Positions 1 through 64,000 of a stretch of DNA of 64,000 nucleotides are shown here, one piece after another. The notes beneath the pieces are model-generated. The model saw only the letters and a program-made list of their open reading frames with translations, did not search any database and was not told the DNA's origin. The stretch is from Sphingomonas koreensis (lineage in GTDB: Bacteria; Pseudomonadota; Alphaproteobacteria; Sphingomonadales; Sphingomonadaceae). A program made the position numbers and the translations under genes. The DNA is taken from assembly GCF_002797435.1 (NCBI RefSeq), contig NZ_PGEN01000001.1, forward strand, positions 1,430,501-1,494,500, in the 5' to 3' direction. Numbering within the stretch: the stretch's first letter is position 1; each line of letters starts with the position of its first letter.

Positions 1-180
1 CCTTCCGATGATTTTCTGGTCCGCGATCGTGCACTTTCCCGCTGCGATGTCGAAGCGCTTCCCCTCGATGCGGCACCGATCGATTGCGATCTCGAACAAG
101 CCGCCCGGTTCCGGGGCGCCGTCATCTCGCGCGATCAGACCCCGCTGCGACTGGACCAGGTGGGCCTCAGGGTGGTTTGA
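1..180 (+). CDS. C-terminal end of an unidentified protein (partial)
   Basis: Frame 1 is open from the first base to a TGA at 178-180 and encodes the last 59 residues of a protein whose start lies outside the window; the final residues are DQVGLRVV. The composition fits a folded soluble segment and matches the coding pattern of the genes that follow. A competing frame (8-193) reads as low-complexity Ser/Arg/Pro and is rejected. The stop lies 26 bp before the next start, so both genes are probably in one transcript. I do not recognise the family. Confidence 0.6.
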   Translation, partial: PSDDFLVRDRALSRCDVEALPLDAAPIDCDLEQAARFRGAVISRDQTPLRLDQVGLRVV

Positions 181-206
181 AGGGAAGAAATGAGGGGGAC
201 CCTGTC

Positions 207-1811
207 ATGACGCGCGATCAGGCCGCGCCGTACGCGATGCTCGCCGTGCTGGCGCTCGCGCTGTTCGGCGTCTTCTTCCATTGGCAGATTCTCGACATCT
301 CCAACGTCGCCTGGCTGCTGCGCGGCAGCGACAATGGCGAGAACGCACTGGGGCTTCACGCCTGGCTGCACGATCCGGCGCCCGGCTTCGTGCGCACCAG
401 CCTGCTCAACGCGCCCGAGGGCACCGGCCTGCTGTTCACGGACAGCAACCCGCTCCTGTCGGCGCTGGTCTTTCCGTTCCGCGGCCTGCTCCCGGCCGAT
501 GCGCAGGTGATCGGCTGGTGGCTGCTTGCCTGCCTGTTCCTTCAACTCTTCTTCGCATGGCAACTGCTTCGCCGCCATGCGCCCAGCGAACTCGCTTTGT
601 GGTGCGGCGTGCTGCTGCTTGCCGCCCTGCCGACGCTGTTCAACCGCATTGTCCATGTGAACCTGATGGCGCACTGGCTGATCCTGTGGGCATTGTGGCG
701 CTTCATGGATCCGCAGCGTTCGGGATCGAACAAGGGCTGGGCGGTGCTCGTCGCGATCACCGCCTTCGTCCATAGCTATCTGCTGGTGATGGTCGGCGCG
801 ATCTGGGCGAGCGCCATGCTCGAACGGTTCTGGAAGTCGCCGAAAGCCGCACCGCGCCTCTTCGCCGAATGCACCGCGATCCTGCTCATGGTCCTTGCCA
901 TCGCCTGGAGCCTCGGCGTGTTCGAGCCGCACTGGCCGTCGGGCAATTACGGCGCCTTCGCGATGCCGCTCGACGCGCTGTGGAACCCCGGGATCGATAC
1001 CTATTCAGCCTTTCTTCCGGCCATCGAGCAGCGGCCCGGCCGGGGGTTCGAGGGCTTCCAGTATCTCGGACTGGGCCTGCTGATCCTGCTTCCCCTCGCC
1101 GCGTTCCTCGCCCGCCGACTGCCACGCCCCGCCACGGATGCGCCCGACAGCCTCGCACGGCTCAAATGGCTGCTGCCCGCGCTCATCGTCCTTACCTTGC
1201 TCGCGATCAGCACCTATCCCGATTTCGCCGGGCGACAGCTGCCGCGCACAGCCCTGCCCGATCGCGTCGCGATTGCACTCGACGCGGTGCGCGCGTCGGG
1301 CCGGCTGTTCTGGCCGGCCGCCTATGTTCTGGTCTTCGCGGGCATCCGTATCCTGTTCCGGCTCGAACCGCGGCGTGCCGGTCTCATCCTTGCTGCGCTC
1401 GCCATCGTCCAGACCGCCGACCTCACACCCATGGCGCTGTCGATCCGCGCCCAGAGCGCCGAGGCGCGCGGTGGCCCGCTCTATGTCCGCACCCGCTCGC
1501 TCGAATGGGACCGGCTGATCGCGCAGGCAAAGGACATCGCGTTCGTCCCGGGCGACGTCACCAAAGAGCTAGGCGTCTTTCAGGAAGTTGCCTGGCGCGC
1601 AGCGAAGGCGAAAGTGCCGGTCCGCGCGGTCTACGCCGCCCGCCCCTCGATCGCGAGCAGCGCTCGGCAAGCAAACGAGACAGAGGTGTTCCGCGCGGGA
1701 CAGGTGGTGCCGGGCCGGCTCTACATCCTGATCGACGGCGAACTGATCCCGCCGCCGTTGATGACCCAGGTGCGCCCACTCGACGGGGTCACGATCCTGT
1801 TCCAACCGTGA
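207..1811 (+). CDS. Polytopic membrane protein, DUF6311-like, probable envelope glycan function
   Basis: A 534-residue protein dominated by hydrophobic helices (about ten to twelve) with short loops and a soluble C-terminal tail of about 110 residues. The N-terminal third carries a GSDNGENALGLHAW segment, an LLFTDSNPLL segment and a helix ending AHWLILWALW; the order resembles, from memory, the DUF6311 family of GT-C-like membrane proteins. The ATG at 207 is chosen because upstream in-frame sequence lacks hydrophobic or conserved character. The adjacent manC and EpsB-type sugar transferase suggest surface polysaccharide assembly, but no catalytic residue can be assigned. Function is inference; the membrane nature is clear. 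Confidence 0.75.
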   Translation: MTRDQAAPYAMLAVLALALFGVFFHWQILDISNVAWLLRGSDNGENALGLHAWLHDPAPGFVRTSLLNAPEGTGLLFTDSNPLLSALVFPFRGLLPADAQVIGWWLLACLFLQLFFAWQLLRRHAPSELALWCGVLLLAALPTLFNRIVHVNLMAHWLILWALWRFMDPQRSGSNKGWAVLVAITAFVHSYLLVMVGAIWASAMLERFWKSPKAAPRLFAECTAILLMVLAIAWSLGVFEPHWPSGNYGAFAMPLDALWNPGIDTYSAFLPAIEQRPGRGFEGFQYLGLGLLILLPLAAFLARRLPRPATDAPDSLARLKWLLPALIVLTLLAISTYPDFAGRQLPRTALPDRVAIALDAVRASGRLFWPAAYVLVFAGIRILFRLEPRRAGLILAALAIVQTADLTPMALSIRAQSAEARGGPLYVRTRSLEWDRLIAQAKDIAFVPGDVTKELGVFQEVAWRAAKAKVPVRAVYAARPSIASSARQANETEVFRAGQVVPGRLYILIDGELIPPPLMTQVRPLDGVTILFQP

Positions 1812-1847
1812 ATCGCGACCACCTCAGCGGAGGCGGAGCAGCGGCGC

Positions 1848-2906
1848 CTATTTGTTCATCGCCTCGATGATGCGCTTCACATCCTGGCTGCGCCCGCGCG
1901 GCAGGACGAGGACGTCGTCGCCATCGGCAACCACGATCAGGTCGGATATCCCCACCAGCGCGACACGCTTGCCCGGTCCGGCCCGCACCAGGCAATCGGT
2001 GGTGTCGACCGCGATCACCTCTCCACCAAAGGCGTTGCCCGCGCCATCACAGTCACTGATTGCGTGCAGCGCGTCCCAGCTTCCGACATCGGACCAGCCC
2101 ATCGCCACGGGCACCACGGCGACGCGCTCGGCCTTCTCCATCACCGCATAATCGATGGACTCAGCCGGCGATTTCGCGAACTCGATCTGATCGGGCAGAA
2201 TTCGGGTCCCTTCACGGATCGCACGCGCCATCGCCGCCCGCACCGCCACCAGCATATCCGGCGCGAACCTGCCCAGCGCGTCGAGATAGGCGTCTGCCCT
2301 GAACAGGAAGATGCCGCCGTTCCAGGCGTGGCCGCCAGCGGCGATCATCGCCTCCGCCACATCCCGCTTCGGTTTCTCGACGAACCGCTCGACCTTATGC
2401 ACCCCCGTCCGGATCGCATCGCCGACCTTGATATAGCCATAGCCCGTCTCGGGCGCATCGGGCGTGATTCCGAAGGTCACTAGCCACCCGTCCTCGACGA
2501 GGGGGAGCGCCGCGTCGATCGCGGCGTGGAAGGCAGCGACGTCGCCGATCACATGGTCGGACGGCATCACCAGCAGCGGCTCGCTCCCGCCGCCTGCCGC
2601 CAGCGCCGCGAGCGCGATTGCCGGGGCGGTATTGCGGCCCATCGGCTCCAGGATCAGCGCTTGCGCCCGCGCCTCGACCGCCCCCAACTGCTCCTCGACC
2701 ATATCCGCGTGCAGCGCGTTGGCGACAATCACCGGCGCAGCAAAGCGATCGCCAGCCGGGGTGCGCCGCGCGGTCAGTTGAAGCATGGTTTCCTCGGCAG
2801 TCAGCGCCAGCATCTGCTTGGGCATTTCGGGCCGGGACATCGGCCACAGCCGGATGCCCGATCCGCCGGAGAGGATAACGGGAACGATCGGCTTCTGGTC
2901 GGTCAT
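1848..2906 (-). CDS. manC: Mannose-1-phosphate guanylyltransferase, single-domain type
   Basis: Makes GDP-mannose from GTP and mannose 1-phosphate, the donor for mannose-containing exopolysaccharide, in the cytoplasm. The 352-residue protein has the nucleotidyltransferase signature GGSGIRLWPMSR at residues 14-25, then MGRNTAPAIALAA, a PSDH segment, FVEKP and WNGGIF. The length is that of the pyrophosphorylase domain without the C-terminal isomerase domain of bifunctional ManC/AlgA. Two ATGs are adjacent (2909 and 2906); a GAGGAG Shine-Dalgarno favours 2906 by spacing. It is divergent from the EpsB-type transferase across a 161-bp region with repeated motifs, which suggests joint control of precursor supply and polymer initiation. 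Confidence 0.93.
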   Translation of the reverse strand: MTDQKPIVPVILSGGSGIRLWPMSRPEMPKQMLALTAEETMLQLTARRTPAGDRFAAPVIVANALHADMVEEQLGAVEARAQALILEPMGRNTAPAIALAALAAGGGSEPLLVMPSDHVIGDVAAFHAAIDAALPLVEDGWLVTFGITPDAPETGYGYIKVGDAIRTGVHKVERFVEKPKRDVAEAMIAAGGHAWNGGIFLFRADAYLDALGRFAPDMLVAVRAAMARAIREGTRILPDQIEFAKSPAESIDYAVMEKAERVAVVPVAMGWSDVGSWDALHAISDCDGAGNAFGGEVIAVDTTDCLVRAGPGKRVALVGISDLIVVADGDDVLVLPRGRSQDVKRIIEAMNK

Positions 2907-3007
2907 CATGGTCTCCTCGCCAGCGAGGCTAGCCTTGCCCGCACGTGCCGCCAAACACTTATCGGGACATGAATTTCCCGGTCTTCAGCTTTTTTTCGTC
3001 AATTTTG

Positions 3008-3049
3008 CCGACATGTCCTTACAGTGTCGGATTTGTTTACAGTTTCCGG
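3008..3049. promoter_or_regulatory. Candidate operator between manC and the EPS/prs operon
   Basis: Two overlapping repeat patterns occur here. An inverted repeat pairs CCGACA (3008-3013) with TGTCGG (3025-3030) across 11 bp. A direct repeat has TTACAGTGTCGG at 3019-3030 and TTACAGTTTCCGG at 3037-3049, an 18-bp period. The site is 19 bp before the EpsB start and about 100 bp before manC. It could bind PrsR or another regulator. I found no GG-N10-GC sigma-54 element next to it, so the link to PrsR is only positional. Confidence 0.4.
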
Positions 3050-3067
3050 TGTAGGGGTTGGGGCGCT

Positions 3068-4456
3068 ATGATCCGCCTGTTCAAACACTATATTCCGAAC
3101 GCGGTGCTGCTGCTCGCCCTGTTCGATCTCGTGCTGCTGTTCTCCGCGGCCGAGTTCGGCTGGGCCTATCGCGCCTGGCAGATCGGGATGAAGGTCGAAC
3201 CGATCCACACCCGTATCCTCCAGATGAGCAGCTTCGCCGCTTGTCTCGAGCTCGCGATGATCGCGGTCGGGGTCTATGGCGCGGATTCGCTTCAGTCGAT
3301 CCGGGTCGCCGCCGCGCGGCTGCTGGTCGCGGTGTCGCTGGGAACGATCTTCCTCTCGGTCGTGTTCTTCGTCGTTCCGGCGCTCACCTTCTGGCGCTCG
3401 AACCTGCTCTACGCGATGCTCGCCGCGGCGGTGATGCTGTTCCTGCTGCGCCTGCTGCTCGGCAAGACGCTGGGCAGCCAGATCTTCAAGCGCCGGGTGG
3501 TCGTGCTCGGCGCCGGCGCGCGGGCCGAGCGGCTCAAGGCGCTTTCCAAGAAACCGGGTGCCGGTTTCGTCGTCGTCGGCTATGTCGCGATGAGCGAGGC
3601 GAACCGCACCATTCCCGAAGCGATCGCACGCGACGCCATCTACAACCTTGCCGATCATGTCGTGCTGCTCAACGCCAGCGAAGTCGTGCTCGCGCTGGAA
3701 GAACGCCGCAACGCATTGCCGCTCAAGGATCTGCTGCGGATCAAGACCACCGGCGTCCATGTCAACGACACGTCGACCTTCCTCGAGCGCGAGACGGGAC
3801 GCGTCGATCTTCAGTCGGTCAATCCGAGCTGGCTGATCTTCTCCGACGGCTTCTCCTCGGGCCGGATGCTGTCGAGCATGTTCAAGCGGTTCTTCGACAT
3901 CGTCGCGAGCCTGATCCTGCTGGTCCTCACCCTACCGCTGGTCCTGCTCGGCGCACTCGCGGTGAAGCTCGAAAGCCGCGGCCCGGCCTTCTATCGCCAG
4001 CGCCGCGTCGGGCTCTACGGACAGGGCTTCGACATCATCAAGCTGCGTTCGATGCGCGTCGATGCGGAAGTCGGCGGCAAGGCGGTCTGGGCCGAGAAGG
4101 ACGATCCGCGCATCACCCGGGTCGGCCGCTTCATCCGCAAGGTGCGGATCGACGAGCTGCCGCAATGCTGGTCGGTGCTGAAGGGTGAGATGAGCTTTGT
4201 CGGTCCGCGCCCCGAACGCCCCCAGTTCGTCGAGGATCTCGAGGCCAAGCTGCCCTATTATGCCGAGCGGCACATGGTGAAGCCCGGCATCACCGGCTGG
4301 GCGCAGATCAACTATCCCTATGGTGCGTCGATCGAGGACAGTCGCCAGAAGCTCGAATATGACCTCTATTACGCAAAGAACTATTCCCCCTTTCTCGACG
4401 TGCTGATCCTGCTCCAGACGCTCCGGGTGGTGCTCTTCCCGGACGGCGCGCGCTGA
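3068..4456 (+). CDS. epsB: EpsB-type polyprenyl glycosylphosphotransferase (PEP-CTERM system associated)
   Basis: Transfers a sugar phosphate to undecaprenyl phosphate to begin exopolysaccharide repeat-unit synthesis at the inner membrane. It has 462 residues: about four N-terminal membrane helices, a Rossmann-like CoA-binding middle domain ([13 protein letters not shown]), then a further helix ([13 protein letters not shown]) and the C-terminal bacterial sugar transferase domain with [15 protein letters not shown] and GPRPERP motifs. The start at 3068 gives [10 protein letters not shown], which resembles the family's usual N-terminus; an ATG at 2969 would add an atypical extension. The next gene starts 4 bp after the stop. 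Synteny with prsK, prsR and prsT supports the PEP-CTERM-associated subtype. Confidence 0.93.
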
Positions 4457-4460
4457 TCCC

Positions 4461-6494
4461 GTGGTTCCGGCGCTGATCCTCTGGAGCCACGCGCTCGCGG
4501 CGCTGCTGTTCGGCGCGCTCGGCCTGTGGACGCTGCGCCGCGCCGAGGCCGGCGTGCCGCGCAACCCGCTCGCCGTGGCACTGCTGATGACCGCGCTGTG
4601 GGCGCTCGCGGTCGCAGGGATCGGCGAAACCGATCTGACCACCCGTATCGCCGAAAGCGGGCGCAACCTTGCCTGGCTCGCTTTCATGATCGCACTTCAC
4701 CGCCGCAACGGATCGGAGCGACCGCCTGCCGCGATCGGCATCGTCTATGGTGTCGTCGCGCTCGTCATCCTTGTCGCATTGGCGCTCCACGTGGCCGCGA
4801 CCGCGCCGGAAGTCGCACCTGAAGTGACCCAAGCGGCGCTGCTGCTGCGCATGATGGCCGCCGTCACCGCGCTCGTGCTCGTTCAGAGCCTCCACAGCGC
4901 GATCACCGCGCCCGGCACCGCCGGCATGCGCCCGGTCGTGCTCGCGATCGGCGCGATATGGCTGGTCGACATCAACGTCCTCAGCGTCGCCTGGCTGACC
5001 ATGGGCTGGCCGCACCAGCTGGTCGCGGTACGCGGCGGCGCGATGGCGCTGATCGCCGCAGCGATCGCGATGGGGCTGCAGAGGCGCGGCGAGTGGCCGA
5101 TGCAGCTTTCCCGCACCGTCGCCTATCAATCGCTCTCGCTGGTCGCGATCGGCCTCTATTTCGCGCTGCTGGCGCTCGCCACTTCGGCGCTCGCCGCGAT
5201 CGGCGGCGACAATGCGCGGCTGCTCCAGACCGCCTTCGTCTTCGGCTCGACCGCCGCCATCCTCACCTTGGTATCGAGCCCCTGGCTGCGTGCCTGGATC
5301 AAGGTGAAGCTCGCCAAGCACTTCTTCCGCCACCGCTACGACTATCGCGCGGAATGGATGCGCTTCACCGAAACGCTGGGCGAGCCCGAAGGCAGCGCCC
5401 CGCTCGACGAGCGTATCGTCAAGGCGCTCGCGGACCTCACCGATTCGCCCGCGGGCGTTCTGCTGGTGCCCCAGGGCGAAGCGCTGGGCGTCGGCGCGGC
5501 GTGGAACATCGATCGAGCCGTGCTGCCCGCCGGCTATGGGGAAAGCTGGCATCTCGACCGGATCGATCCGACGCTGGTTCTGGAGCTCGATACCGTCGAG
5601 GGTGCCGATTCGGCGCCCCCGTCGATCCGCAGCTGGGATCAGGCATGGGTGGTGGTGCCGTTGCCGCATCACGCGCGTCTTGCCGGCGCGATCGTGCTCG
5701 CCCGCCCGCCCATCACGCGCGCGCTCGACTGGGAGGATTTCGACCTGCTCAAGGCGGCCGGCCGCCAGCTGGCCAGCTATCTCGCCGAGGAACGCGCGAT
5801 CGAGGCACTGGCCGAAGCCGAACGGTTCGAGGAATTCAACCGCCGCTTCGCCTTCATCATGCACGACATCAAGAATCTGGTCAGCCAGCTGACGCTGGTC
5901 GCGCGCAATGCGGAGCGCCACGCCGACAATCCCGCCTTTCGTGCCGACATGGTCGCTACCCTTCAGGATTCGGCCGGGCGCATGAACGACATGCTCGCGC
6001 GCCTCTCGCAGCATCACCGCGCGCGCACCGATGCGCCGGTCGCGGTGCCGCTTGCGCCGCTCGCCCGGCGCGTCGCCAAGGCGCGGCGCGCGCAGCACCC
6101 GGTCGAGGTATCGAGCAGCGGCGATCCGCTCGCCATCGCCGATCCCGCGATGCTTGAAACGCTGCTCGGCCACCTCATCCAGAATGCGATCGAGGCCAGC
6201 GCCGCGGACGCGCCAGTGCGGATCGAAGTGCGTTCCGAAAAGGAAGAGGCGCGGATCGACGTGATCGATCGCGGCGCGGGCATGTCGCCCGCTTTCATCC
6301 GGGACAAGTTGTTCAAGCCCTTCGTCTCGTCCAAGCCCGGCGGCTTCGGCATCGGCGCGTTCGAGGCGCAGAAGCTCGCCGCCGAGATGGGCGGGCGGAT
6401 CGAGGTCAAGAGCAGCGAGGGCAAGGGATCGCGATTTCGCGTTGTGCTGCGCGCAGCGGCCGGCGCCGGTAACGAAGTTGGACAAGCGGCATGA
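4461..6494 (+). CDS. prsK: PEP-CTERM system sensor histidine kinase, PrsK-like
   Basis: Membrane sensor kinase, 677 residues, close to the usual length of PrsK as I recall it. About eight to nine N-terminal helices fill residues 1-280, followed by a GAF-like region (about 300-450), a dimerisation segment with MHDIKN (phospho-acceptor His468), and a HATPase domain with an N box (IQNAIEAS), DRGAGMS and GGFGIGAF. The GTG at 4461 lies 4 bp after the sugar transferase stop; the last codons overlap prsR by 4 bp (ATGA). The signal is unknown. Known systems pair this kinase with the sigma-54 activator PrsR to control EPS and PEP-CTERM proteins. Confidence 0.92.
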   Translation: MVPALILWSHALAALLFGALGLWTLRRAEAGVPRNPLAVALLMTALWALAVAGIGETDLTTRIAESGRNLAWLAFMIALHRRNGSERPPAAIGIVYGVVALVILVALALHVAATAPEVAPEVTQAALLLRMMAAVTALVLVQSLHSAITAPGTAGMRPVVLAIGAIWLVDINVLSVAWLTMGWPHQLVAVRGGAMALIAAAIAMGLQRRGEWPMQLSRTVAYQSLSLVAIGLYFALLALATSALAAIGGDNARLLQTAFVFGSTAAILTLVSSPWLRAWIKVKLAKHFFRHRYDYRAEWMRFTETLGEPEGSAPLDERIVKALADLTDSPAGVLLVPQGEALGVGAAWNIDRAVLPAGYGESWHLDRIDPTLVLELDTVEGADSAPPSIRSWDQAWVVVPLPHHARLAGAIVLARPPITRALDWEDFDLLKAAGRQLASYLAEERAIEALAEAERFEEFNRRFAFIMHDIKNLVSQLTLVARNAERHADNPAFRADMVATLQDSAGRMNDMLARLSQHHRARTDAPVAVPLAPLARRVAKARRAQHPVEVSSSGDPLAIADPAMLETLLGHLIQNAIEASAADAPVRIEVRSEKEEARIDVIDRGAGMSPAFIRDKLFKPFVSSKPGGFGIGAFEAQKLAAEMGGRIEVKSSEGKGSRFRVVLRAAAGAGNEVGQAA

Positions 6495-7840
6495 ACGACA
6501 AACCCAAACTCCTGATCGTCGAGGACGATGCCGGGCTGCAGCGCCAGCTGCGCTGGGCCTATGAGGGCTATGAGATCCTGACCGCGGGCGACCGCGAGGG
6601 CGCCATCGCGATGCTGCGTGCGGAGGAGCCGGCGGTGGTCACGCTCGATCTCGGCCTGCCGCCCGACCCCGACGGCACGAGCGAGGGCTTCGCCGTCCTC
6701 GAAACCATCCTCGCGCTCAAGCCCGATACCCGCGTCATCGTCGCATCGGGCCATGGCGAGCGCGAATCGATGCTCCGCGCCATCTCGATGGGGGCATGGG
6801 ACTTCTACCAGAAGCCGATCGACATCGACGCGCTCGGCCTAATCGTTGCACGCGCCTTCCACGTCCATGCGCTCGAGGCCGAAAACCGCCGCCTCGCCGC
6901 GCGGGCCGAACGCGGCACTGCGCTCGGCGGCATCGTTACCGGATCGCCCGAGATGCTCAAGGTCACCCGCACGATCGAGCGCGTCGCCCCGGCCGACGTC
7001 TCGGTGATGCTGCTCGGCGCCAGCGGCACCGGAAAGGAGCTGCTCGCCCGCGGCCTGCACGACGCCAGCCGCCGCAAGGGCGAGTTCGTCGCGATCAACT
7101 GCGCCGCAATCCCCGAAACCCTGCTCGAATCCGAATTGTTCGGGCACGAGAAAGGGGCCTTCACCGGCGCGGTCAAGACGACCGAGGGCAAGATCGAGCA
7201 GGCGCAGGGCGGCACGCTCTTCCTCGACGAGATCGGCGACGTGCCGCTCGCGCTTCAGGTCAAGCTGCTGCGCTTCCTGCAGGAGCGCGTGATCGAGCGG
7301 ATCGGCGGACGCAAGCCGATTGCAGTCGATACCCGCGTGGTCTGCGCGACGCACCAGGACATCGACGCGATGATCGCCGCGGGCACCTTCCGCGACGACC
7401 TCTATTACCGCCTCGCCGAGATCGTCGTGCGGATCCCGAGCCTCGCCGAGCGTCCGGGCGATGCGGGCCTGCTCGCGCGCCATCTGCTCCACAAGCACAG
7501 CAGCGCGATGAAGCTCGGCACCAAGAGCTTCGCCCCCGATGCGCTCGACGCGATCGACGCATGGCACTGGCCGGGCAATGTCCGCGAGCTGGAAAACCGG
7601 GTGAAGCGCGCCGCGATCATGGCCGACGGCAAGCTCGTCGTCGCCGCCGATCTGGATCTCCCCGCGCCCGAACATGCCGGCCCGGTCAACCTGAAGGCCG
7701 TGCGCGAGGCCGCGGACCGGCGCGCGATCATCCAGGCCCTCTCCCGCACCGACGGCAATATCTCCGGCACCGCGCGCCTGCTCGGGATCAGCCGCCCCAC
7801 CCTCTATGATCTGATGAAGGCCTATGACCTCCAGCCCTGA
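6491..7840 (+). CDS. prsR: PEP-CTERM-box sigma-54-dependent response regulator, PrsR-like
   Basis: NtrC-type activator of RpoN promoters, 449 residues. The receiver domain has the acidic pair ED at 11-12 and phospho-acceptor Asp53 (TLDLGLPPDPDG). The AAA+ domain has Walker A GASGTGKE, the GAFTGA loop that contacts sigma-54, and FLDEIGD. A Fis-type helix-turn-helix ends the protein (GTARLLGISRPTLYDLMKA). The start overlaps prsK by 4 bp and the end overlaps the TPR gene by 17 bp, so the three are translationally coupled. Domain order and the neighbouring kinase identify PrsR; its target genes cannot be named from this window. Confidence 0.93.
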   Translation: MNDKPKLLIVEDDAGLQRQLRWAYEGYEILTAGDREGAIAMLRAEEPAVVTLDLGLPPDPDGTSEGFAVLETILALKPDTRVIVASGHGERESMLRAISMGAWDFYQKPIDIDALGLIVARAFHVHALEAENRRLAARAERGTALGGIVTGSPEMLKVTRTIERVAPADVSVMLLGASGTGKELLARGLHDASRRKGEFVAINCAAIPETLLESELFGHEKGAFTGAVKTTEGKIEQAQGGTLFLDEIGDVPLALQVKLLRFLQERVIERIGGRKPIAVDTRVVCATHQDIDAMIAAGTFRDDLYYRLAEIVVRIPSLAERPGDAGLLARHLLHKHSSAMKLGTKSFAPDALDAIDAWHWPGNVRELENRVKRAAIMADGKLVVAADLDLPAPEHAGPVNLKAVREAADRRAIIQALSRTDGNISGTARLLGISRPTLYDLMKAYDLQP

Positions 7841-9947
7841 AACCGGCCGCCGACGCACCTGGCGCAGCGACAGCAGCCGCGCGGCGGGCAAGCGCCGCGT
7901 CAATCTGCGCCGCATCGTCGTGTTCGCGCTGTGCATCGGCGCGTTCGGCGTGGCGCTGCTCGCCTTCCGCTCGGTCGTTGCCAACCGCGTCGATCCCGAA
8001 GCGGCGCGCGCGGCAGTCGCGCGCAGCGAGCAGTATCTCAAGGCGAGCAACGCGTCCGCCGCCCGGTCGCAGGCCTTCGGCGCCGTCCGCGCCGATCCCA
8101 ACTGGGGCGAGGCGCACCTCGCCCTCGCCCGTGCCGCCCTTGCGCTCGACGAAGGCATCGCCGCCGAGGCGTCGCTGCGCCGCGCGATCGACAACGGCAT
8201 CGATCCGAAGCGCACCCATGCCCTGATGGCGCACGCGATCCTGCTGCAGGGCGATCCGCGTCGCGCGCTGATCGAAGCGGGCAAGGCCCCGGAAGCCGAC
8301 CGCCTCTACGTCCTGCGCGTTCGCACCCGCGCCTATGCCGCAGGCGGCAATCTTGCCGCGGGGCAACAGGCCGCGCTGGCCGCGGTTCGTCTGGCACCCG
8401 ACGATGCCAATACCTGGACCGATCTCGGCCGCTTCCGCCTCAACGCGGGCGATGTGGTCGGCGCGATCGAGGCGGCGGGCAAGGCCACCCAGCTCGACAG
8501 CGGCAATACCGAAGCGCTGGTCCTGCGCGGCGAGCTGGTCCGCAGCCAATACGGTCTGGTCGCGGCGCTCCCCTGGTTCGAGGCCGCGCTCAAGCGCGAT
8601 CCCTATCGCCATTCGACGCTGATCCAGTACGCCTCCACGCTCGGCGACGCCGGCCGCACGCGCGAGATGCTCGCGGTCACCCGGCGCGCGATGGAGGTTC
8701 GCCCGCGCAGTCCGCAGTCCTTCTACCTGCAGGCCGTACTCGCCGCGCGCGCCGAGCAGTTCGATCTCGCCAGCAACCTGCTCCAGCGCGCAGGCAGCGG
8801 GATCGCCGCGCTGCCCGGCGGGATGCTGCTGGGCGGCACGCTCGACATCGAGCAGGGGCGCTACGAACGCGCAGTCGAGAAGCTGCGCAACCTGGTCAAC
8901 GCCCAGCCGATGAACCTCACCGCGCGCAAGCTGCTCGCCACCGCGCTGCTTCGCTCGGACGCGTCGAAGAACGGGATCGAACTGCTGCTGCCGGTCGTCG
9001 CCCGCGGCGACGCCGATTCCTATGCGCTCAGCCTCGTCGCGCGCGGCTATGAACGAATCGGCCAGCGTGCCGATGCCGCCCGCTATTTCGACCGCGCCGC
9101 ATCGCCGGTTCGCGACGGCTCGGCCTGGTTCAGCTCCGACGAAGCGCTGCCCAGTCTCACCGCCGCGGTGCAGAAGGCGCCGGTCGACGACCCGCGCGCC
9201 ACGGTCCCGCTGATCCGCGGACTGATCGACAGCGGCAACAAGACAGACGCGCTCGCCGCCGCGAAGGAGATCGCCGCCAACAACCCCGGCGCGCCCGCCG
9301 CGCACACGCTGGTCGGCGATACGCTGATGCTGCTCGGCCGCCCCGGCGATGCCGTGCGCTACTACAAGGACGCTGCCAGCATCCGCTTTGACGAGGCTGC
9401 AATGCTCCGTCTGGTCGAGGCGCTCGACCGTTCGGGCCAGCGGCAGGAGGCATCCACCACGCTCGCGCTGTTCCTTTCGCAGAACCCGCTCAACCTCGCT
9501 GCTCTGCGCCTCTCAGCCAGCTGGCAGGCGGCAGCGGGCGACTATGACGCCGCGATCGATTCGCTCGAGGCGGTCCGCCTGCGCACCGGTAACCGCGACG
9601 CCGGGCTGCTCGCCGAGCTCGCGCTCGCCTATGCCGGCGCGGACGAGCCCGAACGCGCCGCGCGCTATGCCGAGGCTGCCTACCACCTAGCCCCATCCAA
9701 CCCCGCAGTGGCGGGCGCAATGGGCTGGACCCTCGCCGAGAGCGGCGACATCGAGGGCGGCATCGAGCTGTTGCAAAAGGCGGTCGCGCTCGCCCCGCGC
9801 CACCCGATGCTGCGCTGGCAGCTCGCCCAGGCCTATGCCGAGGCCGGCCGCAACGCCGATGCCAGGGCGCAGGCGCAGGCCGCGATCGCCATCCCCGGCT
9901 TCACCGACCGCAGCGCCGCCGAAGCGCTGATCGCGAAACTGGCCTGA
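7824..9947 (+). CDS. prsT: TPR-repeat protein, PrsT-like, membrane-anchored
   Basis: A 707-residue protein with a basic N-terminus, one hydrophobic segment (about residues 31-50, VVFALCIGAFGVALLAF) and tandem tetratricopeptide-type helical repeats to the end. It would be anchored in the inner membrane with the repeats in the periplasm, acting as a scaffold for export or polymer assembly. The fourth-gene position after prsR matches PrsT of XrtA loci. PrsT as I recall it is longer (about 900 residues) and predicted to be a lipoprotein; here the only cysteine in the anchor (FALC) is a poor lipobox, so an uncleaved anchor is more likely. The 17-bp overlap with prsR implies co-translation. Confidence 0.82.
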   Translation: MTSSPETGRRRTWRSDSSRAAGKRRVNLRRIVVFALCIGAFGVALLAFRSVVANRVDPEAARAAVARSEQYLKASNASAARSQAFGAVRADPNWGEAHLALARAALALDEGIAAEASLRRAIDNGIDPKRTHALMAHAILLQGDPRRALIEAGKAPEADRLYVLRVRTRAYAAGGNLAAGQQAALAAVRLAPDDANTWTDLGRFRLNAGDVVGAIEAAGKATQLDSGNTEALVLRGELVRSQYGLVAALPWFEAALKRDPYRHSTLIQYASTLGDAGRTREMLAVTRRAMEVRPRSPQSFYLQAVLAARAEQFDLASNLLQRAGSGIAALPGGMLLGGTLDIEQGRYERAVEKLRNLVNAQPMNLTARKLLATALLRSDASKNGIELLLPVVARGDADSYALSLVARGYERIGQRADAARYFDRAASPVRDGSAWFSSDEALPSLTAAVQKAPVDDPRATVPLIRGLIDSGNKTDALAAAKEIAANNPGAPAAHTLVGDTLMLLGRPGDAVRYYKDAASIRFDEAAMLRLVEALDRSGQRQEASTTLALFLSQNPLNLAALRLSASWQAAAGDYDAAIDSLEAVRLRTGNRDAGLLAELALAYAGADEPERAARYAEAAYHLAPSNPAVAGAMGWTLAESGDIEGGIELLQKAVALAPRHPMLRWQLAQAYAEAGRNADARAQAQAAIAIPGFTDRSAAEALIAKLA

Positions 9948-10018
9948 ACCGATTCCTCTCCGATACGGCGAGGAATGAAGCCATTGCCTTCCTCCGCCCC
10001 GCCGCCTAGCCAGCCTCC

Positions 10019-10828
10019 ATGAGCGACCCGCTGGACCGCATCGCCGCAGCCCTCGAACGGCTGGCTCCGCCGCCCCCGCCGGTGCCAGATCTCGACGCGC
10101 ACCCCGCCTATGTGTGGCACCGCGGCTTCCTCCAGCCTGCCCGCGCCTTCGCGCCGCTTCCGCTTGCCGAACTGGTCGGGATCGATCGGCAAAAGGAAAC
10201 GCTGCTCGACAATGTCCGCCGCCTCGCAAACGGCCTGCCCGCGCACGATGTGCTGCTGTGGGGCGCGCGCGGCACCGGCAAGTCGGCGCTGAGCAAGGCT
10301 GCGGTCGCCACGGTGCAGGCGGAGGGCGGTGCCATCGCGCTGATCGAGGCGCAGGCCGATGCGCTCGACACGCTGCCCCAGCTCTTCGCGCTGATCTCTG
10401 CCAGCTCGCGCGCCTTCGTCATCTTCCTCGACGATCTCGGCTTCGACGCCGCGTCGGACGGCCGCGCGCTGCGCTCGCTGCTCGAGGGCGGGGCCGAAGC
10501 GCGCCCGCTCAATGCCCGGTTGTTCGTCACCTCGAACCGTCGCCACCTGATCCCGCGCGACATCGCCGAGCAGTCGAGCGCGATCAATCCGCGCGACAGT
10601 ATCGACGACAATCTCGCGCTTGCCGACCGGTTCGGCCTGTCGCTCGGCTTCCACGCGATCGACCAGGACACCTATGTCGAGATCGTCCGTACCTATGCGC
10701 GCGACCACGGTCTGCCCTTCGACCCCGCCGAGGCGATCAACTGGGCGACCCGCCGCGGCAGCCGCTCGGGCCGCGTCGCCTGGCAATATGTGGTCGAGCT
10801 GGCGGGCCGGAACGGGAAGCAGCTCTGA
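10019..10828 (+). CDS. DUF815-family AAA ATPase
   Basis: A 269-residue soluble P-loop protein. An N-terminal leader of about 65 residues precedes LVGIDRQKETL, Walker A GARGTGKS, and Walker B with VIFLDDLGF; the second region has NARLFVTSNRRHLIPRD, typical of DUF815, whose members resemble AAA+ loaders. The biochemical role of the family is not established. It starts 71 bp after the TPR gene and is followed 30 bp later by a lipid kinase gene, and may be co-transcribed with it. Confidence 0.85.
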   Translation: MSDPLDRIAAALERLAPPPPPVPDLDAHPAYVWHRGFLQPARAFAPLPLAELVGIDRQKETLLDNVRRLANGLPAHDVLLWGARGTGKSALSKAAVATVQAEGGAIALIEAQADALDTLPQLFALISASSRAFVIFLDDLGFDAASDGRALRSLLEGGAEARPLNARLFVTSNRRHLIPRDIAEQSSAINPRDSIDDNLALADRFGLSLGFHAIDQDTYVEIVRTYARDHGLPFDPAEAINWATRRGSRSGRVAWQYVVELAGRNGKQL

Positions 10829-10858
10829 ACCTCAGCCCGTCTCGCCCGTTGTGACGCC

Positions 10859-11752
10859 ATGACAACGAACCTTCCCGTCCCGCGTGAAGCAGTGCTCATC
10901 GTCAATGCCAAGTCGCGCCGCGGTGCCGCGCTGTTCGAACAGGCGCGCCAGAAGGTCGAGGCTGCCGGCATCCGTCTCATCGCCGCGCATCCCGTGCGCG
11001 AGCCCGATCTGCTCGACGATACCGTGCGTGACGCAATCCGCTCTGGCGCGCCGATGGTGATCGTCGGCGGCGGTGACGGGTCGCTGTCGGGCGTGGTCGA
11101 CGATGTCGTGGGCAAGGATGTGGTGTTTGCGGTACTCCCGCTCGGCACCGCCAACAGCTTCGCGCGCACGCTCGGCATCCCGCTCGACCTCGACGGCGCG
11201 ATCAGCGCGATCGCCACGGGCAAGCGCCGCCGCGTCGATCTCGGCATGATCGACGGCGACTATTTCGCCAACGCCGCCGCGATGGGCCTCTCCCCGATGA
11301 TCGGGGAGAGCGTCCCGCACAACCTCAAGAAATATCTCGGCCGCGTCGGCTATCTTACCTGGGCCGTCTGGTGCTTCGCCCGCTTCCGCCCGTTCCGCGT
11401 GTTCGTGGACGATGGCACCAAGACCCATCGCATGTGGGGCAGCGAGGTGCGCATCCTCAACGGCCGGTTCCACGGCGGCGTGGTGATGAGCGACGAGGCC
11501 TGTGTCGAGAGCGGCGAAATGCTGATCCAGGTCGTCACCGGCCGCAATCGCTGGCGCCTCGCCTGGGACTGGTACGCCCGCTTCTTCCGCCTACGCACCC
11601 GCGACCAGAATGTCAGCGAATTCCGCGGCGCCGAGCTCAAGCTCGACACCCGCCCGCATCGCAAGATCTCGATCGACGGCGAGGTGCTGGCGCGGACGCC
11701 GGTAATGGTGCGCGTGGCCGAACGCGCGATCGACGTGGTCGTGCCAGCCTGA
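10859..11752 (+). CDS. Diacylglycerol-kinase-family lipid kinase (YegS/DgkB-like)
   Basis: Phosphorylates a lipid such as diacylglycerol or a related alcohol at the inner membrane face. The 297-residue protein has the catalytic-domain hallmark GGGDGSLSGVV at about residues 65-75, LPLGTANSFARTL after it, and a C-terminal beta domain with ISIDGE, all typical of the family. The substrate cannot be read from sequence. A perfect 20-bp palindrome lies just after the stop, before the convergent ABC-F gene. Confidence 0.88.
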   Translation: MTTNLPVPREAVLIVNAKSRRGAALFEQARQKVEAAGIRLIAAHPVREPDLLDDTVRDAIRSGAPMVIVGGGDGSLSGVVDDVVGKDVVFAVLPLGTANSFARTLGIPLDLDGAISAIATGKRRRVDLGMIDGDYFANAAAMGLSPMIGESVPHNLKKYLGRVGYLTWAVWCFARFRPFRVFVDDGTKTHRMWGSEVRILNGRFHGGVVMSDEACVESGEMLIQVVTGRNRWRLAWDWYARFFRLRTRDQNVSEFRGAELKLDTRPHRKISIDGEVLARTPVMVRVAERAIDVVVPA

Positions 11753-11766
11753 ACCGGCCCCTTCCG

Positions 11767-11786
11767 CCCCTGAGCCGGCTCAGGGG
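11767..11786. terminator. Perfect 20-bp palindrome between convergent genes
   Basis: CCCCTGAGCC followed directly by its reverse complement, in the 45-bp gap between the lipid kinase stop (11752) and the ABC-F stop (11798). It can form a G+C-rich stem serving transcripts from both sides. There is no T tract, so it may act as an mRNA 3' stabiliser or factor-assisted terminator rather than a strong intrinsic one. Confidence 0.45.
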
Positions 11787-11797
11787 AGGAATTTGGC

Positions 11798-13576
<1,779 letters not shown>

Positions 13577-13632
13577 AGGCCCGCGCAGGTAGGCGGATGC
13601 GCCTCCGGGGGCAAGCGTCGGCACGGCTGGGC

Positions 13633-13651
13633 GGCTTACGACAGGCTTACG
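13633..13651. promoter_or_regulatory. Tandem GGCTTACG repeat upstream of the PepSY/two-component operon
   Basis: GGCTTACG occurs at 13633-13640 and again at 13644-13651, an 11-bp period. Tandem half-sites about one helical turn apart are the usual binding mode of OmpR/PhoB-type regulators. The site is 35 bp before the PepSY gene and upstream of an OmpR-type regulator gene, so autoregulation is a reasonable inference. Confidence 0.5.
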
Positions 13652-13685
13652 TCCATATTCACCGGCTGTTCAACGGTTCGCACCT

Positions 13686-14009
13686 ATGCCAAGCCACATG
13701 AAGATGTTCGGCTTTCTCTGTCTCGGCGCATTGCTTGCCGCCGCTGCGCTTCCTGCGCATGCCTCGCCGCAGGTGCGCGGCGATCAGGAAGCCGCGCGCG
13801 AAGGTCGCGCGCAGGGCCGCCTGCTGCCGCTGCGCGAGATCGAATCGCGGGTCGTTCCCGCAATGACCCGCAAGGGCGCGCAGTATCTCGGCTTCGATTT
13901 CGATTCGGGGACGATGATTTACACGCTAAAGTTCCTGCGCAATGGATCGGTCATCTGGATCGACGTCGATGGCCGTTCGGGTCAGATCGTCGGCCAGTCG
14001 GGCCGCTGA
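13686..14009 (+). CDS. Small periplasmic PepSY-domain protein
   Basis: A 107-residue protein with a signal peptide (KMFGFLCLGALLAAAALPAHA, cleavage near residue 26) and one PepSY-like unit: REIESRVVPAMTRKGAQYLG, then the strand-rich IYTLKFLRNGSVIWIDVD and GQIVG. PepSY proteins often precede PhoP/Q-like systems and may act as protease inhibitors or sensor modulators. A second ATG at 13698 is possible. It lies 21 bp upstream of the response regulator gene and is probably co-transcribed with it. Confidence 0.82.
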   Translation: MPSHMKMFGFLCLGALLAAAALPAHASPQVRGDQEAAREGRAQGRLLPLREIESRVVPAMTRKGAQYLGFDFDSGTMIYTLKFLRNGSVIWIDVDGRSGQIVGQSGR

Positions 14010-14030
14010 CGGGAACAAGAAGGAAATAAG

Positions 14031-14705
14031 ATGCGCGTTCTGATCGTCGAGGACGAACCCAATCTCCGCAACCAGCTTCAGGCGACGCTCGAAGGCGCGG
14101 GCTATGCCGTCGATACCGCCGGCGATGGCGAAGAGGGCCATTATCTCGGCTCGACGGAGAATTACGACGCAATCGTTCTCGACCTCGGGCTGCCCGAAGT
14201 CGACGGGCTGACCGTGCTCGATCGCTGGCGCAAGGAAGGCAAGACCACGCCCGTTCTGGTGCTGACGGCGCGAGACAGCTGGTCGGACAAGGTTGCCGGG
14301 CTCGACGCCGGCGCTGACGACTATGTCGCCAAGCCGTTCCAGTCGGAGGAGCTGATCGCCCGCCTGCGCGCGCTGATCCGCCGCGCATCGGGCAATGCCT
14401 CGGCCGAGCTGATCGCGGGCGACATCCGCCTCGACACGCGATCTGGCAAGGTCACCAAGGGCGGCGACCCGGTCAAGCTCACCGCGCAGGAGTACAAGCT
14501 CCTCTCCTACCTGCTCCATCACAAGGGCAAGGTGGTGAGCCGCACCGAGCTGATCGAGCATATCTACGACCAGGATTTCGATCGCGATTCGAACACGATC
14601 GAGGTGTTCGTGACGCGCATCCGCAAGAAGCTCGGCCCCGACGTGATCACCACGATCCGCGGCCTGGGCTACAGCCTCGAAGAGCCGGCGGAGGCCGGTG
14701 GCTGA
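14031..14705 (+). CDS. OmpR/PhoP-family response regulator
   Basis: A 224-residue DNA-binding response regulator. The receiver domain has VEDEPN, the phospho-acceptor Asp in IVLDLGLPEVDG (about residue 51), the TAR switch and the conserved Lys in YVAKPF. A winged helix fills the C-terminal half (LTAQEYKLLSYLLHHKGKVV, SNTIEVFVTRIRKKL). An AAGGA ribosome site sits 5 bp before the ATG. The end overlaps the kinase gene by 8 bp. The regulated genes are unknown; the repeat at 13633-13651 is a candidate target. Confidence 0.93.
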   Translation: MRVLIVEDEPNLRNQLQATLEGAGYAVDTAGDGEEGHYLGSTENYDAIVLDLGLPEVDGLTVLDRWRKEGKTTPVLVLTARDSWSDKVAGLDAGADDYVAKPFQSEELIARLRALIRRASGNASAELIAGDIRLDTRSGKVTKGGDPVKLTAQEYKLLSYLLHHKGKVVSRTELIEHIYDQDFDRDSNTIEVFVTRIRKKLGPDVITTIRGLGYSLEEPAEAGG

Positions 14706-16155
14706 TCTTCCCTTCGGACTCGTTCTGGATCGCCGCTTTCCGTTCGTCCGTCGTGCGGAGAGCATGGCGGCTTCGGAACTGACGCCTCAGCCCGGCGACC
14801 CCGCGCCGCGGCCCTATGTCCGCACGACCGGATCATTGAGCCGCCGCATGATCCTGATTGCGGCGGCGTGGATCACGCTGCTGCTCACCGGCGGCGGCTT
14901 CGCGCTCGATCGCGTGCTGACCGGTGCGGTTACGCGCAATTTCGACGACGGCCTCGAATATCTCCTGAACTCGCTCGTCGTCTCTGCGGAGATCGGTCCG
15001 GAAGGCGAGATCGCGTTCAACCGCCAGCTTTCCGACCAGCGCTTCCTCGAGCCTTATTCGGGCCTTTACTGGCAGGTCACGGGCAAGGGCTATGAACCCT
15101 TCCCCTCGCGCTCGCTCTGGGACCGCCAGCTGCGCACCGACGAGGCGCATCAGGATCAGGACGTCCACACCTACGATTCGAACCAGTTCACCGACCACCG
15201 CTTGCGCGTGGTCGAGCGCGACATCGTCCTGCCCGGCTCGCAGGTTCGTTGGCGCTTCCAGGTCGCGCAGAGCCGCGACATGCTCGACGCGCAGATCGAG
15301 GCGCTGCGCAAGACGCTGGTACGCAGCTTCTTGCTGCTTGCCGCGTCCCTGATCGCCCTGGCTGCGCTTCAGACCTGGTACGGCCTGCTCCCGCTGCGCA
15401 AGCTACGCGCGGGTATCCAGCAGCTGCGCACCGGCGAGGCGCCCCGGATCGAAGGCGCGATGCCTGCAGAGGTCGCGCCGATGGTCGAGGAGCTCAACGC
15501 CCTCGTCGCGCACAACGACAGGCAGGCCGAGGAAGCGCGCCGCCACGCCGGCAACCTCGCCCATGCGCTCAAGACGCCGCTCACGGTGATCATGAACGCC
15601 GCCACCGCGCAATCCGACGACCTGCCCTCGACGGTGGTGCGCGAAGCCCGCACCATGCGCCGCCAGGTCGATCACCATCTCGCCCGTGCCCGCGCGGTCG
15701 GCCGCCGCGGCTCGGCGCACAGCCGCGCGCCGGTCTGGCCCAGCGTCGAATCGGTCGAGCGCGCCGTCGCGCGCCTCTATCCCCATGTCCGCATCGACAC
15801 CGACGGCCCCAAGGATCTCGTCGCGCATATCGAGCGGCAGGACCTCGACGAGATCATGGGCAATCTGGTCGAGAATGCCGCCAAATATGGCGGCGGCAGC
15901 GTCTTCATCACCGTCAGCGTGCAGGCCGGCTTCGTCGAGATCATGATCGAGGACGACGGCGCCGGCATCCCGGAGGCCGACCGCATTCGCATCTTCGACC
16001 GCGGCGTCCGGCTCGACACCGGCAAGCCCGGCACCGGCCTCGGCCTCGCCATCGTCCGCGACGTAGCGGAAATCTACGACGGTACCGTCACGCTCGAAGA
16101 GAGCGAGGATCTGGGCGGATTGCTGGTCAGGCTGCGGCTCCCGGCGGCGGGCTGA
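14698..16155 (+). CDS. Sensor histidine kinase, PhoQ-like
   Basis: Inner-membrane kinase partner of the preceding regulator, up to 485 residues. Two helices (about 51-72 and 203-222) flank a periplasmic sensor of about 130 residues. A HAMP-like segment precedes the dimerisation box HAGNLAHALKTPLTV with the phospho-acceptor His, then the HATPase domain with an N box (GNLVENAAKYG), EDDGAGIPE and GTGLGLAIV. The GTG at 14698 overlaps the regulator by 8 bp with a GGAGG upstream; the ATG at 14764 is an alternative that removes 22 residues without touching the first helix. Confidence 0.9.
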   Translation: MADLPFGLVLDRRFPFVRRAESMAASELTPQPGDPAPRPYVRTTGSLSRRMILIAAAWITLLLTGGGFALDRVLTGAVTRNFDDGLEYLLNSLVVSAEIGPEGEIAFNRQLSDQRFLEPYSGLYWQVTGKGYEPFPSRSLWDRQLRTDEAHQDQDVHTYDSNQFTDHRLRVVERDIVLPGSQVRWRFQVAQSRDMLDAQIEALRKTLVRSFLLLAASLIALAALQTWYGLLPLRKLRAGIQQLRTGEAPRIEGAMPAEVAPMVEELNALVAHNDRQAEEARRHAGNLAHALKTPLTVIMNAATAQSDDLPSTVVREARTMRRQVDHHLARARAVGRRGSAHSRAPVWPSVESVERAVARLYPHVRIDTDGPKDLVAHIERQDLDEIMGNLVENAAKYGGGSVFITVSVQAGFVEIMIEDDGAGIPEADRIRIFDRGVRLDTGKPGTGLGLAIVRDVAEIYDGTVTLEESEDLGGLLVRLRLPAAG

Positions 16156-16174
16156 AGAAAAGCCGGCGCCGGAC

Positions 16175-16357
16175 CTATCCCATCACGCCGGAAAAGCGCC
16201 AGCGGCCGGTTACGGGACTCAGCACCAGATCACAGCCGCAATCGCGGCACGTCGTCTCGAACTCACCGCGGCCGGGCCGGTCGCGGCGGCGTGGCCGGTG
16301 GACGCCGATATGGCACCGGATCCCGACCTTCTTCGTGGTAGCCATTGGCGCTGACAT
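16175..16357 (-). CDS. Small cysteine/histidine-rich protein, possible zinc ribbon
   Basis: A 60-residue ORF with CHIGVHRP at its centre and CRDCGCDL near the C-terminus, so paired Cys/His ligands could bind one zinc. A GAGGAG Shine-Dalgarno lies 9 bp before the ATG at 16357, which supports real translation; a second ATG at 16345 has no such site. It is alone between convergent or unrelated genes. The function is unknown. The remaining 122 bp up to the next stop shows nothing coding. Confidence 0.6.
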   Translation of the reverse strand: MSAPMATTKKVGIRCHIGVHRPRRRDRPGRGEFETTCRDCGCDLVLSPVTGRWRFSGVMG

Positions 16358-16479
16358 CGCTGTCTGCTCCTCGTTCAGCCCCCTGAACGTGTCCCTGTCA
16401 GCCTGGTTGGTGCCGCGCGATCAAGGCAGCTTTCGGGCAAGCTTTGGGTAGATTGCGGCGCTAGCCCGAAATGACGGAC

Positions 16480-17469
16480 TCAAAGCCCGCGCATCGCCTC
16501 CGCGGCGATCGACAGGCTCTTCTTGCGCGCACCATGATCGTAGATCGAGCTGACCAGCATCACCTCGTCCACCCCGGTCCGCGCGATGAACCTGGCCAGC
16601 CCATCGCGCACTTTCTCCGGCCCGCCGATCGCGGTGCACGATAGGACGTGGTCGAGCATCGCCCGCGCCTGTCCCGGAATCGTGTCGAGATAGCCCGGCA
16701 CCGGCGGCGGGAGCTTGATGCCCGTGCCGGTGGTGCGCAGCGCGACGAACGCCTGCTGCATCGACGTCGCCAGCAGCTCCGCTTCTTCGTCGGTATCCGC
16801 CGCAAACACGTTGAACCCGGCCATCGCATGCGGCTTGTCGAGCACGGCCGAGGGCTGGAACAGCCGCCGATAGACGTCGAGCGCCTCGTCGAGCGATCCT
16901 GGCGCGAAGTGCGAGGCGAAGGCATAGGGCAGCCCCAGTGCCGCGGCGAGCTGCGCGCCGTACAGGCCCGATCCCAGGATCCAAAGCTCGGGCCGCGCGC
17001 CGCCGCCGGGCACGGCATGGATGCCAGTCTGCCCGTCATCGGCGAAATAGCTCTGCAGCTCGACCACATCCTGCGGGAAGGCGTCGGAGCTGGTCTCAAG
17101 ATTGCGCCGCAGCGCCCGCGCCACGCGCTGGTCGCTCCCCGGCGCGCGGCCAAGGCCCAGGTCGATCCGGCCCGGGAACAGCGCGTCAAGCGTGCCGAAC
17201 TGCTCGGCGATCACCAGCGGGGCATGGTTGGGCAGCATGATCCCGCCCGCGCCGACCCGAATGGTCGACGTCGCCGCGCCGACATGTGCGATCACCACCG
17301 CAGTCGCCGCGCTCGCGATTCCCGGCATGCCGTGATGCTCGGCGACCCAATATCGGCTGAACCCCTCCGCCTCGGCGTGTTGCGCCAGATCGGCGGCGTT
17401 GGCGAAGGACCGGCTGGCGTTGCCGCCCTCGAGGATCGGGACCAGGTCGAGCAGGGAATAGGCTGTCAT
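16480..17469 (-). CDS. LLM-class flavin-dependent oxidoreductase
   Basis: Bacterial-luciferase-like monooxygenase or reductase, 329 residues, expected to be a TIM barrel using reduced FMN or F420. Typical segments are present: [59 protein letters not shown], and [23 protein letters not shown]. These match the common MsnO8/YhbW-like subgroup. The substrate is unknown. It is a single gene, divergent from the HAD nucleotidase gene across 128 bp. Confidence 0.88.
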
Positions 17470-17597
17470 GCCCGGCCAGATGGGAAGCCATCCGCTTCAC
17501 CGCTACCCAAGCAAGGCTTGGCAACGCCCAATCAATTCCTCCCCAAGCATTCCTATCCTTCCCCTGCGCGCTCTTCCCTCCTAAACGCCACCGCATC

Positions 17598-18263
17598 ATG
17601 CGCCCCGATCTCGCCCATATCGACGCCTGGCTGTTCGATCTCGACAACACGCTCTATCCCAAGAGCGCGGACCTGTTCGCACGGATCGACGCGCGCATCG
17701 GCGCTTATGTCGCCCGCCTGCTGAACATTGATCCCGTCGAAGCGCGCCGCGTACAAAAGGCATGGTTCATCTCGCACGGCACCACGCTCGCCGGGCTGAT
17801 GGCCGAGCATGGCATCGATCCGCACGACTATCTCGCCGACGTGCACGACATCGAAATGGACGTGCTCGAGCATAACGCCCCGCTCGCCGCGGCGATCGCC
17901 AAGCTGCCCGGCCGCAAGCTCGTTTTCACCAACGCCGACGAACCCTATGCACAAAAGGTGCTCGGCCGCCTCGGCCTTGCCGAGAGTTTCGAGGCGATCC
18001 ACGACGTTCACGCCAGCAACTATGCGCCCAAGCCGCACCCCGATGCCTATCGCAGCGTGTGCGAGGCGTGGAACATCGATCCGACGAGCGCCGCCTTCGT
18101 CGAGGACATGGCGCGCAACCTCGCCCCGGCCAAGGCGATCGGCATGACCACCATCTGGGTCGATAATGGCTCCGAACAGGCGCCGGACGCCGACCGCAGC
18201 TATATCGACCACACCACCCACGACATCAGCCACTGGCTCGAAACCATCCTGGAGCAATCATGA
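17598..18263 (+). CDS. HAD-family pyrimidine 5'-nucleotidase
   Basis: A 221-residue HAD phosphatase with catalytic motif FDLDNTLYP (nucleophile Asp15), motif II VFTNAD, a conserved Lys in YAPKPHPD, and motif [10 protein letters not shown]. Sequence around the cap ([16 protein letters not shown]) resembles the Sdt1/YjjG type that dephosphorylates pyrimidine nucleoside monophosphates. The last 4 bp overlap the dapD start (ATGA), so it is co-translated with lysine biosynthesis although no direct metabolic link is known. Confidence 0.88.
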
Positions 18264-19078
18264 CCGACCTCGCCGCCACGATCGACGCCGCTTGGGAAGA
18301 CCGCGCGAACATCTCCCTCGCCACCACCGGCGCGGTGCGCGACGCGGTGGCCGAGGCGCTCAACCTGCTCGACAGTGGCGAGGCCCGTGTGGCGGAGCCG
18401 GTGGCGGATGGCTGGCAGGTCAATCAGTGGCTGAAAAAGGCCGTGCTCCTGTCTTTCCGCCTCAACGACAATGAAGTGATCGGCACACAGGCCGGCGACT
18501 GGGGCTTCGACAAGGTGCCGCTCAAGACCGCTGGCTGGGACGAGGCGCGCTTCCGCGCCGCGGGCTTCCGCCAGGTCCCCGGCAGCGTCGTGCGCCACGG
18601 CGCCTTCATTTCGAAGAACGTCGTCCTGATGCCCAGCTTCGTGAACATCGGCGCCTATGTCGGCGAAGGCTCGATGGTCGACGGCTGGGCGACCGTCGGC
18701 AGCTGCGCCCAGATCGGCAGGAACGTCCATCTTTCGGGCGGCGTCGGCATCGGCGGCGTGCTTGAGCCGCTTCAGGCCGATCCCGTCATCATCGGCGACG
18801 GCGCCTTCATCGGCGCGCGCGCCGAAGTGGCCGAGGGCGTCCGCGTCGGCGAGGGCGCGGTGCTCTCGATGGGCGTCTATCTCGGCGCCAGCACCAAGAT
18901 CGTCGATCGCGCGACCGGCGAAGTCCATCGCGGCGTCGTCCCGCCCTATTCGGTGGTCGTTCCCGGCACACTGCCGGGCAAGGACGGCGGCCCCGGCCTC
19001 TATTGTGCCGTCATCGTCAAGACCGTCGACGCCCAGACCCGCAGCAAGACCGGGATCAACGAGCTGCTACGCGACTGA
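18260..19078 (+). CDS. dapD: 2,3,4,5-tetrahydropyridine-2,6-dicarboxylate N-succinyltransferase
   Basis: Succinyl-CoA-dependent acylation step of the succinylase branch of lysine and meso-diaminopimelate synthesis. The 272-residue protein has the usual helical N-terminal domain and a left-handed beta-helix of hexapeptide repeats ([22 protein letters not shown] and following turns), then a [18 protein letters not shown] C-terminal loop. Length and motifs are full. Other dap genes are not in the window. Translation is probably coupled to the HAD gene. Confidence 0.96.
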
Positions 19079-19122
19079 CGCGCGCGGTTTCGCCCGACGA
19101 CGGGCTCGGCTAGCAGAGGCGG

Positions 19123-20478
19123 ATGGACCTTATCCTCCGCTTCGCGCTCGCCCTCTGGCTGGCCGGTCTCGCGCTCGTCCTCCCCGCGACTGCGCAGCCC
19201 GCCAGCCGCATCGCCTTCGTCAACGCCAACCTCGTTCCGATGGACCGCGAACGCGTGCTGCGCGGCCAGACCGTGCTGGTCGAGAATGGCCGCATCGCCG
19301 CGATCGGCCCGCGCCTCGTCATTCCCGCCGATGCCCGCCGCATCGATGCGCGCGGACTGTGGCTCAGCCCCGGCCTCGCCGACCTGCATACCCATGTCCA
19401 GACGCGCGACGATCTCGCCATCTACCTTTCCTACGGCGTCACCACCGTCCTCCACATGGGCGAGGCGTCGAACGCCTTTGCCGGTCGCACCCGAATCGCC
19501 GCCAATGACGGGACGATCCCGGCGCCGCACATCTACACCGCGCTCGCGGTCGACGGGTCCCCGCGATACGGCCATCTCGTCGTCACCAATGCGGAGGAGG
19601 CGCGCGCCGCCGTCCTGCTCGCCCGAGCCAATGGCTATGCCTTCATCAAGGTCTATAACACCCTCTCGGCCGACGCCTTCGCCGCGCTGACCGCCGCGGG
19701 GCAGGAGTTCGGCATCCCGCTTGTCGGCCACACCGTCACCGCGATGGGTGGACTCGATCGTCAGCTCGCCGCCGGCCAGCTCCTCGTCGCCCATGCCGAG
19801 GATTTCATCTACAGCCATTTCTTCGCGCCCGATTTCGATTCCGGGCAGAGCGTCCCCTCCGACGGCGCCATCGCTGGCGCGGTCGCGCTGGTGAAGCGTC
19901 ACGACGCCTTCGTCACCGCCGATCTCGTCACCTACGGCATCATCGCTCAGCAATGGGGCAAGCCCGCCGCCGTCCGCGCCTGGCTCGCCAGCCCCGAAAC
20001 GCGCCTGCTCTCGCCGCGCTACCGGCTCGACTGGCCCAATGCCGGCTATGACCGGCGCAGCGGCGATCTGATGCCGCGCGCCGCGTTTCTCGGCCGTTTG
20101 GTCAAGGCATTCGCCGATGCGGATATCCCGCTCGTATCGGGCACCGACGCGCCGACCATCCCCGGTTTGTTCATCGGCGATTCGCTCCACCGGAACCTCG
20201 CGCTGCTCGAATCCGCTGGTCTCACCCGCTACGAGGCCCTCGCCACCGCCACCCGCAATGCCGGTGCGTTCATCGCCCGCGCCCGCGCCGGCGAACCCCC
20301 GTTCGGGATGATCGCGCCCGGCGCGCGCGCAGACCTGCTCCTCACCCGCGCCAACCCGCTCGACGATCTTTCCACGCTCCGCCAGCCGCTCGGCGTGATG
20401 ACACATGGCGTCTGGCACGACCGCGCCGCACTCGACGCGCTGATCGCCCCGATCGCCGATCGTTACGCGGCGCGCTGA
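19123..20478 (+). CDS. Secreted or periplasmic amidohydrolase
   Basis: A 451-residue metal-dependent hydrolase of the amidohydrolase superfamily. Residues 1-25 are a signal peptide ending in TAQ. The metal site starts with LSPGLADLHTHVQ (HxH), continues with FIKVYNT (candidate bridging Lys), GHTVTA and ISGT-like SGTDAP (final Asp), and the C-terminal beta domain has GMIAPGARADLLL. The family includes imidazolonepropionase-like and peptidase-like enzymes, so the substrate stays open. It precedes the tryptophan dioxygenase gene by 77 bp on the same strand but need not belong to that pathway. Confidence 0.85.
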   Translation: MDLILRFALALWLAGLALVLPATAQPASRIAFVNANLVPMDRERVLRGQTVLVENGRIAAIGPRLVIPADARRIDARGLWLSPGLADLHTHVQTRDDLAIYLSYGVTTVLHMGEASNAFAGRTRIAANDGTIPAPHIYTALAVDGSPRYGHLVVTNAEEARAAVLLARANGYAFIKVYNTLSADAFAALTAAGQEFGIPLVGHTVTAMGGLDRQLAAGQLLVAHAEDFIYSHFFAPDFDSGQSVPSDGAIAGAVALVKRHDAFVTADLVTYGIIAQQWGKPAAVRAWLASPETRLLSPRYRLDWPNAGYDRRSGDLMPRAAFLGRLVKAFADADIPLVSGTDAPTIPGLFIGDSLHRNLALLESAGLTRYEALATATRNAGAFIARARAGEPPFGMIAPGARADLLLTRANPLDDLSTLRQPLGVMTHGVWHDRAALDALIAPIADRYAAR

Positions 20479-20555
20479 CTGCGCTTTCCTCCGCGTCCGC
20501 GCCCCGATAGGAACCGTTACAGACGACACGATCCACTCGCAGCGCGGATACTCGA

Positions 20556-21320
20556 ATGAGCGACGACATGACCTATGGGCGCTATCTCGCGCTCGACCAG
20601 CTTCTCTCCGCCCAGCACCCGATCTCGGACGAGCATGACGAGCTGCTGTTCGTCATCATCCATCAGACCAAGGAGCTCTGGCTCAAACAGGCGATCGCCG
20701 AGCTTCGCGTCGCACTCGATCTTGTCCGTAACGACAAGCTGGTCGAAGCCTATAAGAGCCTCGCCCGCGTCAGCCGCATCCAGGCGGTGATGACCCTGTC
20801 ATGGGAAGTCCTCACCACGATGACGCCCAGCGACTATAGCGCATTCCGCAGCGTGCTCGGCGGGTCCAGCGGCTTCCAGTCGGATCAGTTCCGTGCGGTC
20901 GAAACCCTGCTCGGCCTGCGCGGCGGCGGCGTGCCGGGACCGCTCACGACCGAATTCGCCGCACTGCCCAGCCTTTGGGATGAAGCCAATGCCGCACTCG
21001 CCCGCGCCGACTTCGACCTGCCCGAAACCGCGCTGAACCGGGACTGGTCCAAACCCTATCAGCCCAGCCCCGAGGTCGAGGCCGCGTGGGTGCAGGTCTA
21101 TCGCGATCCGCATCGCTGGTGGGAACTCTACCAGCTCGCCGAGAAGCTGGTCGATATCGATGACGCGCTCGCCACCTGGCGGCACAAGCATGTCCTCACC
21201 GTCAGCCGCGTGATCGGGATGAAGCCCGGTACCGGTGGTACGCCGGGCGTCCCCTATCTCCAATCGACCGTGGCCAAGCGCGCCTTTCCGGAGCTGTGGT
21301 CGCTGCGGACGCTGCTGTGA
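20556..21320 (+). CDS. kynA: Tryptophan 2,3-dioxygenase
   Basis: Haem enzyme that opens the indole ring of L-tryptophan to N-formylkynurenine. The 254-residue protein has the family N-terminus TYGRYLALDQLL, FVIIHQTKELWLKQ, SGFQSDQFR, and the C-terminal haem-ligand segment WRHKHVLTVSRVIGMKPGTGGT. The next gene is kynureninase-like, so the two likely act in one tryptophan-degrading route; a kynurenine formamidase gene was not found in the window. Confidence 0.95.
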   Translation: MSDDMTYGRYLALDQLLSAQHPISDEHDELLFVIIHQTKELWLKQAIAELRVALDLVRNDKLVEAYKSLARVSRIQAVMTLSWEVLTTMTPSDYSAFRSVLGGSSGFQSDQFRAVETLLGLRGGGVPGPLTTEFAALPSLWDEANAALARADFDLPETALNRDWSKPYQPSPEVEAAWVQVYRDPHRWWELYQLAEKLVDIDDALATWRHKHVLTVSRVIGMKPGTGGTPGVPYLQSTVAKRAFPELWSLRTLL

Positions 21321-21347
21321 GGTGTTGAACCACCCCTCCCAAATCGC

Positions 21348-21369
21348 CATTCCCGCGCAGGCGGGAATG
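21348..21369. repeat. REP-like palindrome
   Basis: A 9-bp perfect stem, CATTCCCGC and GCGGGAATG, around a 4-base loop (GCAG), in the 72-bp gap between the dioxygenase and the kynureninase-like gene. Palindromes of this composition are common dispersed intergenic elements. As an mRNA hairpin between two pathway genes it could lower or stabilise expression of one of them. I saw no second full copy in the window. Confidence 0.65.
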
Positions 21370-21392
21370 ACGGACAGGCCAGAGATCGACCC

Positions 21393-22544
21393 ATGACCAG
21401 CTACAAGCATATCTTCCAGCGCGCACTCGCCGCCGCGCCCGAGCGGCTCCACTTCGCCGCGCACAGCCACAGCCTGTGGCCCGATGCCTCATGGATCGGC
21501 CATCAGGCAGCGTGGGAAGACGCCGCACGCCTCGCCGACCATAAATGGGGCCGGGTGATGGGCGAGATCTATCCCGCTGCGCAGGCTGAGGTCGCCGCCG
21601 AGTTGCGTTTGCCCGACCCGTCGACCGTCGTCTTCGCCGGCAACACCCACGATCTGCTGCTGCGCATCATCTCCGCGCGCCGCGAGAACCCCGTCCGTAT
21701 CCTCACCAGCGACGGCGAGTTCCACAGCTTCCGCCGCCAGTCGCAGCGCTGGCTCGAATCGGGGCGGGTGCTGCTCGACATCGTCCCCAATGGCCCGGAT
21801 TTCGCCGACCGCTTCCTCGCCGTCGCGCGCGCTGGCGGCCACGACATCATCTTCGTCAGCCAGGTGATGTTCGAAACCGGCGCGGTGTTCTCGCCAATCG
21901 CCGATCTCGCCACGCTGGCCCGCCCCGACGGCCCCTGGGTGGTGATCGACGGCTATCACGGCTTCATGGCGATCGAGAACGACCTGTCTTCGGTCGCCGA
22001 CCGCATCTTCTACGTCGCCGGCGGCTACAAATACGCGATGGCCGGCGAAGGCGCCGCCTTCCTCCATTGCCCGCCCGGCTTCGGCCCACGGCCCGAGATC
22101 ACCGGCTGGTACGCCGAGTTCGCGGATTTGGAGAAGGCGCCGGGCAAGATCGGCTATTCGGCCGACGCGATGCGCTTCATGGGCTCGACCTTCGACCCTT
22201 CCGGCCTCTACCGCTTCGTCGCGGTGCGCGACATGCTCGCGGCCGAGGGGGTTACCACCGCCATGGTCAATGCGCATATCGCGCCGTTACGGGATTCACT
22301 GATCGCCGGGCTTGCCGCCACCCCGCTGGCGGAGGCAAAGCTGCTCAACCCCGGCGGCGATCCCCGCGCCCGCTTCCTCGCCTTCCGCTCGCCTCGCGCC
22401 TCGGCATGGAAGACCGCGCTGGACGGCTACGACATCGTCACCGACGTGCGCGGCGACGTGCTGCGCATCGGTTTCGGCCTTTATCACGACCAACGCGACG
22501 TGAAGCGGCTGCTCGTCGCACTAGGCGACCTTGGCGACGCCTAG
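21393..22544 (+). CDS. Kynureninase-like class V PLP enzyme
   Basis: A 383-residue fold-type I PLP enzyme. Motifs include THDLLLR in the small-domain region, FVSQVMFETGAVF, the cofactor Asp and His in VVIDGYHGFMA, and the Schiff-base lysine in VAGGYKYAMAGEG. Position after tryptophan dioxygenase suggests cleavage of kynurenine to anthranilate and alanine. However the cofactor loop DGYH differs from the DLAH-type loop I recall for authentic KynU, so a different class V activity is possible. Its last 24 bp overlap the convergent CoA-binding gene. Confidence 0.7.
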   Translation: MTSYKHIFQRALAAAPERLHFAAHSHSLWPDASWIGHQAAWEDAARLADHKWGRVMGEIYPAAQAEVAAELRLPDPSTVVFAGNTHDLLLRIISARRENPVRILTSDGEFHSFRRQSQRWLESGRVLLDIVPNGPDFADRFLAVARAGGHDIIFVSQVMFETGAVFSPIADLATLARPDGPWVVIDGYHGFMAIENDLSSVADRIFYVAGGYKYAMAGEGAAFLHCPPGFGPRPEITGWYAEFADLEKAPGKIGYSADAMRFMGSTFDPSGLYRFVAVRDMLAAEGVTTAMVNAHIAPLRDSLIAGLAATPLAEAKLLNPGGDPRARFLAFRSPRASAWKTALDGYDIVTDVRGDVLRIGFGLYHDQRDVKRLLVALGDLGDA

Positions 22545-22949
22545 CCGCGGAATCTCGATCGCGGGGCAGCGGTCCATCACTACCTTGAGCCCCGCCATCT
22601 CGGCGCGCTCGGCCGCTTCCTCGTTGACGATCTCGAGCTGCATCCACACTGCCTTCGCGCCCGCCGCGATCGCCTCGTCCACCGCCTCGCCCGCTGCCAG
22701 GGGGCGGCGGAAGATATCGACGATGTCGATCGGCTCGCCGATATCCGCCAGCGCGCCGAACACATATTCGCCATGGATATGCTCGCCGACGATCTGCGGA
22801 TTGACCGGGATCACCCGGTATCCACGTCCCTGCAGGAACTTCATCACGCCATAGCTCGGCCGGTCCGGCCGGTCCGAGGCGCCGACCATCGCGATCGTCC
22901 GCGCCCCTTCGAGCAACGCCTTGATATCCTCATCGCGGGTTAGCGGCAT
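22521..22949 (-). CDS. CoA-binding domain protein (YccU-like)
   Basis: A 142-residue single Rossmann domain: TIAMVGASDRPDRPSYGVMKFL at the nucleotide site, YRVIPVNPQI, DIVDIFRRP, and AVWMQLEIVNEEAAE. This is the compact YccU type related to the CoA-binding half of succinyl-CoA synthetase. The physiological role is not established. A GGAGG lies 6 bp before the ATG at 22949. Its start is 3 bp after the stop of mrp on the same strand, so both are in one operon. Confidence 0.87.
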   Translation of the reverse strand: MPLTRDEDIKALLEGARTIAMVGASDRPDRPSYGVMKFLQGRGYRVIPVNPQIVGEHIHGEYVFGALADIGEPIDIVDIFRRPLAAGEAVDEAIAAGAKAVWMQLEIVNEEAAERAEMAGLKVVMDRCPAIEIPRLGVAKVA

Positions 22950-22951
22950 CT

Positions 22952-23914
22952 CTAGCCTCCATTGGAACTGATCCAGCCGTGCACCTGACTGGCTATAGCG
23001 GTGAACGCCGCCGCTTCCGGCCCGTTCCCGGCCGCCGGCGGGATCCCCGCGTCCGACGCGGTGCGGATCGCGATGTCGAGCGGAATCCGCCCCAGGAACG
23101 GCACGCCCAGGGTCGCCGCCGCCGCCTCCGCCCCGCCCTGTCCGAACGGGTCCGAAACCTCGCCGCAATGCGGGCAGGCATAGCCCGCCATATTCTCGAT
23201 CAGCCCGATCACCGGGATTCCCGCCTTGGTGAACAGATCGATCGCGCGGGTCGCGTCAATCAGCGCCAAATCCTGCGGGGTCGAGACGATCACCGCCCCC
23301 GCCGGCCGGTGCTTCTGGATCATCGTCAGCTGCACGTCGCCCGTCCCCGGCGGCAGGTCGAGCACAAGCGCCTCCGCCGCGCCCCAATTGGCATCGACCA
23401 GCTGGGTCAGCGCGCCCGCGATCATCGGACCCCGCCACGCAATCGCCTGCCCCTCGGCCACCAGCCCGCCCATCGACAGCATCGGCACGCCCCAGGGCGT
23501 CGCCAGCGGCACCAGCTTCTTGTCGTGCGCCTCGGGCTTCTTGCCCTCGATCCCCATGATCTTTGGCTGCGACGGGCCGTAGATGTCGGCATCGACCAGC
23601 CCCACGCGGCGCCCCAGCCGGGCGAGGCCAATGGCAAGGTTGGCCGAGACGGTCGACTTGCCCACCCCGCCTTTGCCGCTCGCCACCGCGATCAGCTTGC
23701 GGTTCATCCGCTGCGCCGTCCGCGCGATACGCACCTCGTCGATCCCCGGCAGCGTCGCCGCTGCGCGGATGTCGGCCTCCAGCGCGTCCTGCGCGGCTTC
23801 GGGCAGACCAGTCACGTCGAGGATGATGCTCGCCCGCGCGCCTTCCACCCGCACGGTGGCACGCCCGGCGGCGACAGGGGCAAGGACGGCTTCGAGCTCG
23901 GCTTTTTCGGTCAT
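22952..23914 (-). CDS. mrp: Mrp/ApbC-family Fe-S cluster carrier ATPase
   Basis: Cytosolic P-loop ATPase that binds and delivers [4Fe-4S] clusters. From the ATG at 23914 it has 320 residues: an N-terminal MIP18-like segment (VRVEGARASIILDVTGLPEA), the deviant Walker A ASGKGGVGKST, DADIYGPSQPKI, VLDLPPGTGDVQL, and the cluster-binding CPHC in YACPHCGE. A start at 23944 would add MAQTPPICAA, without support. It is divergent from hflK; a long hairpin repeat occupies the region between. Confidence 0.93.
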   Translation of the reverse strand: MTEKAELEAVLAPVAAGRATVRVEGARASIILDVTGLPEAAQDALEADIRAAATLPGIDEVRIARTAQRMNRKLIAVASGKGGVGKSTVSANLAIGLARLGRRVGLVDADIYGPSQPKIMGIEGKKPEAHDKKLVPLATPWGVPMLSMGGLVAEGQAIAWRGPMIAGALTQLVDANWGAAEALVLDLPPGTGDVQLTMIQKHRPAGAVIVSTPQDLALIDATRAIDLFTKAGIPVIGLIENMAGYACPHCGEVSDPFGQGGAEAAAATLGVPFLGRIPLDIAIRTASDAGIPPAAGNGPEAAAFTAIASQVHGWISSNGG

Positions 23915-23956
23915 GGCCGCGCAGATAGGGGGAGTTTGCGCCAAGCGAAAGCCGCG

Positions 23957-24027
23957 CCGGCCCGCTTGCCCACCCGGCGACCCACTTCAATGTATCTTGA
24001 TGGGTGGCCGGGTGGACAACGGGCCGG
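23957..24027. repeat. Long imperfect hairpin element, copy A
   Basis: Left arm 23957-23984 pairs with right arm 24001-24027 around a 16-base loop; the arms are about 27-28 bases with a few mismatches and one gap. The outer ends are CCGGCCCG and CGGGCCGG and the right arm starts TGGGTGGCCGGG. A closely related element with perfect arms lies at 59229-59298. It sits in the divergent gap between mrp and hflK. Confidence 0.75.
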
Positions 24028-24094
24028 TTCCGATTCCTTCAAACAAAACGCCTGCCCACTGTAAATCCGCGGATCGCCCCTTATAAAGACTGTC

Positions 24095-25273
24095 ATGGCG
24101 AAACTGATCGGTTGGATCGCGCGCGCCCCGGGACTTTGGGGTGTGCTGTCGAACGAGAACAAAGGTCCCCAGAGTCCGTGGGGCGGTGGCAAGGGCGGCA
24201 ATGACGGCGGCGACGCCGGCAAGGGCGGCGGAAGCGGCGGCGGCGACGATGCCGGCGGTGGCCCGCGCAACCCCTGGGCCTTTCCGCCCGAAGGCAAGCG
24301 CAGCGGTCGCGGTAGCGTCACCAGCCTCGACGATTTCCTGAAGCGCGCCCGCAAGGGCGGCGGCGGCAGCGGCGGCGGTTTCCCCGGCGGTGTGCCCGGC
24401 AAGCCGGTGATCTTCGGCGGGATCGCGATCCTCTTGCTGTTGTGGATTGCCTTCACCAGCTTCCATGTCATCGCGCCCGAGCAGCGCGGCGTAGTCGCCT
24501 TCTTCGGCAAATATTCCTCGACGCTTGAACCCGGCGTCCGCTTCACCCTGCCCGCACCGATCGCGAGCGTGAAGAAGATCAACGTCCAGCAGATCCGCAC
24601 CGAGAATTTTCCCGCGACAAGCGGCGAGAATCTGATGCTGACGCAGGACCAGAACATCGTCGACCTGGCCTATTCGGTGCGCTGGGACATCGCGAACCCC
24701 GAGGATTATGTCTTCCAGATCGCCAAGCCCGAACAGACCGTGCGCGCCACGGCAGAAAGCGCGATGCGCGCGGCGGTCGCCGGAGTGACGCTCAACGACG
24801 CGATCGGCCCGGGCCGTACCGTGGTCGAAGCGCGAGTCCAGCAGGCGACCCAGGCGATCCTCGACGAGTATAATTCGGGCATCCGCATCCAGGGTGTCTC
24901 GATCCGCGGCGCCGCGGCGCCGGGCGCAGTGGATGAGGCGTTCAAGCAGGTCACCGCCGCGCAGCAGGAGTCGGAGGGCGCACGCAACCAGGCACGCGCC
25001 TATGCGCAGCAGATCATCGCGCTTGCGCAGGGTGAAGCCGCGCAGTTCGACAAGATCTACGAGCAGTACAAGGCGGCACCCGACGTTACCCGCCGCCGCC
25101 TCTACTATGAAACGATGGAGGCCGTGCTGGCCAAGTCCAACAAGACGATCGTCGAGACCAACGGCGTGACCCCGTATCTCCCGCTCCCCGCCGCACGCGG
25201 CGGGACCACCCAGCCTTCGGTTCAGCAGGGGCAACAGGCGCAGCAAGGCCAGCCGCAGGGAGGCGCACAATGA
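24095..25273 (+). CDS. hflK: HflK, SPFH/band-7 protein, FtsH protease modulator
   Basis: With HflC forms the membrane cage around FtsH and limits its degradation of membrane proteins. The 392-residue protein has a Gly-rich cytoplasmic N-terminus (about residues 25-105), one membrane helix (VIFGGIAILLLLWIAF), then the periplasmic SPFH domain (HVIAPEQRGVVAFFGKY, QNIVDLAYSVRWD) and a coiled region with AREQ-like QESEGARNQARAYAQQI. The Gln/Gly-rich tail is normal for the family. The last 4 bp overlap hflC. Confidence 0.95.
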   Translation: MAKLIGWIARAPGLWGVLSNENKGPQSPWGGGKGGNDGGDAGKGGGSGGGDDAGGGPRNPWAFPPEGKRSGRGSVTSLDDFLKRARKGGGGSGGGFPGGVPGKPVIFGGIAILLLLWIAFTSFHVIAPEQRGVVAFFGKYSSTLEPGVRFTLPAPIASVKKINVQQIRTENFPATSGENLMLTQDQNIVDLAYSVRWDIANPEDYVFQIAKPEQTVRATAESAMRAAVAGVTLNDAIGPGRTVVEARVQQATQAILDEYNSGIRIQGVSIRGAAAPGAVDEAFKQVTAAQQESEGARNQARAYAQQIIALAQGEAAQFDKIYEQYKAAPDVTRRRLYYETMEAVLAKSNKTIVETNGVTPYLPLPAARGGTTQPSVQQGQQAQQGQPQGGAQ

Positions 25274-26133
25274 ACGGCGTCATGAACCGGCCCGTCCTGC
25301 TCGGCGGCCTCGCCCTCGTCATTCTGTTCCTGCTGTTCAGCACCGTCGCGATCGTGCCCGAGACCAAGCAGGCGGTGATCCTTCGCTTCGAACAGCCAGT
25401 TCGCACCATCAACCAGTGGCAGCCGGGCGAGCAGTTCGGCCGCACCACCGGCGCAGGGCTGATCGCGCGCTGGCCGCTGATGGAACGCATCGTCTGGGTC
25501 GACAAGCGGGTGCTCGATATCGAGCTTGAGAACCAGCCTGTGCTTTCGACCGATCAGTTGCGGCTCGAAGTGGACGCCTTCGCGCGCTTCCGCGTGGTCG
25601 ATCCGCTGCGCATGGTCGTGACCGCGGGCACCGAGACCCGCGTCGCCGATCAGCTCGAGCCGCTGTTCGGTTCGGCACTGCGTGCCGAACTCGGCAAGCG
25701 GCCCTTCGCCTCGCTGCTCAGCCCCGAGCGGACCGCGGTGATGGACAATATCCAGGCCGGCCTGCAGCGCTATGCCAGCCAATATGGCGTCCAGATCGTC
25801 GATGTGCGGATCAAGCACGCCGATCTTCCGAGCGGCAGCCCGCTCGATTCGGCGCTTCAGCGGATGCGTACCGCGCGCGAGCAGGAGGCCACGACGATTC
25901 GCGCCAACGGGCAGAAGGACGCGCAGATCATCCGCGCCGAAGCCGATGCCCGCGCCGCTCAGATCTATGCGACCAGCTTCAACAAGGATCCGCAATTCTA
26001 CGATTTCTGGCGCGCGATGCAGTCGTACCGCACCACCTTCATCGGCGACCCCCGCCAGAAGCAGGGCGAAACTTCGATCATCCTGTCGCCCGACAATGAT
26101 TATCTGCGTGAGTTCCGGGGGCGCAGCCGCTGA
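25270..26133 (+). CDS. hflC: HflC, SPFH/band-7 protein, partner of HflK
   Basis: A 287-residue type II membrane protein. One N-terminal helix (LLGGLALVILFLLFSTVAIV) is followed by the SPFH domain (ETKQAVILRFEQPV, VWVDKRVLDIELENQPVLS, QLRLEVDAFARFRVVDPL), and a helical region with MRTAREQEATTIRANGQKDAQ, an HflC hallmark. It starts inside the hflK stop (ATGA). An intrinsic terminator follows 6 bp after the stop. Confidence 0.95.
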   Translation: MNGVMNRPVLLGGLALVILFLLFSTVAIVPETKQAVILRFEQPVRTINQWQPGEQFGRTTGAGLIARWPLMERIVWVDKRVLDIELENQPVLSTDQLRLEVDAFARFRVVDPLRMVVTAGTETRVADQLEPLFGSALRAELGKRPFASLLSPERTAVMDNIQAGLQRYASQYGVQIVDVRIKHADLPSGSPLDSALQRMRTAREQEATTIRANGQKDAQIIRAEADARAAQIYATSFNKDPQFYDFWRAMQSYRTTFIGDPRQKQGETSIILSPDNDYLREFRGRSR

Positions 26134-26139
26134 AATCTG

Positions 26140-26174
26140 AAGGCGCCGGGATCCCATGGACCCCGGCGCCTTTC
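26140..26174 (+). terminator. Intrinsic terminator after hflC
   Basis: AAGGCGCCGGG (26140-26150) pairs with CCCGGCGCCTT (26162-26172) around an 11-base loop and is followed by TTTC. It ends the hflKC transcript. An ATG in the loop (26156) is in frame with the protease gene, but a start inside a terminator hairpin is unlikely, which moves the protease start downstream. Confidence 0.82.
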
Positions 26175-26287
26175 GGTTCGTTCATATTCAATCGCCGTTC
26201 AGCTATTCTAGGCGAGTAACACACATGACTGACCTCCAGCCCGGCAAAGGCCCGATGACCCCAAGCAAAATCAAAGGAACCTCCCCC

Positions 26288-27796
26288 GTGCGCTACGCAT
26301 ATGCGATCACCTCCGCGCTGCTGATCGGCGGCGCGAGCGCAGCACTCGTCCTCCAGAACCCCGCAGGCGCGCAGACCGCGCAGAACGAGCCGGGCGCGAT
26401 CCAGGCTGCGGCCCCCCGCAGCGGTGCGCCGATGAGCTTTGCGGACATGGTATCCAGGCTCCAGCCTGCGGTCGTGAACATTTCGACCACCCAGCGGGTG
26501 CAGGTGCAGACCAACCCGTTCGCGGGCACGCCTTTCGGCGAGCTTTTCGGCGGCCAGCAGGGCGGCCGCCCGGTGACGCGCCAGGCCGAATCGCTCGGCT
26601 CGGGCTTCATCATCTCGTCCGACGGTTACATCGTCACCAACAACCATGTGATCTCGGCCGGCCAGCGCGGCGCGGTGGTCGAATCGATCAAGGTTATCCT
26701 GTCGGATCGCAAGGAATACACGGCCAAGCTGATCGGCCGCGATCCGACCTCCGATCTTGCGGTACTCAAGATCGACGGCGCCAATCTTCCCTTCGTCCGC
26801 CTCGGCAACTCCGATCAGTCGCGGGTCGGCGACTGGGTCGTTGCGATCGGCAATCCGTTCGGCCTCGGCGGATCGGTGACCGCCGGCATCATCTCTGCCG
26901 TCCACCGTGCTACCAGTGGCGGCGCATTCGATCGCTTCATCCAGACCGATGCGTCGATCAATCGGGGCAATTCGGGCGGGCCGCTGTTCGATCTCAACGG
27001 CAATGTGATCGGCATCAACTCGCAGATCTATTCGCCCACCGGCGGCAATGTCGGCATCGGCTTCGCGATTCCCGTGACCGAGGCGAAGCCGATCCTCGAC
27101 CGGCTGATGAAGGGCCAGACGATCGAGCGCGGCTATCTTGGCGTGCAGATCCAGCCCTGGACTGACGACCTCATCAAGTCGTTCGGCGTACAGAAGGGCC
27201 GCGGCGAGCTGATCGCATCGGTGGTTCCGGACGGCGCCGCTGCCAAGGCAGGGATCAAGCAGGGCGATGTCATCGTCAAGGTCGATGGCAAGGACGTGAC
27301 GCCAGATCAGACGCTATCCTTCCTGTCGGCCAATCTGCGTCCTGGCGTGCGCGTCCCGGTCGAGCTGATCCGTGACGGCCGCACCGTCAACGTCCAGCTC
27401 ACTCCCGCAACCCGCCCCCCGGAAGAGCAGATTGCCGGCTTCGATCCCGATGCCGAGGAAGGCACGCCGGGCGGCCCGGACCAGGGAGCACAGGGCGCCG
27501 CCTCGGTCGGCATCAGCGTCACCGCGCTGACCCCGCAAATTGCCCGTTCCATTGGCGTTGATCCCGCGACGCAGGGGGTCGTGGTGGTCGGCGTCGATCC
27601 GGCAAGCGACGCTGCGCAGAAGCAGATCACGCGCGGTTTCGTCATCGCATCGGTCAACCGCGCGCCGGTTACCAGCCCTGCGGAGTTCAACAGCGCGATC
27701 GCCCGCGCCAAGAGCGCGCGCGCCGAACAGGTTCTGCTGTACGTGGTTCGCCGCGGCGGCCAGGGTGGCTATGTCGCGGTCGATCTCGCCAAGTAA
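26288..27796 (+). CDS. degP: Do-family periplasmic serine protease (DegP/HtrA type)
   Basis: Periplasmic protease-chaperone for misfolded envelope proteins, 502 residues from the GTG at 26288. AAGGA lies 9 bp upstream of this GTG and the N-terminus YAYAITSALLIGGASAALVL is a signal segment or anchor; ATGs at 26225 and 26255 are alternatives. The trypsin-like domain has the triad His in VTNNHV, Asp in TSDLAVLKI and Ser in RGNSGGPLFD. Two PDZ domains follow (GYLGVQIQPWT region and GISVTALTPQIARSIGV region). The PDZ linker is acidic (DPDAEEG). Its own promoter must lie in 26175-26287. Confidence 0.92.
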   Translation: MRYAYAITSALLIGGASAALVLQNPAGAQTAQNEPGAIQAAAPRSGAPMSFADMVSRLQPAVVNISTTQRVQVQTNPFAGTPFGELFGGQQGGRPVTRQAESLGSGFIISSDGYIVTNNHVISAGQRGAVVESIKVILSDRKEYTAKLIGRDPTSDLAVLKIDGANLPFVRLGNSDQSRVGDWVVAIGNPFGLGGSVTAGIISAVHRATSGGAFDRFIQTDASINRGNSGGPLFDLNGNVIGINSQIYSPTGGNVGIGFAIPVTEAKPILDRLMKGQTIERGYLGVQIQPWTDDLIKSFGVQKGRGELIASVVPDGAAAKAGIKQGDVIVKVDGKDVTPDQTLSFLSANLRPGVRVPVELIRDGRTVNVQLTPATRPPEEQIAGFDPDAEEGTPGGPDQGAQGAASVGISVTALTPQIARSIGVDPATQGVVVVGVDPASDAAQKQITRGFVIASVNRAPVTSPAEFNSAIARAKSARAEQVLLYVVRRGGQGGYVAVDLAK

Positions 27797-27870
27797 TCGT
27801 CGCCCATAGTTTTCAACTGACCTGACCGTTTTCCCCGTTATGCTGGGTTCCTGTTATTCAGGAGTTCGGC

Positions 27871-29535
27871 ATGACGGGTGAGACGGAGCTTTTCATCGGA
27901 GCCGGTGCGGGCGGCGGGCAGCGCCAGTCGCTCGTACTCAAGCGAGCCAACCGCCACGGCCTGATCGCTGGCGCGACCGGCACCGGCAAGACTGTGACGC
28001 TTCAGGGTCTCGCCGAAAGCTTCAGCCGGGCGGGTGTCCCGGTCTTCGCCGCCGATGTGAAGGGTGACCTGTCCGGCCTCGGCATGGCGGGTTCCGCCAC
28101 CGCCAAGCCGCATGAGGCATTCGCCGCCCGCGCCGCCGAGATCGGCGACACCGACTGGAAATACGCCGCCGCCCCGGTCCAGTTCTGGGACCTGTTCGGC
28201 GAACAGGGCCATCCGGTCCGCACGACCATCTCCGAAATGGGTCCGCTTCTGCTTGCACGCCTGATGGGTCTCAACGACACTCAGGAAGGAGTGCTCGCCA
28301 TCGCCTTTCAGGTCGCGGATGATGACGGGCTGCTGCTGCTGGATCTCGACGATCTCCAGGCGATGCTCGTCCATTGCGCCGAACGCGCGGACGAGCTGAC
28401 CGCGAAATACGGCAATGTCGCCAAGACCTCGGTCGGTGCGATCCAGCGGCAGCTCCTCCAGCTGCGCAGCGAGGGCGCAACGCATTTCTTCGGCGAGCCT
28501 GCGCTCGATATCAACGACTTCATCAAGCTCGATGAGAACGGCCATGGCGTCGTCAACGTCCTCGCCGCCGACAAGCTCATGGCCTCCCCTAGGCTCTACG
28601 CGACCTTCCTGCTCTGGCTCCTCTCCGAACTGTTCGAGACGCTCCCCGAAGTCGGCGATCCCGACAAGCCCAAACTCGTCTTCTTCTTCGACGAAGCGCA
28701 TCTGCTGTTCGAGGAGGCCCCCAAGGCGCTGCTCGACAAGGTCGAGCAGGTCGTCCGCCTGATCCGCTCCAAGGGCGTCGGTGTCTATTTCGTCACCCAG
28801 AATCCGATCGACATCCCCGAGGATGTCGCCGGCCAGCTCGGCAACCGCGTCCAGCACGCGCTGCGCGCCTTCACGCCGCGCGAGCAGAAGGCGATCAAGT
28901 CAGCGGCCGAGACCTTCCGCGCCAACCCCGGCGTCGATGTCGAGACCGCGATCACCGAACTCAAGGTCGGCGAGGCGCTGGTATCACTGCTGATGGCCGA
29001 CGGTGCCCCCTCCCCGGTCGAGCGCACATTGATCAAGCCGCCCTGTTCGCGCGTCGGACCGGTGACGCCGGAGGAACGCAAGGTGCTGATCGACACCGAC
29101 ATCGTCGGCGCAAAGTACGATACGCTGCTCAACCGCGAATCCGCGCACGAACTGCTGACGGCCAAGGCAAGCGAAGCTGCTGCCGCTGCCGCGGAGGCAA
29201 AGGCCACCACCCAGGCCGAAAGGGCCGCGGCGGCACAGGCCAAGGAGGATGCCCGCCTCGCCAAGGAGGCCGAGCGCCAGCGCCTTGCCGCGCAGCGCGA
29301 GGCCGATCGTCAGGCCCGGCTCGACGCGCAGGCGCAGCGCGCCGCGGAGCGGGAGGCGGCGAACAATCCTTGGAACCGCGCGATCAAGTCGGCTACCCAG
29401 TCCGCCTCCTCCGCCGCCGGCCGCGCCGTCGCTGGCGAGGTTTCGAAGGCGATCTTCGGCAAGAAGTCGGGCGCGGGCGCCAGCGTCGTGGGGGGCATCG
29501 TCCGCGGTATTCTAGGCGGGCTGTTCAAGGGATGA
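27871..29535 (+). CDS. HerA-like/DUF853 P-loop ATPase (YjgR-like)
   Basis: A 554-residue FtsK/HerA-superfamily ATPase. Walker A is [12 protein letters not shown] (about residues 33-44), an ADVKGDLSG segment follows, and Walker B is [16 protein letters not shown] with the arginine-finger region [18 protein letters not shown]. Residues about 425-500 are an Ala/Glu/Arg-rich coiled coil, and the tail is Gly-rich with a hydrophobic end. The DUF853 group has no firm role; relatives translocate DNA. There is no nuclease (NurA-like) partner nearby. Confidence 0.87.
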
Positions 29536-29568
29536 TCCGGCTATTCCCCTGTTCGGCAGGGAACGATC

Positions 29569-30852
29569 CTACATCACCGCAAGCAGCGACTTGATCGGCA
29601 CGAACGCGAACGCAACCGAGCTGTCCGCCACGCCATACGGGATGAAGATCCGGTCGCCGTGGCGCAGCGCGCCGCACGAATAGACGACGTTGGGCACATA
29701 GCCTTCGCGATCCTGGTCCGCCGCCGCCAGGATCGGTTCGCGGGTCCGCCCGATCACCTTCGACGGATCGTCCTTGTCGAGCAGCGCCGCACCGATCGAA
29801 TATTTGCGCATCGCGCCGACGCCATGGGTCAGCATCAGCCAGCCCTCGTCCAGTTCGATCGGCGGGCCGCAATTGCCCATCTGCACCAGTTCCCAGGGAT
29901 ATTTCGGGGTAATCAGTTTCTCCCCTTCGTCCCAATGGGTCAGCCGGTCCGACGCGATCAGGTAGATATTCTCGCCATCCTGCCGACCGATCATCATGTA
30001 CTTGCCGCCCACCTTGCGCGGGAACAGGCCCATCCCCTTGTTGCGCGCGGCGCTGCCGGTCATCGGCACCAGATCGAACTCGCGCCAGTCGCGCGTGCGC
30101 AGCATCTCAGACTGGATCTGCGACCCGTTATACGCCGTGTAGGTGCCCAGCCACTCCTCGCTGCCGTCGTCGTGCCGGAAATGAGTCAGCCGCATATCCT
30201 CCAGCCCGTTCGATTGCGCCTTGGTGATCGGGAACAGCAAGGTTCCCGACAGCGTCGAATCGCGATGGCGATAGACGGTCACCTGTCCCTCGGGCATCTC
30301 GAACTCGTCGCCTTCGGCATCGGCGGCGGTGGCGAAGGGCGGCTCGGGCGCCAGCGTCAGTTCGTTGCGGTCGGTGATGATCCCCTCACGGAACGCGACC
30401 GACGAGATATGCCCCTCTCCCACCGCACGAAGGCTCATCAGGATGCGCAAAGACCCCTTGGGCATGCCGCTCTGGTCGTAATGCGGCACCGCGCTGGGGT
30501 TCATCAGCGCGGCGGCGGCATAGCTATACTCGTGACAGAAATAGGCGCCGATCAACTGGCGCTTCTCATCCCCGATCACGCTGCCGTCGAGGCCGAGCTG
30601 CGCCTCGACTTCGTCATAGCGGGTCATGAACACGCGCCGCGTCTGCCAGTGGCGCGCCTCGAAATCCTTGAGCACCGTTTCCAGCTGAGCCCGCGCCTCG
30701 CCCGGCGACATGCCGAGCACGGCCTTGACCAGCCGCTCGGTCCGGCTCGGCGCGCCATTCGCGGCGGCGGCCCAGGCGATGTGGAACGGACGGACCACCA
30801 CGCGCGAAGGATCCGCGTGAAGCCGCAACGGGTGTTGGAACAGGTCGAGCAT
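29569..30852 (-). CDS. Glycoside hydrolase family 130 phosphorylase-type enzyme
   Basis: A 427-residue five-bladed beta-propeller-type enzyme. It shows VVVRPFHIAW near the N-terminus, EDMRLTHFRHDDG, YTAYNGSQIQSE, RNKGMGLFPRKVGGKYMMIGRQDGENIYL, NCGPPIELDEGWLMLTHGVG and a final HGDRIFIPYGVADSSVAFA, the succession typical of GH130. GH130 members are phosphorylases (or hydrolases) of beta-mannosidic bonds that release mannose 1-phosphate. It follows the glycosyltransferase gene by 39 bp on the same strand, suggesting a glycan that is made and recycled by the pair. The substrate is not known. Confidence 0.85.
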   Translation of the reverse strand: MLDLFQHPLRLHADPSRVVVRPFHIAWAAAANGAPSRTERLVKAVLGMSPGEARAQLETVLKDFEARHWQTRRVFMTRYDEVEAQLGLDGSVIGDEKRQLIGAYFCHEYSYAAAALMNPSAVPHYDQSGMPKGSLRILMSLRAVGEGHISSVAFREGIITDRNELTLAPEPPFATAADAEGDEFEMPEGQVTVYRHRDSTLSGTLLFPITKAQSNGLEDMRLTHFRHDDGSEEWLGTYTAYNGSQIQSEMLRTRDWREFDLVPMTGSAARNKGMGLFPRKVGGKYMMIGRQDGENIYLIASDRLTHWDEGEKLITPKYPWELVQMGNCGPPIELDEGWLMLTHGVGAMRKYSIGAALLDKDDPSKVIGRTREPILAAADQDREGYVPNVVYSCGALRHGDRIFIPYGVADSSVAFAFVPIKSLLAVM

Positions 30853-30891
30853 TCAACCCCCGAGACACGAACCCGCCGTCGCCAGACAGCG

Positions 30892-33171
30892 CTATGCGAC
30901 GGCCCGTTGCGGTCCTGCCACGATTTCCGTCCGCTTTGAAAGAGCGCAAATGGCGCAATTCGCCAACTGAAGTGCCAGGATCGACTCAGCACCCTGATTG
31001 CGGTTGAGCCCGCCCGGCGTCAGTCCATCGAAACAGCCGCCATCGCGCGCGGTGGCCAGCGGAAGGCCAAGATCGTTCTGACCCAGATACCAGCGATAGG
31101 CGCGCACCGCCGCATCCACCCAGCGCTGTGCTCCGGTCGCCTGCCATGCGGCGATGCAGGCGTCGATCGTCGCCTGCGCCTCCAGCGGTTGCTGGTCGAA
31201 GGGCAGCGGCGCCCCATAGGCCCGGCCGAAACTGTCGGTGCCGACCGCTCGAAAGCCCCCATCGGGCGCGGTCTGCCGCGCCTCGATCCAGTCAAGTGTC
31301 CTGAGTCCGCACGCGAGCAGATCCTTGCGCCCGATCGCCGCCCCCGCGCGAATCAGCGCCTCGGGCAGGCGGGCATTGTCATAGGCGAGCACGATCTCGA
31401 ACCATTCCCATTCGGGCCGGCGCGATTCGGCCAGCAGCGCCAATAGCTCTTCGCCGAACCGGTCGAGCATCCGTCGCGCCAGCGCATGTCCCGGATGCGC
31501 CTCGAGCACCGCGGCAGCGCCAAGCATCGCAAAGGCCATTGCGCGCGGGCTGCCGAACTCGAAGCTCATCGGCGCGGTCTCGTCGAACAATATTCGTGCC
31601 CAGTCGCGATATTTGGCGTCGCGCGCTTCGGACGCGGTCACGCCCAGCGCCCATAAGGTGCGCCCGTTCGAATCCTCCGATCCTGCTTCCTCGCACCAGT
31701 TGCGGTCGAAGGTCATGAAGTTGCGGAAACGCCGCCGCTCGGGGTTCCATGCATATTGGACGAACGCGGCATAGACGCTGGTCCATTTATCGCGTTCCGC
31801 GGGGGCAAGCGGGTCGATGCGGTGCATCAGGATCAGCGCGCGGGCATTGTCGTCGATACAATATCCATGACGCCGGTCGGGCACGGCCAAAATCGAATGC
31901 TGGAGCATGCCAGTGCCGTCGCTCATCCGCTCGACCGCCCGGAAATCAGGCGTCAGCGGCGCCACCACAGGCGTGGGAGCGCTCGCCGCGATCCGCTTCG
32001 GCCGCGCAAACAGCGCTTGCGCGATCTGCTCGACCGCAGCTTCGGCCAACCGGGGCCAGATCATCGTCCGTCCGCGCGCATAGGCGCGCCGCGCCAGCGC
32101 CTCGCGGCGGCCGTCGTCGTCGAGCAGGCCGGTAATCGCGCGCGCGAACCCCGCGCTGTCGCCCGCGCTGACCAGGACGCCATGATCGTCGGCGAGGATC
32201 TCGGTCGCATGGATATAGGGGGTCGAGATCACCGGCTTGCCCACCGCGACCGCATAGGACAGCGTGCCTGAGGTGATCTGCGCCAGATTGGGATAGGGAG
32301 TGGCATAGATGTCGGCCGCTTGAAGATAGTCGAGCAGGTCCTCCTGCTCGACGAAACCGTCGATGAAGACGAGGTTGCGCTCGACACCGAGTTCCGCGGC
32401 CAGTGCCTGAAGCCGGTCGCGATACGCCTCGCCCTCGCGCTCCGCGAGAACGGGGTGCGTCGCACCCAGCACGACATAGAGTGCGTCCGGGTGGCGCGCG
32501 ACGACCGCCGGCATCGCCGCGATCACCGTCTCGATCCCCTTGCTCGGCGCGAGCAGGCCGAAGGTCAGGATCACCTGGCGTCCTTCCCAGCCGAAGCGGG
32601 GCTTGAGGGCGGCAGGATCGGCAAACGGCCGGTCGGGCACCCCGTGCGGGATCATCGCCAGCTTGCGCACATCGACATCGTGCACGCGGCGCAGGATCTC
32701 ACACCCCTTGTCGGCCATCACGATAACGCGCGCCGCGCGATCCAGCAGTGCGTCCATCACCCGACGCTGATCTTCGTCCGGCTGCTCCAGCACCGTATGC
32801 AATGTGACGATGACCGGCAATGTCGTCCGCTCGAGCAACGTGACGAGATGCTCGCCCGCAGCGCCGCCGAAAATCCCGTACTCATGCTGGACCCAGATCG
32901 CCTGCGCCCCCGAATCCTCGATCTTGCCGGCCGTATCGAGATAAGCGGAGCGCTCATGCTGGGCGATCGATCCGTTGACCTCGGGAGGATAGGCATAACG
33001 GCCGGGATGATCGTCCATCGCCCACACATCGACGCGCATCCCGGGAAAGCGGGTCTTGAGCGCGGCATAGGTGTGGGTGGTGTAGGTGGCTATGCCGCAT
33101 TTGCGTGGAAGGAAGTTGCCGATCAGCGCGATGTGATCAATCCGAGTCGACAGGTTCGCGGCTCGCGCCAT
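30892..33171 (-). CDS. GT4-type glycosyltransferase with C-terminal helical domain
   Basis: A 759-residue two-part protein. Residues 1-400 form a GT-B glycosyltransferase: GNFLPRKCGIATYTTH at the acceptor side, WVQHEYGIFGG, FGLLAPSKGIETVI, and the donor-site segment ATPYPNLAQITSGTLSYAVAVGKPVISTPY. From about 410 to the end the sequence (HSILAVPDRRHGYCIDDNARALILMH and further helical repeats with WEWFEIVLAYDNARLPEAL) resembles an alpha/alpha-toroid glycosidase-like domain. An AAGGAG site lies 9 bp before the ATG. The downstream partner is GH130. No signal peptide is seen, so the product would be cytoplasmic. Confidence 0.82.
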   Translation of the reverse strand: MARAANLSTRIDHIALIGNFLPRKCGIATYTTHTYAALKTRFPGMRVDVWAMDDHPGRYAYPPEVNGSIAQHERSAYLDTAGKIEDSGAQAIWVQHEYGIFGGAAGEHLVTLLERTTLPVIVTLHTVLEQPDEDQRRVMDALLDRAARVIVMADKGCEILRRVHDVDVRKLAMIPHGVPDRPFADPAALKPRFGWEGRQVILTFGLLAPSKGIETVIAAMPAVVARHPDALYVVLGATHPVLAEREGEAYRDRLQALAAELGVERNLVFIDGFVEQEDLLDYLQAADIYATPYPNLAQITSGTLSYAVAVGKPVISTPYIHATEILADDHGVLVSAGDSAGFARAITGLLDDDGRREALARRAYARGRTMIWPRLAEAAVEQIAQALFARPKRIAASAPTPVVAPLTPDFRAVERMSDGTGMLQHSILAVPDRRHGYCIDDNARALILMHRIDPLAPAERDKWTSVYAAFVQYAWNPERRRFRNFMTFDRNWCEEAGSEDSNGRTLWALGVTASEARDAKYRDWARILFDETAPMSFEFGSPRAMAFAMLGAAAVLEAHPGHALARRMLDRFGEELLALLAESRRPEWEWFEIVLAYDNARLPEALIRAGAAIGRKDLLACGLRTLDWIEARQTAPDGGFRAVGTDSFGRAYGAPLPFDQQPLEAQATIDACIAAWQATGAQRWVDAAVRAYRWYLGQNDLGLPLATARDGGCFDGLTPGGLNRNQGAESILALQLANCAICALSKRTEIVAGPQRAVA

Positions 33172-33312
33172 CCCAAAACTCCTTTCGCATCAGCAATATA
33201 GATTGAGCGCGGGCGCGCCCGTCCGTTCTCCCAACGTCAGGGTTTCAATATGGTTGCAGGAATGCCGCAACGCAACATAACGATTCAGCGATGAAGTGCT
33301 CCGGCGGGAGGG

Positions 33313-33768
33313 TCAACCGCGACCGCGATAGCCGGGAACCTCCTGAGCGGGGATCCACACCCCGTCGGGCGCCGGCCCGGACTGCCAGAACACATCGATC
33401 GGGATGCCGCCGCGCGGATACCAGTATCCGCCGATCCGCAGCCATTTGGGCTTCATCTCGTCGAACAGGCGCTGGCCGATGCCGACGGTGCAATCCTCAT
33501 GGAAGGCGCCATGGTTGCGGAAACTGCCGAGAAACAGCTTGAGCGACTTGGATTCGACGATCGTTTCGCCCGGGACATAGTCGATGACCAGATGCGCGAA
33601 ATCGGGCGCGCCGGTGATCGGGCAGAGCGAGGTGAATTCGGGCGCAGCGAAGCGCACCAGATAGTCGATGCCCGTGCGCGGGTTGGGGACGTAGTCGAGC
33701 ACGGCTTCCTCGGGGGAAGCGGGGAGCGCGCTCTGCTGACCTAGATGCTTGGGGTTCATGCGCGCCAT
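33313..33768 (-). CDS. queF: NADPH-dependent 7-cyano-7-deazaguanine reductase
   Basis: Reduces preQ0 to preQ1 in queuosine biosynthesis. The 151-residue protein is the short unimodular type. The catalytic Cys49 lies in [13 protein letters not shown] with Asp56, and the NADPH-binding QueF motif is [22 protein letters not shown] second Met at position 4 (33759) could be the true start. The 141 bp between this stop region and the glycosyltransferase start, both on the minus strand, hold a G+C-rich stretch and a possible promoter for the latter but no gene. Confidence 0.95.
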
Positions 33769-33862
33769 TTAGGGATTTGAGTCGGGTTCGGCAAAGCTGA
33801 ACAGGTCGCGGGACCCGCCTACCCCACTCGACGCGGCAAAGGCGGCGGATTACCAAGGGGAA

Positions 33863-34699
33863 ATGGACGCCCTGGTTACCACGCAATGGCTCGCAGGCGA
33901 GCTCTCCGCCCCCGATCTCCGCATCCTCGACGCCACATGGTTCCTGCCGAGCGAAAGCCGCGACGCACATGCGGAGTTCGTGGCGGGGCATATTCAGGGC
34001 GCGGTCTTCTTCGATATCAATGCGATCGCCGATCAGACGAGTCCGCTCCCGACGATGTTGCCGTCGCCGGCGCAGTTCGCCGCGCAGCTGGGTGCGCTCG
34101 GCGTCGCGACCGGGAACCGGATCGTGGTTTACGACAATGCCCCGCATCATACCGCGACGCGCGCCTGGTGGATGCTGCGCAGCTTCGGGATCGAAGCCGC
34201 AATCCTCGACGGCGGGCTGGCAAAATGGAAGGCGGAAGGCCGCCCTCTGCTCAGCGGACACCCGGTTCCAGCGCCGGCCACGGTCGCGGTGCATCCCAAT
34301 ACAGCACTCGTGCGTACGCTCGATCAAGTGAAGGCCAACCTCACCAGCCATGCCGAGCAGCTGGTCGATGCCCGTTCGGCAGTGCGCTTCACGGGTCAGG
34401 AGGCGGAGACCCGCCCCGGGCTTGCCGGCGGCCATATTCCGGGCAGTGCCAACATTCCCTATTCCTCGTTCTTCAATCCCGACCGCACCTGGAAGCACGT
34501 TCCCACGCTGCGCTTGCTGTTCGAGGACGAGGGGATCGAGGTCGAACGCCCCGTGATCGCGACCTGTGGGTCGGGAATCAGCGCCGCGGTGGTGGTGTTC
34601 GCGCTCCACCTGCTCGGCCACCCCGCCGCACTCTATGACGGCAGCTGGACCGAATGGGGCGCCGATCCCTCAACCCCCAAGGCGACGGGTGCGGCGTGA
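33863..34699 (+). CDS. sseA: 3-mercaptopyruvate sulfurtransferase
   Basis: Two-rhodanese-domain enzyme of 278 residues that moves sulfur from 3-mercaptopyruvate to thiol or cyanide acceptors. The N-terminal inactive domain has DARDAHAEFVAGHIQGAVFFD-like order; the C-terminal domain has ARSAVRFTGQEAETRPGLAGGHIPG and the active-site loop ATCGSGISAAV, where CGSG is typical of mercaptopyruvate rather than thiosulfate sulfurtransferases. The stop overlaps the metC GTG start (GTGA), placing two sulfur-amino-acid enzymes in one operon. Confidence 0.92.
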   Translation: MDALVTTQWLAGELSAPDLRILDATWFLPSESRDAHAEFVAGHIQGAVFFDINAIADQTSPLPTMLPSPAQFAAQLGALGVATGNRIVVYDNAPHHTATRAWWMLRSFGIEAAILDGGLAKWKAEGRPLLSGHPVPAPATVAVHPNTALVRTLDQVKANLTSHAEQLVDARSAVRFTGQEAETRPGLAGGHIPGSANIPYSSFFNPDRTWKHVPTLRLLFEDEGIEVERPVIATCGSGISAAVVVFALHLLGHPAALYDGSWTEWGADPSTPKATGAA

Positions 34700-35889
34700 G
34701 CGGTTCGGACAGCAAGAAGGGTGACGGCACGCGAGTCGTCGGCGCGGGCCGCCGGCCCGAATGGACACAGGGGATCGTCAATGCACCGGTATGGCGGGCC
34801 TCGACCATCCTCTACGACACCGTCGCCGATCTGCGCGCCAGCGCGGGCAGCGACACGCATCACCGCCTATTCTACGGCCGCCGCGGTTCGCCGACCCAGT
34901 GGAGCCTCGCCGAAGCGCTGACCGAGCTCGAGCCGGGCGCGGAGGCGACGTTCCTCTACCCGTCGGGCGTCGCTGCGGTCTCGGCGGCATTGCTCTCCGT
35001 CCTGTCGCCGGGCGACGAGCTGCTGCTTGCCGACAGCGTGTATGATCCCACCCGCAGCTTCGCGACGGGCTTCCTCAAGCGCTTCGGCGTCATCACCCGC
35101 TTCTACGACCCGATGATCGGCGCCGGCATCGCCGAGCTGATCACCGACAAGACGCGGGCGATCTTCATGGAAACCCCGGGCAGCCTGACCTTCGAGGTGC
35201 AGGACGTGCCCGCCATCGTCGCGGCGGCCAAGGCGCGGGGCGTGGTCACGTTGCTCGACAATACCTGGGCGACCCCCTTGCTGTTCCCGGCGATCGAGAA
35301 GGGCATCGACCTTTCGATCCTGGCCTGCACCAAGTACGTCGTCGGCCATTCGGACGTGATGCTGGGCAGCGTCACCGCGACCGCCGAACATTGGCAGCAG
35401 CTGCGCGCCACCAGCTTCGCACTCGGCCAGACCGCCAGCCCCGACGACGCCTGGCTCGGCTCACGCGGCCTGCGCACCATGGCGCTTCGCCTGAAGCAGC
35501 ATGGCGAGGCGGCGCTGGAGATCGCACGCTGGCTCGAGACCCGGCCCGAAGTCGCCCGCGTGCTCCATCCCGCCCTGCCGTCATGCCCCGGCCACGACCT
35601 GTTCGTGCGCGACTTCAAGGGACCAGCCGGCCTGTTCAGCTTCGTCTTGCGCGGCGGCAACGAGGCCGGGCGCGCGGCATTGATCGATAGCCTCGAACTG
35701 TTCGGGATCGGCTATTCATGGGGCGGCTTTGAGAGCCTAGCCATCCCCGTCGATCCCGATCGTATCCGCACCGTCATACCCTGGCAGGCCGAGGGTCCCG
35801 CGGTGCGGCTCCAGATCGGGCTCGAGGACCCCGCCGACCTCATCGCCGATCTCGCCGCCGGGCTCGACCGGTTCCGGGCCGCGGCATGA
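34696..35889 (+). CDS. metC: Cystathionine beta-lyase
   Basis: PLP enzyme that splits cystathionine to homocysteine, pyruvate and ammonia. From the GTG at 34696 it has 397 residues. The Cys/Met-metabolism PLP fold shows YGRRGSPTQWSLAEAL, YPSGVAAVSAALLSVL, LLDNTWATPLLFPAIEKGID and the Schiff-base Lys in LACTKYVVGHSDVMLGS. GYSWGGFESLAIP near the C-terminus is typical of MetC rather than MetB. The GTG overlaps the sseA stop; an ATG at 34654 would add an out-of-family leader. The stop overlaps the next gene by 4 bp. Confidence 0.92.
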   Translation: MSGSDSKKGDGTRVVGAGRRPEWTQGIVNAPVWRASTILYDTVADLRASAGSDTHHRLFYGRRGSPTQWSLAEALTELEPGAEATFLYPSGVAAVSAALLSVLSPGDELLLADSVYDPTRSFATGFLKRFGVITRFYDPMIGAGIAELITDKTRAIFMETPGSLTFEVQDVPAIVAAAKARGVVTLLDNTWATPLLFPAIEKGIDLSILACTKYVVGHSDVMLGSVTATAEHWQQLRATSFALGQTASPDDAWLGSRGLRTMALRLKQHGEAALEIARWLETRPEVARVLHPALPSCPGHDLFVRDFKGPAGLFSFVLRGGNEAGRAALIDSLELFGIGYSWGGFESLAIPVDPDRIRTVIPWQAEGPAVRLQIGLEDPADLIADLAAGLDRFRAAA

Positions 35890-37211
35890 CGCCGGCCATC
35901 CCGTCTGCGCTCGCCCACTGGCTCATCGCGAACGGGGTGAATCTGCCGACCAATGCCGAGCTGATCGAAGGCGCGGTCGCCAGCGGCCTCGCGATCCTTG
36001 CGCTTGGCACGGGCTGGCTCGCAGGCAGGCGGCTGGGACCCAAACTCGCTTCGCTATGGCAGCAGCGCGTCGGCAATCATGTCGAGGGTCTCGGGCACCG
36101 CATGCACACGATCGTGCGCCACGGCGTCGCCGCTCTCTTGCTCGCCATTATCGCCAATGCTGTGCCATGGGGCGGATTCGCCGCGCTGCTGCTCGGCATC
36201 GCGCTGGGTGCGGCGACCGCAGCGCTCACGCTCGCCTTCCTGCGCGGCCTGCACACACCGCGCTGGGTCGCATGGCTCACCGCCGCCATCGTGTTCATCG
36301 CGATCCTCAGCCATGCGATCGGCGGGTTCGACGTCATCACCACCACGCTCGACCGGATCGGCGTCGATTTCGGCCGCCGTCGCCTGTCGCTGCTCGCGCT
36401 CGCCACGCTGGTGGTCACCGTGGTCGCGCTCTATGCCGGCGTCCGCCTCGCCAACCGTATCCTCGGCCACTCGATCGCGCAGGCGCGTGGCTTGGACGCC
36501 ACTCAGAAGCTGCTGTTCCAGAAGATCGCCAGCATCGTCGTGGTCGTCGTCGCCTTCTTCTTCGGGATCGACCTGCTGGGAATCGACCTCACCAGCTTCG
36601 CGATCTTCTCCGGCGCATTCGGCCTGGCGATCGGCTTCGGGCTGCAGAAGACCATCGGCAATTTGATCGCCGGGATCATCCTGCTGATGGACCGGTCGAT
36701 CAAGCCGGGCGACGTGATCGTCGTGGGCGACAGCTTCGGCTGGGTGAACAAGATCGGGGTGCGTGCGGTGAGCGTCATCACCCGCGACGGCAAGGAGCAT
36801 CTGATCCCCAACGAGATCCTGATGACTCAGGAGGTAGAGAACTGGTCCTTTTCCGACCGCAACGTGCGCGTGCGGATCTCCGTCGGCGTCGCGTACGAGA
36901 CCGATCTCAAGCTTGCGCAGGAACTGATGCTAAAGGCCGCGACCGACAGCCCGCGCGTGCTCACCAGCCCGCCGCCCAATGTCTGGCTCACCAGCTTCGG
37001 CGACTATGCGGTGGAACATGAGATCCTCGCCTGGATCAGCGATCCGGAAGGCGGCGTCGGCAATGTGAAGTCGGACGTGCTCAACCGCCTCTGGGTGCTG
37101 TTCAAGGAGAACGGCATCGATATCCCCGTGCCGCGGCGCGAGATCATGGTGAAGAGCTGGCCGGCGGACGGCACGCCGACGGTTCAACTCCCGCCCGCCG
37201 CACCTAAATAG
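35886..37211 (+). CDS. Mechanosensitive channel, MscS family
   Basis: A 441-residue inner-membrane channel that opens on membrane tension. The first 230 residues hold about five helices; the pore-lining region is FAIFSGAFGLAIGFGLQKTIGNLIAGIIL, with the Gly/Ala packing of TM3, and the beta domain starts RSIKPGDVIVVGDSFGWVNKIGVRAVSVI. The C-terminal alpha/beta vestibule follows. The start overlaps metC by 4 bp and the stop is 5 bp from the next gene. Extra N-terminal helices make it larger than E. coli MscS. Confidence 0.9.
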   Translation: MTPAIPSALAHWLIANGVNLPTNAELIEGAVASGLAILALGTGWLAGRRLGPKLASLWQQRVGNHVEGLGHRMHTIVRHGVAALLLAIIANAVPWGGFAALLLGIALGAATAALTLAFLRGLHTPRWVAWLTAAIVFIAILSHAIGGFDVITTTLDRIGVDFGRRRLSLLALATLVVTVVALYAGVRLANRILGHSIAQARGLDATQKLLFQKIASIVVVVVAFFFGIDLLGIDLTSFAIFSGAFGLAIGFGLQKTIGNLIAGIILLMDRSIKPGDVIVVGDSFGWVNKIGVRAVSVITRDGKEHLIPNEILMTQEVENWSFSDRNVRVRISVGVAYETDLKLAQELMLKAATDSPRVLTSPPPNVWLTSFGDYAVEHEILAWISDPEGGVGNVKSDVLNRLWVLFKENGIDIPVPRREIMVKSWPADGTPTVQLPPAAPK

Positions 37212-37216
37212 AGCGC

Positions 37217-38353
37217 GTGCCAGCCCCTGTTACCGCCCGCATCGCCAATGGAGTGACGTCGATCCCGGCGGCGCAATGGGACGCGTGCGCAGGCGGCCGC
37301 AACCCGTTCGTCAGCCACGCCTTCCTGTCCGCGCTCGAACGCTCAGGCTCGGCGACGGCGGAGACCGGCTGGCAGCCGCTCCCTATCGTGATCGACGGCC
37401 CGTGCGGCACGCCCGCGGCGATCGTCCCCGCCTATGCCAAGAGCCACAGCCAGGGCGAATATGTCTTCGACCACGCCTGGGCCGACGCATGGGAGCGGGC
37501 GGGCGGACGCTACTATCCCAAGCTGCAGGCGGCAGTGCCCTTCACGCCCGTTCCCGGTCCGCGCCTGCTGCTACGCGACGCCGCGCTGGCCCCTGGGCTG
37601 ATCGCGGGGCTCGAGGCCGTGACCGATCAGAACCGCCTGTCCTCAGCGCACGTCACCTTCCTCGACGAAGCGCAGCTGCCCTTGTTCCAGCAGGCAGGCT
37701 GGCTGATCCGGGCAGGGACGCAGTTCCACTGGCACAATGACGGCTATGCCGGGTTCGACGACTTCCTCGCGGCGCTCTCCTCGCGCAAGCGAAAGGCGAT
37801 CCGCAAGGAACGCGAGCGGGCGCTGGAGGGGCTGACGATCCGCCATCTCACCGGCGCGGAGATCACCGAGGCGCATTGGGATGCCTTCTGGACCTTCTAT
37901 CAGGACACCGGCAGCCGCAAATGGGGCCAACCCTATCTGACGCGCCCCTTCTTCTCGATGCTGGGCGAAGCGATGGGCGACAAGGTGCTACTGATGCTCG
38001 CCGAGCGGGGCGGCCGGCCGATCGCCGGCGCGCTCAACCTGATCGGCGGCGATGCGCTCTACGGTCGCTATTGGGGCTGTACCGAGGAAGTGCCCTTCCT
38101 CCATTTCGAGCTCTGCTATTATCAGGCGATCGAGGTGGCGATCGAGCGCCGGCTGGACCGGGTCGAGGCAGGTGCCCAGGGCGAGCACAAGCTCGCGCGC
38201 GGCTATGCCCCCGTCACCACCTGGTCGGCCCACTATCTGCCCGACCCGGGTTTCCGCCGCGCGGTCGCCGACTATCTGGAGCGCGAACACGCCGCAGTCC
38301 TCCACGAACAGGAGTTCCTCGGCGAGCTGACGCCCTTCCGCCGGAGCGGCTAG
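37217..38353 (+). CDS. DUF482/FemAB-like GNAT-fold protein
   Basis: A 378-residue protein of the peptidogalycan-biosynthesis (DUF482) group with duplicated GNAT-like folds. Recognised segments: NPFVSHAFLSALERSGS, GEYVFDHAWADAWERAGGRYYPKLQ, AVPFTPVPGPRLL, SRKRKAIRKERERAL, and ARGYAPVTTWSAHYLPDPGFRRAV. Family members are thought to add aminoacyl or acyl groups to envelope molecules, but the reaction is not established. Translation starts at a GTG 5 bp after the MscS stop. The last 4 bp overlap a convergent membrane protein gene. Confidence 0.85.
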   Translation: MPAPVTARIANGVTSIPAAQWDACAGGRNPFVSHAFLSALERSGSATAETGWQPLPIVIDGPCGTPAAIVPAYAKSHSQGEYVFDHAWADAWERAGGRYYPKLQAAVPFTPVPGPRLLLRDAALAPGLIAGLEAVTDQNRLSSAHVTFLDEAQLPLFQQAGWLIRAGTQFHWHNDGYAGFDDFLAALSSRKRKAIRKERERALEGLTIRHLTGAEITEAHWDAFWTFYQDTGSRKWGQPYLTRPFFSMLGEAMGDKVLLMLAERGGRPIAGALNLIGGDALYGRYWGCTEEVPFLHFELCYYQAIEVAIERRLDRVEAGAQGEHKLARGYAPVTTWSAHYLPDPGFRRAVADYLEREHAAVLHEQEFLGELTPFRRSG

Positions 38354-40059
38354 ACCTTCTTCTGGGCCGCGCTCCAGGCTTCCATCTGCTTCTCCTTGTC
38401 GCGCTTCAGGAAGTCCCGGATCTTCTCGATCTGGCCGTGATAGGGGCCAAGATCGATCGGGTTGAGTACGGCGGCCGGCTGGCCGTGATCGATCTTGAAC
38501 AACGCACTATTGCCGTCACGCCAGACCGGGATGAGCCCCGCCTCCAGCCTCTTGTCGTAAGGCGGCGGGCTGATGACCCACAGATAGTCATAGGCGTGCC
38601 GCGGGAACCGCGCGAGGCTGACCGCGACGGGGCGCCACCATTCGCGCGGGCATTTGGTGTCGGTGACGATCTGCGAGGGATCGTGGCTGAATCCGCGCGC
38701 CTGCTTGTAGCGCACGGTGAGCAGCTGGCCGCCGGCCATCGACCATTGGTCGTTGGTGTAGGCGAGCTTCCGCACCATAGCCATGCCGGGCAGGTGCTGG
38801 AGGCGCGTCATCGTCCATTCGTTGTAGCAGGTCTCGCCCACAAAGCTCAGCAACCGGGCGCCTTCGGGCACATGCTCGAGCGCGGCAAGCTCGCGGTCAT
38901 AGGATTTGTCGTAGAGCACGTTGCTCCACGTCGTGGTACCCATTCGGACGAGGAAAAAGGCAAGCCCAGCGAGCGCGAGCGTGTTGGCGCCGCGCATCGT
39001 CATCCCTGGCTTGGGCCGCAGCGCGATCAGTGCGATCGCCAGCATGTAGGGCGCCAGCCGCATATCGGCATAGGCGGATCCGAACACGACGCGCGGCAGC
39101 AGCAGGAACACCGCGATCAGGAACAGCGCGGAGATGCCGAGGTGCCGCGAATATTGGATATTCGGGTCGCGCACGCCCTTGAACAGGATGAGATACAGCA
39201 CGCCGAGGCAGGCGATGTCGAACAGCTGCCAGCGGTCGCGCAGCACCATCAGCGTCCACCAGACCTTAGCGCGCCAGTTGAACCAGTCGCCCGTCTGGCC
39301 GCTGACATGCCCGCCGCTGCGCCACATCAGCATCAGCAGCGCCGGCGGGACGAGCACAAGGCAGTGGACGCCCGCCCAGATCCACGGCACCACCCAGCTC
39401 TGCACGAAATCGGCGTGCCAGGGCCCCTCACGCGGCCCGCGCTTGTCGTGCTGGCGGATCAGCTCGGCAGCGAAGCAGAGCACGCCCAGCGTGCCCCAGC
39501 CAAAGGTATGGGTGACCCAGATGACCAGGCCGATCGGTACGAACAGGATCGCGCGCAACCGGATGCGGCCGAGCCGCGCCAGCCGCAGCCACAGCGCGAA
39601 GGCGTTGAGCGCCAGCGCCATCGACAACGCGAAGTTCGCAAAGCCGAAATGGAAAGCGTAGTTATAGGCGAGCGGTAGCGCGAACAGCGCCGTCGCAGGG
39701 ATGCGCCCATGCACCTCGCGCGCGATCCACAGCAGGCCTGTGACGGTGAGCACGGGGATCGTGATGACGATCAGCTTCACCGCCAGCTCGAGCCCGAAGA
39801 TCGGCTCGAGCGGGATGATCAGCAGGTCGAGCCCGAGATTGCCGATCAGGCTCCACTCGAACTTGTACCAGTCGTTGAGCCAGGGCACCTCGCCATGCGC
39901 GAGCTGGACGCGATAGCGCGCCATATGCCCGGGCAGGTCGACCTGCGGCGGGATATCCGGCCAAAGCAACGGGATTGCCGCCGCGATCGCCGCGAACAGC
40001 ACGAACCAGCGCGTCTGCCACCAGCGCGGCGCTTCGAAACCCCCTTGCATCGGCCGCAC
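38350..40059 (-). CDS. Large polytopic membrane protein, possible GT-C glycosyltransferase
   Basis: A 569-residue protein with about eleven helices and a soluble C-terminal third. The first periplasmic loop has PPQVDLPGHMARYRVQLAHGE, an Asp/His/Arg-rich segment in the position where GT-C enzymes keep catalytic acidic residues. Later loops contain KVWWTLMVLRDRW. I do not recognise a named family. The C-terminal region (about 420-569) includes a single predicted globular domain with the charged tail KRDKEKQMEAWSAAQKKV. It is the second of three such membrane proteins in the window and is 106 bp from the next one. Confidence 0.75.
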   Translation of the reverse strand: MRPMQGGFEAPRWWQTRWFVLFAAIAAAIPLLWPDIPPQVDLPGHMARYRVQLAHGEVPWLNDWYKFEWSLIGNLGLDLLIIPLEPIFGLELAVKLIVITIPVLTVTGLLWIAREVHGRIPATALFALPLAYNYAFHFGFANFALSMALALNAFALWLRLARLGRIRLRAILFVPIGLVIWVTHTFGWGTLGVLCFAAELIRQHDKRGPREGPWHADFVQSWVVPWIWAGVHCLVLVPPALLMLMWRSGGHVSGQTGDWFNWRAKVWWTLMVLRDRWQLFDIACLGVLYLILFKGVRDPNIQYSRHLGISALFLIAVFLLLPRVVFGSAYADMRLAPYMLAIALIALRPKPGMTMRGANTLALAGLAFFLVRMGTTTWSNVLYDKSYDRELAALEHVPEGARLLSFVGETCYNEWTMTRLQHLPGMAMVRKLAYTNDQWSMAGGQLLTVRYKQARGFSHDPSQIVTDTKCPREWWRPVAVSLARFPRHAYDYLWVISPPPYDKRLEAGLIPVWRDGNSALFKIDHGQPAAVLNPIDLGPYHGQIEKIRDFLKRDKEKQMEAWSAAQKKV

Positions 40060-40165
40060 TTACTGCGCCGCAGCACCCCGCGGCAAGCCGCTTGAAGGGT
40101 GATCCACCGCATAAAACACCGAATCGCCGCGTTGCCGGAGCGGTTTGGATGCAGGGCGGGGGCCG

Positions 40166-41863
40166 TTAGCGGGCGATCGTGTAGATGCGCGCGCTATCGC
40201 TTCCGCCGGGCAATGGGCGCAGCCAGGGTGGCGCCTTCCCGCCCCGCAGTGCCGCGAGCAGCGAGCCCGGCGGCAGGGTTCCCAGCTCGGCATAGGCACC
40301 CTTGCAATCGACCAGATAGTCGAGACCGAGCCGTGCCGCCTGCCCGGATGCCGCTTCTGGGCCCGACAGCAGCAGCCGGTAGAGCGCGCGATTGCCCGCG
40401 GTGTTGCGATGATAGGGCGCGGCCAACACGCTGTGCGGGGTCGCTGCCAGCGCATAGGCGCCAGCGTCCATGGGCATCGCCACCGTTCCGTTCGGAAGCG
40501 GTGCGAGTGTGGACAGCACCGATCTCGCGTCGCAGCCCGCCGTGGTTTCCGCCTCGCTTTCGGGCGCCAAGGCGGCTCCCGCAATGGGATAGACCAGCCC
40601 GGCGGAAGCGATCCACGCGGCGGCGAGCGCCGGCGTTCCCCGCTCGCGCGCCCCGGCGATCAGACCCGCCAGTGCGGGCGCTGCAAGGATCGCCCCGGCA
40701 TAGGCGCCGCGCAGCTGCACGAGCGCGATCAGCAGCGACATCAGCTGGAAACCGCCAGGGATGAGCCACTCAACCTTGCCTGATCGACGCGCCATCCAGA
40801 GCGTTGCCCCCAACCCTGCCAGCAACAGTCCGGCATAACCGATCATATGCGCGAGCGGGGCAGCGGACAGCGGCTGTGCCTCCGCGACATTGGCAAGCCA
40901 GATCCGTGCCAGCACCGGATCGACCCCGCCATAGGGCCTCAGGCAGGCGGGCGAGAGCGCCAGCGCTGCCACCACCACCGCAGTGCAGAGCAACCCCGCC
41001 ACGGCGAGGCGGACCCGCAGGACGGTGATAAAGGAGCTCACCGCTGCCAATGCCAGTGGAGCGAGCGCGCCGATCTGCGCGGCGCGCCATGCCGGTGCTG
41101 CAAACCCGTCGCAGGCGGGATAGTCCCATCCGCTCGTCCGCAGCAGCAGCGCGGCAGCAGCCAGTGCCGCCGACAGCCCCAAGCCATAGCCCGCCATGCG
41201 CGCGGCTTCGCCCGGGCGCGCCGCGATCCAGCGGATCGTCAGCACCGCGCCGCCGGCCGCCAGCAATGGCGCCGTCTCCATCCCGATGATCAGGCTTGCA
41301 GCGCTCGCCACGCCCGCAACAACGCCCTTCAGCCACGATCCGCGTCTCAGAAGCGCCCTCACCAGCAGCAGCAGAAGCACCATCTGCAACCCGTGGTGAT
41401 CGATCCGTCCGGGCAGGAACAACGTGTTCGCAGGATAGGCCAGCGCACCGATGACGATCGCCACCGGCGCGCTCACGCCCAGCGCCCGCGCGATCGATCC
41501 GGTCAGGACCAATGTGGCGACGAACAGCAAGCCCGGCCAGACGGTGACCGCCGCCAGCTCGGCACCATGCGCTCCGGTCAGCGGCGTGAGCAGCGCGATG
41601 ATCGCCGCGGGCGCCAGATCGGGCAGCCGCGACCAGTGCATCTCGACTCCGCCGAGCCCCAGCCGGTGCTGCGCAAGGTCGCCGAACGCCTGCCCGCCCA
41701 GCCAGTCGCGAATCTGCTGGAGCCGCACGACATCGTCGGTATCGGGTAGATGCAGCGCCGACAGCGCCGCCCAGTCGCGTATCGCCCAGACGGCACTGAG
41801 CAACAGCGCAACGGCAAACGCCAGCGCCGCGTCACGCCATATCCGGGGCCGCGCGGAATCCAT
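40166..41863 (-). CDS. Large polytopic membrane protein, STT3-like GT-C candidate
   Basis: A 565-residue protein with about twelve helices and a C-terminal soluble domain of about 110 residues. The first periplasmic loop carries LPDTDDVVRLQQIRDWL followed by HWSRLPDLAPAAIIALL, and a later loop has FLPGRIDHHGLQMVLLLLLVRALL. A DxDD motif after the first helix, a conserved acidic second loop and a C-terminal globular domain are the layout of oligosaccharyltransferase-like GT-C proteins. Assignment is by architecture only; protein or lipid glycosylation activity is inference. Confidence 0.72.
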   Translation of the reverse strand: MDSARPRIWRDAALAFAVALLLSAVWAIRDWAALSALHLPDTDDVVRLQQIRDWLGGQAFGDLAQHRLGLGGVEMHWSRLPDLAPAAIIALLTPLTGAHGAELAAVTVWPGLLFVATLVLTGSIARALGVSAPVAIVIGALAYPANTLFLPGRIDHHGLQMVLLLLLVRALLRRGSWLKGVVAGVASAASLIIGMETAPLLAAGGAVLTIRWIAARPGEAARMAGYGLGLSAALAAAALLLRTSGWDYPACDGFAAPAWRAAQIGALAPLALAAVSSFITVLRVRLAVAGLLCTAVVVAALALSPACLRPYGGVDPVLARIWLANVAEAQPLSAAPLAHMIGYAGLLLAGLGATLWMARRSGKVEWLIPGGFQLMSLLIALVQLRGAYAGAILAAPALAGLIAGARERGTPALAAAWIASAGLVYPIAGAALAPESEAETTAGCDARSVLSTLAPLPNGTVAMPMDAGAYALAATPHSVLAAPYHRNTAGNRALYRLLLSGPEAASGQAARLGLDYLVDCKGAYAELGTLPPGSLLAALRGGKAPPWLRPLPGGSDSARIYTIAR

Positions 41864-41893
41864 GCGGCAGCGCTACCCCGATATGGTTAATTT

Positions 41894-43111
<1,218 letters not shown>

Positions 43112-43148
43112 CTTGTCGTCGCTCCAGAGGAAAAGGTCGCGTGCGCCT

Positions 43149-44486
43149 CTAGGCCCGCGGGCGCGCTTCCGCAACACCGGCGAACAGCCGGGGCAGATAG
43201 ACCGCCAGCGCCCCCGCCCGGTAGAAATAGCTGGCGAGGAAGGCGAACCACAGTCCGGTGGCGCCGAAAGGCCGCAGCAACAGGTCGGTCGCAATGTAGA
43301 GGATCGTCGCCAGGATCGCGGCGTTGCGCAGCGCCCTGCCCTGCGTCGCGCCGATGAACACGCCGTCGAGCAGCCAGGCCGGTACGCCGAGCGTGGCGGT
43401 GAGCGCGGCGAAGGGCAGCATCGCATAGGCGGCCGCGCGCACTTCCGCATTCGTCGTCAGCAGATCGACCAGCAGCCAGCCGAACGCGGCGGCGACCGCG
43501 CTCGCGATCAGCCCGAAGCCGAGCGAGAACTCGCCCGTCAGCCGGATCGCGCGCCTCAAATCCGCCTTCGCCCCCGCCCCGATTGCGATGCCCACGCGCG
43601 ATTCGGCAGTGAAGGCGAAGCCGTCTAGGACGAAGGCAAAGATGCCGACCAGCTGCAACAGCACATGGTTGGCGGCCAGCTGCACTGTGCCCAGCCGAGC
43701 GCCGGCATTGGCGAGCCACAGGAACATCGCCAGCAGCGCGATGGTGCGGATCATGATGTCGCCATTCACTGCGAACAGCCGCTTCCACGCCGCCGGATCG
43801 AAGAACCCCGCGCGCTGGCGCATCAGCGGGCCCGGCCCGGCGATGCGCAGCACCATCACGATGCCCAGCGCCAGCGCGACCCATTCGGCGAGCGCGGTGC
43901 CCAGACCGACGCCCCGCGCGCCCATCCCGAAATGCCAGACGAACAGCACGTCGAGCACGACGTTCACCGCATTCATCGCGATCTGGAGCAGCAAAGTGTC
44001 GCGCGTCCGGCCAAGGCCATAGAGCCAGCCATTGATCGCATAGAAGCCGAGCGCGGCGGGCGCGCCCAGGAACCGCGCGGTCACGAACTCGTGCGCGGCG
44101 GCGGTCAGCGTCTCGCCGCCCGCAAGCAAGCTGAGCGCGAGCGGCACGATCAGCAATTGCAGCGCGACCAGCACCGCGCCGATCGCCAGCCCCGCCGCCA
44201 CCCCGCGCGCGAGCAGCGCGTTGACCTCGGCCGCATCGCCGCGGCCATGCGCCTGCGCCGTCATCCCGGTCATGCCCATGCGCAGGAAGCCGAACGCCCA
44301 GAAGATGAAGTTGATGATCGCGACGCCGAGCGCCACGCCCGCCAGCGCCGCCGCGTCGCCGGTCCACCCAATCACCGCGGTGTCGACCAGCCCGACCAGC
44401 GGCACGGTCGTCTGGCCGAGCATGATCGGCCATGCCTGCGCGAAGATCGACCGGCGGGTGAGGACGGGGGATTGAGCCGCTTGCAT
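43149..44486 (-). CDS. MATE-family efflux transporter (DinF-like)
   Basis: A 445-residue, twelve-helix Na+ or H+ antiporter of the multidrug and toxic compound extrusion family. The N-terminal half has [52 protein letters not shown], and the second half starts [14 protein letters not shown] with [16 protein letters not shown], matching the duplicated DinF-like layout. The start [13 protein letters not shown] at 44486 is chosen over longer in-frame ORFs. Substrate unknown. It is divergent from the DUF1801 gene. Confidence 0.9.
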
Positions 44487-44535
44487 GGTGTTCCCATGCG
44501 CATATGCTCGCCGCGAAATCCAGCGGAGCCGTCCG

Positions 44536-44955
44536 ATGGCCGAGATCAAGACCAAGCCGACACAGGTCATCGTCGACGACTTCATCGCCGCGGTCGAGAA
44601 CCCCGTCCGGCGCGAGGAGGCGAAGGCCGTCTGCGCGATGATGGAACGCATCACCGGCGAGCCGCCCGTAATGTGGGGACCGTCGATCATCGGTTTCGGC
44701 AGCTATCGCTATCGATACGACAGCGGCCATGAAGGGACGATGTGCCGCCTCGGCTTCTCGCCACGCAGGGCACAGCTCGTGCTCTACATCCTCACCGAAG
44801 ACCCCGGCCAAGGCGAGCAGCTGGCACGGCTCGGCAAGCACAAGACCGGCAAGTCATGCCTCTACATCAACAAGCTGGCCGATGTGGACATGAACGTCCT
44901 TGAAGAGATGACCCGCGGCGCGCTCGCACATATGAACGCGAAATACCCGGCCTGA
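44536..44955 (+). CDS. DUF1801-family protein
   Basis: A 139-residue soluble protein with the family pattern ENPVRREEAKAVCAMMERITGEPPVMWGPSIIGFGSYRYRYDSG, then GFSPRRAQLVLYIL and a C-terminal KTGKSCLYINKLADVD. DUF1801 proteins adopt a YdhG-like fold of unknown role. The ATG at 44536 fits the family start; the MATE gene begins 50 bp away in the other direction. Confidence 0.85.
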   Translation: MAEIKTKPTQVIVDDFIAAVENPVRREEAKAVCAMMERITGEPPVMWGPSIIGFGSYRYRYDSGHEGTMCRLGFSPRRAQLVLYILTEDPGQGEQLARLGKHKTGKSCLYINKLADVDMNVLEEMTRGALAHMNAKYPA

Positions 44956-44986
44956 CGGTTCAAGCGCCAGTCAGCCCGATCATGCT

Positions 44987-45376
44987 ATGGCGAACCTCAT
45001 GCTGATTCTCTTCGCCCTCGCCGTCGCCCAGTCTCCGCCCCTCAGCGTCGCGCCCGGCCCACTTCCCAAAGCGGAAGCCGAGCGCCGCGTCGCCGAGCGC
45101 TTCGCCGATCTCGACCTCAACGAGGATGGCGGGGTCGAACGCGACGAGGTCCGCGCGCGCTTCGATTTCGAGACCACCGCCAATGCCACCTACGCCGCCG
45201 CGCAGAAGGCGAAGAAGGCGGGCGACCCCCGTCCCGCGATCGACGCGCGCCAACAGCCCTTCGCCAAGGCCGATGCCTGGTTCGCCGCCGTCGACACCGA
45301 CAAGGACGGCAAGATCACGCGCGAAGAGCTCGCCCGGTACGCGGGTGCGGATATCGAGCAGCTCGGGATCAAGTAA
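44987..45376 (+). CDS. Secreted EF-hand protein
   Basis: A 129-residue protein with a short signal peptide (LMLILFALAVAQS) and two EF-hand loops: DLNEDGGVERDE (about residues 42-53) and DTDKDGKITREE (about 104-115). Both have Asp or Asn at the calcium-coordinating positions and Glu at position 12, so calcium binding is expected. Such calsymin-like proteins are common in sphingomonads, with no firm role. It is 31 bp downstream of the DUF1801 gene and convergent with cfa. The first Met may be at 44999. Confidence 0.83.
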   Translation: MANLMLILFALAVAQSPPLSVAPGPLPKAEAERRVAERFADLDLNEDGGVERDEVRARFDFETTANATYAAAQKAKKAGDPRPAIDARQQPFAKADAWFAAVDTDKDGKITREELARYAGADIEQLGIK

Positions 45377-45385
45377 GCCTGCGGA

Positions 45386-46612
45386 TCAGCCCCGCAGCCG
45401 CTCTTCAGCCTCCGCCATATAGTCCCGCGTGATCGGCAATGCCGTGCGCGAGCGCGAATATTGCAGCTGGTAGTTGACCAGCCCGCCATTGCGGAACGCG
45501 CAGAGCGATCCGGCGAGGTAAAAGGTCCACATGCGGAAGAAGCTTTCGTCGTACAGCGCGACGATCTCCGCCTTCGCCGCGCTCGCGCGGTCGTACCAGG
45601 CCTGAAGCGTATAGGCATAGTGGAGCCGCAGCACTTCCACGTCGGTGAGGAAGAGGCGCATCCCCTCATGCCCGCGCACGATCTCCGACAGTGCCGGGAT
45701 ATAGCCGCCGGGGAAGATGTACTTGGCGGTGAAGGCATCGGTCACGCCCGGCCCGCCCGCGCGGCCGATCGTGTGGAGCAGCATCACGCCCTCTTCGTTC
45801 AGCAGCTCGCGGCACTTGCGGAAGAAGGTTCGGTAATGCGCCGTCCCGACATGCTCGAACATGCCGACGGAGACGATGCGGTCGAACTGGCCGGTCACAT
45901 GGCGATAGTCGATCAGCTCGAACTTCACCTTGTCCGCAACGCCGGCCTTCTCCGCCCGCTCGCGCGCGATCTTGAGTTGCTCTTCGGACAGGGTAACACC
46001 CAGTACCTCGGCACCCGTCTTGGCGTGCAGGTACAGCGCCATTCCGCCCCAGCCACAGCCGATGTCGAGCACCTTCATGCCCGGCCGGATCGCCAGCTTG
46101 GCGGCGATGTGAGCCTTCTTGTCCGCCTGCGCCTGCTCCAGGCTGTTCGCCGGATCGGTGTAATAGGCCATCGAATATTGGCGATCGGCGTCGAGGAAGT
46201 GGTCGTAGAGCGTCGCCGACAGGTCGTAATGATGCGCGACGTTGCGCTTGGAGCGCCGCGCCATGTTGATCCGGTCGAGGCGGAAGCGGATATTGTCGAA
46301 CCCGCGCTTGAGCAGCCCCGGATTGAGGTTGCTGGTTCCCGCCTCCCATTTGTTGTTCGCGGTGAACAGGTTGAGCAGCGCAAGGATGTCGCCCTGCTCG
46401 ATCAGCAGCGATCCGTCCATGAACGCTTCGGCCGCACCGAGCGAAGGGTCGGTCAGGATGCGCCGCGACACCGAAGGATCGGTGAAGCGAATGGTGACGG
46501 GTGCGATCTCCGGGTCTGGCGCGCCGAAGCTGCGCGCCGTTCCGTCGGCATGGATCACGGTGAACTCGCCGCGCTTGATGGCGCGGGCGAAGAAATGGTC
46601 GATCAGGGCCAT
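45386..46612 (-). CDS. cfa: Cyclopropane-fatty-acyl-phospholipid synthase
   Basis: SAM-dependent enzyme that adds a methylene across double bonds of unsaturated phospholipid acyl chains. The 408-residue protein has the N-terminal lipid-binding region (DPSLGAAEAFMDGSLLIEQGDILALLNLF), the AHHYDLS segment, the SAM site VLDIGCGWGGMALYLHAK, and YIFPGGYIPALSEI near the C-terminus. Length and motifs are full. The gap to the Moco protein on the same strand is 68 bp. Confidence 0.94.
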   Translation of the reverse strand: MALIDHFFARAIKRGEFTVIHADGTARSFGAPDPEIAPVTIRFTDPSVSRRILTDPSLGAAEAFMDGSLLIEQGDILALLNLFTANNKWEAGTSNLNPGLLKRGFDNIRFRLDRINMARRSKRNVAHHYDLSATLYDHFLDADRQYSMAYYTDPANSLEQAQADKKAHIAAKLAIRPGMKVLDIGCGWGGMALYLHAKTGAEVLGVTLSEEQLKIARERAEKAGVADKVKFELIDYRHVTGQFDRIVSVGMFEHVGTAHYRTFFRKCRELLNEEGVMLLHTIGRAGGPGVTDAFTAKYIFPGGYIPALSEIVRGHEGMRLFLTDVEVLRLHYAYTLQAWYDRASAAKAEIVALYDESFFRMWTFYLAGSLCAFRNGGLVNYQLQYSRSRTALPITRDYMAEAEERLRG

Positions 46613-46680
46613 GGCGCTAGGCTAGCGGGCCAAACCTTGTTCGCAAGTGCGGAAAACACAGGTGTCTGAAATAATTGCCT

Positions 46681-47430
46681 TCAGATTCCCGCATACCATT
46701 CATAGTCGGCGATATCCTCCCACAGCCCGCCTTTTCCGCCATGGATCGCGTCGATCGATGCCACCGCTTCGATCCGCATCACATATTTGGCGTGCTTGTA
46801 ACCCAGTTGGCGCTCGACCCGCAGGCGCAGCGGCGCACCATGCTCGACCGGGAGCGTGCGGTTGTTCATCGCCCAGGCGAGGATGGTCTGCGGGTGGAAC
46901 GCGTCGATCAGGTCGATCGATTCATAATAGGGCCGGCCATAAAGCGTGTCGGCGCAATGGAAGACCAGGAAGCGCGCGCTGTCCTTCAGCCCCGCAAGGT
47001 CCAGAACCGTCGACAGCTTTGGCCCATGCCATTTGCCGATCGCGCTCCAGCCCTCGACGCAATCGTGGCGGGTGATCTGCACGCGTTGCGGCAGCGACCG
47101 GATATCGGCCAGCGAAAGGCTGAGCGGCCGGGTCACCAGCCCGTCCACGCGCAACCGCCAGTCGGCGAAATTGCCGCGCATCAGCGCGCGATAGGCCGGA
47201 TCGGCCGGGAACAGCGAGCCGTTGGCGCGGAAACGCGGCGACAGGTCAGCCTCCGAAAACTCGCGCGCCAGCGCGTTGCGGTCGGTGATCGCGCGCTGCA
47301 GGCTCTTGTGCACCGCCTCGGCCTTGAACAGGAGGTCGCGGCCCGCCGCGCTGTTGCCGATCCGGTCGCACCCGGCGACCAGCCCGCCGGCCCCGGCGAT
47401 CAGCAGCGAACGGCGGGTGATCAGGCTCAT
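46681..47430 (-). CDS. Tat-targeted molybdopterin-dependent oxidoreductase
   Basis: A 249-residue protein of the sulfite-oxidase/MsrP fold. The start MSLITRRSLLIAGAGGLVAGC has a twin-arginine-like RRSLL followed by a lipobox (LVAGC), so it may be a Tat-exported lipoprotein. The cofactor Cys lies in ITRHDCVEGWSAIGKW, followed by DLIDAFHPQTILAWAMNN and RLRVERQLGYKHAKYVMRIE, all typical of the Moco domain. The ATG overlaps the stop of the upstream cytochrome b gene by 4 bp, so the cytochrome is the likely electron partner. Substrate unknown. Confidence 0.88.
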   Translation of the reverse strand: MSLITRRSLLIAGAGGLVAGCDRIGNSAAGRDLLFKAEAVHKSLQRAITDRNALAREFSEADLSPRFRANGSLFPADPAYRALMRGNFADWRLRVDGLVTRPLSLSLADIRSLPQRVQITRHDCVEGWSAIGKWHGPKLSTVLDLAGLKDSARFLVFHCADTLYGRPYYESIDLIDAFHPQTILAWAMNNRTLPVEHGAPLRLRVERQLGYKHAKYVMRIEAVASIDAIHGGKGGLWEDIADYEWYAGI

Positions 47431-48149
47431 TCCGGCACCTTCCACTTGCCGGTGATCATCGACCGCACCTCGTTCCACGCCCCCGCGAGAATGACCAGCG
47501 CAAGGTGGACGACGATGAACATCGCCAGCAGCATCGCGACGATGAAATGGATCGACCGCGCGCTCTGCCGCCCGCCAAAGAGATCGATCAGCCAGGGCCA
47601 GGCCGCGTTCATCCCCGGCGACATGGCCAGGCCCGTGAAGATCACCAGCGGCAGCAGCACGAAGATCACCGCCGCGTACGACAGTTTCTGCAGCCCGTTA
47701 TAGGCGCGCGGATTCGCCGGATCGTGGAAGCGCAGCGCGGCATGTGCCCTCACCTCTTCGGCGAGATGCGCGGGCGTCAGCTCCTTCGCCCGCACGCGCA
47801 GGTCGTGCTGGAAATGGCGGTTGAGCAGGCTCATCAGCATGAACGCGAGCAGCGCGAAGGCGAGCACCAGCGCGAAGAACAGATGCCAGCGCCGCGCCAG
47901 CGCAAGATTGTAGGTCGATGGGATGGTCAGCCATCCGGGCACCCGCCCGCCCTCGAATATCCACGCGACGCGGAACCAGGGCTGGTCGTAGTTCGCACCA
48001 TATTGGCCCCAATAGAGCTGGCCATGCGCGTTGAGGATCATCAGGCCGCTGCCCAGCAGCACGATCACGCTGATCGCGGTGATCCAGTGCCAGAGGCGCG
48101 TGGTCAGCGCGTGGCGGCGAATCACAATTGGCGTTTCGGGTTCGGCCAT
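47427..48149 (-). CDS. Cytochrome b561-type membrane subunit
   Basis: A 240-residue di-haem cytochrome b of the thiosulfate reductase/Ni-Fe hydrogenase type. Four to five helices are seen: HALTTRLWHWITAISVIVLLGSGLMI (haem His), WHLFFALVLAFALLAFMLM, KLSYAAVIFVLLPLVIFTGLAM, and SARSIHFIVAMLLAMFIVVHLALVIL with haem histidines. It is first in a two-gene unit with the Moco protein (4-bp overlap) and would pass electrons between quinol and the periplasmic enzyme. The start MAEPETP is at 48149. Confidence 0.88.
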   Translation of the reverse strand: MAEPETPIVIRRHALTTRLWHWITAISVIVLLGSGLMILNAHGQLYWGQYGANYDQPWFRVAWIFEGGRVPGWLTIPSTYNLALARRWHLFFALVLAFALLAFMLMSLLNRHFQHDLRVRAKELTPAHLAEEVRAHAALRFHDPANPRAYNGLQKLSYAAVIFVLLPLVIFTGLAMSPGMNAAWPWLIDLFGGRQSARSIHFIVAMLLAMFIVVHLALVILAGAWNEVRSMITGKWKVPE

Positions 48150-48246
48150 GCACCTGACTACGCGCGTCGGCCGCAAAAGGTTACGGCCATGGCGGAGAAT
48201 CGCCGTTCCGCCGGCCCGGCGCAAGGCCGAACCGACGGAGGCTGTC

Positions 48247-48948
48247 TCAGGCGTGCTGGCGCAGGATTTCGGCCAGCGTCACTTCGCCCAGCATCGCGCC
48301 GCTGCCCGGCGGAGTCTCGCCGAACTCGCGCGCCTGAGCGAAGGCGACCGCGGGATCGGCCATCAGCCGCTCGATCAGCGCCTCGATCTTCGGATAAGCG
48401 CCGGGCTCCACCGCCTGGTGGAATTCACCCCAGCGGGCGACGCCGATGAACACGCCATCGGCCAGCGTCGGACGATCGCCGAGCAGATAGGGCCCGTCGC
48501 CGATCATCTCCTCCAGCCGCGCATGCCGGTCGTTGACCAGCCCGCGTGCGAACTGGCGCAGCGTCGCCTTGTACTCGGGATCGCCCCCTTCCATCTCAAG
48601 CGCCACCCAATAGGGCATGAAGGATCCGGTGAAGCCGGTGTTGATGAAGCCGATCAGCTGATGCATCCGGTCGGCCTGCGCCGTGCCGGGGTCGAAGCTG
48701 ACGCGACGCTCATGATCGCGCGCCTCGATCCAATGGGCGATCGCCATGGTCTCGGTCACCACGCGGCCGTCTTCGGTGATGAACACCGGGGTCTCGCCGC
48801 GCGGATTGAGGCGCAGATATTCGGGCGTCTTCATCTCGCTCAGCATGTCGACGCGGGACAGCCGATAGGGCTGGCCGAGCCATTCGAGCGAGGCGACAAG
48901 CCCCATCGAGCTTCCCAGCGGGAAGCCGTAAAGCAGGGTCGGTTCCAT
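48247..48948 (-). CDS. Glutathione S-transferase family protein
   Basis: A 233-residue GST-like protein. The thioredoxin-like N-terminal domain has LLYGFPLGSSMGLVASLEWLGQPYRLSRV and NPRGETPVFITEDGRVVTET, with a Ser in the catalytic region and the cis-Pro in TPVF. The all-helical C-terminal domain carries LLGDRPTLADGVFIGVARW, including the N-capping Asp. It is divergent from an HxlR-type regulator, which probably controls it; the substrate is not known. Confidence 0.87.
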   Translation of the reverse strand: MEPTLLYGFPLGSSMGLVASLEWLGQPYRLSRVDMLSEMKTPEYLRLNPRGETPVFITEDGRVVTETMAIAHWIEARDHERRVSFDPGTAQADRMHQLIGFINTGFTGSFMPYWVALEMEGGDPEYKATLRQFARGLVNDRHARLEEMIGDGPYLLGDRPTLADGVFIGVARWGEFHQAVEPGAYPKIEALIERLMADPAVAFAQAREFGETPPGSGAMLGEVTLAEILRQHA

Positions 48949-48974
48949 GATGTTCTCCGTGATCTTTGGGGGAT

Positions 48975-49025
48975 CACCGCGCGGTGTGACTGGCATTTAG
49001 GGACGTGCGCGCCCAAGTAAATTAC
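48975..49025. promoter_or_regulatory. Palindromes in the GST/HxlR divergent region
   Basis: CACCGC (48975-48980) abuts its complement GCGGTG (48981-48986), and GTAAATTAC (49017-49025) is a perfect 9-bp palindrome. Both lie in the 113-bp gap between the divergent gst and hxlR genes. HxlR-family dimers bind short A/T-rich palindromes in such gaps, so GTAAATTAC is the better candidate operator; the G+C palindrome is in the gst leader. Confidence 0.4.
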
Positions 49026-49061
49026 GCACAAAAATGTCACTTCTGGAGTGGAGCCGAAAAA

Positions 49062-49400
49062 ATGCAGGACGTGGTGTCGAACTGCCCGATCGAGGATGCG
49101 ATGCGCGTGCTGAGCGGCCGCTGGGCGACGTTGCTGCTCTATTATCTCAAGGACGGGCCGAAGCGCTTCAGCGAGCTGCAGCGCGACAACCCCAGCATCT
49201 CGCATCGCATCCTGACGCTCGAGCTGCGCAAGCTCGAGGAGGCCGGGCTGGTCGCGCGCACCGCCTATGAAGGCTTTCCGCTGCGCGTCGAATACAGCCT
49301 GAGCGCGCCGGGTGCCGAGTTGATGCCACTGATCGATGCGCTCGGCGACTGGTGGGCGGTCTCCTTCCCCCGTCGAAGGGAGCGCCGCGACGCGGCGTAG
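49062..49400 (+). CDS. HxlR-family transcriptional regulator
   Basis: A 112-residue winged-helix regulator with the family core CPIEDAMRVLSGRWATLLLYYLKDGPKRFSELQR, ISHRILTLELRKLEEAGLV and TAYEGFPLRVEYSLSAPG. The single N-terminal Cys (SNCPIED) matches the redox- or aldehyde-sensing Cys of many members. The ATG at 49062 has a GGAG 8 bp upstream and gives a normal length; the GTG at 49005 would add an odd leader and overlap the putative operator. Probably represses or activates the divergent gst gene and itself. Confidence 0.9.
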   Translation: MQDVVSNCPIEDAMRVLSGRWATLLLYYLKDGPKRFSELQRDNPSISHRILTLELRKLEEAGLVARTAYEGFPLRVEYSLSAPGAELMPLIDALGDWWAVSFPRRRERRDAA

Positions 49401-49433
49401 GGCATTGCGCAACAGGCGAATCCGGCCGCACTC

Positions 49434-49487
49434 TATCCTCCCCCGCCAGGGGGAGGTGGCATGCGAAGCATGACGGAGGGGGAGGAC
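49434..49487. repeat. Left inverted repeat of the DUF559 unit
   Basis: A 54-base element starting TATCCTCCCCCG; the inner palindrome CCTCCCCC-GCCA-GGGGGAGG is followed by CATGC-GAA-GCATG. The reverse complement of 49871-49922 matches it over nearly the full length, with a few differences around the second hairpin. It ends 4 bp before the DUF559 start codon. Confidence 0.8.
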
Positions 49488-49491
49488 GACA

Positions 49492-49923
49492 ATGCGCCTC
49501 AAGGGCACGGAACGCGGCCACCGCAACGCAAAGCGCCTCCGCGGGGAGATGACCCCGCCTGAGATCGCCCTGTGGCTGGCGCTGCGCGACAACGCCGCAG
49601 GTCTCCGGTTCCGCAGGCAGCATGCCGCCGGAAACTACGTCCTAGATTTCTACTGCGCGCCCGCGCGACTGGCGATCGAAGTCGACGGCGAATCGCATGA
49701 GCGGGGCGATCGCCCGCGGAACGACGCGATGCGCGACACCTGGCTCATATCGCGCGGCGTACGGGTGATGCGCTATCCGGCCCGCGAAGTGCTCGGCAAC
49801 CTTGAGGGCGTCATGCGGCACATCCTGGCACTCGCAATAGAGCGGCGGGACAATATCATGGCGGATCGCCGTCCGCCCCCTCCGTCACCTTCGGCGCCAC
49901 CTCCCCCTGGCGGGGGAGGATAA
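49492..49923 (+). CDS. DUF559-family protein, predicted PD-(D/E)XK-like endonuclease fold
   Basis: A 143-residue protein. RLRGEMTPPEIALWLALRDN, LRFRRQHAAGNYVLDFYCAPARLAIEVDGESHERGDRPR and GVRVMRYPAREVL are the DUF559 pattern, with the D in VLDFYC, the E of IEVDG and the following Asp as likely metal ligands, as in Vsr-related nucleases. The gene begins 4 bp after one inverted repeat and its Pro/Gly-rich C-terminus and TAA stop are encoded within the other (49871-49922), so the reading frame and the repeat are physically joined. A solitary nuclease gene with its own flanking repeats suggests a mobile or selfish unit. Its biochemical role is unknown. Confidence 0.88.
   Translation: MRLKGTERGHRNAKRLRGEMTPPEIALWLALRDNAAGLRFRRQHAAGNYVLDFYCAPARLAIEVDGESHERGDRPRNDAMRDTWLISRGVRVMRYPAREVLGNLEGVMRHILALAIERRDNIMADRRPPPPSPSAPPPPGGGG
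49871..49922. repeat. Right inverted repeat of the DUF559 unit
   Basis: A 52-base element in reverse orientation to the left copy, ending GGGGGAGGATA. It carries the same GGGGGAGG-type hairpin. It overlaps the last 17 codons and most of the stop codon of the DUF559 gene. No clear target-site duplication flanks the pair. Confidence 0.8.
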
Positions 49924-49961
49924 TGAAAGGTCAGCTATCAGGTCACCAGCACGCCCCCGCC

Positions 49962-50720
49962 CTACCCGTACGCCCGCACAAAGAAGATCACCGTCGTCGT
50001 CGCCGTCACCAGCAGCGTCCACACCCGCACCGCCCGCGCCGACAGCCGTTTCCCGATCGCGGCCCCCGCCCAGCCGCCGATCACCGATCCTGCCAGCATC
50101 GGCAGGCACGCCCACCACCACACCATCGCAAAGGTGGTGAAGACGATCGCCGCGGCGAGGTTGGCGACCGACAGCATCAGCGTGCGGATCGCGAACAACT
50201 CACGCGGCTGGATATTGGCAAGCAGGCCATAGACCGCGGTGGTGATGAGGCCCACGCCGCCGCCGAAATAGCCGCCATAGACGCCCAGCACCGATTGCGC
50301 GCCGACCAGCGTCGGCCGGCCGATCGTCACCCGCGCGTGCAGCCAGTCCGCCGCGCTCCGCCCGAACAGCATCACGACGAAGGCGAACAGCAGCAGCCAG
50401 GGGACGATGATGTCGAACATGTCGCTCGGCGTCAGCACCAGCAACAGGCTGCCCGCGATCCCGCCGACAAAGGTGATCGCCGCCAGAACCACCACCGACA
50501 ACCCGGCCACCGGCCCCAGTTCGTCGCGAAAGCCCCAGGCGCTCGCCGCCGCGCCGGGCAGCAGCGCGACGTTGGAGGTGGCGTTGGCGATATTGGCGGG
50601 CAGCCCCAGCGCGATCAGCGCGGGCAGGGTCGCGAAGGATCCGCCGCCAGCAAGGCCATTCATCGCGCCCCCGACGACACCCGCGGCAGCGGCAAGCGCG
50701 AAGGAAGCGAGATCGACCAT
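49962..50720 (-). CDS. TauE/SafE-family sulfite exporter-like transporter
   Basis: A 252-residue membrane protein with about eight helices in two homologous halves. The family hallmarks are AAAGVVGGAMNGLAGGGSFATLPALIALG in helix 1 and the repeat YGGYFGGGVGLITTAVYG at the start of the second half. These carriers export small organic or inorganic anions such as sulfite or sulfoacetate. Start MVDLASFAL at 50720. It is divergent from the Rrf2 gene across 75 bp, so that regulator may also control it. Confidence 0.9.
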   Translation of the reverse strand: MVDLASFALAAAAGVVGGAMNGLAGGGSFATLPALIALGLPANIANATSNVALLPGAAASAWGFRDELGPVAGLSVVVLAAITFVGGIAGSLLLVLTPSDMFDIIVPWLLLFAFVVMLFGRSAADWLHARVTIGRPTLVGAQSVLGVYGGYFGGGVGLITTAVYGLLANIQPRELFAIRTLMLSVANLAAAIVFTTFAMVWWWACLPMLAGSVIGGWAGAAIGKRLSARAVRVWTLLVTATTTVIFFVRAYG

Positions 50721-50759
50721 CGCCGGGGCTAGAGCCCAACCCGCCGCCAAAGTCGAGCC

Positions 50760-50793
50760 TTGACACGCCGGCTTACACGCAACATCTAATGTT
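50760..50793 (+). promoter_or_regulatory. Promoter with overlapping operator for the Rrf2 gene
   Basis: A consensus -35 TTGACA (50760-50765) is followed after 19 bp by TCTAAT (50785-50790), one base from the -10 consensus. The -10 is inside the palindrome AACAT-CTA-ATGTT (50781-50793), which ends 2 bp before the ATG. A repressor bound here would block RNA polymerase, consistent with autoregulation by the Rrf2 protein. Confidence 0.55.
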
Positions 50794-50795
50794 AC

Positions 50796-51260
50796 ATGAA
50801 AAGAGACAGTCGCTTGTCGGGCGTGCTCCACGTCCTGTTGCACATGGCCGAGATGGACGGGCCGGTGACCTCCGAGGCACTCGCCCGCGCGATGCAGACC
50901 AACCCGGTCGTCATCCGCCGGATCATGGCGGGCTTGCGCGATCAGGGCTATGTCCGCGCCGAAAAGGGGCATGGCGGCGGCTGGACCATCGCATGCGATC
51001 TCGAGACGCTCACCCTGCGTAACATCTATGACGCGCTCGGCGCGCCCGGGCTGTTCGCGCTCGGCAACCGCACCGAATCCCCGGGCTGTCTGGTCGAACA
51101 GGCGGTCAATGCCGCGCTCGAACAGGCGTTCGGCGAGGCCGAGGCGCTGCTGCTCGCCCGGCTCGGCGACGTCACCCTCGCCGCGCTCAGCGCGGACTTC
51201 CACGAACGCCTCGCCGCGCATCGCGGCCCGCATCGACTGGAGGACGCCCATGCAGCATGA
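50796..51260 (+). CDS. Rrf2-family transcriptional regulator
   Basis: A 154-residue winged-helix regulator: [57 protein letters not shown] is the Rrf2 DNA-binding domain. Only two cysteines are present downstream (IACDLE and SPGCLVEQ), fewer than the three that hold the IscR/NsrR Fe-S cluster, so thiol-based sensing is more likely (YwnA-like). Its last 11 bp overlap the next gene, an FAD oxidoreductase, so regulator and enzyme are made together. The candidate operator is directly upstream. Confidence 0.9.
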
Positions 51261-52146
51261 CGTGATCGTGATCGGCGGCAGCTTCGCAGGCCTCGCCGCC
51301 GCGACCTATCTCGCGCGCGCCCGCCGCGACGTCGCGGTGATCGATGCGGATGAGCCGCGCAACCGCTTCGCCGCCGCCTCGCACGGCTTTCTGGGCCATG
51401 ACGGCAGCGATCCGCGCGCGATACTGGCCACCGCCCGCGCGCAGCTCGCCGCCTATCCCAGCGCGAGCCTCACTCAGGGCCGAGTCGCGGAGGTTCGCCG
51501 CAACGGCGACGGCTTTGCGGTCACGCTGGCGGACGGAAGCGAGCGCACCGCGCACAAGCTGATCCTCGCCTTTGGCATCCGCGATCGCTTGCCCTCGATC
51601 GACGGGCTCGCCGAACGCTGGGGGCACAGCGTGATCCACTGCCCCTATTGCCATGGCTATGAGTTTGCCGACAGGCCGCTCGGCATCCTCTATTCGTCCC
51701 CCCTGTCGTTCCATCATGCGCCGCTGATCGCCGAATGGGGCCCGGTCACGCTGTTCCTCAATGGCGCGCCCATGCCCGATGCCGAAGGCGCAGCGGACCT
51801 CGCCGCGCACGGCATCGCGCTTGAGCCGGCGCCGGTCGCCGCGCTGGCAGGTCCGGGCAAGTCGCTCAGCCATGTCGCGCTGGCCGATGGCAGGCAGATC
51901 GCGATCGAAGCCCTGTATGTCGCGCCGGAAATGGAGTTCGGCAGCCCGCTCGCGCACCAGCTCGGCTGCGCGCTCGAACAGACCCCGATGGGCCAAGTCA
52001 TCCGCACCGACGCGATGAAGCTGACCAGCGTGCCGGGCGTCTATGCCGCGGGCGATGTCGCGCGGATGCCGCACAGCGTGAGCTGGGCGGTCGCCGACGG
52101 TGTCACCGCAGGCACCGCCGCGCACCGGGCACTGGTGTTTGGCTGA
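51250..52146 (+). CDS. Thioredoxin-reductase-like FAD/NAD(P) oxidoreductase
   Basis: A 298-residue flavoprotein with the N-terminal dinucleotide motif [28 protein letters not shown], the redox-type pair CPYC in HCPYCHGYE (about residues 130-133), and the second FAD motif [10 protein letters not shown]. The layout is that of low-molecular-weight thioredoxin reductases and related small-molecule disulfide oxidoreductases. The NADPH-binding GxGxxA motif is weak ([11 protein letters not shown]), which resembles the ferredoxin- or O2-dependent relatives. The 11-bp overlap with the Rrf2 gene points to control by that regulator. Confidence 0.88.
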
Positions 52147-52155
52147 CGCACCCGC

Positions 52156-52584
52156 TCAGCCCGGCAGTGGCATCCGCCAATGCAGCACGTCGCCCCGCAC
52201 GGTCAGGGTGAAGCCGTATCGCCCGAAGAAGCGCCCCGCGGCGGGATTGTCCGCCAGCGTCTCGAGCCAAAGCGCAGACAGACCCGTCGCCCAGGCCCAG
52301 TTCCGCGCTTCGTCAAGCAAGCGGCGCCCCAGGCCCTGCCCCCGGTAGCCGCGGTCGATCTCGATGCGACGCATCTCCGCCGAAGCGCCATCGGACAGGC
52401 AGGCGAGATAGCCCGCGACGCGACCGTCGGTGCGCGCAACCGCGATCATCCGCCCCGACCGGGGAACCGCAAGCGCGCTGTCGAACGGATAGGCGCCGAC
52501 CGCCGGATCGAAGCTGAAATCGCACTGCGCGAGCATCGCCGGATCGATCGTCGCGATCCGTTCGATCCCGACGCCGGCGCTCAA
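52156..52584 (-). CDS. GNAT-family N-acetyltransferase
   Basis: A 142-residue acetyltransferase: [48 protein letters not shown] with the acetyl-CoA loop RGQGLGRR, and [18 protein letters not shown]. The proposed start is a TTG at 52584 that overlaps the rlmN TGA; conserved-looking residues ([12 protein letters not shown]) precede the first ATG at 52536. If the ATG is used the protein has 126 residues. Substrate unknown. Confidence 0.8.
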
Positions 52585-53789
52585 CCGAGCGCGGCCTGCT
52601 TCTCTTCGGCCAGCCGGTCGAGCTCGGCGCGCGACTTCTTCTCCGCCGCGGTCTTGAGCTGACCGCACGCGGCGTCGATGTCGCGGCCGCGCGGGGTGCG
52701 GGCGGGCGCGGAGATGCCGGCGCCGAACACGATCTCCTGAAACGCACGGATGCGCTCGGGCGTCGAGCATTCATACGGCGCGCCGGGCCAGGGATTGAAC
52801 GGGATCAGGTTGACCTTGGCGGGCAGCTTGTACTGCTTGATCAGCCGAACCAGCTCGCGCGCGTCGTCGTCGCTGTCGTTCTTGTCCTTGAGCATCACAT
52901 ATTCGAACGTGATGCGTCGCGCGTTGTTCGCACCGGGATAATCGGCGCAGGCCTGGAGCAGTTCCTCGATGCCGAACTTGCGGTTCAGGGGCACGATCTC
53001 GTCGCGCACTTCCTTGGTCACCGCGTGCAGCGAGACCGCGAGGTTGACGCCGATCTCCTCGCCCGCGCGCTCCATCATCGGCACCACGCCGCTGGTCGAG
53101 AGCGTGATGCGGCGCTTGGAGAGCGCCAGGCCGTCGCCGTCCATCACGATCCTGAGCGCATCGCGGACATTGTCGAAATTGTAGAGCGGCTCGCCCATGC
53201 CCATCATCACGATGTTGGTGAGCATGCGCCCGTCGGGCTGGCTCGGCCATTCGCCGAGCGCGTCGCGCGCCAGCATCACCTGACCGACGATCTCGCCCGG
53301 CTCGAGATTGCGGACGAGGCGCATCGTGCCGGTGTGGCAGAAGCGGCAGTTGAGCGTACAGCCCACCTGGCTCGACACGCACAGGGTTCCGCGGTCGGCG
53401 TCGGGGATGAACACCATCTCGTAATCCTGCCCGTCGTCCGAACGGAGCAGCCATTTGCGCGTGCCGTCGGTCGAGACCTGCGCCTCGATCACCTCGGGAC
53501 GCGAGATCACGAAACGCTGCGCCAGCCAGGGCTGCATCGTCTTCGAGATGTCGGTCATCAGGCTGAAGTCGGTTACGCCGCGATTGTAGATCCAGTGCCA
53601 CAGCTGCTTGGCGCGCAATTTGGCCTGTTTTGGCTCGAGCTGAGAGGTCTCGAGCGCCATGCGCAGGTCCAGCTTGGACAGGCCGAGCAGGTCGATACGT
53701 CCATCGGCGCGCGGCTTCAGCGCACGCGGGACGGGCACGGGATCAATGTGCCCGGGAATGGGCATGGGGGCGGCCGAGGCTGTCTGCAT
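52581..53789 (-). CDS. rlmN: 23S rRNA/tRNA adenine-C2 methyltransferase RlmN
   Basis: Radical-SAM enzyme that methylates C2 of A2503 in 23S rRNA and A37 in some tRNAs. The 402-residue protein has the cluster motif CTLNCRFC (CX3CX2C), [10 protein letters not shown] before it, [29 protein letters not shown], and the methyl-carrying Cys in [13 protein letters not shown]. The ATG at 53789 gives [10 protein letters not shown]; the frame extends further upstream without family resemblance. The stop overlaps the GNAT gene start. Confidence 0.95.
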
Positions 53790-53939
53790 CCGGCGCACAT
53801 AGGAGAAAACGGGCCGAAAATCCACTCCCCACCTTGCCGCGCCCACGGCTCGCCGCGTCGAACCGCGGTTGCCGCAACCAGTTTCGCCCTGAAACCATTG
53901 GCGTGGGGAAACCCGAGTTTTGCAACTGGAGAGTCTGTT

Positions 53940-54308
53940 ATGAAGTTTCGTCACGCTCTGATGCTGGCCGGCGCCACGCTGATCGCGACCCCTGCGCTGG
54001 CCCAGGACACTGCGGCACCCGCCGAATCGGCACCGCAGGCCTCGACCGCGGCACCATCGGCGGTCACCGATGCCGAGCTCAAGCTGTTCGCCAAGGCCGC
54101 CCTTGCAGTCGACAAGGTGAACAAGGACGCCGCCGTCCCCGCCGCCGACAAGCAGAAGAAGATGGCCGAAGCCGTAAGCGGCAGCGGTCTTCCCCCGGCG
54201 CGCTTCAACGAGATTGCGCAGGCGTCGCAGGCCGATCCGGCGCTTCAGCAGAAGGTTCAGGCGGCGATCGTCGCCGAACAGCAGGCGGGGACTACACCGA
54301 CCCAGTAA
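53940..54308 (+). CDS. Secreted DUF4168-like protein
   Basis: A 122-residue protein with a clear signal peptide ([21 protein letters not shown]) and an Ala/Pro-rich linker, then [55 protein letters not shown], the DUF4168 pattern of helices. The domain's role is not known. The gene is divergent from rlmN across 150 bp. A run of C (54311-54324) follows the stop. Confidence 0.8.
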
Positions 54309-54341
54309 TCGTCCCCCCCCCCCCGGGTTGCGCGGACTGGC

Positions 54342-54806
54342 CTAGGGCCGCGCGCAGCCCAAGGCGGCGGCGTCGATCGCAGTGGCTGCGCCCTTGAGGG
54401 CGTAGGTATCTGCGAAGGCGCCGCCGCCTCTCGCCAGGCTTTCCACGCTCATGCTGCGGCTTGACCGCATCGCAGAGACGATCGCGGCGTCCGTGCGGGC
54501 GTCCGGCGCCCAGGCATCGTCCGGCCCGGCCATCAGCTCGAACCGCCGCTCCCCGACCGACAGCGTCACCTTGGCGCGCGGATCGCGCGTGCGGCTCAGG
54601 CGGATGTGCAGCTGGTTGCGGGCGGCCGTTCGCGGCCAGTTGGCGATGCTGGCGAACGCGCCCCGCGCATTCTGGGGCGGCTGGCTGATCGCATAGCAGC
54701 GCTGCGGCGCCGCATCGCGAAACGCGCCCCAGCTGTCGAACACGCCCAGCGATTCGCGGCCCTGCCCCTGGAGCGCGGCCAACAGGATGAGCGCGCCCGT
54801 AATCAC
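54342..54806 (-). CDS. Secreted IalB-like protein
   Basis: A 154-residue protein with a short hydrophobic N-terminus (MITGALILLAALQ) and a small beta-rich domain: GVFDSWGAFRDAAPQRCYAIS, IRLSRTRDPRAKVTLSVGERRFELM, and a final Cys (ALGCARP) that can pair with the first Cys. This is the layout of invasion-associated locus B proteins. Role outside pathogens is not known. The start overlaps the histidine phosphatase stop by 4 bp, so the two are one operon. Confidence 0.7.
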   Translation of the reverse strand: MITGALILLAALQGQGRESLGVFDSWGAFRDAAPQRCYAISQPPQNARGAFASIANWPRTAARNQLHIRLSRTRDPRAKVTLSVGERRFELMAGPDDAWAPDARTDAAIVSAMRSSRSMSVESLARGGGAFADTYALKGAATAIDAAALGCARP

Positions 54807-55456
54807 GCTGGCGCGTAGCCGGCGCCGGTGTGGATCACGGTCTCAACGCCGCGCTCGATCGCCACCACCGATCCCTGCGGCAACCCCGCCGCGATGGGCG
54901 CGCCGAACTCGGGATGGACTTCGCCGCCCGTCATCACGCCGCGCAGAACGCGGCTGGAAATACCGTGCATGATGACCAGCCGGTCGCCCGGGTCATCGTC
55001 GGTATCCGCCAGCCATCCCGATACCCGGGCGGCGATCTGATCATAGCGTTCGCCATCCGGCGCGGGGCGCAGCAGCCCTTCCGCGGTGACGACCGGCCCC
55101 ACTTCGCCGATCACATCGGAATAATAGCGCCCGCCCCACATCCCCATGCCGATTTCGGTCAGGCGCAGATCCTGCCGTGCGCCGTGCCAGTCGAGCTCGA
55201 GATGCTCGGCAATCACTGCGAGCGTCTGGAGCGCCCGCCCGGTATTCGAGGCCCAGAGAGCGAGCTTCGGCTTCACGCCCAGGGCATTGCGCAACGCGCG
55301 GCCCATCTCGTCCGCCTGGGCGAATCCGGCACGGGAAAGCGGGGTATGGAGGTGATCGCCCTGCAGCCTGCGCGCTGCGTTGAACACGGTCTCGCCATGC
55401 CGGGCGATGAAGTCGCGGCCCCGTCTCGCCATCCGCCCCAATCCTTCGCCTCTCAT
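54803..55456 (-). CDS. Histidine phosphatase superfamily protein
   Basis: A 217-residue phosphoglycerate-mutase-like phosphatase. The catalytic RHGE motif is in DFIARHGETVFNAARRLQGD, with TPLSRAGFAQADEMGRAL, ASNTGRALQTLAVIAEHL and the second catalytic His in LVIMHGISSRVLRGV. The start may instead be the Met at 55432 (MARRGRDF). The substrate is unknown. It is the first gene of the pair with the IalB-like protein. Confidence 0.87.
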   Translation of the reverse strand: MRGEGLGRMARRGRDFIARHGETVFNAARRLQGDHLHTPLSRAGFAQADEMGRALRNALGVKPKLALWASNTGRALQTLAVIAEHLELDWHGARQDLRLTEIGMGMWGGRYYSDVIGEVGPVVTAEGLLRPAPDGERYDQIAARVSGWLADTDDDPGDRLVIMHGISSRVLRGVMTGGEVHPEFGAPIAAGLPQGSVVAIERGVETVIHTGAGYAPA

Positions 55457-55609
55457 GCTGCGCCCGCGTAGCGCGAACCGAATCTAAGGCCCGCTGTGGC
55501 CAAAAAGCAACGGTTTTCCGCGTTTATCGGGCGTTCATGCAACGCAGCATGATTTGGCGCATTGAGCCGTCACCTGCCCAAGCGGGTGTGTATTTGTACA
55601 GGAGTATTT

Positions 55610-56206
55610 ATGCGTAAACTGGTTCTGGCGGCTCTGGCTGCAAGCGCAATGGCGACCCCGGCGTTCGCGCAGGACACGAGCTTCACCGGCCCCCGGATCG
55701 AGGCGCTGGTCGGCTATGACACCGCCAAGGATGGCACCGGTCAGGACGCCGGCTCGAGCGATGGCGTCACCTATGGCGGCGCGATCGGCTATGATTTCCA
55801 GATCGGCGGCGCGGTGATCGGCGCCGAGGCGGAGCTGACCGGTTCGAGCGTCGACACGCGCGCCGACAGCCTGCTGGTCGCGGGCGACCGTCTGGTCACG
55901 GACATGGGCCGCGACATCTATGTCGGCGCACGCGCCGGCGTCGCGATCACCCCGACCACCCTGCTCTATGCAAAGGGCGGCTACACCAACGCCAAGGTCA
56001 ACACGACCTATGAAGTCGGCAACACCAAGACCGAGATCAGCGACGATATGGAAGGCTTCCGTATCGGTGCCGGTGCCGAGTTCAAGCTGTCGAGCAACAT
56101 GTATCTGAAGGGCGAGTATCGCTACTCGAACTACGGCAAGATCGACGGCTACGATATCGACATCGACCGTCATCAGGTGGTCGCTGGCGTCGGCATCCGG
56201 TTCTAA
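55610..56206 (+). CDS. Outer-membrane beta-barrel protein (Omp25/OmpA-like porin)
   Basis: A 198-residue protein with a signal peptide (MRKLVLAALAASAMATPAFAQ) and an eight-stranded barrel pattern: RIEALVGYDTA, VTYGGAIGYDFQIGGAVIGAEAELTG, YVGARAGVAITPTTLLYAKGGYTN, and a final VAGVGIRF with the aromatic C-terminus needed for Bam recognition. AGGAG lies 6 bp before the ATG. The 153 bp upstream holds CATGC (55536-55540) and GCATG (55547-55551) as an inverted repeat but no gene. A strong terminator follows. Confidence 0.9.
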   Translation: MRKLVLAALAASAMATPAFAQDTSFTGPRIEALVGYDTAKDGTGQDAGSSDGVTYGGAIGYDFQIGGAVIGAEAELTGSSVDTRADSLLVAGDRLVTDMGRDIYVGARAGVAITPTTLLYAKGGYTNAKVNTTYEVGNTKTEISDDMEGFRIGAGAEFKLSSNMYLKGEYRYSNYGKIDGYDIDIDRHQVVAGVGIRF

Positions 56207-56273
56207 GCGACTCGCTCAAGACTCGGATCGACTCGGCATCGTCCACAGATGATGCCCAAAATGATGCGATAGG

Positions 56274-56305
56274 AAGGGCCGGAGCGCTTGCTCCGGCCCT
56301 TTTTC
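56274..56305 (+). terminator. Intrinsic terminator after the beta-barrel gene
   Basis: AAGGGCCGGAGC and GCTCCGGCCCTT form a 12-bp stem around GCTT or a shorter loop, followed by TTTTTC. It separates the outer-membrane protein transcript from dnaN; no overlap with either reading frame. Confidence 0.92.
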
Positions 56306-56398
56306 ACGTTAAGGATATCTCGAACTTCCGACGGCTATCCGTGCGCCGTCTGACAGGCGACAGTTCTTGAGGCCGCCCGGCCGGGGGTTTGAATACAC

Positions 56399-57502
56399 AT
56401 GAAAGCGACGATCGAACGCGCAACGCTGTTGAGGGGCCTGAGCCACGTCCAGTCCGTGGTGGAGCGGCGCAACACGATTCCGATCCTGTCCAACGTGCTG
56501 ATCGAGGCTTCGGCCGAAGGTTCGCTGCGCCTGATGGCGACCGACCTCGACCTGCAGATCGACGAGACCGTTCCGGCGGCGGTCGATCAGGCCGGCGCGA
56601 TCACCGTCTCGGCGCACACGCTGTTCGACATCGCGCGCAAGCTTCCCGAGGGGTCGCAGGTCGAATTGACCGCGGCCGAGGGCAAGATCAAGATCAACGC
56701 CGGCCGCGCCAAGTTCGAGCTGGGCACGCTGCCGCGCGACGATTTCCCGGTGATCGCCGAGGGTGAACTGCCGACGGTGTTCGAGCTGTCGGCCGAGATC
56801 CTCAAGCAGATCATCGACAAGACCCGCTTCGCGATCTCGACCGAAGAGACTCGCTACTATCTCAACGGCATCTTCCTGCACGTGGCCGACGACACGCTGA
56901 AGGCCGCGGCGACCGACGGTCACCGCCTCGCCCGCGTCACCGTGGCGCGTCCCGACGGCGCCGAATCGATGCCCGACGTGATCGTGCCGCGCAAATGCGT
57001 GGCTGAGCTGCGCAAGCTGCTCGACGAGGTCGACGGTTCGGTCGGCGTATCGCTGTCGGGTTCGAAGATCCGCTTCGACCTCGGTGCGGCGATTCTTACC
57101 TCGAAGCTGATCGACGGCACCTTCCCTGACTACAGCCGCGTGATTCCCACCGGCAACGACAAGATCCTGAAGATCGATCCCAAGAGCTTCATGGAAGGCG
57201 TCGATCGCGTCTCGACCATCGCGACCGAGAAGACGCGCGCGGTGAAGATGGCGCTCGACCGCGATCGCATCACCCTCTCGGTCACCAGCCCGGACAATGG
57301 CACCGCGGCGGAAGACGTGCCTGGCGAGTACGCCGCGCAGCCGTTCGAGATCGGCTTCAACTCGCGCTACCTGATGGACATTCTAGGCCAAGTCGAGGGC
57401 GATCTGGTCGAAGTGCATCTGGCCGACGCCGCCGCGCCGACGCTGATCCGGGAGAACGACAAGTCGCCCGCGCTCTACGTGCTGATGCCGATGCGGGTCT
57501 GA
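56399..57502 (+). CDS. dnaN: DNA polymerase III beta subunit (sliding clamp)
   Basis: The ring-shaped processivity clamp of replication. The 367-residue protein has three repeated domains; hallmark segments include IERATLLRGLSHVQSVVERRNTIPILSNVLI, FAISTEETRYYLNGIFLHV, ATDGHRLARV, FPDYSRVIP, and the C-terminal ALYVLMPMRV. It is not next to dnaA or recF in this window, as in other alphaproteobacteria where dnaN is separate. Promoter elements should lie in 56306-56398. Confidence 0.97.
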   Translation: MKATIERATLLRGLSHVQSVVERRNTIPILSNVLIEASAEGSLRLMATDLDLQIDETVPAAVDQAGAITVSAHTLFDIARKLPEGSQVELTAAEGKIKINAGRAKFELGTLPRDDFPVIAEGELPTVFELSAEILKQIIDKTRFAISTEETRYYLNGIFLHVADDTLKAAATDGHRLARVTVARPDGAESMPDVIVPRKCVAELRKLLDEVDGSVGVSLSGSKIRFDLGAAILTSKLIDGTFPDYSRVIPTGNDKILKIDPKSFMEGVDRVSTIATEKTRAVKMALDRDRITLSVTSPDNGTAAEDVPGEYAAQPFEIGFNSRYLMDILGQVEGDLVEVHLADAAAPTLIRENDKSPALYVLMPMRV

Positions 57503-57523
57503 CTCGACCCTTGTACGCGGGGC

Positions 57524-57554
57524 GATAATGGCTTATTGACACGATTGTCAGTAA
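57524..57554 (+). promoter_or_regulatory. GATAAT box and TTATTGACA/TGTCAGTAA palindrome before coq4
   Basis: A -10-like GATAAT (57524-57529) is followed by an interrupted palindrome, TTATTGACA (57533-57541) and TGTCAGTAA (57546-57554), with one mismatched pair and a 4-base centre. It would cover the transcription start, 12 bp before the coq4 ATG. The form is typical of TetR-family operators. No TetR gene is in the window. Confidence 0.55.
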
Positions 57555-57566
57555 GGATAAGCGATC

Positions 57567-58388
57567 ATGGCCACGCAAGCGCAGATGCAGCCGTCCTCCA
57601 CGCAGGCACCTGTTTCGCAGGCGCCAACGCCTCGGCCGCCGGCTTCACAGCCGATCGACTGGGGCAAACCGCGCAAGCGCGAATGGGGCACGGCACTGCG
57701 CGCGCTGATCAAGCTGCTCGGCAACGCCGACGATACCGTCCAGGTATTCCGCATCATGCGCGCACTCAACGGCGACACGGTGCAGAAGAACTACCGCCGG
57801 CTGCTGTCGACCGCGCAGGGCGGCCGCCTCGCCTATCACCGCGTCGAACTGTCGCAGCGCTTCTCGGATCGAACCTGGATCGATTCGCTTCCCGAAGGCA
57901 GCGTCGGCGCCGCCTATCGCGCCTTTCTCGACCGCACCGGCTATTCGGCGCAAGGGCTGGCGGACGTCAGCTACGAGGACGCCGAGATCGAACGCGACGT
58001 CGAACATCCGCACGCCTGGTTCGGCCGGCGCGAGCGCGACATCCATGACATCTGGCACATCCTGACCGGCTATCAGGCCGACGAACCGCTGGGGGAGGCT
58101 TGCCTCGTCGCCTTCTCCTATTCGCAGACCGGCGGCCTCGGCTGGGCGTTCATCGCCGCGGGCGCTGCGCTGAAGAGCCTGAAGATCACCGGCAAGCGCA
58201 CCTTCACCAAGGCCGTGCTCGAGGGCCGCCGTCACGGCAAGCGCGCCAAATGGCTGTCGAACGAGGATTACGAGGCGCTGATGTACGAGCCGCTCGACGC
58301 CGCGCGCCGCCGTCTCAACATCGGCGATCCCAAGCTCTACCGTCAGGCCCAGGCCGAGCTCGAGGCCGCCGGGCTGGTCGGGCTCTAA
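57567..58388 (+). CDS. coq4: COQ4-family ubiquinone biosynthesis protein
   Basis: A 273-residue homologue of mitochondrial COQ4. The zinc-like motif HDxxH-x11-E is present in RDIHDIWHILTGYQADEPLGEA. The protein has a Pro/Gln-rich N-terminus (residues 1-30), then RALIKLLGNADDTVQVFRIMRALNG and helical regions. In eukaryotes COQ4 takes part in the oxidative decarboxylation step and complex assembly of ubiquinone synthesis; the bacterial role is expected to be similar. The stop overlaps the convergent LD-carboxypeptidase by 4 bp. Confidence 0.9.
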   Translation: MATQAQMQPSSTQAPVSQAPTPRPPASQPIDWGKPRKREWGTALRALIKLLGNADDTVQVFRIMRALNGDTVQKNYRRLLSTAQGGRLAYHRVELSQRFSDRTWIDSLPEGSVGAAYRAFLDRTGYSAQGLADVSYEDAEIERDVEHPHAWFGRRERDIHDIWHILTGYQADEPLGEACLVAFSYSQTGGLGWAFIAAGAALKSLKITGKRTFTKAVLEGRRHGKRAKWLSNEDYEALMYEPLDAARRRLNIGDPKLYRQAQAELEAAGLVGL

Positions 58389-59200
58389 GCGACCCCGAAC
58401 GGCACCACGCGGTTGAGCGCGATGTGCCCGATGCCCGATCGGCCGAGATAGGGCACGCCCATCTCGCGGCACCAGCGGACGATCATCTGCTCGATCGATT
58501 CGCCGAACGGCACGTCATTGTCGACGATGTCGGTCACTGCGCCCAGCCGCACGCCCGCAATCCCCTGAAGCTGGGTCGCATGCGCCATCTGGAACAGCAT
58601 CCGGTCGATTCGGTACACCGGCTCGCCGACTTCCTCGATGTGCAGCACATGATCGGTGAGGTCGGGCAGCCAGGGCGTGCCGATCATCGCGGTCAGGATG
58701 GCGAGGTTGAACGCCGCCGCCGGCCGGCCGTCGAGCGTCGGCTCCAGCCCGCGTCGATCGCCGTCGATCAGCCAGCCGAGCACCCAGCCGGCATCCACGC
58801 CCTTGTCGTCGCGGCCCATCGCGCTCGCCATCGATCCATGCGCCTGCCGCCCGATCCGCCGGGCATAGAGCGCGCCGAGCATGAACCCCATGTCGGAATA
58901 GCCGATATAGGTCTTGTTCCGCGCCGCCGGGCCCAGCTGGGGCATCGCCATGTCGAGGATGCGGTTGGAGCCGTAGCCGCCGCGCGCGAACCAGATCGCG
59001 TCGAACGCGGGATCGTTGGCGAATTCCAGAAACGCCGCGGCGCGATATTCGTCCGGTCCGGCGAAATGCCCCTCGGTCACGAAGCATTGCGGGTGGAACA
59101 CGATCTCGTGCCGCGGATAGGTCAGCGCCATGAACGCCTTCATCCGCACCGCCGATTCCTCGGTGACTGTCCGTGCCGGTGCGACGACGCCGATCCGCAT
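58385..59200 (-). CDS. ldcA: LD-carboxypeptidase (peptidase S66)
   Basis: Removes the terminal D-Ala from murein tetrapeptides in peptidoglycan recycling, in the cytoplasm. The 271-residue protein starts MRIGVVAPA at 59200 and has the nucleophile Ser78 in ARGGYGSNRILD, KTYIGYSDM in the middle and FGESIEQMIVRWCREMGVP near the C-terminus. It is about 30 residues shorter than E. coli LdcA. Divergent from a Mur ligase gene, with a long hairpin between, so the pair probably serves recycling together. Confidence 0.9.
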   Translation of the reverse strand: MRIGVVAPARTVTEESAVRMKAFMALTYPRHEIVFHPQCFVTEGHFAGPDEYRAAAFLEFANDPAFDAIWFARGGYGSNRILDMAMPQLGPAARNKTYIGYSDMGFMLGALYARRIGRQAHGSMASAMGRDDKGVDAGWVLGWLIDGDRRGLEPTLDGRPAAAFNLAILTAMIGTPWLPDLTDHVLHIEEVGEPVYRIDRMLFQMAHATQLQGIAGVRLGAVTDIVDNDVPFGESIEQMIVRWCREMGVPYLGRSGIGHIALNRVVPFGVA

Positions 59201-59228
59201 TCCTTGCCCCTTGATCCGTTGGGCGGCG

Positions 59229-59298
59229 CCGGCCCGCTCCCCCGCCCGGCCACCCAACGCCAGTATCCTATGGGTGGCCGGGCGGGGGAGCGGGCCGG
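59229..59298. repeat. Long perfect hairpin element, copy B
   Basis: Arms 59229-59256 and 59271-59298 are perfect 28-base inverted repeats around a 14-base loop. The right arm starts TGGGTGGCCGGG and the outer ends are CCGGCCCG and CGGGCCGG, as in the copy at 23957-24027; the loops share a GTATC core. It lies between the divergent LD-carboxypeptidase and Mur ligase genes. A stem this long would be very stable in RNA or as a DNA cruciform. Confidence 0.85.
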
Positions 59299-59354
59299 TG
59301 CCGCAACCGGTTCAGTCTTGCTGTACCGAGCACAAGCGCCGATAGCCCGCGACG

Positions 59355-60764
59355 ATGCAACACGGCAAATCCTGTTTTTTCGTCGGGATCGGAGGCAGCG
59401 GCATGATGCCGCTCGCGATGATCCTGGCCGGGCAAGGCGCGAAGGTCGCCGGTTCGGACCGCAGCCTCGATTCGGGCCGCCTGCCCGCCAAGTTCGATGC
59501 GTTGCGCGCGCTCGGCATCGACCTGTTCCCGCAGGACGGCAGCGGCATCGTCTCGCCCGATCAGACGGTGATCGCCTCCGCCGCGGTCGAGGAGACCGTC
59601 CCCGACATGGTCCGCGCCGCCGAGCTTGGCTGCCCGCGCATGACCCGCGCCGAGCTCAACGCCGCCCTGTTCAACGCCGCCGGCACCTCGATCGGCGTGG
59701 CAGGCACCAGCGGCAAGTCGACCGTCACCGGCATGATCGCCTGGATCCTGCATTCGCTGGGCGGCGACCCGACGGTGATGAACGGCGCAGTGATGAAGAA
59801 CTTCGTCCGCCCCGACGCGCCCTTCGCCAGCGCGCTGGTCGGCAGCGACGATTTCTACGTCAGCGAGGTGGACGAGAGCGACGGATCGATCGCGCTCTAC
59901 AGCCCGCATGTCGCGGTGCTCAACAATGTCAGCCTCGACCACAAGAGCCTTGAGGAACTGCGCACGCTGTTCGGCGATTTCGCGGCCAAGGCGCGGACGA
60001 CCGTGGTCAATGTCGGCGACGCGGAAAGCGCCGCGCTGGCGATGGCGCTCGACCGCAGCCGCACCACGACCTTCGCGGTCGAGGGCGATGCCGATCTGTC
60101 GGCACGCAATCTTGCGCTGGAGGCCTTCGCGGTCCGCTTCGAGCTGGTGACCAGGGACGCCGCCCTGCCCGTCCGCCTCGCCGTGCCGGGCCGCCACAAT
60201 GTCGCCAACGCGCTCGCCGCGATCGGGGCGAGCGTCGCGGCCGGGATCGCGCTGCCCGACGCTGTGCGCGCGATCGAAGGCTTTACCGGCCTGCGCCGCC
60301 GCTTCGAGCTGGTGGGCGAGGCGAACGGCGTCGCGGTGATCGACGATTTCGGGCACAATCCCGACAAGATCGCCGCCACGCTCGACACGCTCCACGCCTT
60401 TCCCGGCCGCGTCCTCGCGCTGTTCCAGCCACACGGCTACGGCCCGCTCAAGGTGATGCGCCGCGAGCTGGTCGAGATGTTCGTGAACAAGCTCGCCCCC
60501 GGTGACCGGCTCGTCCTGCCCGACCCGGTCTATCAGGGCGGCACCGTCAGCCGCGAGGTGACGAGTGCGGACATCGTCGCCGATATCGCCGCATCGGGCC
60601 GCGACGCACGCCATATCCCCGATCGCGCCGCCGCCGCCGCGCACCTCGTCGCAGAGGCACGGCCCGGCGACCGCATCGTCATCATGGGTGCGCGCGACGA
60701 CACGCTCAGCCTGGTCGCACGGGAGATGCTCGCGCATTTGGAAAGCCTGCACGTCACTTTGTAA
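59355..60764 (+). CDS. Mur ligase-family protein, Mpl/MurC-like
   Basis: A 469-residue three-domain Mur ligase. It has [22 protein letters not shown] at the UDP-sugar Rossmann domain, a P-loop [51 protein letters not shown], and [15 protein letters not shown] at the start of the C-terminal domain. It is MurC/Mpl-like, but the P-loop is GTSGKST, not the usual GTHGKTT. Mpl joins recycled tripeptide to UDP-MurNAc and would complement the divergent LD-carboxypeptidase. A normal murC would be expected in the division cluster elsewhere. Confidence 0.82.
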
Positions 60765-60771
60765 AGCTAAG

Positions 60772-60821
60772 TTGACACAACCCCACGAATCGGCGTAAAG
60801 CTCACTTGTCATTTGAACAAG
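60772..60821 (+). promoter_or_regulatory. Promoter and inverted repeat before the membrane protein-XRE operon
   Basis: TTGACA (60772-60777), an 18-bp spacer and TAAAGC (60796-60801) form a sigma-70-like promoter. Downstream, CTTGT (60805-60809) and ACAAG (60817-60821) make a 5-bp inverted repeat across 7 bp. The small HTH protein of this operon could bind there; this is inference from position. Confidence 0.45.
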
Positions 60822-60831
60822 GGAGCTTTCC

Positions 60832-61242
60832 ATGCGCACTGTGGCCGCAAAGCGTTATCTTCGGCGTTTCACGACCGTAACCCTAGTCTACGTCGCGCTG
60901 GTCACCGGGAATAGCGCCCTGACCCATGCCATCCATCCGTCGCCGCTGGCGGCGGGCATCATGGCGGTGCTCACCGCCTTGCCGATCGCCGGGATGCTCG
61001 TCGTGCTCGGCCTCTATCTGCGCGAAGAGACCGACGAGTTCGTTCGCGACCGCATCGTCACCTCGATGCTGATCGCCACCGGTGTGCTGCTCAGCCTCGC
61101 CAGCGTGATCGGGATGCTTCAGTTCGCGGATCTTGTCGGCACGGTGAAGGTGTTCCTGGCCTTCCCGCTCTGGTGCGGCGTCTGGGGCGTGTCGCAGATC
61201 CTGCTCAACTGGCGCGACAAGCACACGGACGGTGCCGCATGA
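60832..61242 (+). CDS. Four-helix membrane protein of unknown function
   Basis: A 136-residue inner-membrane protein. Four helices are visible: VTLVYVALVTGNSALTHAI, LAAGIMAVLTALPIAGMLVVLGLYL, MLIATGVLLSLASVIGMLQF and VFLAFPLWCGVWGVSQILLN. A charged segment (REETDEFVRDRIV) separates the second and third. A GGGAG ribosome site lies near the ATG. Its stop overlaps the XRE regulator start (ATGA), so the two are co-translated, an arrangement often seen for membrane proteins with small XRE regulators. Confidence 0.8.
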   Translation: MRTVAAKRYLRRFTTVTLVYVALVTGNSALTHAIHPSPLAAGIMAVLTALPIAGMLVVLGLYLREETDEFVRDRIVTSMLIATGVLLSLASVIGMLQFADLVGTVKVFLAFPLWCGVWGVSQILLNWRDKHTDGAA

Positions 61243-61442
61243 GGAACCGGCTTCGCGTGCTGCGCGCCGAACGCGGCTGGAGTCAGCAAGACCTGGCCGA
61301 GCGGCTGGAGGTCTCGCGCCAAAGCGTCAACGCGATCGAGACCGGCCGCTACGACCCTTCGCTCCCCCTTGCCTTCCGCATCGCCGACCTGTTCGAGCTC
61401 GCCATCGAGCAGATTTTCCAGAACCCGTCCAAAGAGGGCTGA
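61239..61442 (+). CDS. Small XRE-family HTH regulator
   Basis: A 67-residue protein consisting of only one helix-turn-helix: RNRLRVLRAERGWSQQDLAERLEVSRQSVNAIETGRYDPSLPLAFRIADLF, ending in the YozG/YgzD-like EQIFQ segment. It starts inside the stop of the membrane protein gene. Its operator may be the inverted repeat at 60805-60821. It ends 3 bp before the hydrolase gene, so one transcript likely covers all three. Confidence 0.92.
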   Translation: MRNRLRVLRAERGWSQQDLAERLEVSRQSVNAIETGRYDPSLPLAFRIADLFELAIEQIFQNPSKEG

Positions 61443-61445
61443 TCC

Positions 61446-62342
61446 ATGCGCCGACTCATCCTTCAAGCCGCGGCGATCGCCGCATCGATCCTCGCACCTG
61501 TCGAGTTCGCGACCGCCCAGCAGGCGCGACCCGCCACCGAAGCGCGTACCGCCCATATCTCGATCGTCGAGATGGGCAGCGGCCCGCCCGTCTATCTGAT
61601 CCCGGGTCTGGCGAGCCCGCGCGCGGTGTGGGACGAGATCGCACCGGAACTGGCAAAGACGCACAAGATATTGCTCGTCCAGGTCAACGGCTTTGGCGGC
61701 GACGATCCGGGCGCCAACCTTAAGCCCGGCGTGACCGATGGCGTCATCGCGGACGTCCTGGCCGATGCGAAGGCGCGCAACGCCGGCAAGCCGGCGGTGA
61801 TCGGCCACAGCTATGGCGGCCTGATCGCGATGATGATGGCGGCGCGGCATCCCGACCGGATCGGGCGGGTCATGGTGGTCGATGCACTGCCCTTCATCGG
61901 CAAGATCTTCGACCCCGCCTCGACCCCCGCCAGCATCGAACCGCGCGCCGCTCAGATGCGCACGATGATGGCAGCCTCCTACGACCGCGCCCGCGCTGCG
62001 CCCGTTGTGACGGCCGATCCCGGCGGCATCTGGTCGAACAATCCCGACGGTCGAATCCGCGTGGCCAACTGGTCGAGCAAGGCGGATGCGCGCGTCGTCG
62101 CGCAGGCGATGTACGAGGATATGGTGACCGATATCGGCCCGGAGCTCGGCAAGGTCACCGCCCGTCCCTTCACGATCCTCTATGCCGCCGGCGTCGGAGA
62201 GGCGCGCGCCAAGGCGCTGTGGGAGCCGCCCTTCGCCGGGACCCCGGCCAAGCTGGTCGCCGTGCCGGACAGCTATCACTTCATCATGCTCGACCAGCCG
62301 GCGCGTTTCGCGGCCGAAGTGAAGGCGTTCCTCGCCGAGTGA
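61446..62342 (+). CDS. Secreted alpha/beta hydrolase
   Basis: A 298-residue hydrolase with a signal peptide (cleaved near TAQQA, residue 25). The fold shows VYLIPGLASPRAVWDEI near the oxyanion loop, the nucleophile elbow GHSYGGLIA (Ser) and the final His in VPDSYHFIMLDQPARF. The acid is probably in a VLYAAGVGE-region loop. Substrate unknown. It follows the XRE gene by 3 bp, which is unusual for a secreted enzyme, and the terminator at 62357-62393 ends the transcript. Confidence 0.87.
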   Translation: MRRLILQAAAIAASILAPVEFATAQQARPATEARTAHISIVEMGSGPPVYLIPGLASPRAVWDEIAPELAKTHKILLVQVNGFGGDDPGANLKPGVTDGVIADVLADAKARNAGKPAVIGHSYGGLIAMMMAARHPDRIGRVMVVDALPFIGKIFDPASTPASIEPRAAQMRTMMAASYDRARAAPVVTADPGGIWSNNPDGRIRVANWSSKADARVVAQAMYEDMVTDIGPELGKVTARPFTILYAAGVGEARAKALWEPPFAGTPAKLVAVPDSYHFIMLDQPARFAAEVKAFLAE

Positions 62343-62356
62343 GTCGCCGGACAGCA

Positions 62357-62393
62357 AAAGGGCCATCCCGGCACGCCGCCGGGATGGCCCTTC
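62357..62393. terminator. Bidirectional intrinsic terminator
   Basis: GGGCCATCCCGGC and GCCGGGATGGCCC form a 13-bp stem around ACGCC, flanked by AAAA on the left and TTCTT on the right, so it can end transcripts from both the hydrolase (plus) and transaldolase (minus) genes. Confidence 0.92.
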
Positions 62394-62415
62394 TTGTATC
62401 CGGATCGCGGAGCGA

Positions 62416-63069
62416 TCAGCCGATGGTCTGGCCGGTCTTCGCCCAATCGGCGAGGAAGCCTTCGATTCCCTTGTCGGTCAGCGGGTGCTTGACGAGCTGG
62501 CGGATCACTGCGGGCGGCGCGGTCATCACGTCCGCGCCGAGCTTCGCCGACTCCAGAATGTGGATGGGATGACGCACCGATGCGACGAGGATCTCGGTGC
62601 CGAAATCGTAATTGTCATAGATCAGGCGGATATCGCTGATCAGTTCCATGCCGTCGAAGCCGATATCGTCGTGGCGGCCGACAAAGGGCGAGACGAAGGT
62701 CGCGCCCGCCTTGGCGGCGAGCAGCGCCTGGTTTGCGGAGAAGCAGAGGGTGACATTCACCATCGTGCCGTCGTCGGTCAGCGCCTTGCAGGTCTTGAGG
62801 CCGTCGATCGTCAGCGGCACCTTGACCGCGACATTGTCGGCGATCTTCCGCACCACTTCGGCTTCGCGCATCATGCCTTCATGGTCGAGCGCGACGACCT
62901 CGGCCGAGACCGGGCCGTCGACGATCTTGCAGATCTCGGCCACCACTTCCAGGAAGTCGCGCCCCGCCCTGTGGATCAGCGAGGGGTTGGTGGTGACGCC
63001 GTCGAGCAACCCCGCCTCCGCCAGCTCGCGAATGTCGTTGGTATCGGCGGTATCGGCAAAGAACTTCAT
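62416..63069 (-). CDS. tal: Transaldolase, small FSA/TalC-type
   Basis: A 217-residue cytosolic aldolase that moves dihydroxyacetone units in the pentose phosphate pathway (or acts as fructose-6-phosphate aldolase). The Schiff-base Lys83 is in [14 protein letters not shown]; other family segments are [60 protein letters not shown], and ASVRHPIHI. The single-domain length separates it from the 316-residue TalB type. It is divergent from the DUF2490 gene and one gene away from priA. Confidence 0.95.
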
Positions 63070-63183
63070 GGCAAGGCCTTCTGTGCAAATGTGTGACAGT
63101 CGTGTGACGGCGTGCTAGTCGCGCGCCCGTTCGCGCTGCCCTCTATCACCGGAAGGCGGTCAACGCATAGCCTGGATCCACTG

Positions 63184-63855
63184 ATGTCACGCCTTCTGAT
63201 TTGTGCTTTCCCGTTGTTGCTGCTGCCTGCCGCCGCGATGGCACAGGATCACGACAGCGAATTGTGGATCACGGGTTCCGCCAAGATCGCGGTGTCCGAT
63301 CCCACCGACGTCGAATTCGAATCGATCAACCGCTTCAGCGACGATTCGGGCGGCCTGTACGAGATCGAGCTCGCCGGCAGCGTTGCGCATGAAATATCCA
63401 AGGGCGTCACGCTCGGTGGCGGCTATGTCCGCGTGGTCAATTATTCGCGCGGGAAGGTGACCCGGACCGAAGACCGGTTCCGCGTCCAGCTCGGCCTGTC
63501 CGGCAATGCCGGTCCGTTCAAGCTGTCGGGCCGGATGCGGCTCGAGCATCGGTCGCGTTCGGACGGCGACGATACCGGCTATCGTCTGCGCCCGCAGATC
63601 AAGGCGTCGCTTCCGCTCGGCAAGAGCGACTTCAGCCTGGTCGGCAGCCATGAAAGCCTGATCGCCCTCAACGATACCGACTGGGGCGAGAAGGCCGGCT
63701 ATGACCGGATGCGCAACATGGTCGGGGTGAACTGGAAGGCCAGCAAGCTGCTGTCGATCGAGGGTGGCTATCTGAACCAGTACCGCTTTGCGCGCGGCAA
63801 CAGCCGCGACACGATGGATCATGCGCTGGCGGTGACGGTCGGCCTCAGCCTCTAG
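63184..63855 (+). CDS. Secreted DUF2490-like beta-barrel protein
   Basis: A 223-residue protein with a signal peptide (SRLLICAFPLLLLPAAAMAQ). The rest is alternating amphipathic strands (ELWITGSAKIAVSD, GLYEIELAGSVAHEISKGVTLGGGYVRV, FRVQLGLSGN, AGPFKLSGRMRLEHRSRSDGDDTGYRLRPQIKASLP, HALAVTVGLSL), typical of DUF2490, which probably forms an outer-membrane barrel. No function is known. The ATG at 63184 is chosen over a longer in-frame extension from 63112. Confidence 0.84.
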   Translation: MSRLLICAFPLLLLPAAAMAQDHDSELWITGSAKIAVSDPTDVEFESINRFSDDSGGLYEIELAGSVAHEISKGVTLGGGYVRVVNYSRGKVTRTEDRFRVQLGLSGNAGPFKLSGRMRLEHRSRSDGDDTGYRLRPQIKASLPLGKSDFSLVGSHESLIALNDTDWGEKAGYDRMRNMVGVNWKASKLLSIEGGYLNQYRFARGNSRDTMDHALAVTVGLSL

Positions 63856-63937
63856 TCGGCGCACGGCCCCGGCGCATCGCCTTCGCCGCGTTCGATAGCG
63901 CTTTCCAGCATCGGCAGGAATGCCGATATGGGGCGCA

Positions 63938-64000
63938 ATGTCCCGCGCCCGCGTCATCGTCCTCAACTCCGCGCTCGGCCCGCTCGACTATCGCGTGCCG
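63938..64000 (+). CDS. priA: Primosomal protein N' (PriA), first 21 codons
   Basis: The ORF beginning at 63938 reads MSRARVIVLNSALGPLDYRVP and runs off the window edge. VLNSALGPLDYRVP matches the N-terminal opening of the PriA helicase, where the three-strand wing starts. A 7-bp hairpin, ATCGGCA-GGAA-TGCCGAT (63910-63927), is 10 bp upstream and may influence translation. The transaldolase gene being close is typical for this order. Only the start is visible, so the assignment rests on 21 residues and context. Confidence 0.7.
   Translation, partial: MSRARVIVLNSALGPLDYRVP

What the first reader, a model, noticed from the sequence alone, without database searches (positions are those of the whole stretch)
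49434..49923. DUF559 nuclease-like gene bounded by nested inverted repeats
Two about 52-54-base repeats in opposite orientation flank a DUF559 gene. The left ends 4 bp before the start codon. The right contains the last 17 codons and the TAA. Both contain a CCTCCCCC-GCCA-GGGGGAGG hairpin. A reading frame joined to its own terminal repeats resembles the REP/RAYT arrangement and MITE-like units, but with a PD-(D/E)XK-type protein instead of a tyrosine transposase. It may be a selfish element moved or copied with help from this nuclease, or a nuclease that acts on these repeats. The repeats and ORF relation are directly seen; mobility is inference.
Basis: partly seen in the sequence, partly recalled or inferred. 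Interest (0 to 1): 0.8.

Follow-up and report, generated by a model that had tools for sequence, protein, structure and literature searches.

The report
Nuclease gene with REP-like mobile ends
A small bacterial nuclease gene sits inside its own pair of palindromic repeats, relatives of it in several bacterial phyla do too, and in Sphingomonas genomes the number of such repeats rises with the number of these genes, which suggests an undescribed repeat-spreading mobile system without a known transposase.

Summary
49434-49922 is a discrete 489-bp unit: two inverted REP-like repeats around a DUF559 nuclease ORF. The same geometry is found at 30 of 30 testable Sphingomonas loci (the window's and the best-scoring 29; only 7 site groups) and at 54 of 78 loci from other bacteria, against 0 of 30 PIN-gene loci and 1 of 411 shifted windows. 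ORF-less inverted pairs with the same ends (REPIN-like, commonest 122 bp) occur in trans. Hairpin number follows DUF559 gene count in 151 genomes (Spearman 0.61; contrasts on an 88-genome one-gene tree r 0.65-0.69), PIN genes only weakly (0.20), and RAYT-type Y1 transposases are missing from 135 of 151. Repeat class tracks nuclease subfamily, with exceptions (17 of 121 genomes). Ends are precise; no target-site duplication was seen. The nearest folds are NGO0050 and the EDxHD homing nuclease I-Bth0305I. Best reading: a REPIN/RAYT-like system whose element-encoded enzyme is a Vsr/EDxHD-type nuclease. Association is shown; mobilisation by the nuclease is inferred (about 0.7), by cutting plus host repair (about 0.4).

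The parts
49434..49487 (+). left REP-like repeat (class A); the conserved end reads ATCCTCC from 49435
   Evidence: the same end in 16 homologous elements from other genomes
49437..49456 (+). left proximal hairpin, 8-bp stem, 4-nt loop
   Evidence: sequence; alternative DNA folds
49475..49485 (+). distal G-rich arm of the left repeat (GGAGGGGGAGG), 6 nt before ATG, placed like a Shine-Dalgarno sequence
   Evidence: pattern with a 5-6 nt spacer matched in 16 of 17 class-A elements (the 17th differs by one base and has the same spacing); the DNA fold of the + strand pairs it with the C-rich arm, the RNA folds do not
49492..49923 (+). DUF559 nuclease ORF, 143 aa; DUF559 match at residues 10-113; the last residues are a proline/glycine tail encoded by the right repeat
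   Evidence: dN/dS of the family
49869..49922 (-). right REP-like repeat, inverted
49900..49919 (-). right proximal hairpin
   Evidence: sequence, fold

Best explanation
49434-49922 is the nuclease-bearing member of a REPIN-like family of mobile repeats. The DUF559 protein (Vsr/EDxHD-type nuclease fold) recognises and cuts the hairpin-forming REP ends of its own class, both at its own gene and at ORF-less inverted pairs of about 122 bp (REPINs), and the freed or broken DNA is copied or captured at new places by host repair, without target-site duplication. The nuclease gene itself moves rarely and is mostly inherited vertically, while REPINs multiply in trans. Shown: anatomy, discreteness, conservation, class matching, copy-number correlation, absence of Y1 transposases in most genomes. 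Inferred: cutting of REPs, mobilisation, and the repair route.
For: Discrete unit: 16 homologous elements (73-76% identity) begin at the same bases and end at the same bases but for one; same-side flanks are alike only within three groups, which leaves 10 distinct places with the window's own. Flank repeats at 30 of 30 loci vs 0 of 30 PIN loci, 54 of 78 elsewhere, 1 of 411 shifted windows. ORF-less units with the same ends: 20 REPINs, commonest length 122 bp, beside 18 gene-bearing units of 483-507 bp. Hairpins 20,526 in 151 genomes vs 582 for the reversed pattern; medians 8 (no DUF559, n=10), 34 (one gene, n=16), 129 (two or more, n=125); Spearman 0.61, 0.58 after removing two hairpins per gene, PIN genes 0.20. 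Contrasts on an 88-genome TauE tree r=0.69, signs 66:16; corrected 0.65 vs 0.20 for PIN. Class-A hairpins: median 64.5 in 30 genomes with a class-A nuclease (>=147 bits), 0 in 121 without. Protein similarity vs repeat similarity, Mantel r=0.54, p=2e-4, 33 non-redundant loci. Y1_Tnp in 16 of 151 genomes, not in the window's; two genomes with a strong Y1_Tnp and no DUF559 (G006, G062) have 16 and 6 hairpins. Nuclease under purifying selection, median dN/dS 0.17 over 64 of 105 pairs. Nuclease fold.
Against: No cutting or movement was observed. 17 of 121 genomes without a class-A nuclease of >=147 bits have >=10 class-A hairpins (G092 281, G091 128, G097 116; G018, 33, holds a broken copy), and 6 of 30 carriers have fewer than 10 (G108 2, the window's genome 3, G125 4). 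G136 lacks DUF559 but has 64 hairpins (88% complete). Class-A hairpins also rise with the number of other DUF559 genes (contrast r 0.33). The independent-pairs test on DUF559 presence had 5 pairs and no power (about 2.5 same, 0 opposite). The reversed-pattern control correlates weakly too (0.25), and the PIN contrast signs are 52:30. The 30 genus loci are only 7 site groups. Of four polymorphic sites one is a tidy REPIN presence/absence, and that one carries 14 extra bases; another involves 11-12-nt direct repeats, so precise insertion is not proven. 24 of 78 homologues elsewhere lack the repeats. By established knowledge (recalled) a hydrolytic nuclease alone does not join strands.
Confidence: 0.68

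Rival explanations
1. DUF559 is a host repair or defence nuclease (Vsr-like), and the flanking repeats are ordinary expression signals or terminators, or a landing hotspot, that happen to be kept.
For: Sources often name such proteins very-short-patch-repair endonucleases; C. crescentus VsrA, a DUF559 protein, is functionally tied to a cytosine methyltransferase (PMC12907096, passages). The left repeat supplies a Shine-Dalgarno-like arm. Long residence: 17 of 30 loci at one site.
Against: Repeat copies occur as gene-free units with the same ends; repeat class follows nuclease subfamily; repeat number follows nuclease number; the whole unit recurs at 10 distinct sites.
Confidence: 0.15
2. A free-standing homing endonuclease: it cuts an empty allelic target and is copied in by recombination; the repeats are only its arms or its target.
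For: Foldseek ranks 2 and 3 are the catalytic domain of homing endonuclease I-Bth0305I; a Thermosynechococcus paper assigns a DUF559 gene to the EDxHD homing family (PMC9403480, passages); 26 of 30 loci share three sites.
Against: Elements and REPINs lie at many unrelated sites with only a weak YRA preference outside the end; homing does not explain large numbers of ORF-less copies.
Confidence: 0.1
3. The repeats are RAYT-type REPs mobilised by tyrosine (HUH) transposases, and DUF559 genes are passengers in them.
For: Same overall plan as REPtrons: hairpin repeats inverted around a gene, inverted pairs in trans (plan of REPtrons from PMC3733652 passages).
Against: Y1_Tnp found in 16 of 151 genomes, not in the window's; no GTAG consensus at the ends profiled; repeat counts follow DUF559; G006 and G062 have a strong Y1_Tnp, no DUF559 and few hairpins.
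Confidence: 0.05
4. Chance or artefact of GC-rich composition.
For: The genomes look GC-rich, and C/G-rich hairpins form easily; the reversed-pattern control is not zero.
Against: Reversed pattern 582 vs 20,526; shifted windows 1 of 411; 0 of 30 PIN loci.
Confidence: 0.01

Closest known systems
REPIN / RAYT (REPtron) systems
   Same: Hairpin repeats in inverted pairs, a gene flanked by its own repeats, few gene copies and many copies in trans, class matching, no target-site duplication seen (features of RAYT systems partly from PMC3733652 passages, partly recalled).
   Different: The enzyme is a DUF559 nuclease, not an HUH tyrosine transposase; no GTAG tag; each repeat is a hairpin plus a second G-rich arm.
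EDxHD homing endonuclease I-Bth0305I (PDB 3r3p)
   Same: Same nuclease fold: TM-score 0.81-0.82 by target length, 0.57-0.58 by query length.
   Different: The window's protein has 143 aa only, is not in an intron as far as seen, and has scattered gene-free repeat copies.
Vsr mismatch endonuclease and C. crescentus VsrA
   Same: Family name and, weakly, fold (1vsr, E 0.11); VsrA has a DUF559 domain (PMC12907096 passages).
   Different: Bound to repeats; no methyltransferase among the neighbouring genes that I named by Pfam.
MITEs with an IS transposase
   Same: Short gene-free derivatives that share ends with a longer gene-bearing element.
   Different: No transposase family hit in the ORF, no target-site duplication detected.

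Membership tests
RAYT/REPtron | HUH Y1 transposase gene between the repeats | tested here: not met
   the gene is DUF559; PF01797 has no match in the window's genome
RAYT/REPtron | GTAG (or CGTC) tag at the foot of the repeat | tested here: not met
   base composition outside the ends of 20 REPINs and 18 elements: (Y)(R)A before TCCTCC, no GTAG consensus
REPIN-like repeat (structural sense) | two hairpin repeats in inverted orientation as a short dispersed unit | tested here: met
   20 units, commonest 122 bp; L004:1500-1623 folds with z -7.8
IS/MITE | target-site duplication | tested here: not met
   flank matches of 2-9 nt at 16 offset pairs not clearly above re-paired flanks, 20 REPINs and 18 elements, some of them at shared sites
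IS/MITE | transposase (DDE, serine or tyrosine) in the element | tested here: not met
   Pfam finds DUF559 and, below its cut-off, MTES_1575 REase
Homing endonuclease (EDxHD) | EDxHD/Vsr-like catalytic fold | tested here: met
   Foldseek 3r3p E about 1e-4, 3hrl E 4e-5; the catalytic residues were not mapped
Homing endonuclease (EDxHD) | insertion at its own recognition site in an allele | tested here: inconclusive
   shared sites exist but class A also lies at 10 distinct sites; no cutting assay
DUF559 (PF04480) | profile match above the curated cut-off | tested here: met
   94.4 vs 20.6 bits
Active nuclease | DNA cutting | not testable with these tools
   no assay; E24, D52, D65, H69 and D78 invariant and E63 nearly so in 16 proteins, which is only suggestive

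The most novel reading that the evidence does not exclude
A widespread bacterial class of mobile repeats, independent of RAYTs and of known transposases, in which a single-domain Vsr/EDxHD-type nuclease is the only element-encoded enzyme; much of the CCCTCTCCC...GGGAGAGGG-type intergenic palindrome load in alphaproteobacteria, planctomycetes and other phyla is the trace of DUF559-driven spread.
Probability: 0.45. Interest if true: 0.95.

Novelty: new variant of a known kind. Interest (0 to 1): 0.85.

Why it matters
REP/REPIN repeats are common bacterial repeats, and the only partner enzyme for them known to me is the RAYT kind of tyrosine transposase. A second, unrelated enzyme with the same plan would give an origin to large repeat populations in genomes that have no RAYT, a function to a family still called 'domain of unknown function 559', and a test case for how a hydrolytic nuclease without strand-joining activity could spread DNA. 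It also bears on DUF559 proteins now read as repair enzymes (VsrA). It is directly testable with one purified protein and one cloned repeat.

Tried and rejected
RAYT as driver: rejected on Y1_Tnp distribution. Composition artefact: rejected by reversed-pattern, PIN and shifted-window controls. Target-site duplication: looked for, not seen. Riboregulation by sequestering the Shine-Dalgarno-like arm: the DNA fold of one strand allowed it, the RNA folds of three left ends did not, so not claimed. One covariance model for all repeat classes: not built, because hairpin centres differ between classes in alignment A1. Plasmid carriage: two short REP-sized matches in 72,556 records, no whole element. 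A 200-kb comparison of G133 and G060 for insertion sites failed for lack of synteny (2.9 kb aligned). PADLOC hits are weak (DpdF, mREase_II), so no defence system is claimed. Left repeat against right repeats: the own partner is the best match in only 7 of 33 loci, because class-mates match as well (median 59.9 bits own, 18.9 other).

Literature: ten searches. No held paper has both 'DUF559' and 'inverted repeat'; 14 hold 'DUF559', of which I saw passages of two (PMC12907096, PMC9403480) and only the listing of the other twelve. Passages also of PMC3733652 and PMC3943268; PMC3116915 only in listings. Taylor 2011 (PMC3239194) is not held. So 'not in print' holds only for this library and these terms. 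Statements on REPIN/RAYT, IS and homing biochemistry beyond those passages are recalled.

Full report
WHAT IS THERE. The window holds a 143-aa DUF559 ORF (49492-49923; Pfam 94.4 bits) between two inverted repeats: perfect arms 49434-49460 / 49896-49922 and a nested 28-nt pair, together 65 columns at 86%. Each repeat has an 8-bp hairpin (CCTCCCCC-4 nt-GGGGGAGG) followed by a second G-rich arm. The left distal arm lies 6 nt before ATG, as a Shine-Dalgarno sequence would; 16 of 17 class-A elements match that pattern and the last differs by one base. The right repeat encodes the proline/glycine tail; in the genus the right repeat begins before the stop codon in 28 of 30 loci. Many class-A proteins stop earlier, at 124 aa, so the tail seems dispensable.

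THE GENUS. 141 of 151 same-genus genomes have PF04480; sources name the homologues Sphingomonas. I examined the window's locus and the 30 best-scoring others of a longer list; one of these (L033) lies at a contig edge and was dropped. The other 30 all have an inverted repeat hugging the gene (E<1e-4); 0 of 30 PIN-domain loci from the same genus do (30 of 66 hits in 15 genomes), and 0 of 120 shifted windows in the same DUF559 loci do. These 30 fall in 7 site groups: 17 at one site, 6 at a second, 3 at a third, 4 single. In L017 the first site is yqeY-dnaG and in L012 the second is thioesterase-Pyr_redox_2 (lpd by eye) (Pfam). So they are not 30 independent events, but several repeat classes are seen among them.

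A DISCRETE UNIT. Fetched with up to 4 kb each side, all 16 start ATCCTCC, and all but one end GGAGGAT (L104 ends GGACC). Same-side flanks are alike only within three groups (2, 2 and 6 genomes), which leaves 9 distinct places, 10 with the window's own. In the group of six, left flanks are 95-98% alike while the first ~400-700 bp on the right often differ; unexplained.

GENE-FREE COPIES. The window's genome has a 122-bp inverted pair without ORF at C1:3368224-3368345 and few other copies. In fetched stretches I collected 20 REPINs (core length 103-132, commonest 122) and 18 gene-bearing units (483-507); some are the same site in related genomes. Outside the end there is a weak YRA preference; direct repeats of 2-9 nt at 16 offset combinations are not clearly commoner than in re-paired flanks, so no target-site duplication was detected. 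A whole REPIN folds into one long hairpin as DNA, z -7.8.

COPY NUMBER. The class-neutral pattern CCTCYCN{6,9}GRGAGG gives 20,526 hairpins in 151 genomes (median 110) against 582 for the pattern read backwards. Medians: 8 (10 genomes without DUF559; 3 to 64), 34 (16 with one), 129 (125 with more). Spearman 0.61 with DUF559 count; the backwards control also correlates weakly, 0.25. After subtracting two hairpins per gene 0.58; PIN gene count 0.20. On a tree of the neighbouring TauE gene for 88 of the 151 genomes (7 of the 10 without DUF559; about 20 more listed coordinates were not fetched) contrasts give r 0.69 (66 same sign, 16 opposite), corrected 0.65; PIN 0.20 (p 0.056; signs 52:30, p 0.02). 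The independent-pairs test of presence/absence had 5 pairs and no power; for >=3 genes it had 15 pairs, about 8 same, 0.5 opposite, median p 0.02. TauE is one gene and may have its own history.

CLASS MATCHING. Class-A hairpins: median 64.5 in 30 genomes with a nuclease scoring >=147 bits to the window's (60-100% identity), 0 in 121 without (with the own two removed 62.5 vs 0); contrasts r 0.48, but the number of other DUF559 genes also shows r 0.33. 24 of 30 against 17 of 121 have >=10 (one search lists them). The 17 exceptions need lost nucleases or cross-use; G018, with 33, holds a broken class-A gene that I counted as absent. Protein and repeat similarities correlate (Mantel 0.69 over 46 loci; 0.54 over 33 non-redundant).

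OTHER PHYLA. In a rerun in which full windows had to fit, 53 of 76, against 1 of 291 in shifted windows. By the records' own names positives include Pseudomonadota, Planctomycetota (4), Bacillota (3), Bacteroidota (2), Chloroflexota (2) and one locus each of Nitrospirota, Cyanobacteriota, Ignavibacteriota, Myxococcota and Ca. Moraniibacteriota; many are metagenome bins, and the cyanobacterial and ignavibacterial repeats are short and lie further out. The label needs 15 changes on a poorly resolved tree. Hairpins were counted in 50 of these genomes, chosen by me (33 of the 54 positive, 17 of the 24 negative): 9.3 and 3.4 per Mb, p 0.004; at least five times control in 23 of 33 and 5 of 17. Differences in GC content are not corrected for.

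SITES. At the window's site, between a cytochrome b561 gene and tauE (Pfam), 16 relatives: 14 no such repeat, G050 a REPIN, G111 a remnant; the window's genome additionally has GST and HxlR genes there. Four polymorphic sites among close genomes: one tidy REPIN presence/absence with 14 extra bases on one side, one where 11-12-nt direct repeats border a longer insert, two less clear.

ENZYME. AlphaFold model mean pLDDT 89. Foldseek: 3hrl (NGO0050), 3r3p (I-Bth0305I catalytic domain), then, much weaker, Vsr. Median dN/dS 0.17 over the domain (64 of 105 pairs measurable, 15 of 17 sequences; the other two copies are broken), so the protein is kept for a function.

HOW IT MOST LIKELY WORKS. The plan is that of REPIN/RAYT, with another enzyme. 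A nuclease of this fold is expected to hydrolyse DNA and not to join ends, so I propose that it cuts REP hairpins (extruded cruciform or lagging-strand hairpin) and that host repair copies or captures the unit elsewhere; lack of duplications and untidy junctions fit, but do not prove, this. Probability of nuclease-dependent spread 0.7; of this particular route 0.4.

STATUS. It fails defining tests of RAYT systems and of IS/MITEs, meets the fold test of EDxHD nucleases, and is REPIN-like in structure. Hence new variant of a known kind, with a new enzyme class for repeat mobility as the bold reading.

Noticed in passing
L013, L014, L016-L018, L020-L023, L025, L026, L028-L030, L032, L038, L039: 17 of 30 DUF559 loci examined sit at one conserved site (yqeY-[DUF559]-dnaG in L017, Pfam; grouping by flank similarity); 6 more share a thioesterase-lpd-like site. 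Long-lived residence between core genes.
   Followed up: partly
L104, L108, L109, L110, L114, L116, right of the element: Left flanks 95-98% identical, yet the first ~400-700 bp right of the element are often unrelated between these close genomes.
   Followed up: partly
window 48247-49400: A GST and an HxlR-type gene lie between the cytochrome b561 gene and tauE in the window's genome; in the 16 relatives looked at the two are neighbours.
   Followed up: partly
G018 (L198), L105, L110: Broken class-A DUF559 genes; G018 still holds 33 class-A hairpins, as if repeats outlive the nuclease.
   Followed up: partly
G006, G062: Strong Y1_Tnp (RAYT-like) gene, no DUF559 and few hairpins (16 and 6).
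   Followed up: no
G082:C1:246490-246575: Three REP hairpins in a tandem row every 34 bp.
   Followed up: no
G024/G060 versus G057/G034, site 3: A REPIN-bearing insert bordered by 11-12-nt direct repeats, absent as a unit in two close genomes: precise loss or gain.
   Followed up: partly
Caulobacter crescentus CCNA_02930 (paper PMC12907096, passages): VsrA, a DUF559 protein on which SOS induction depends when a cytosine methyltransferase is missing, may belong to this family; its flanks were not seen.
   Followed up: no
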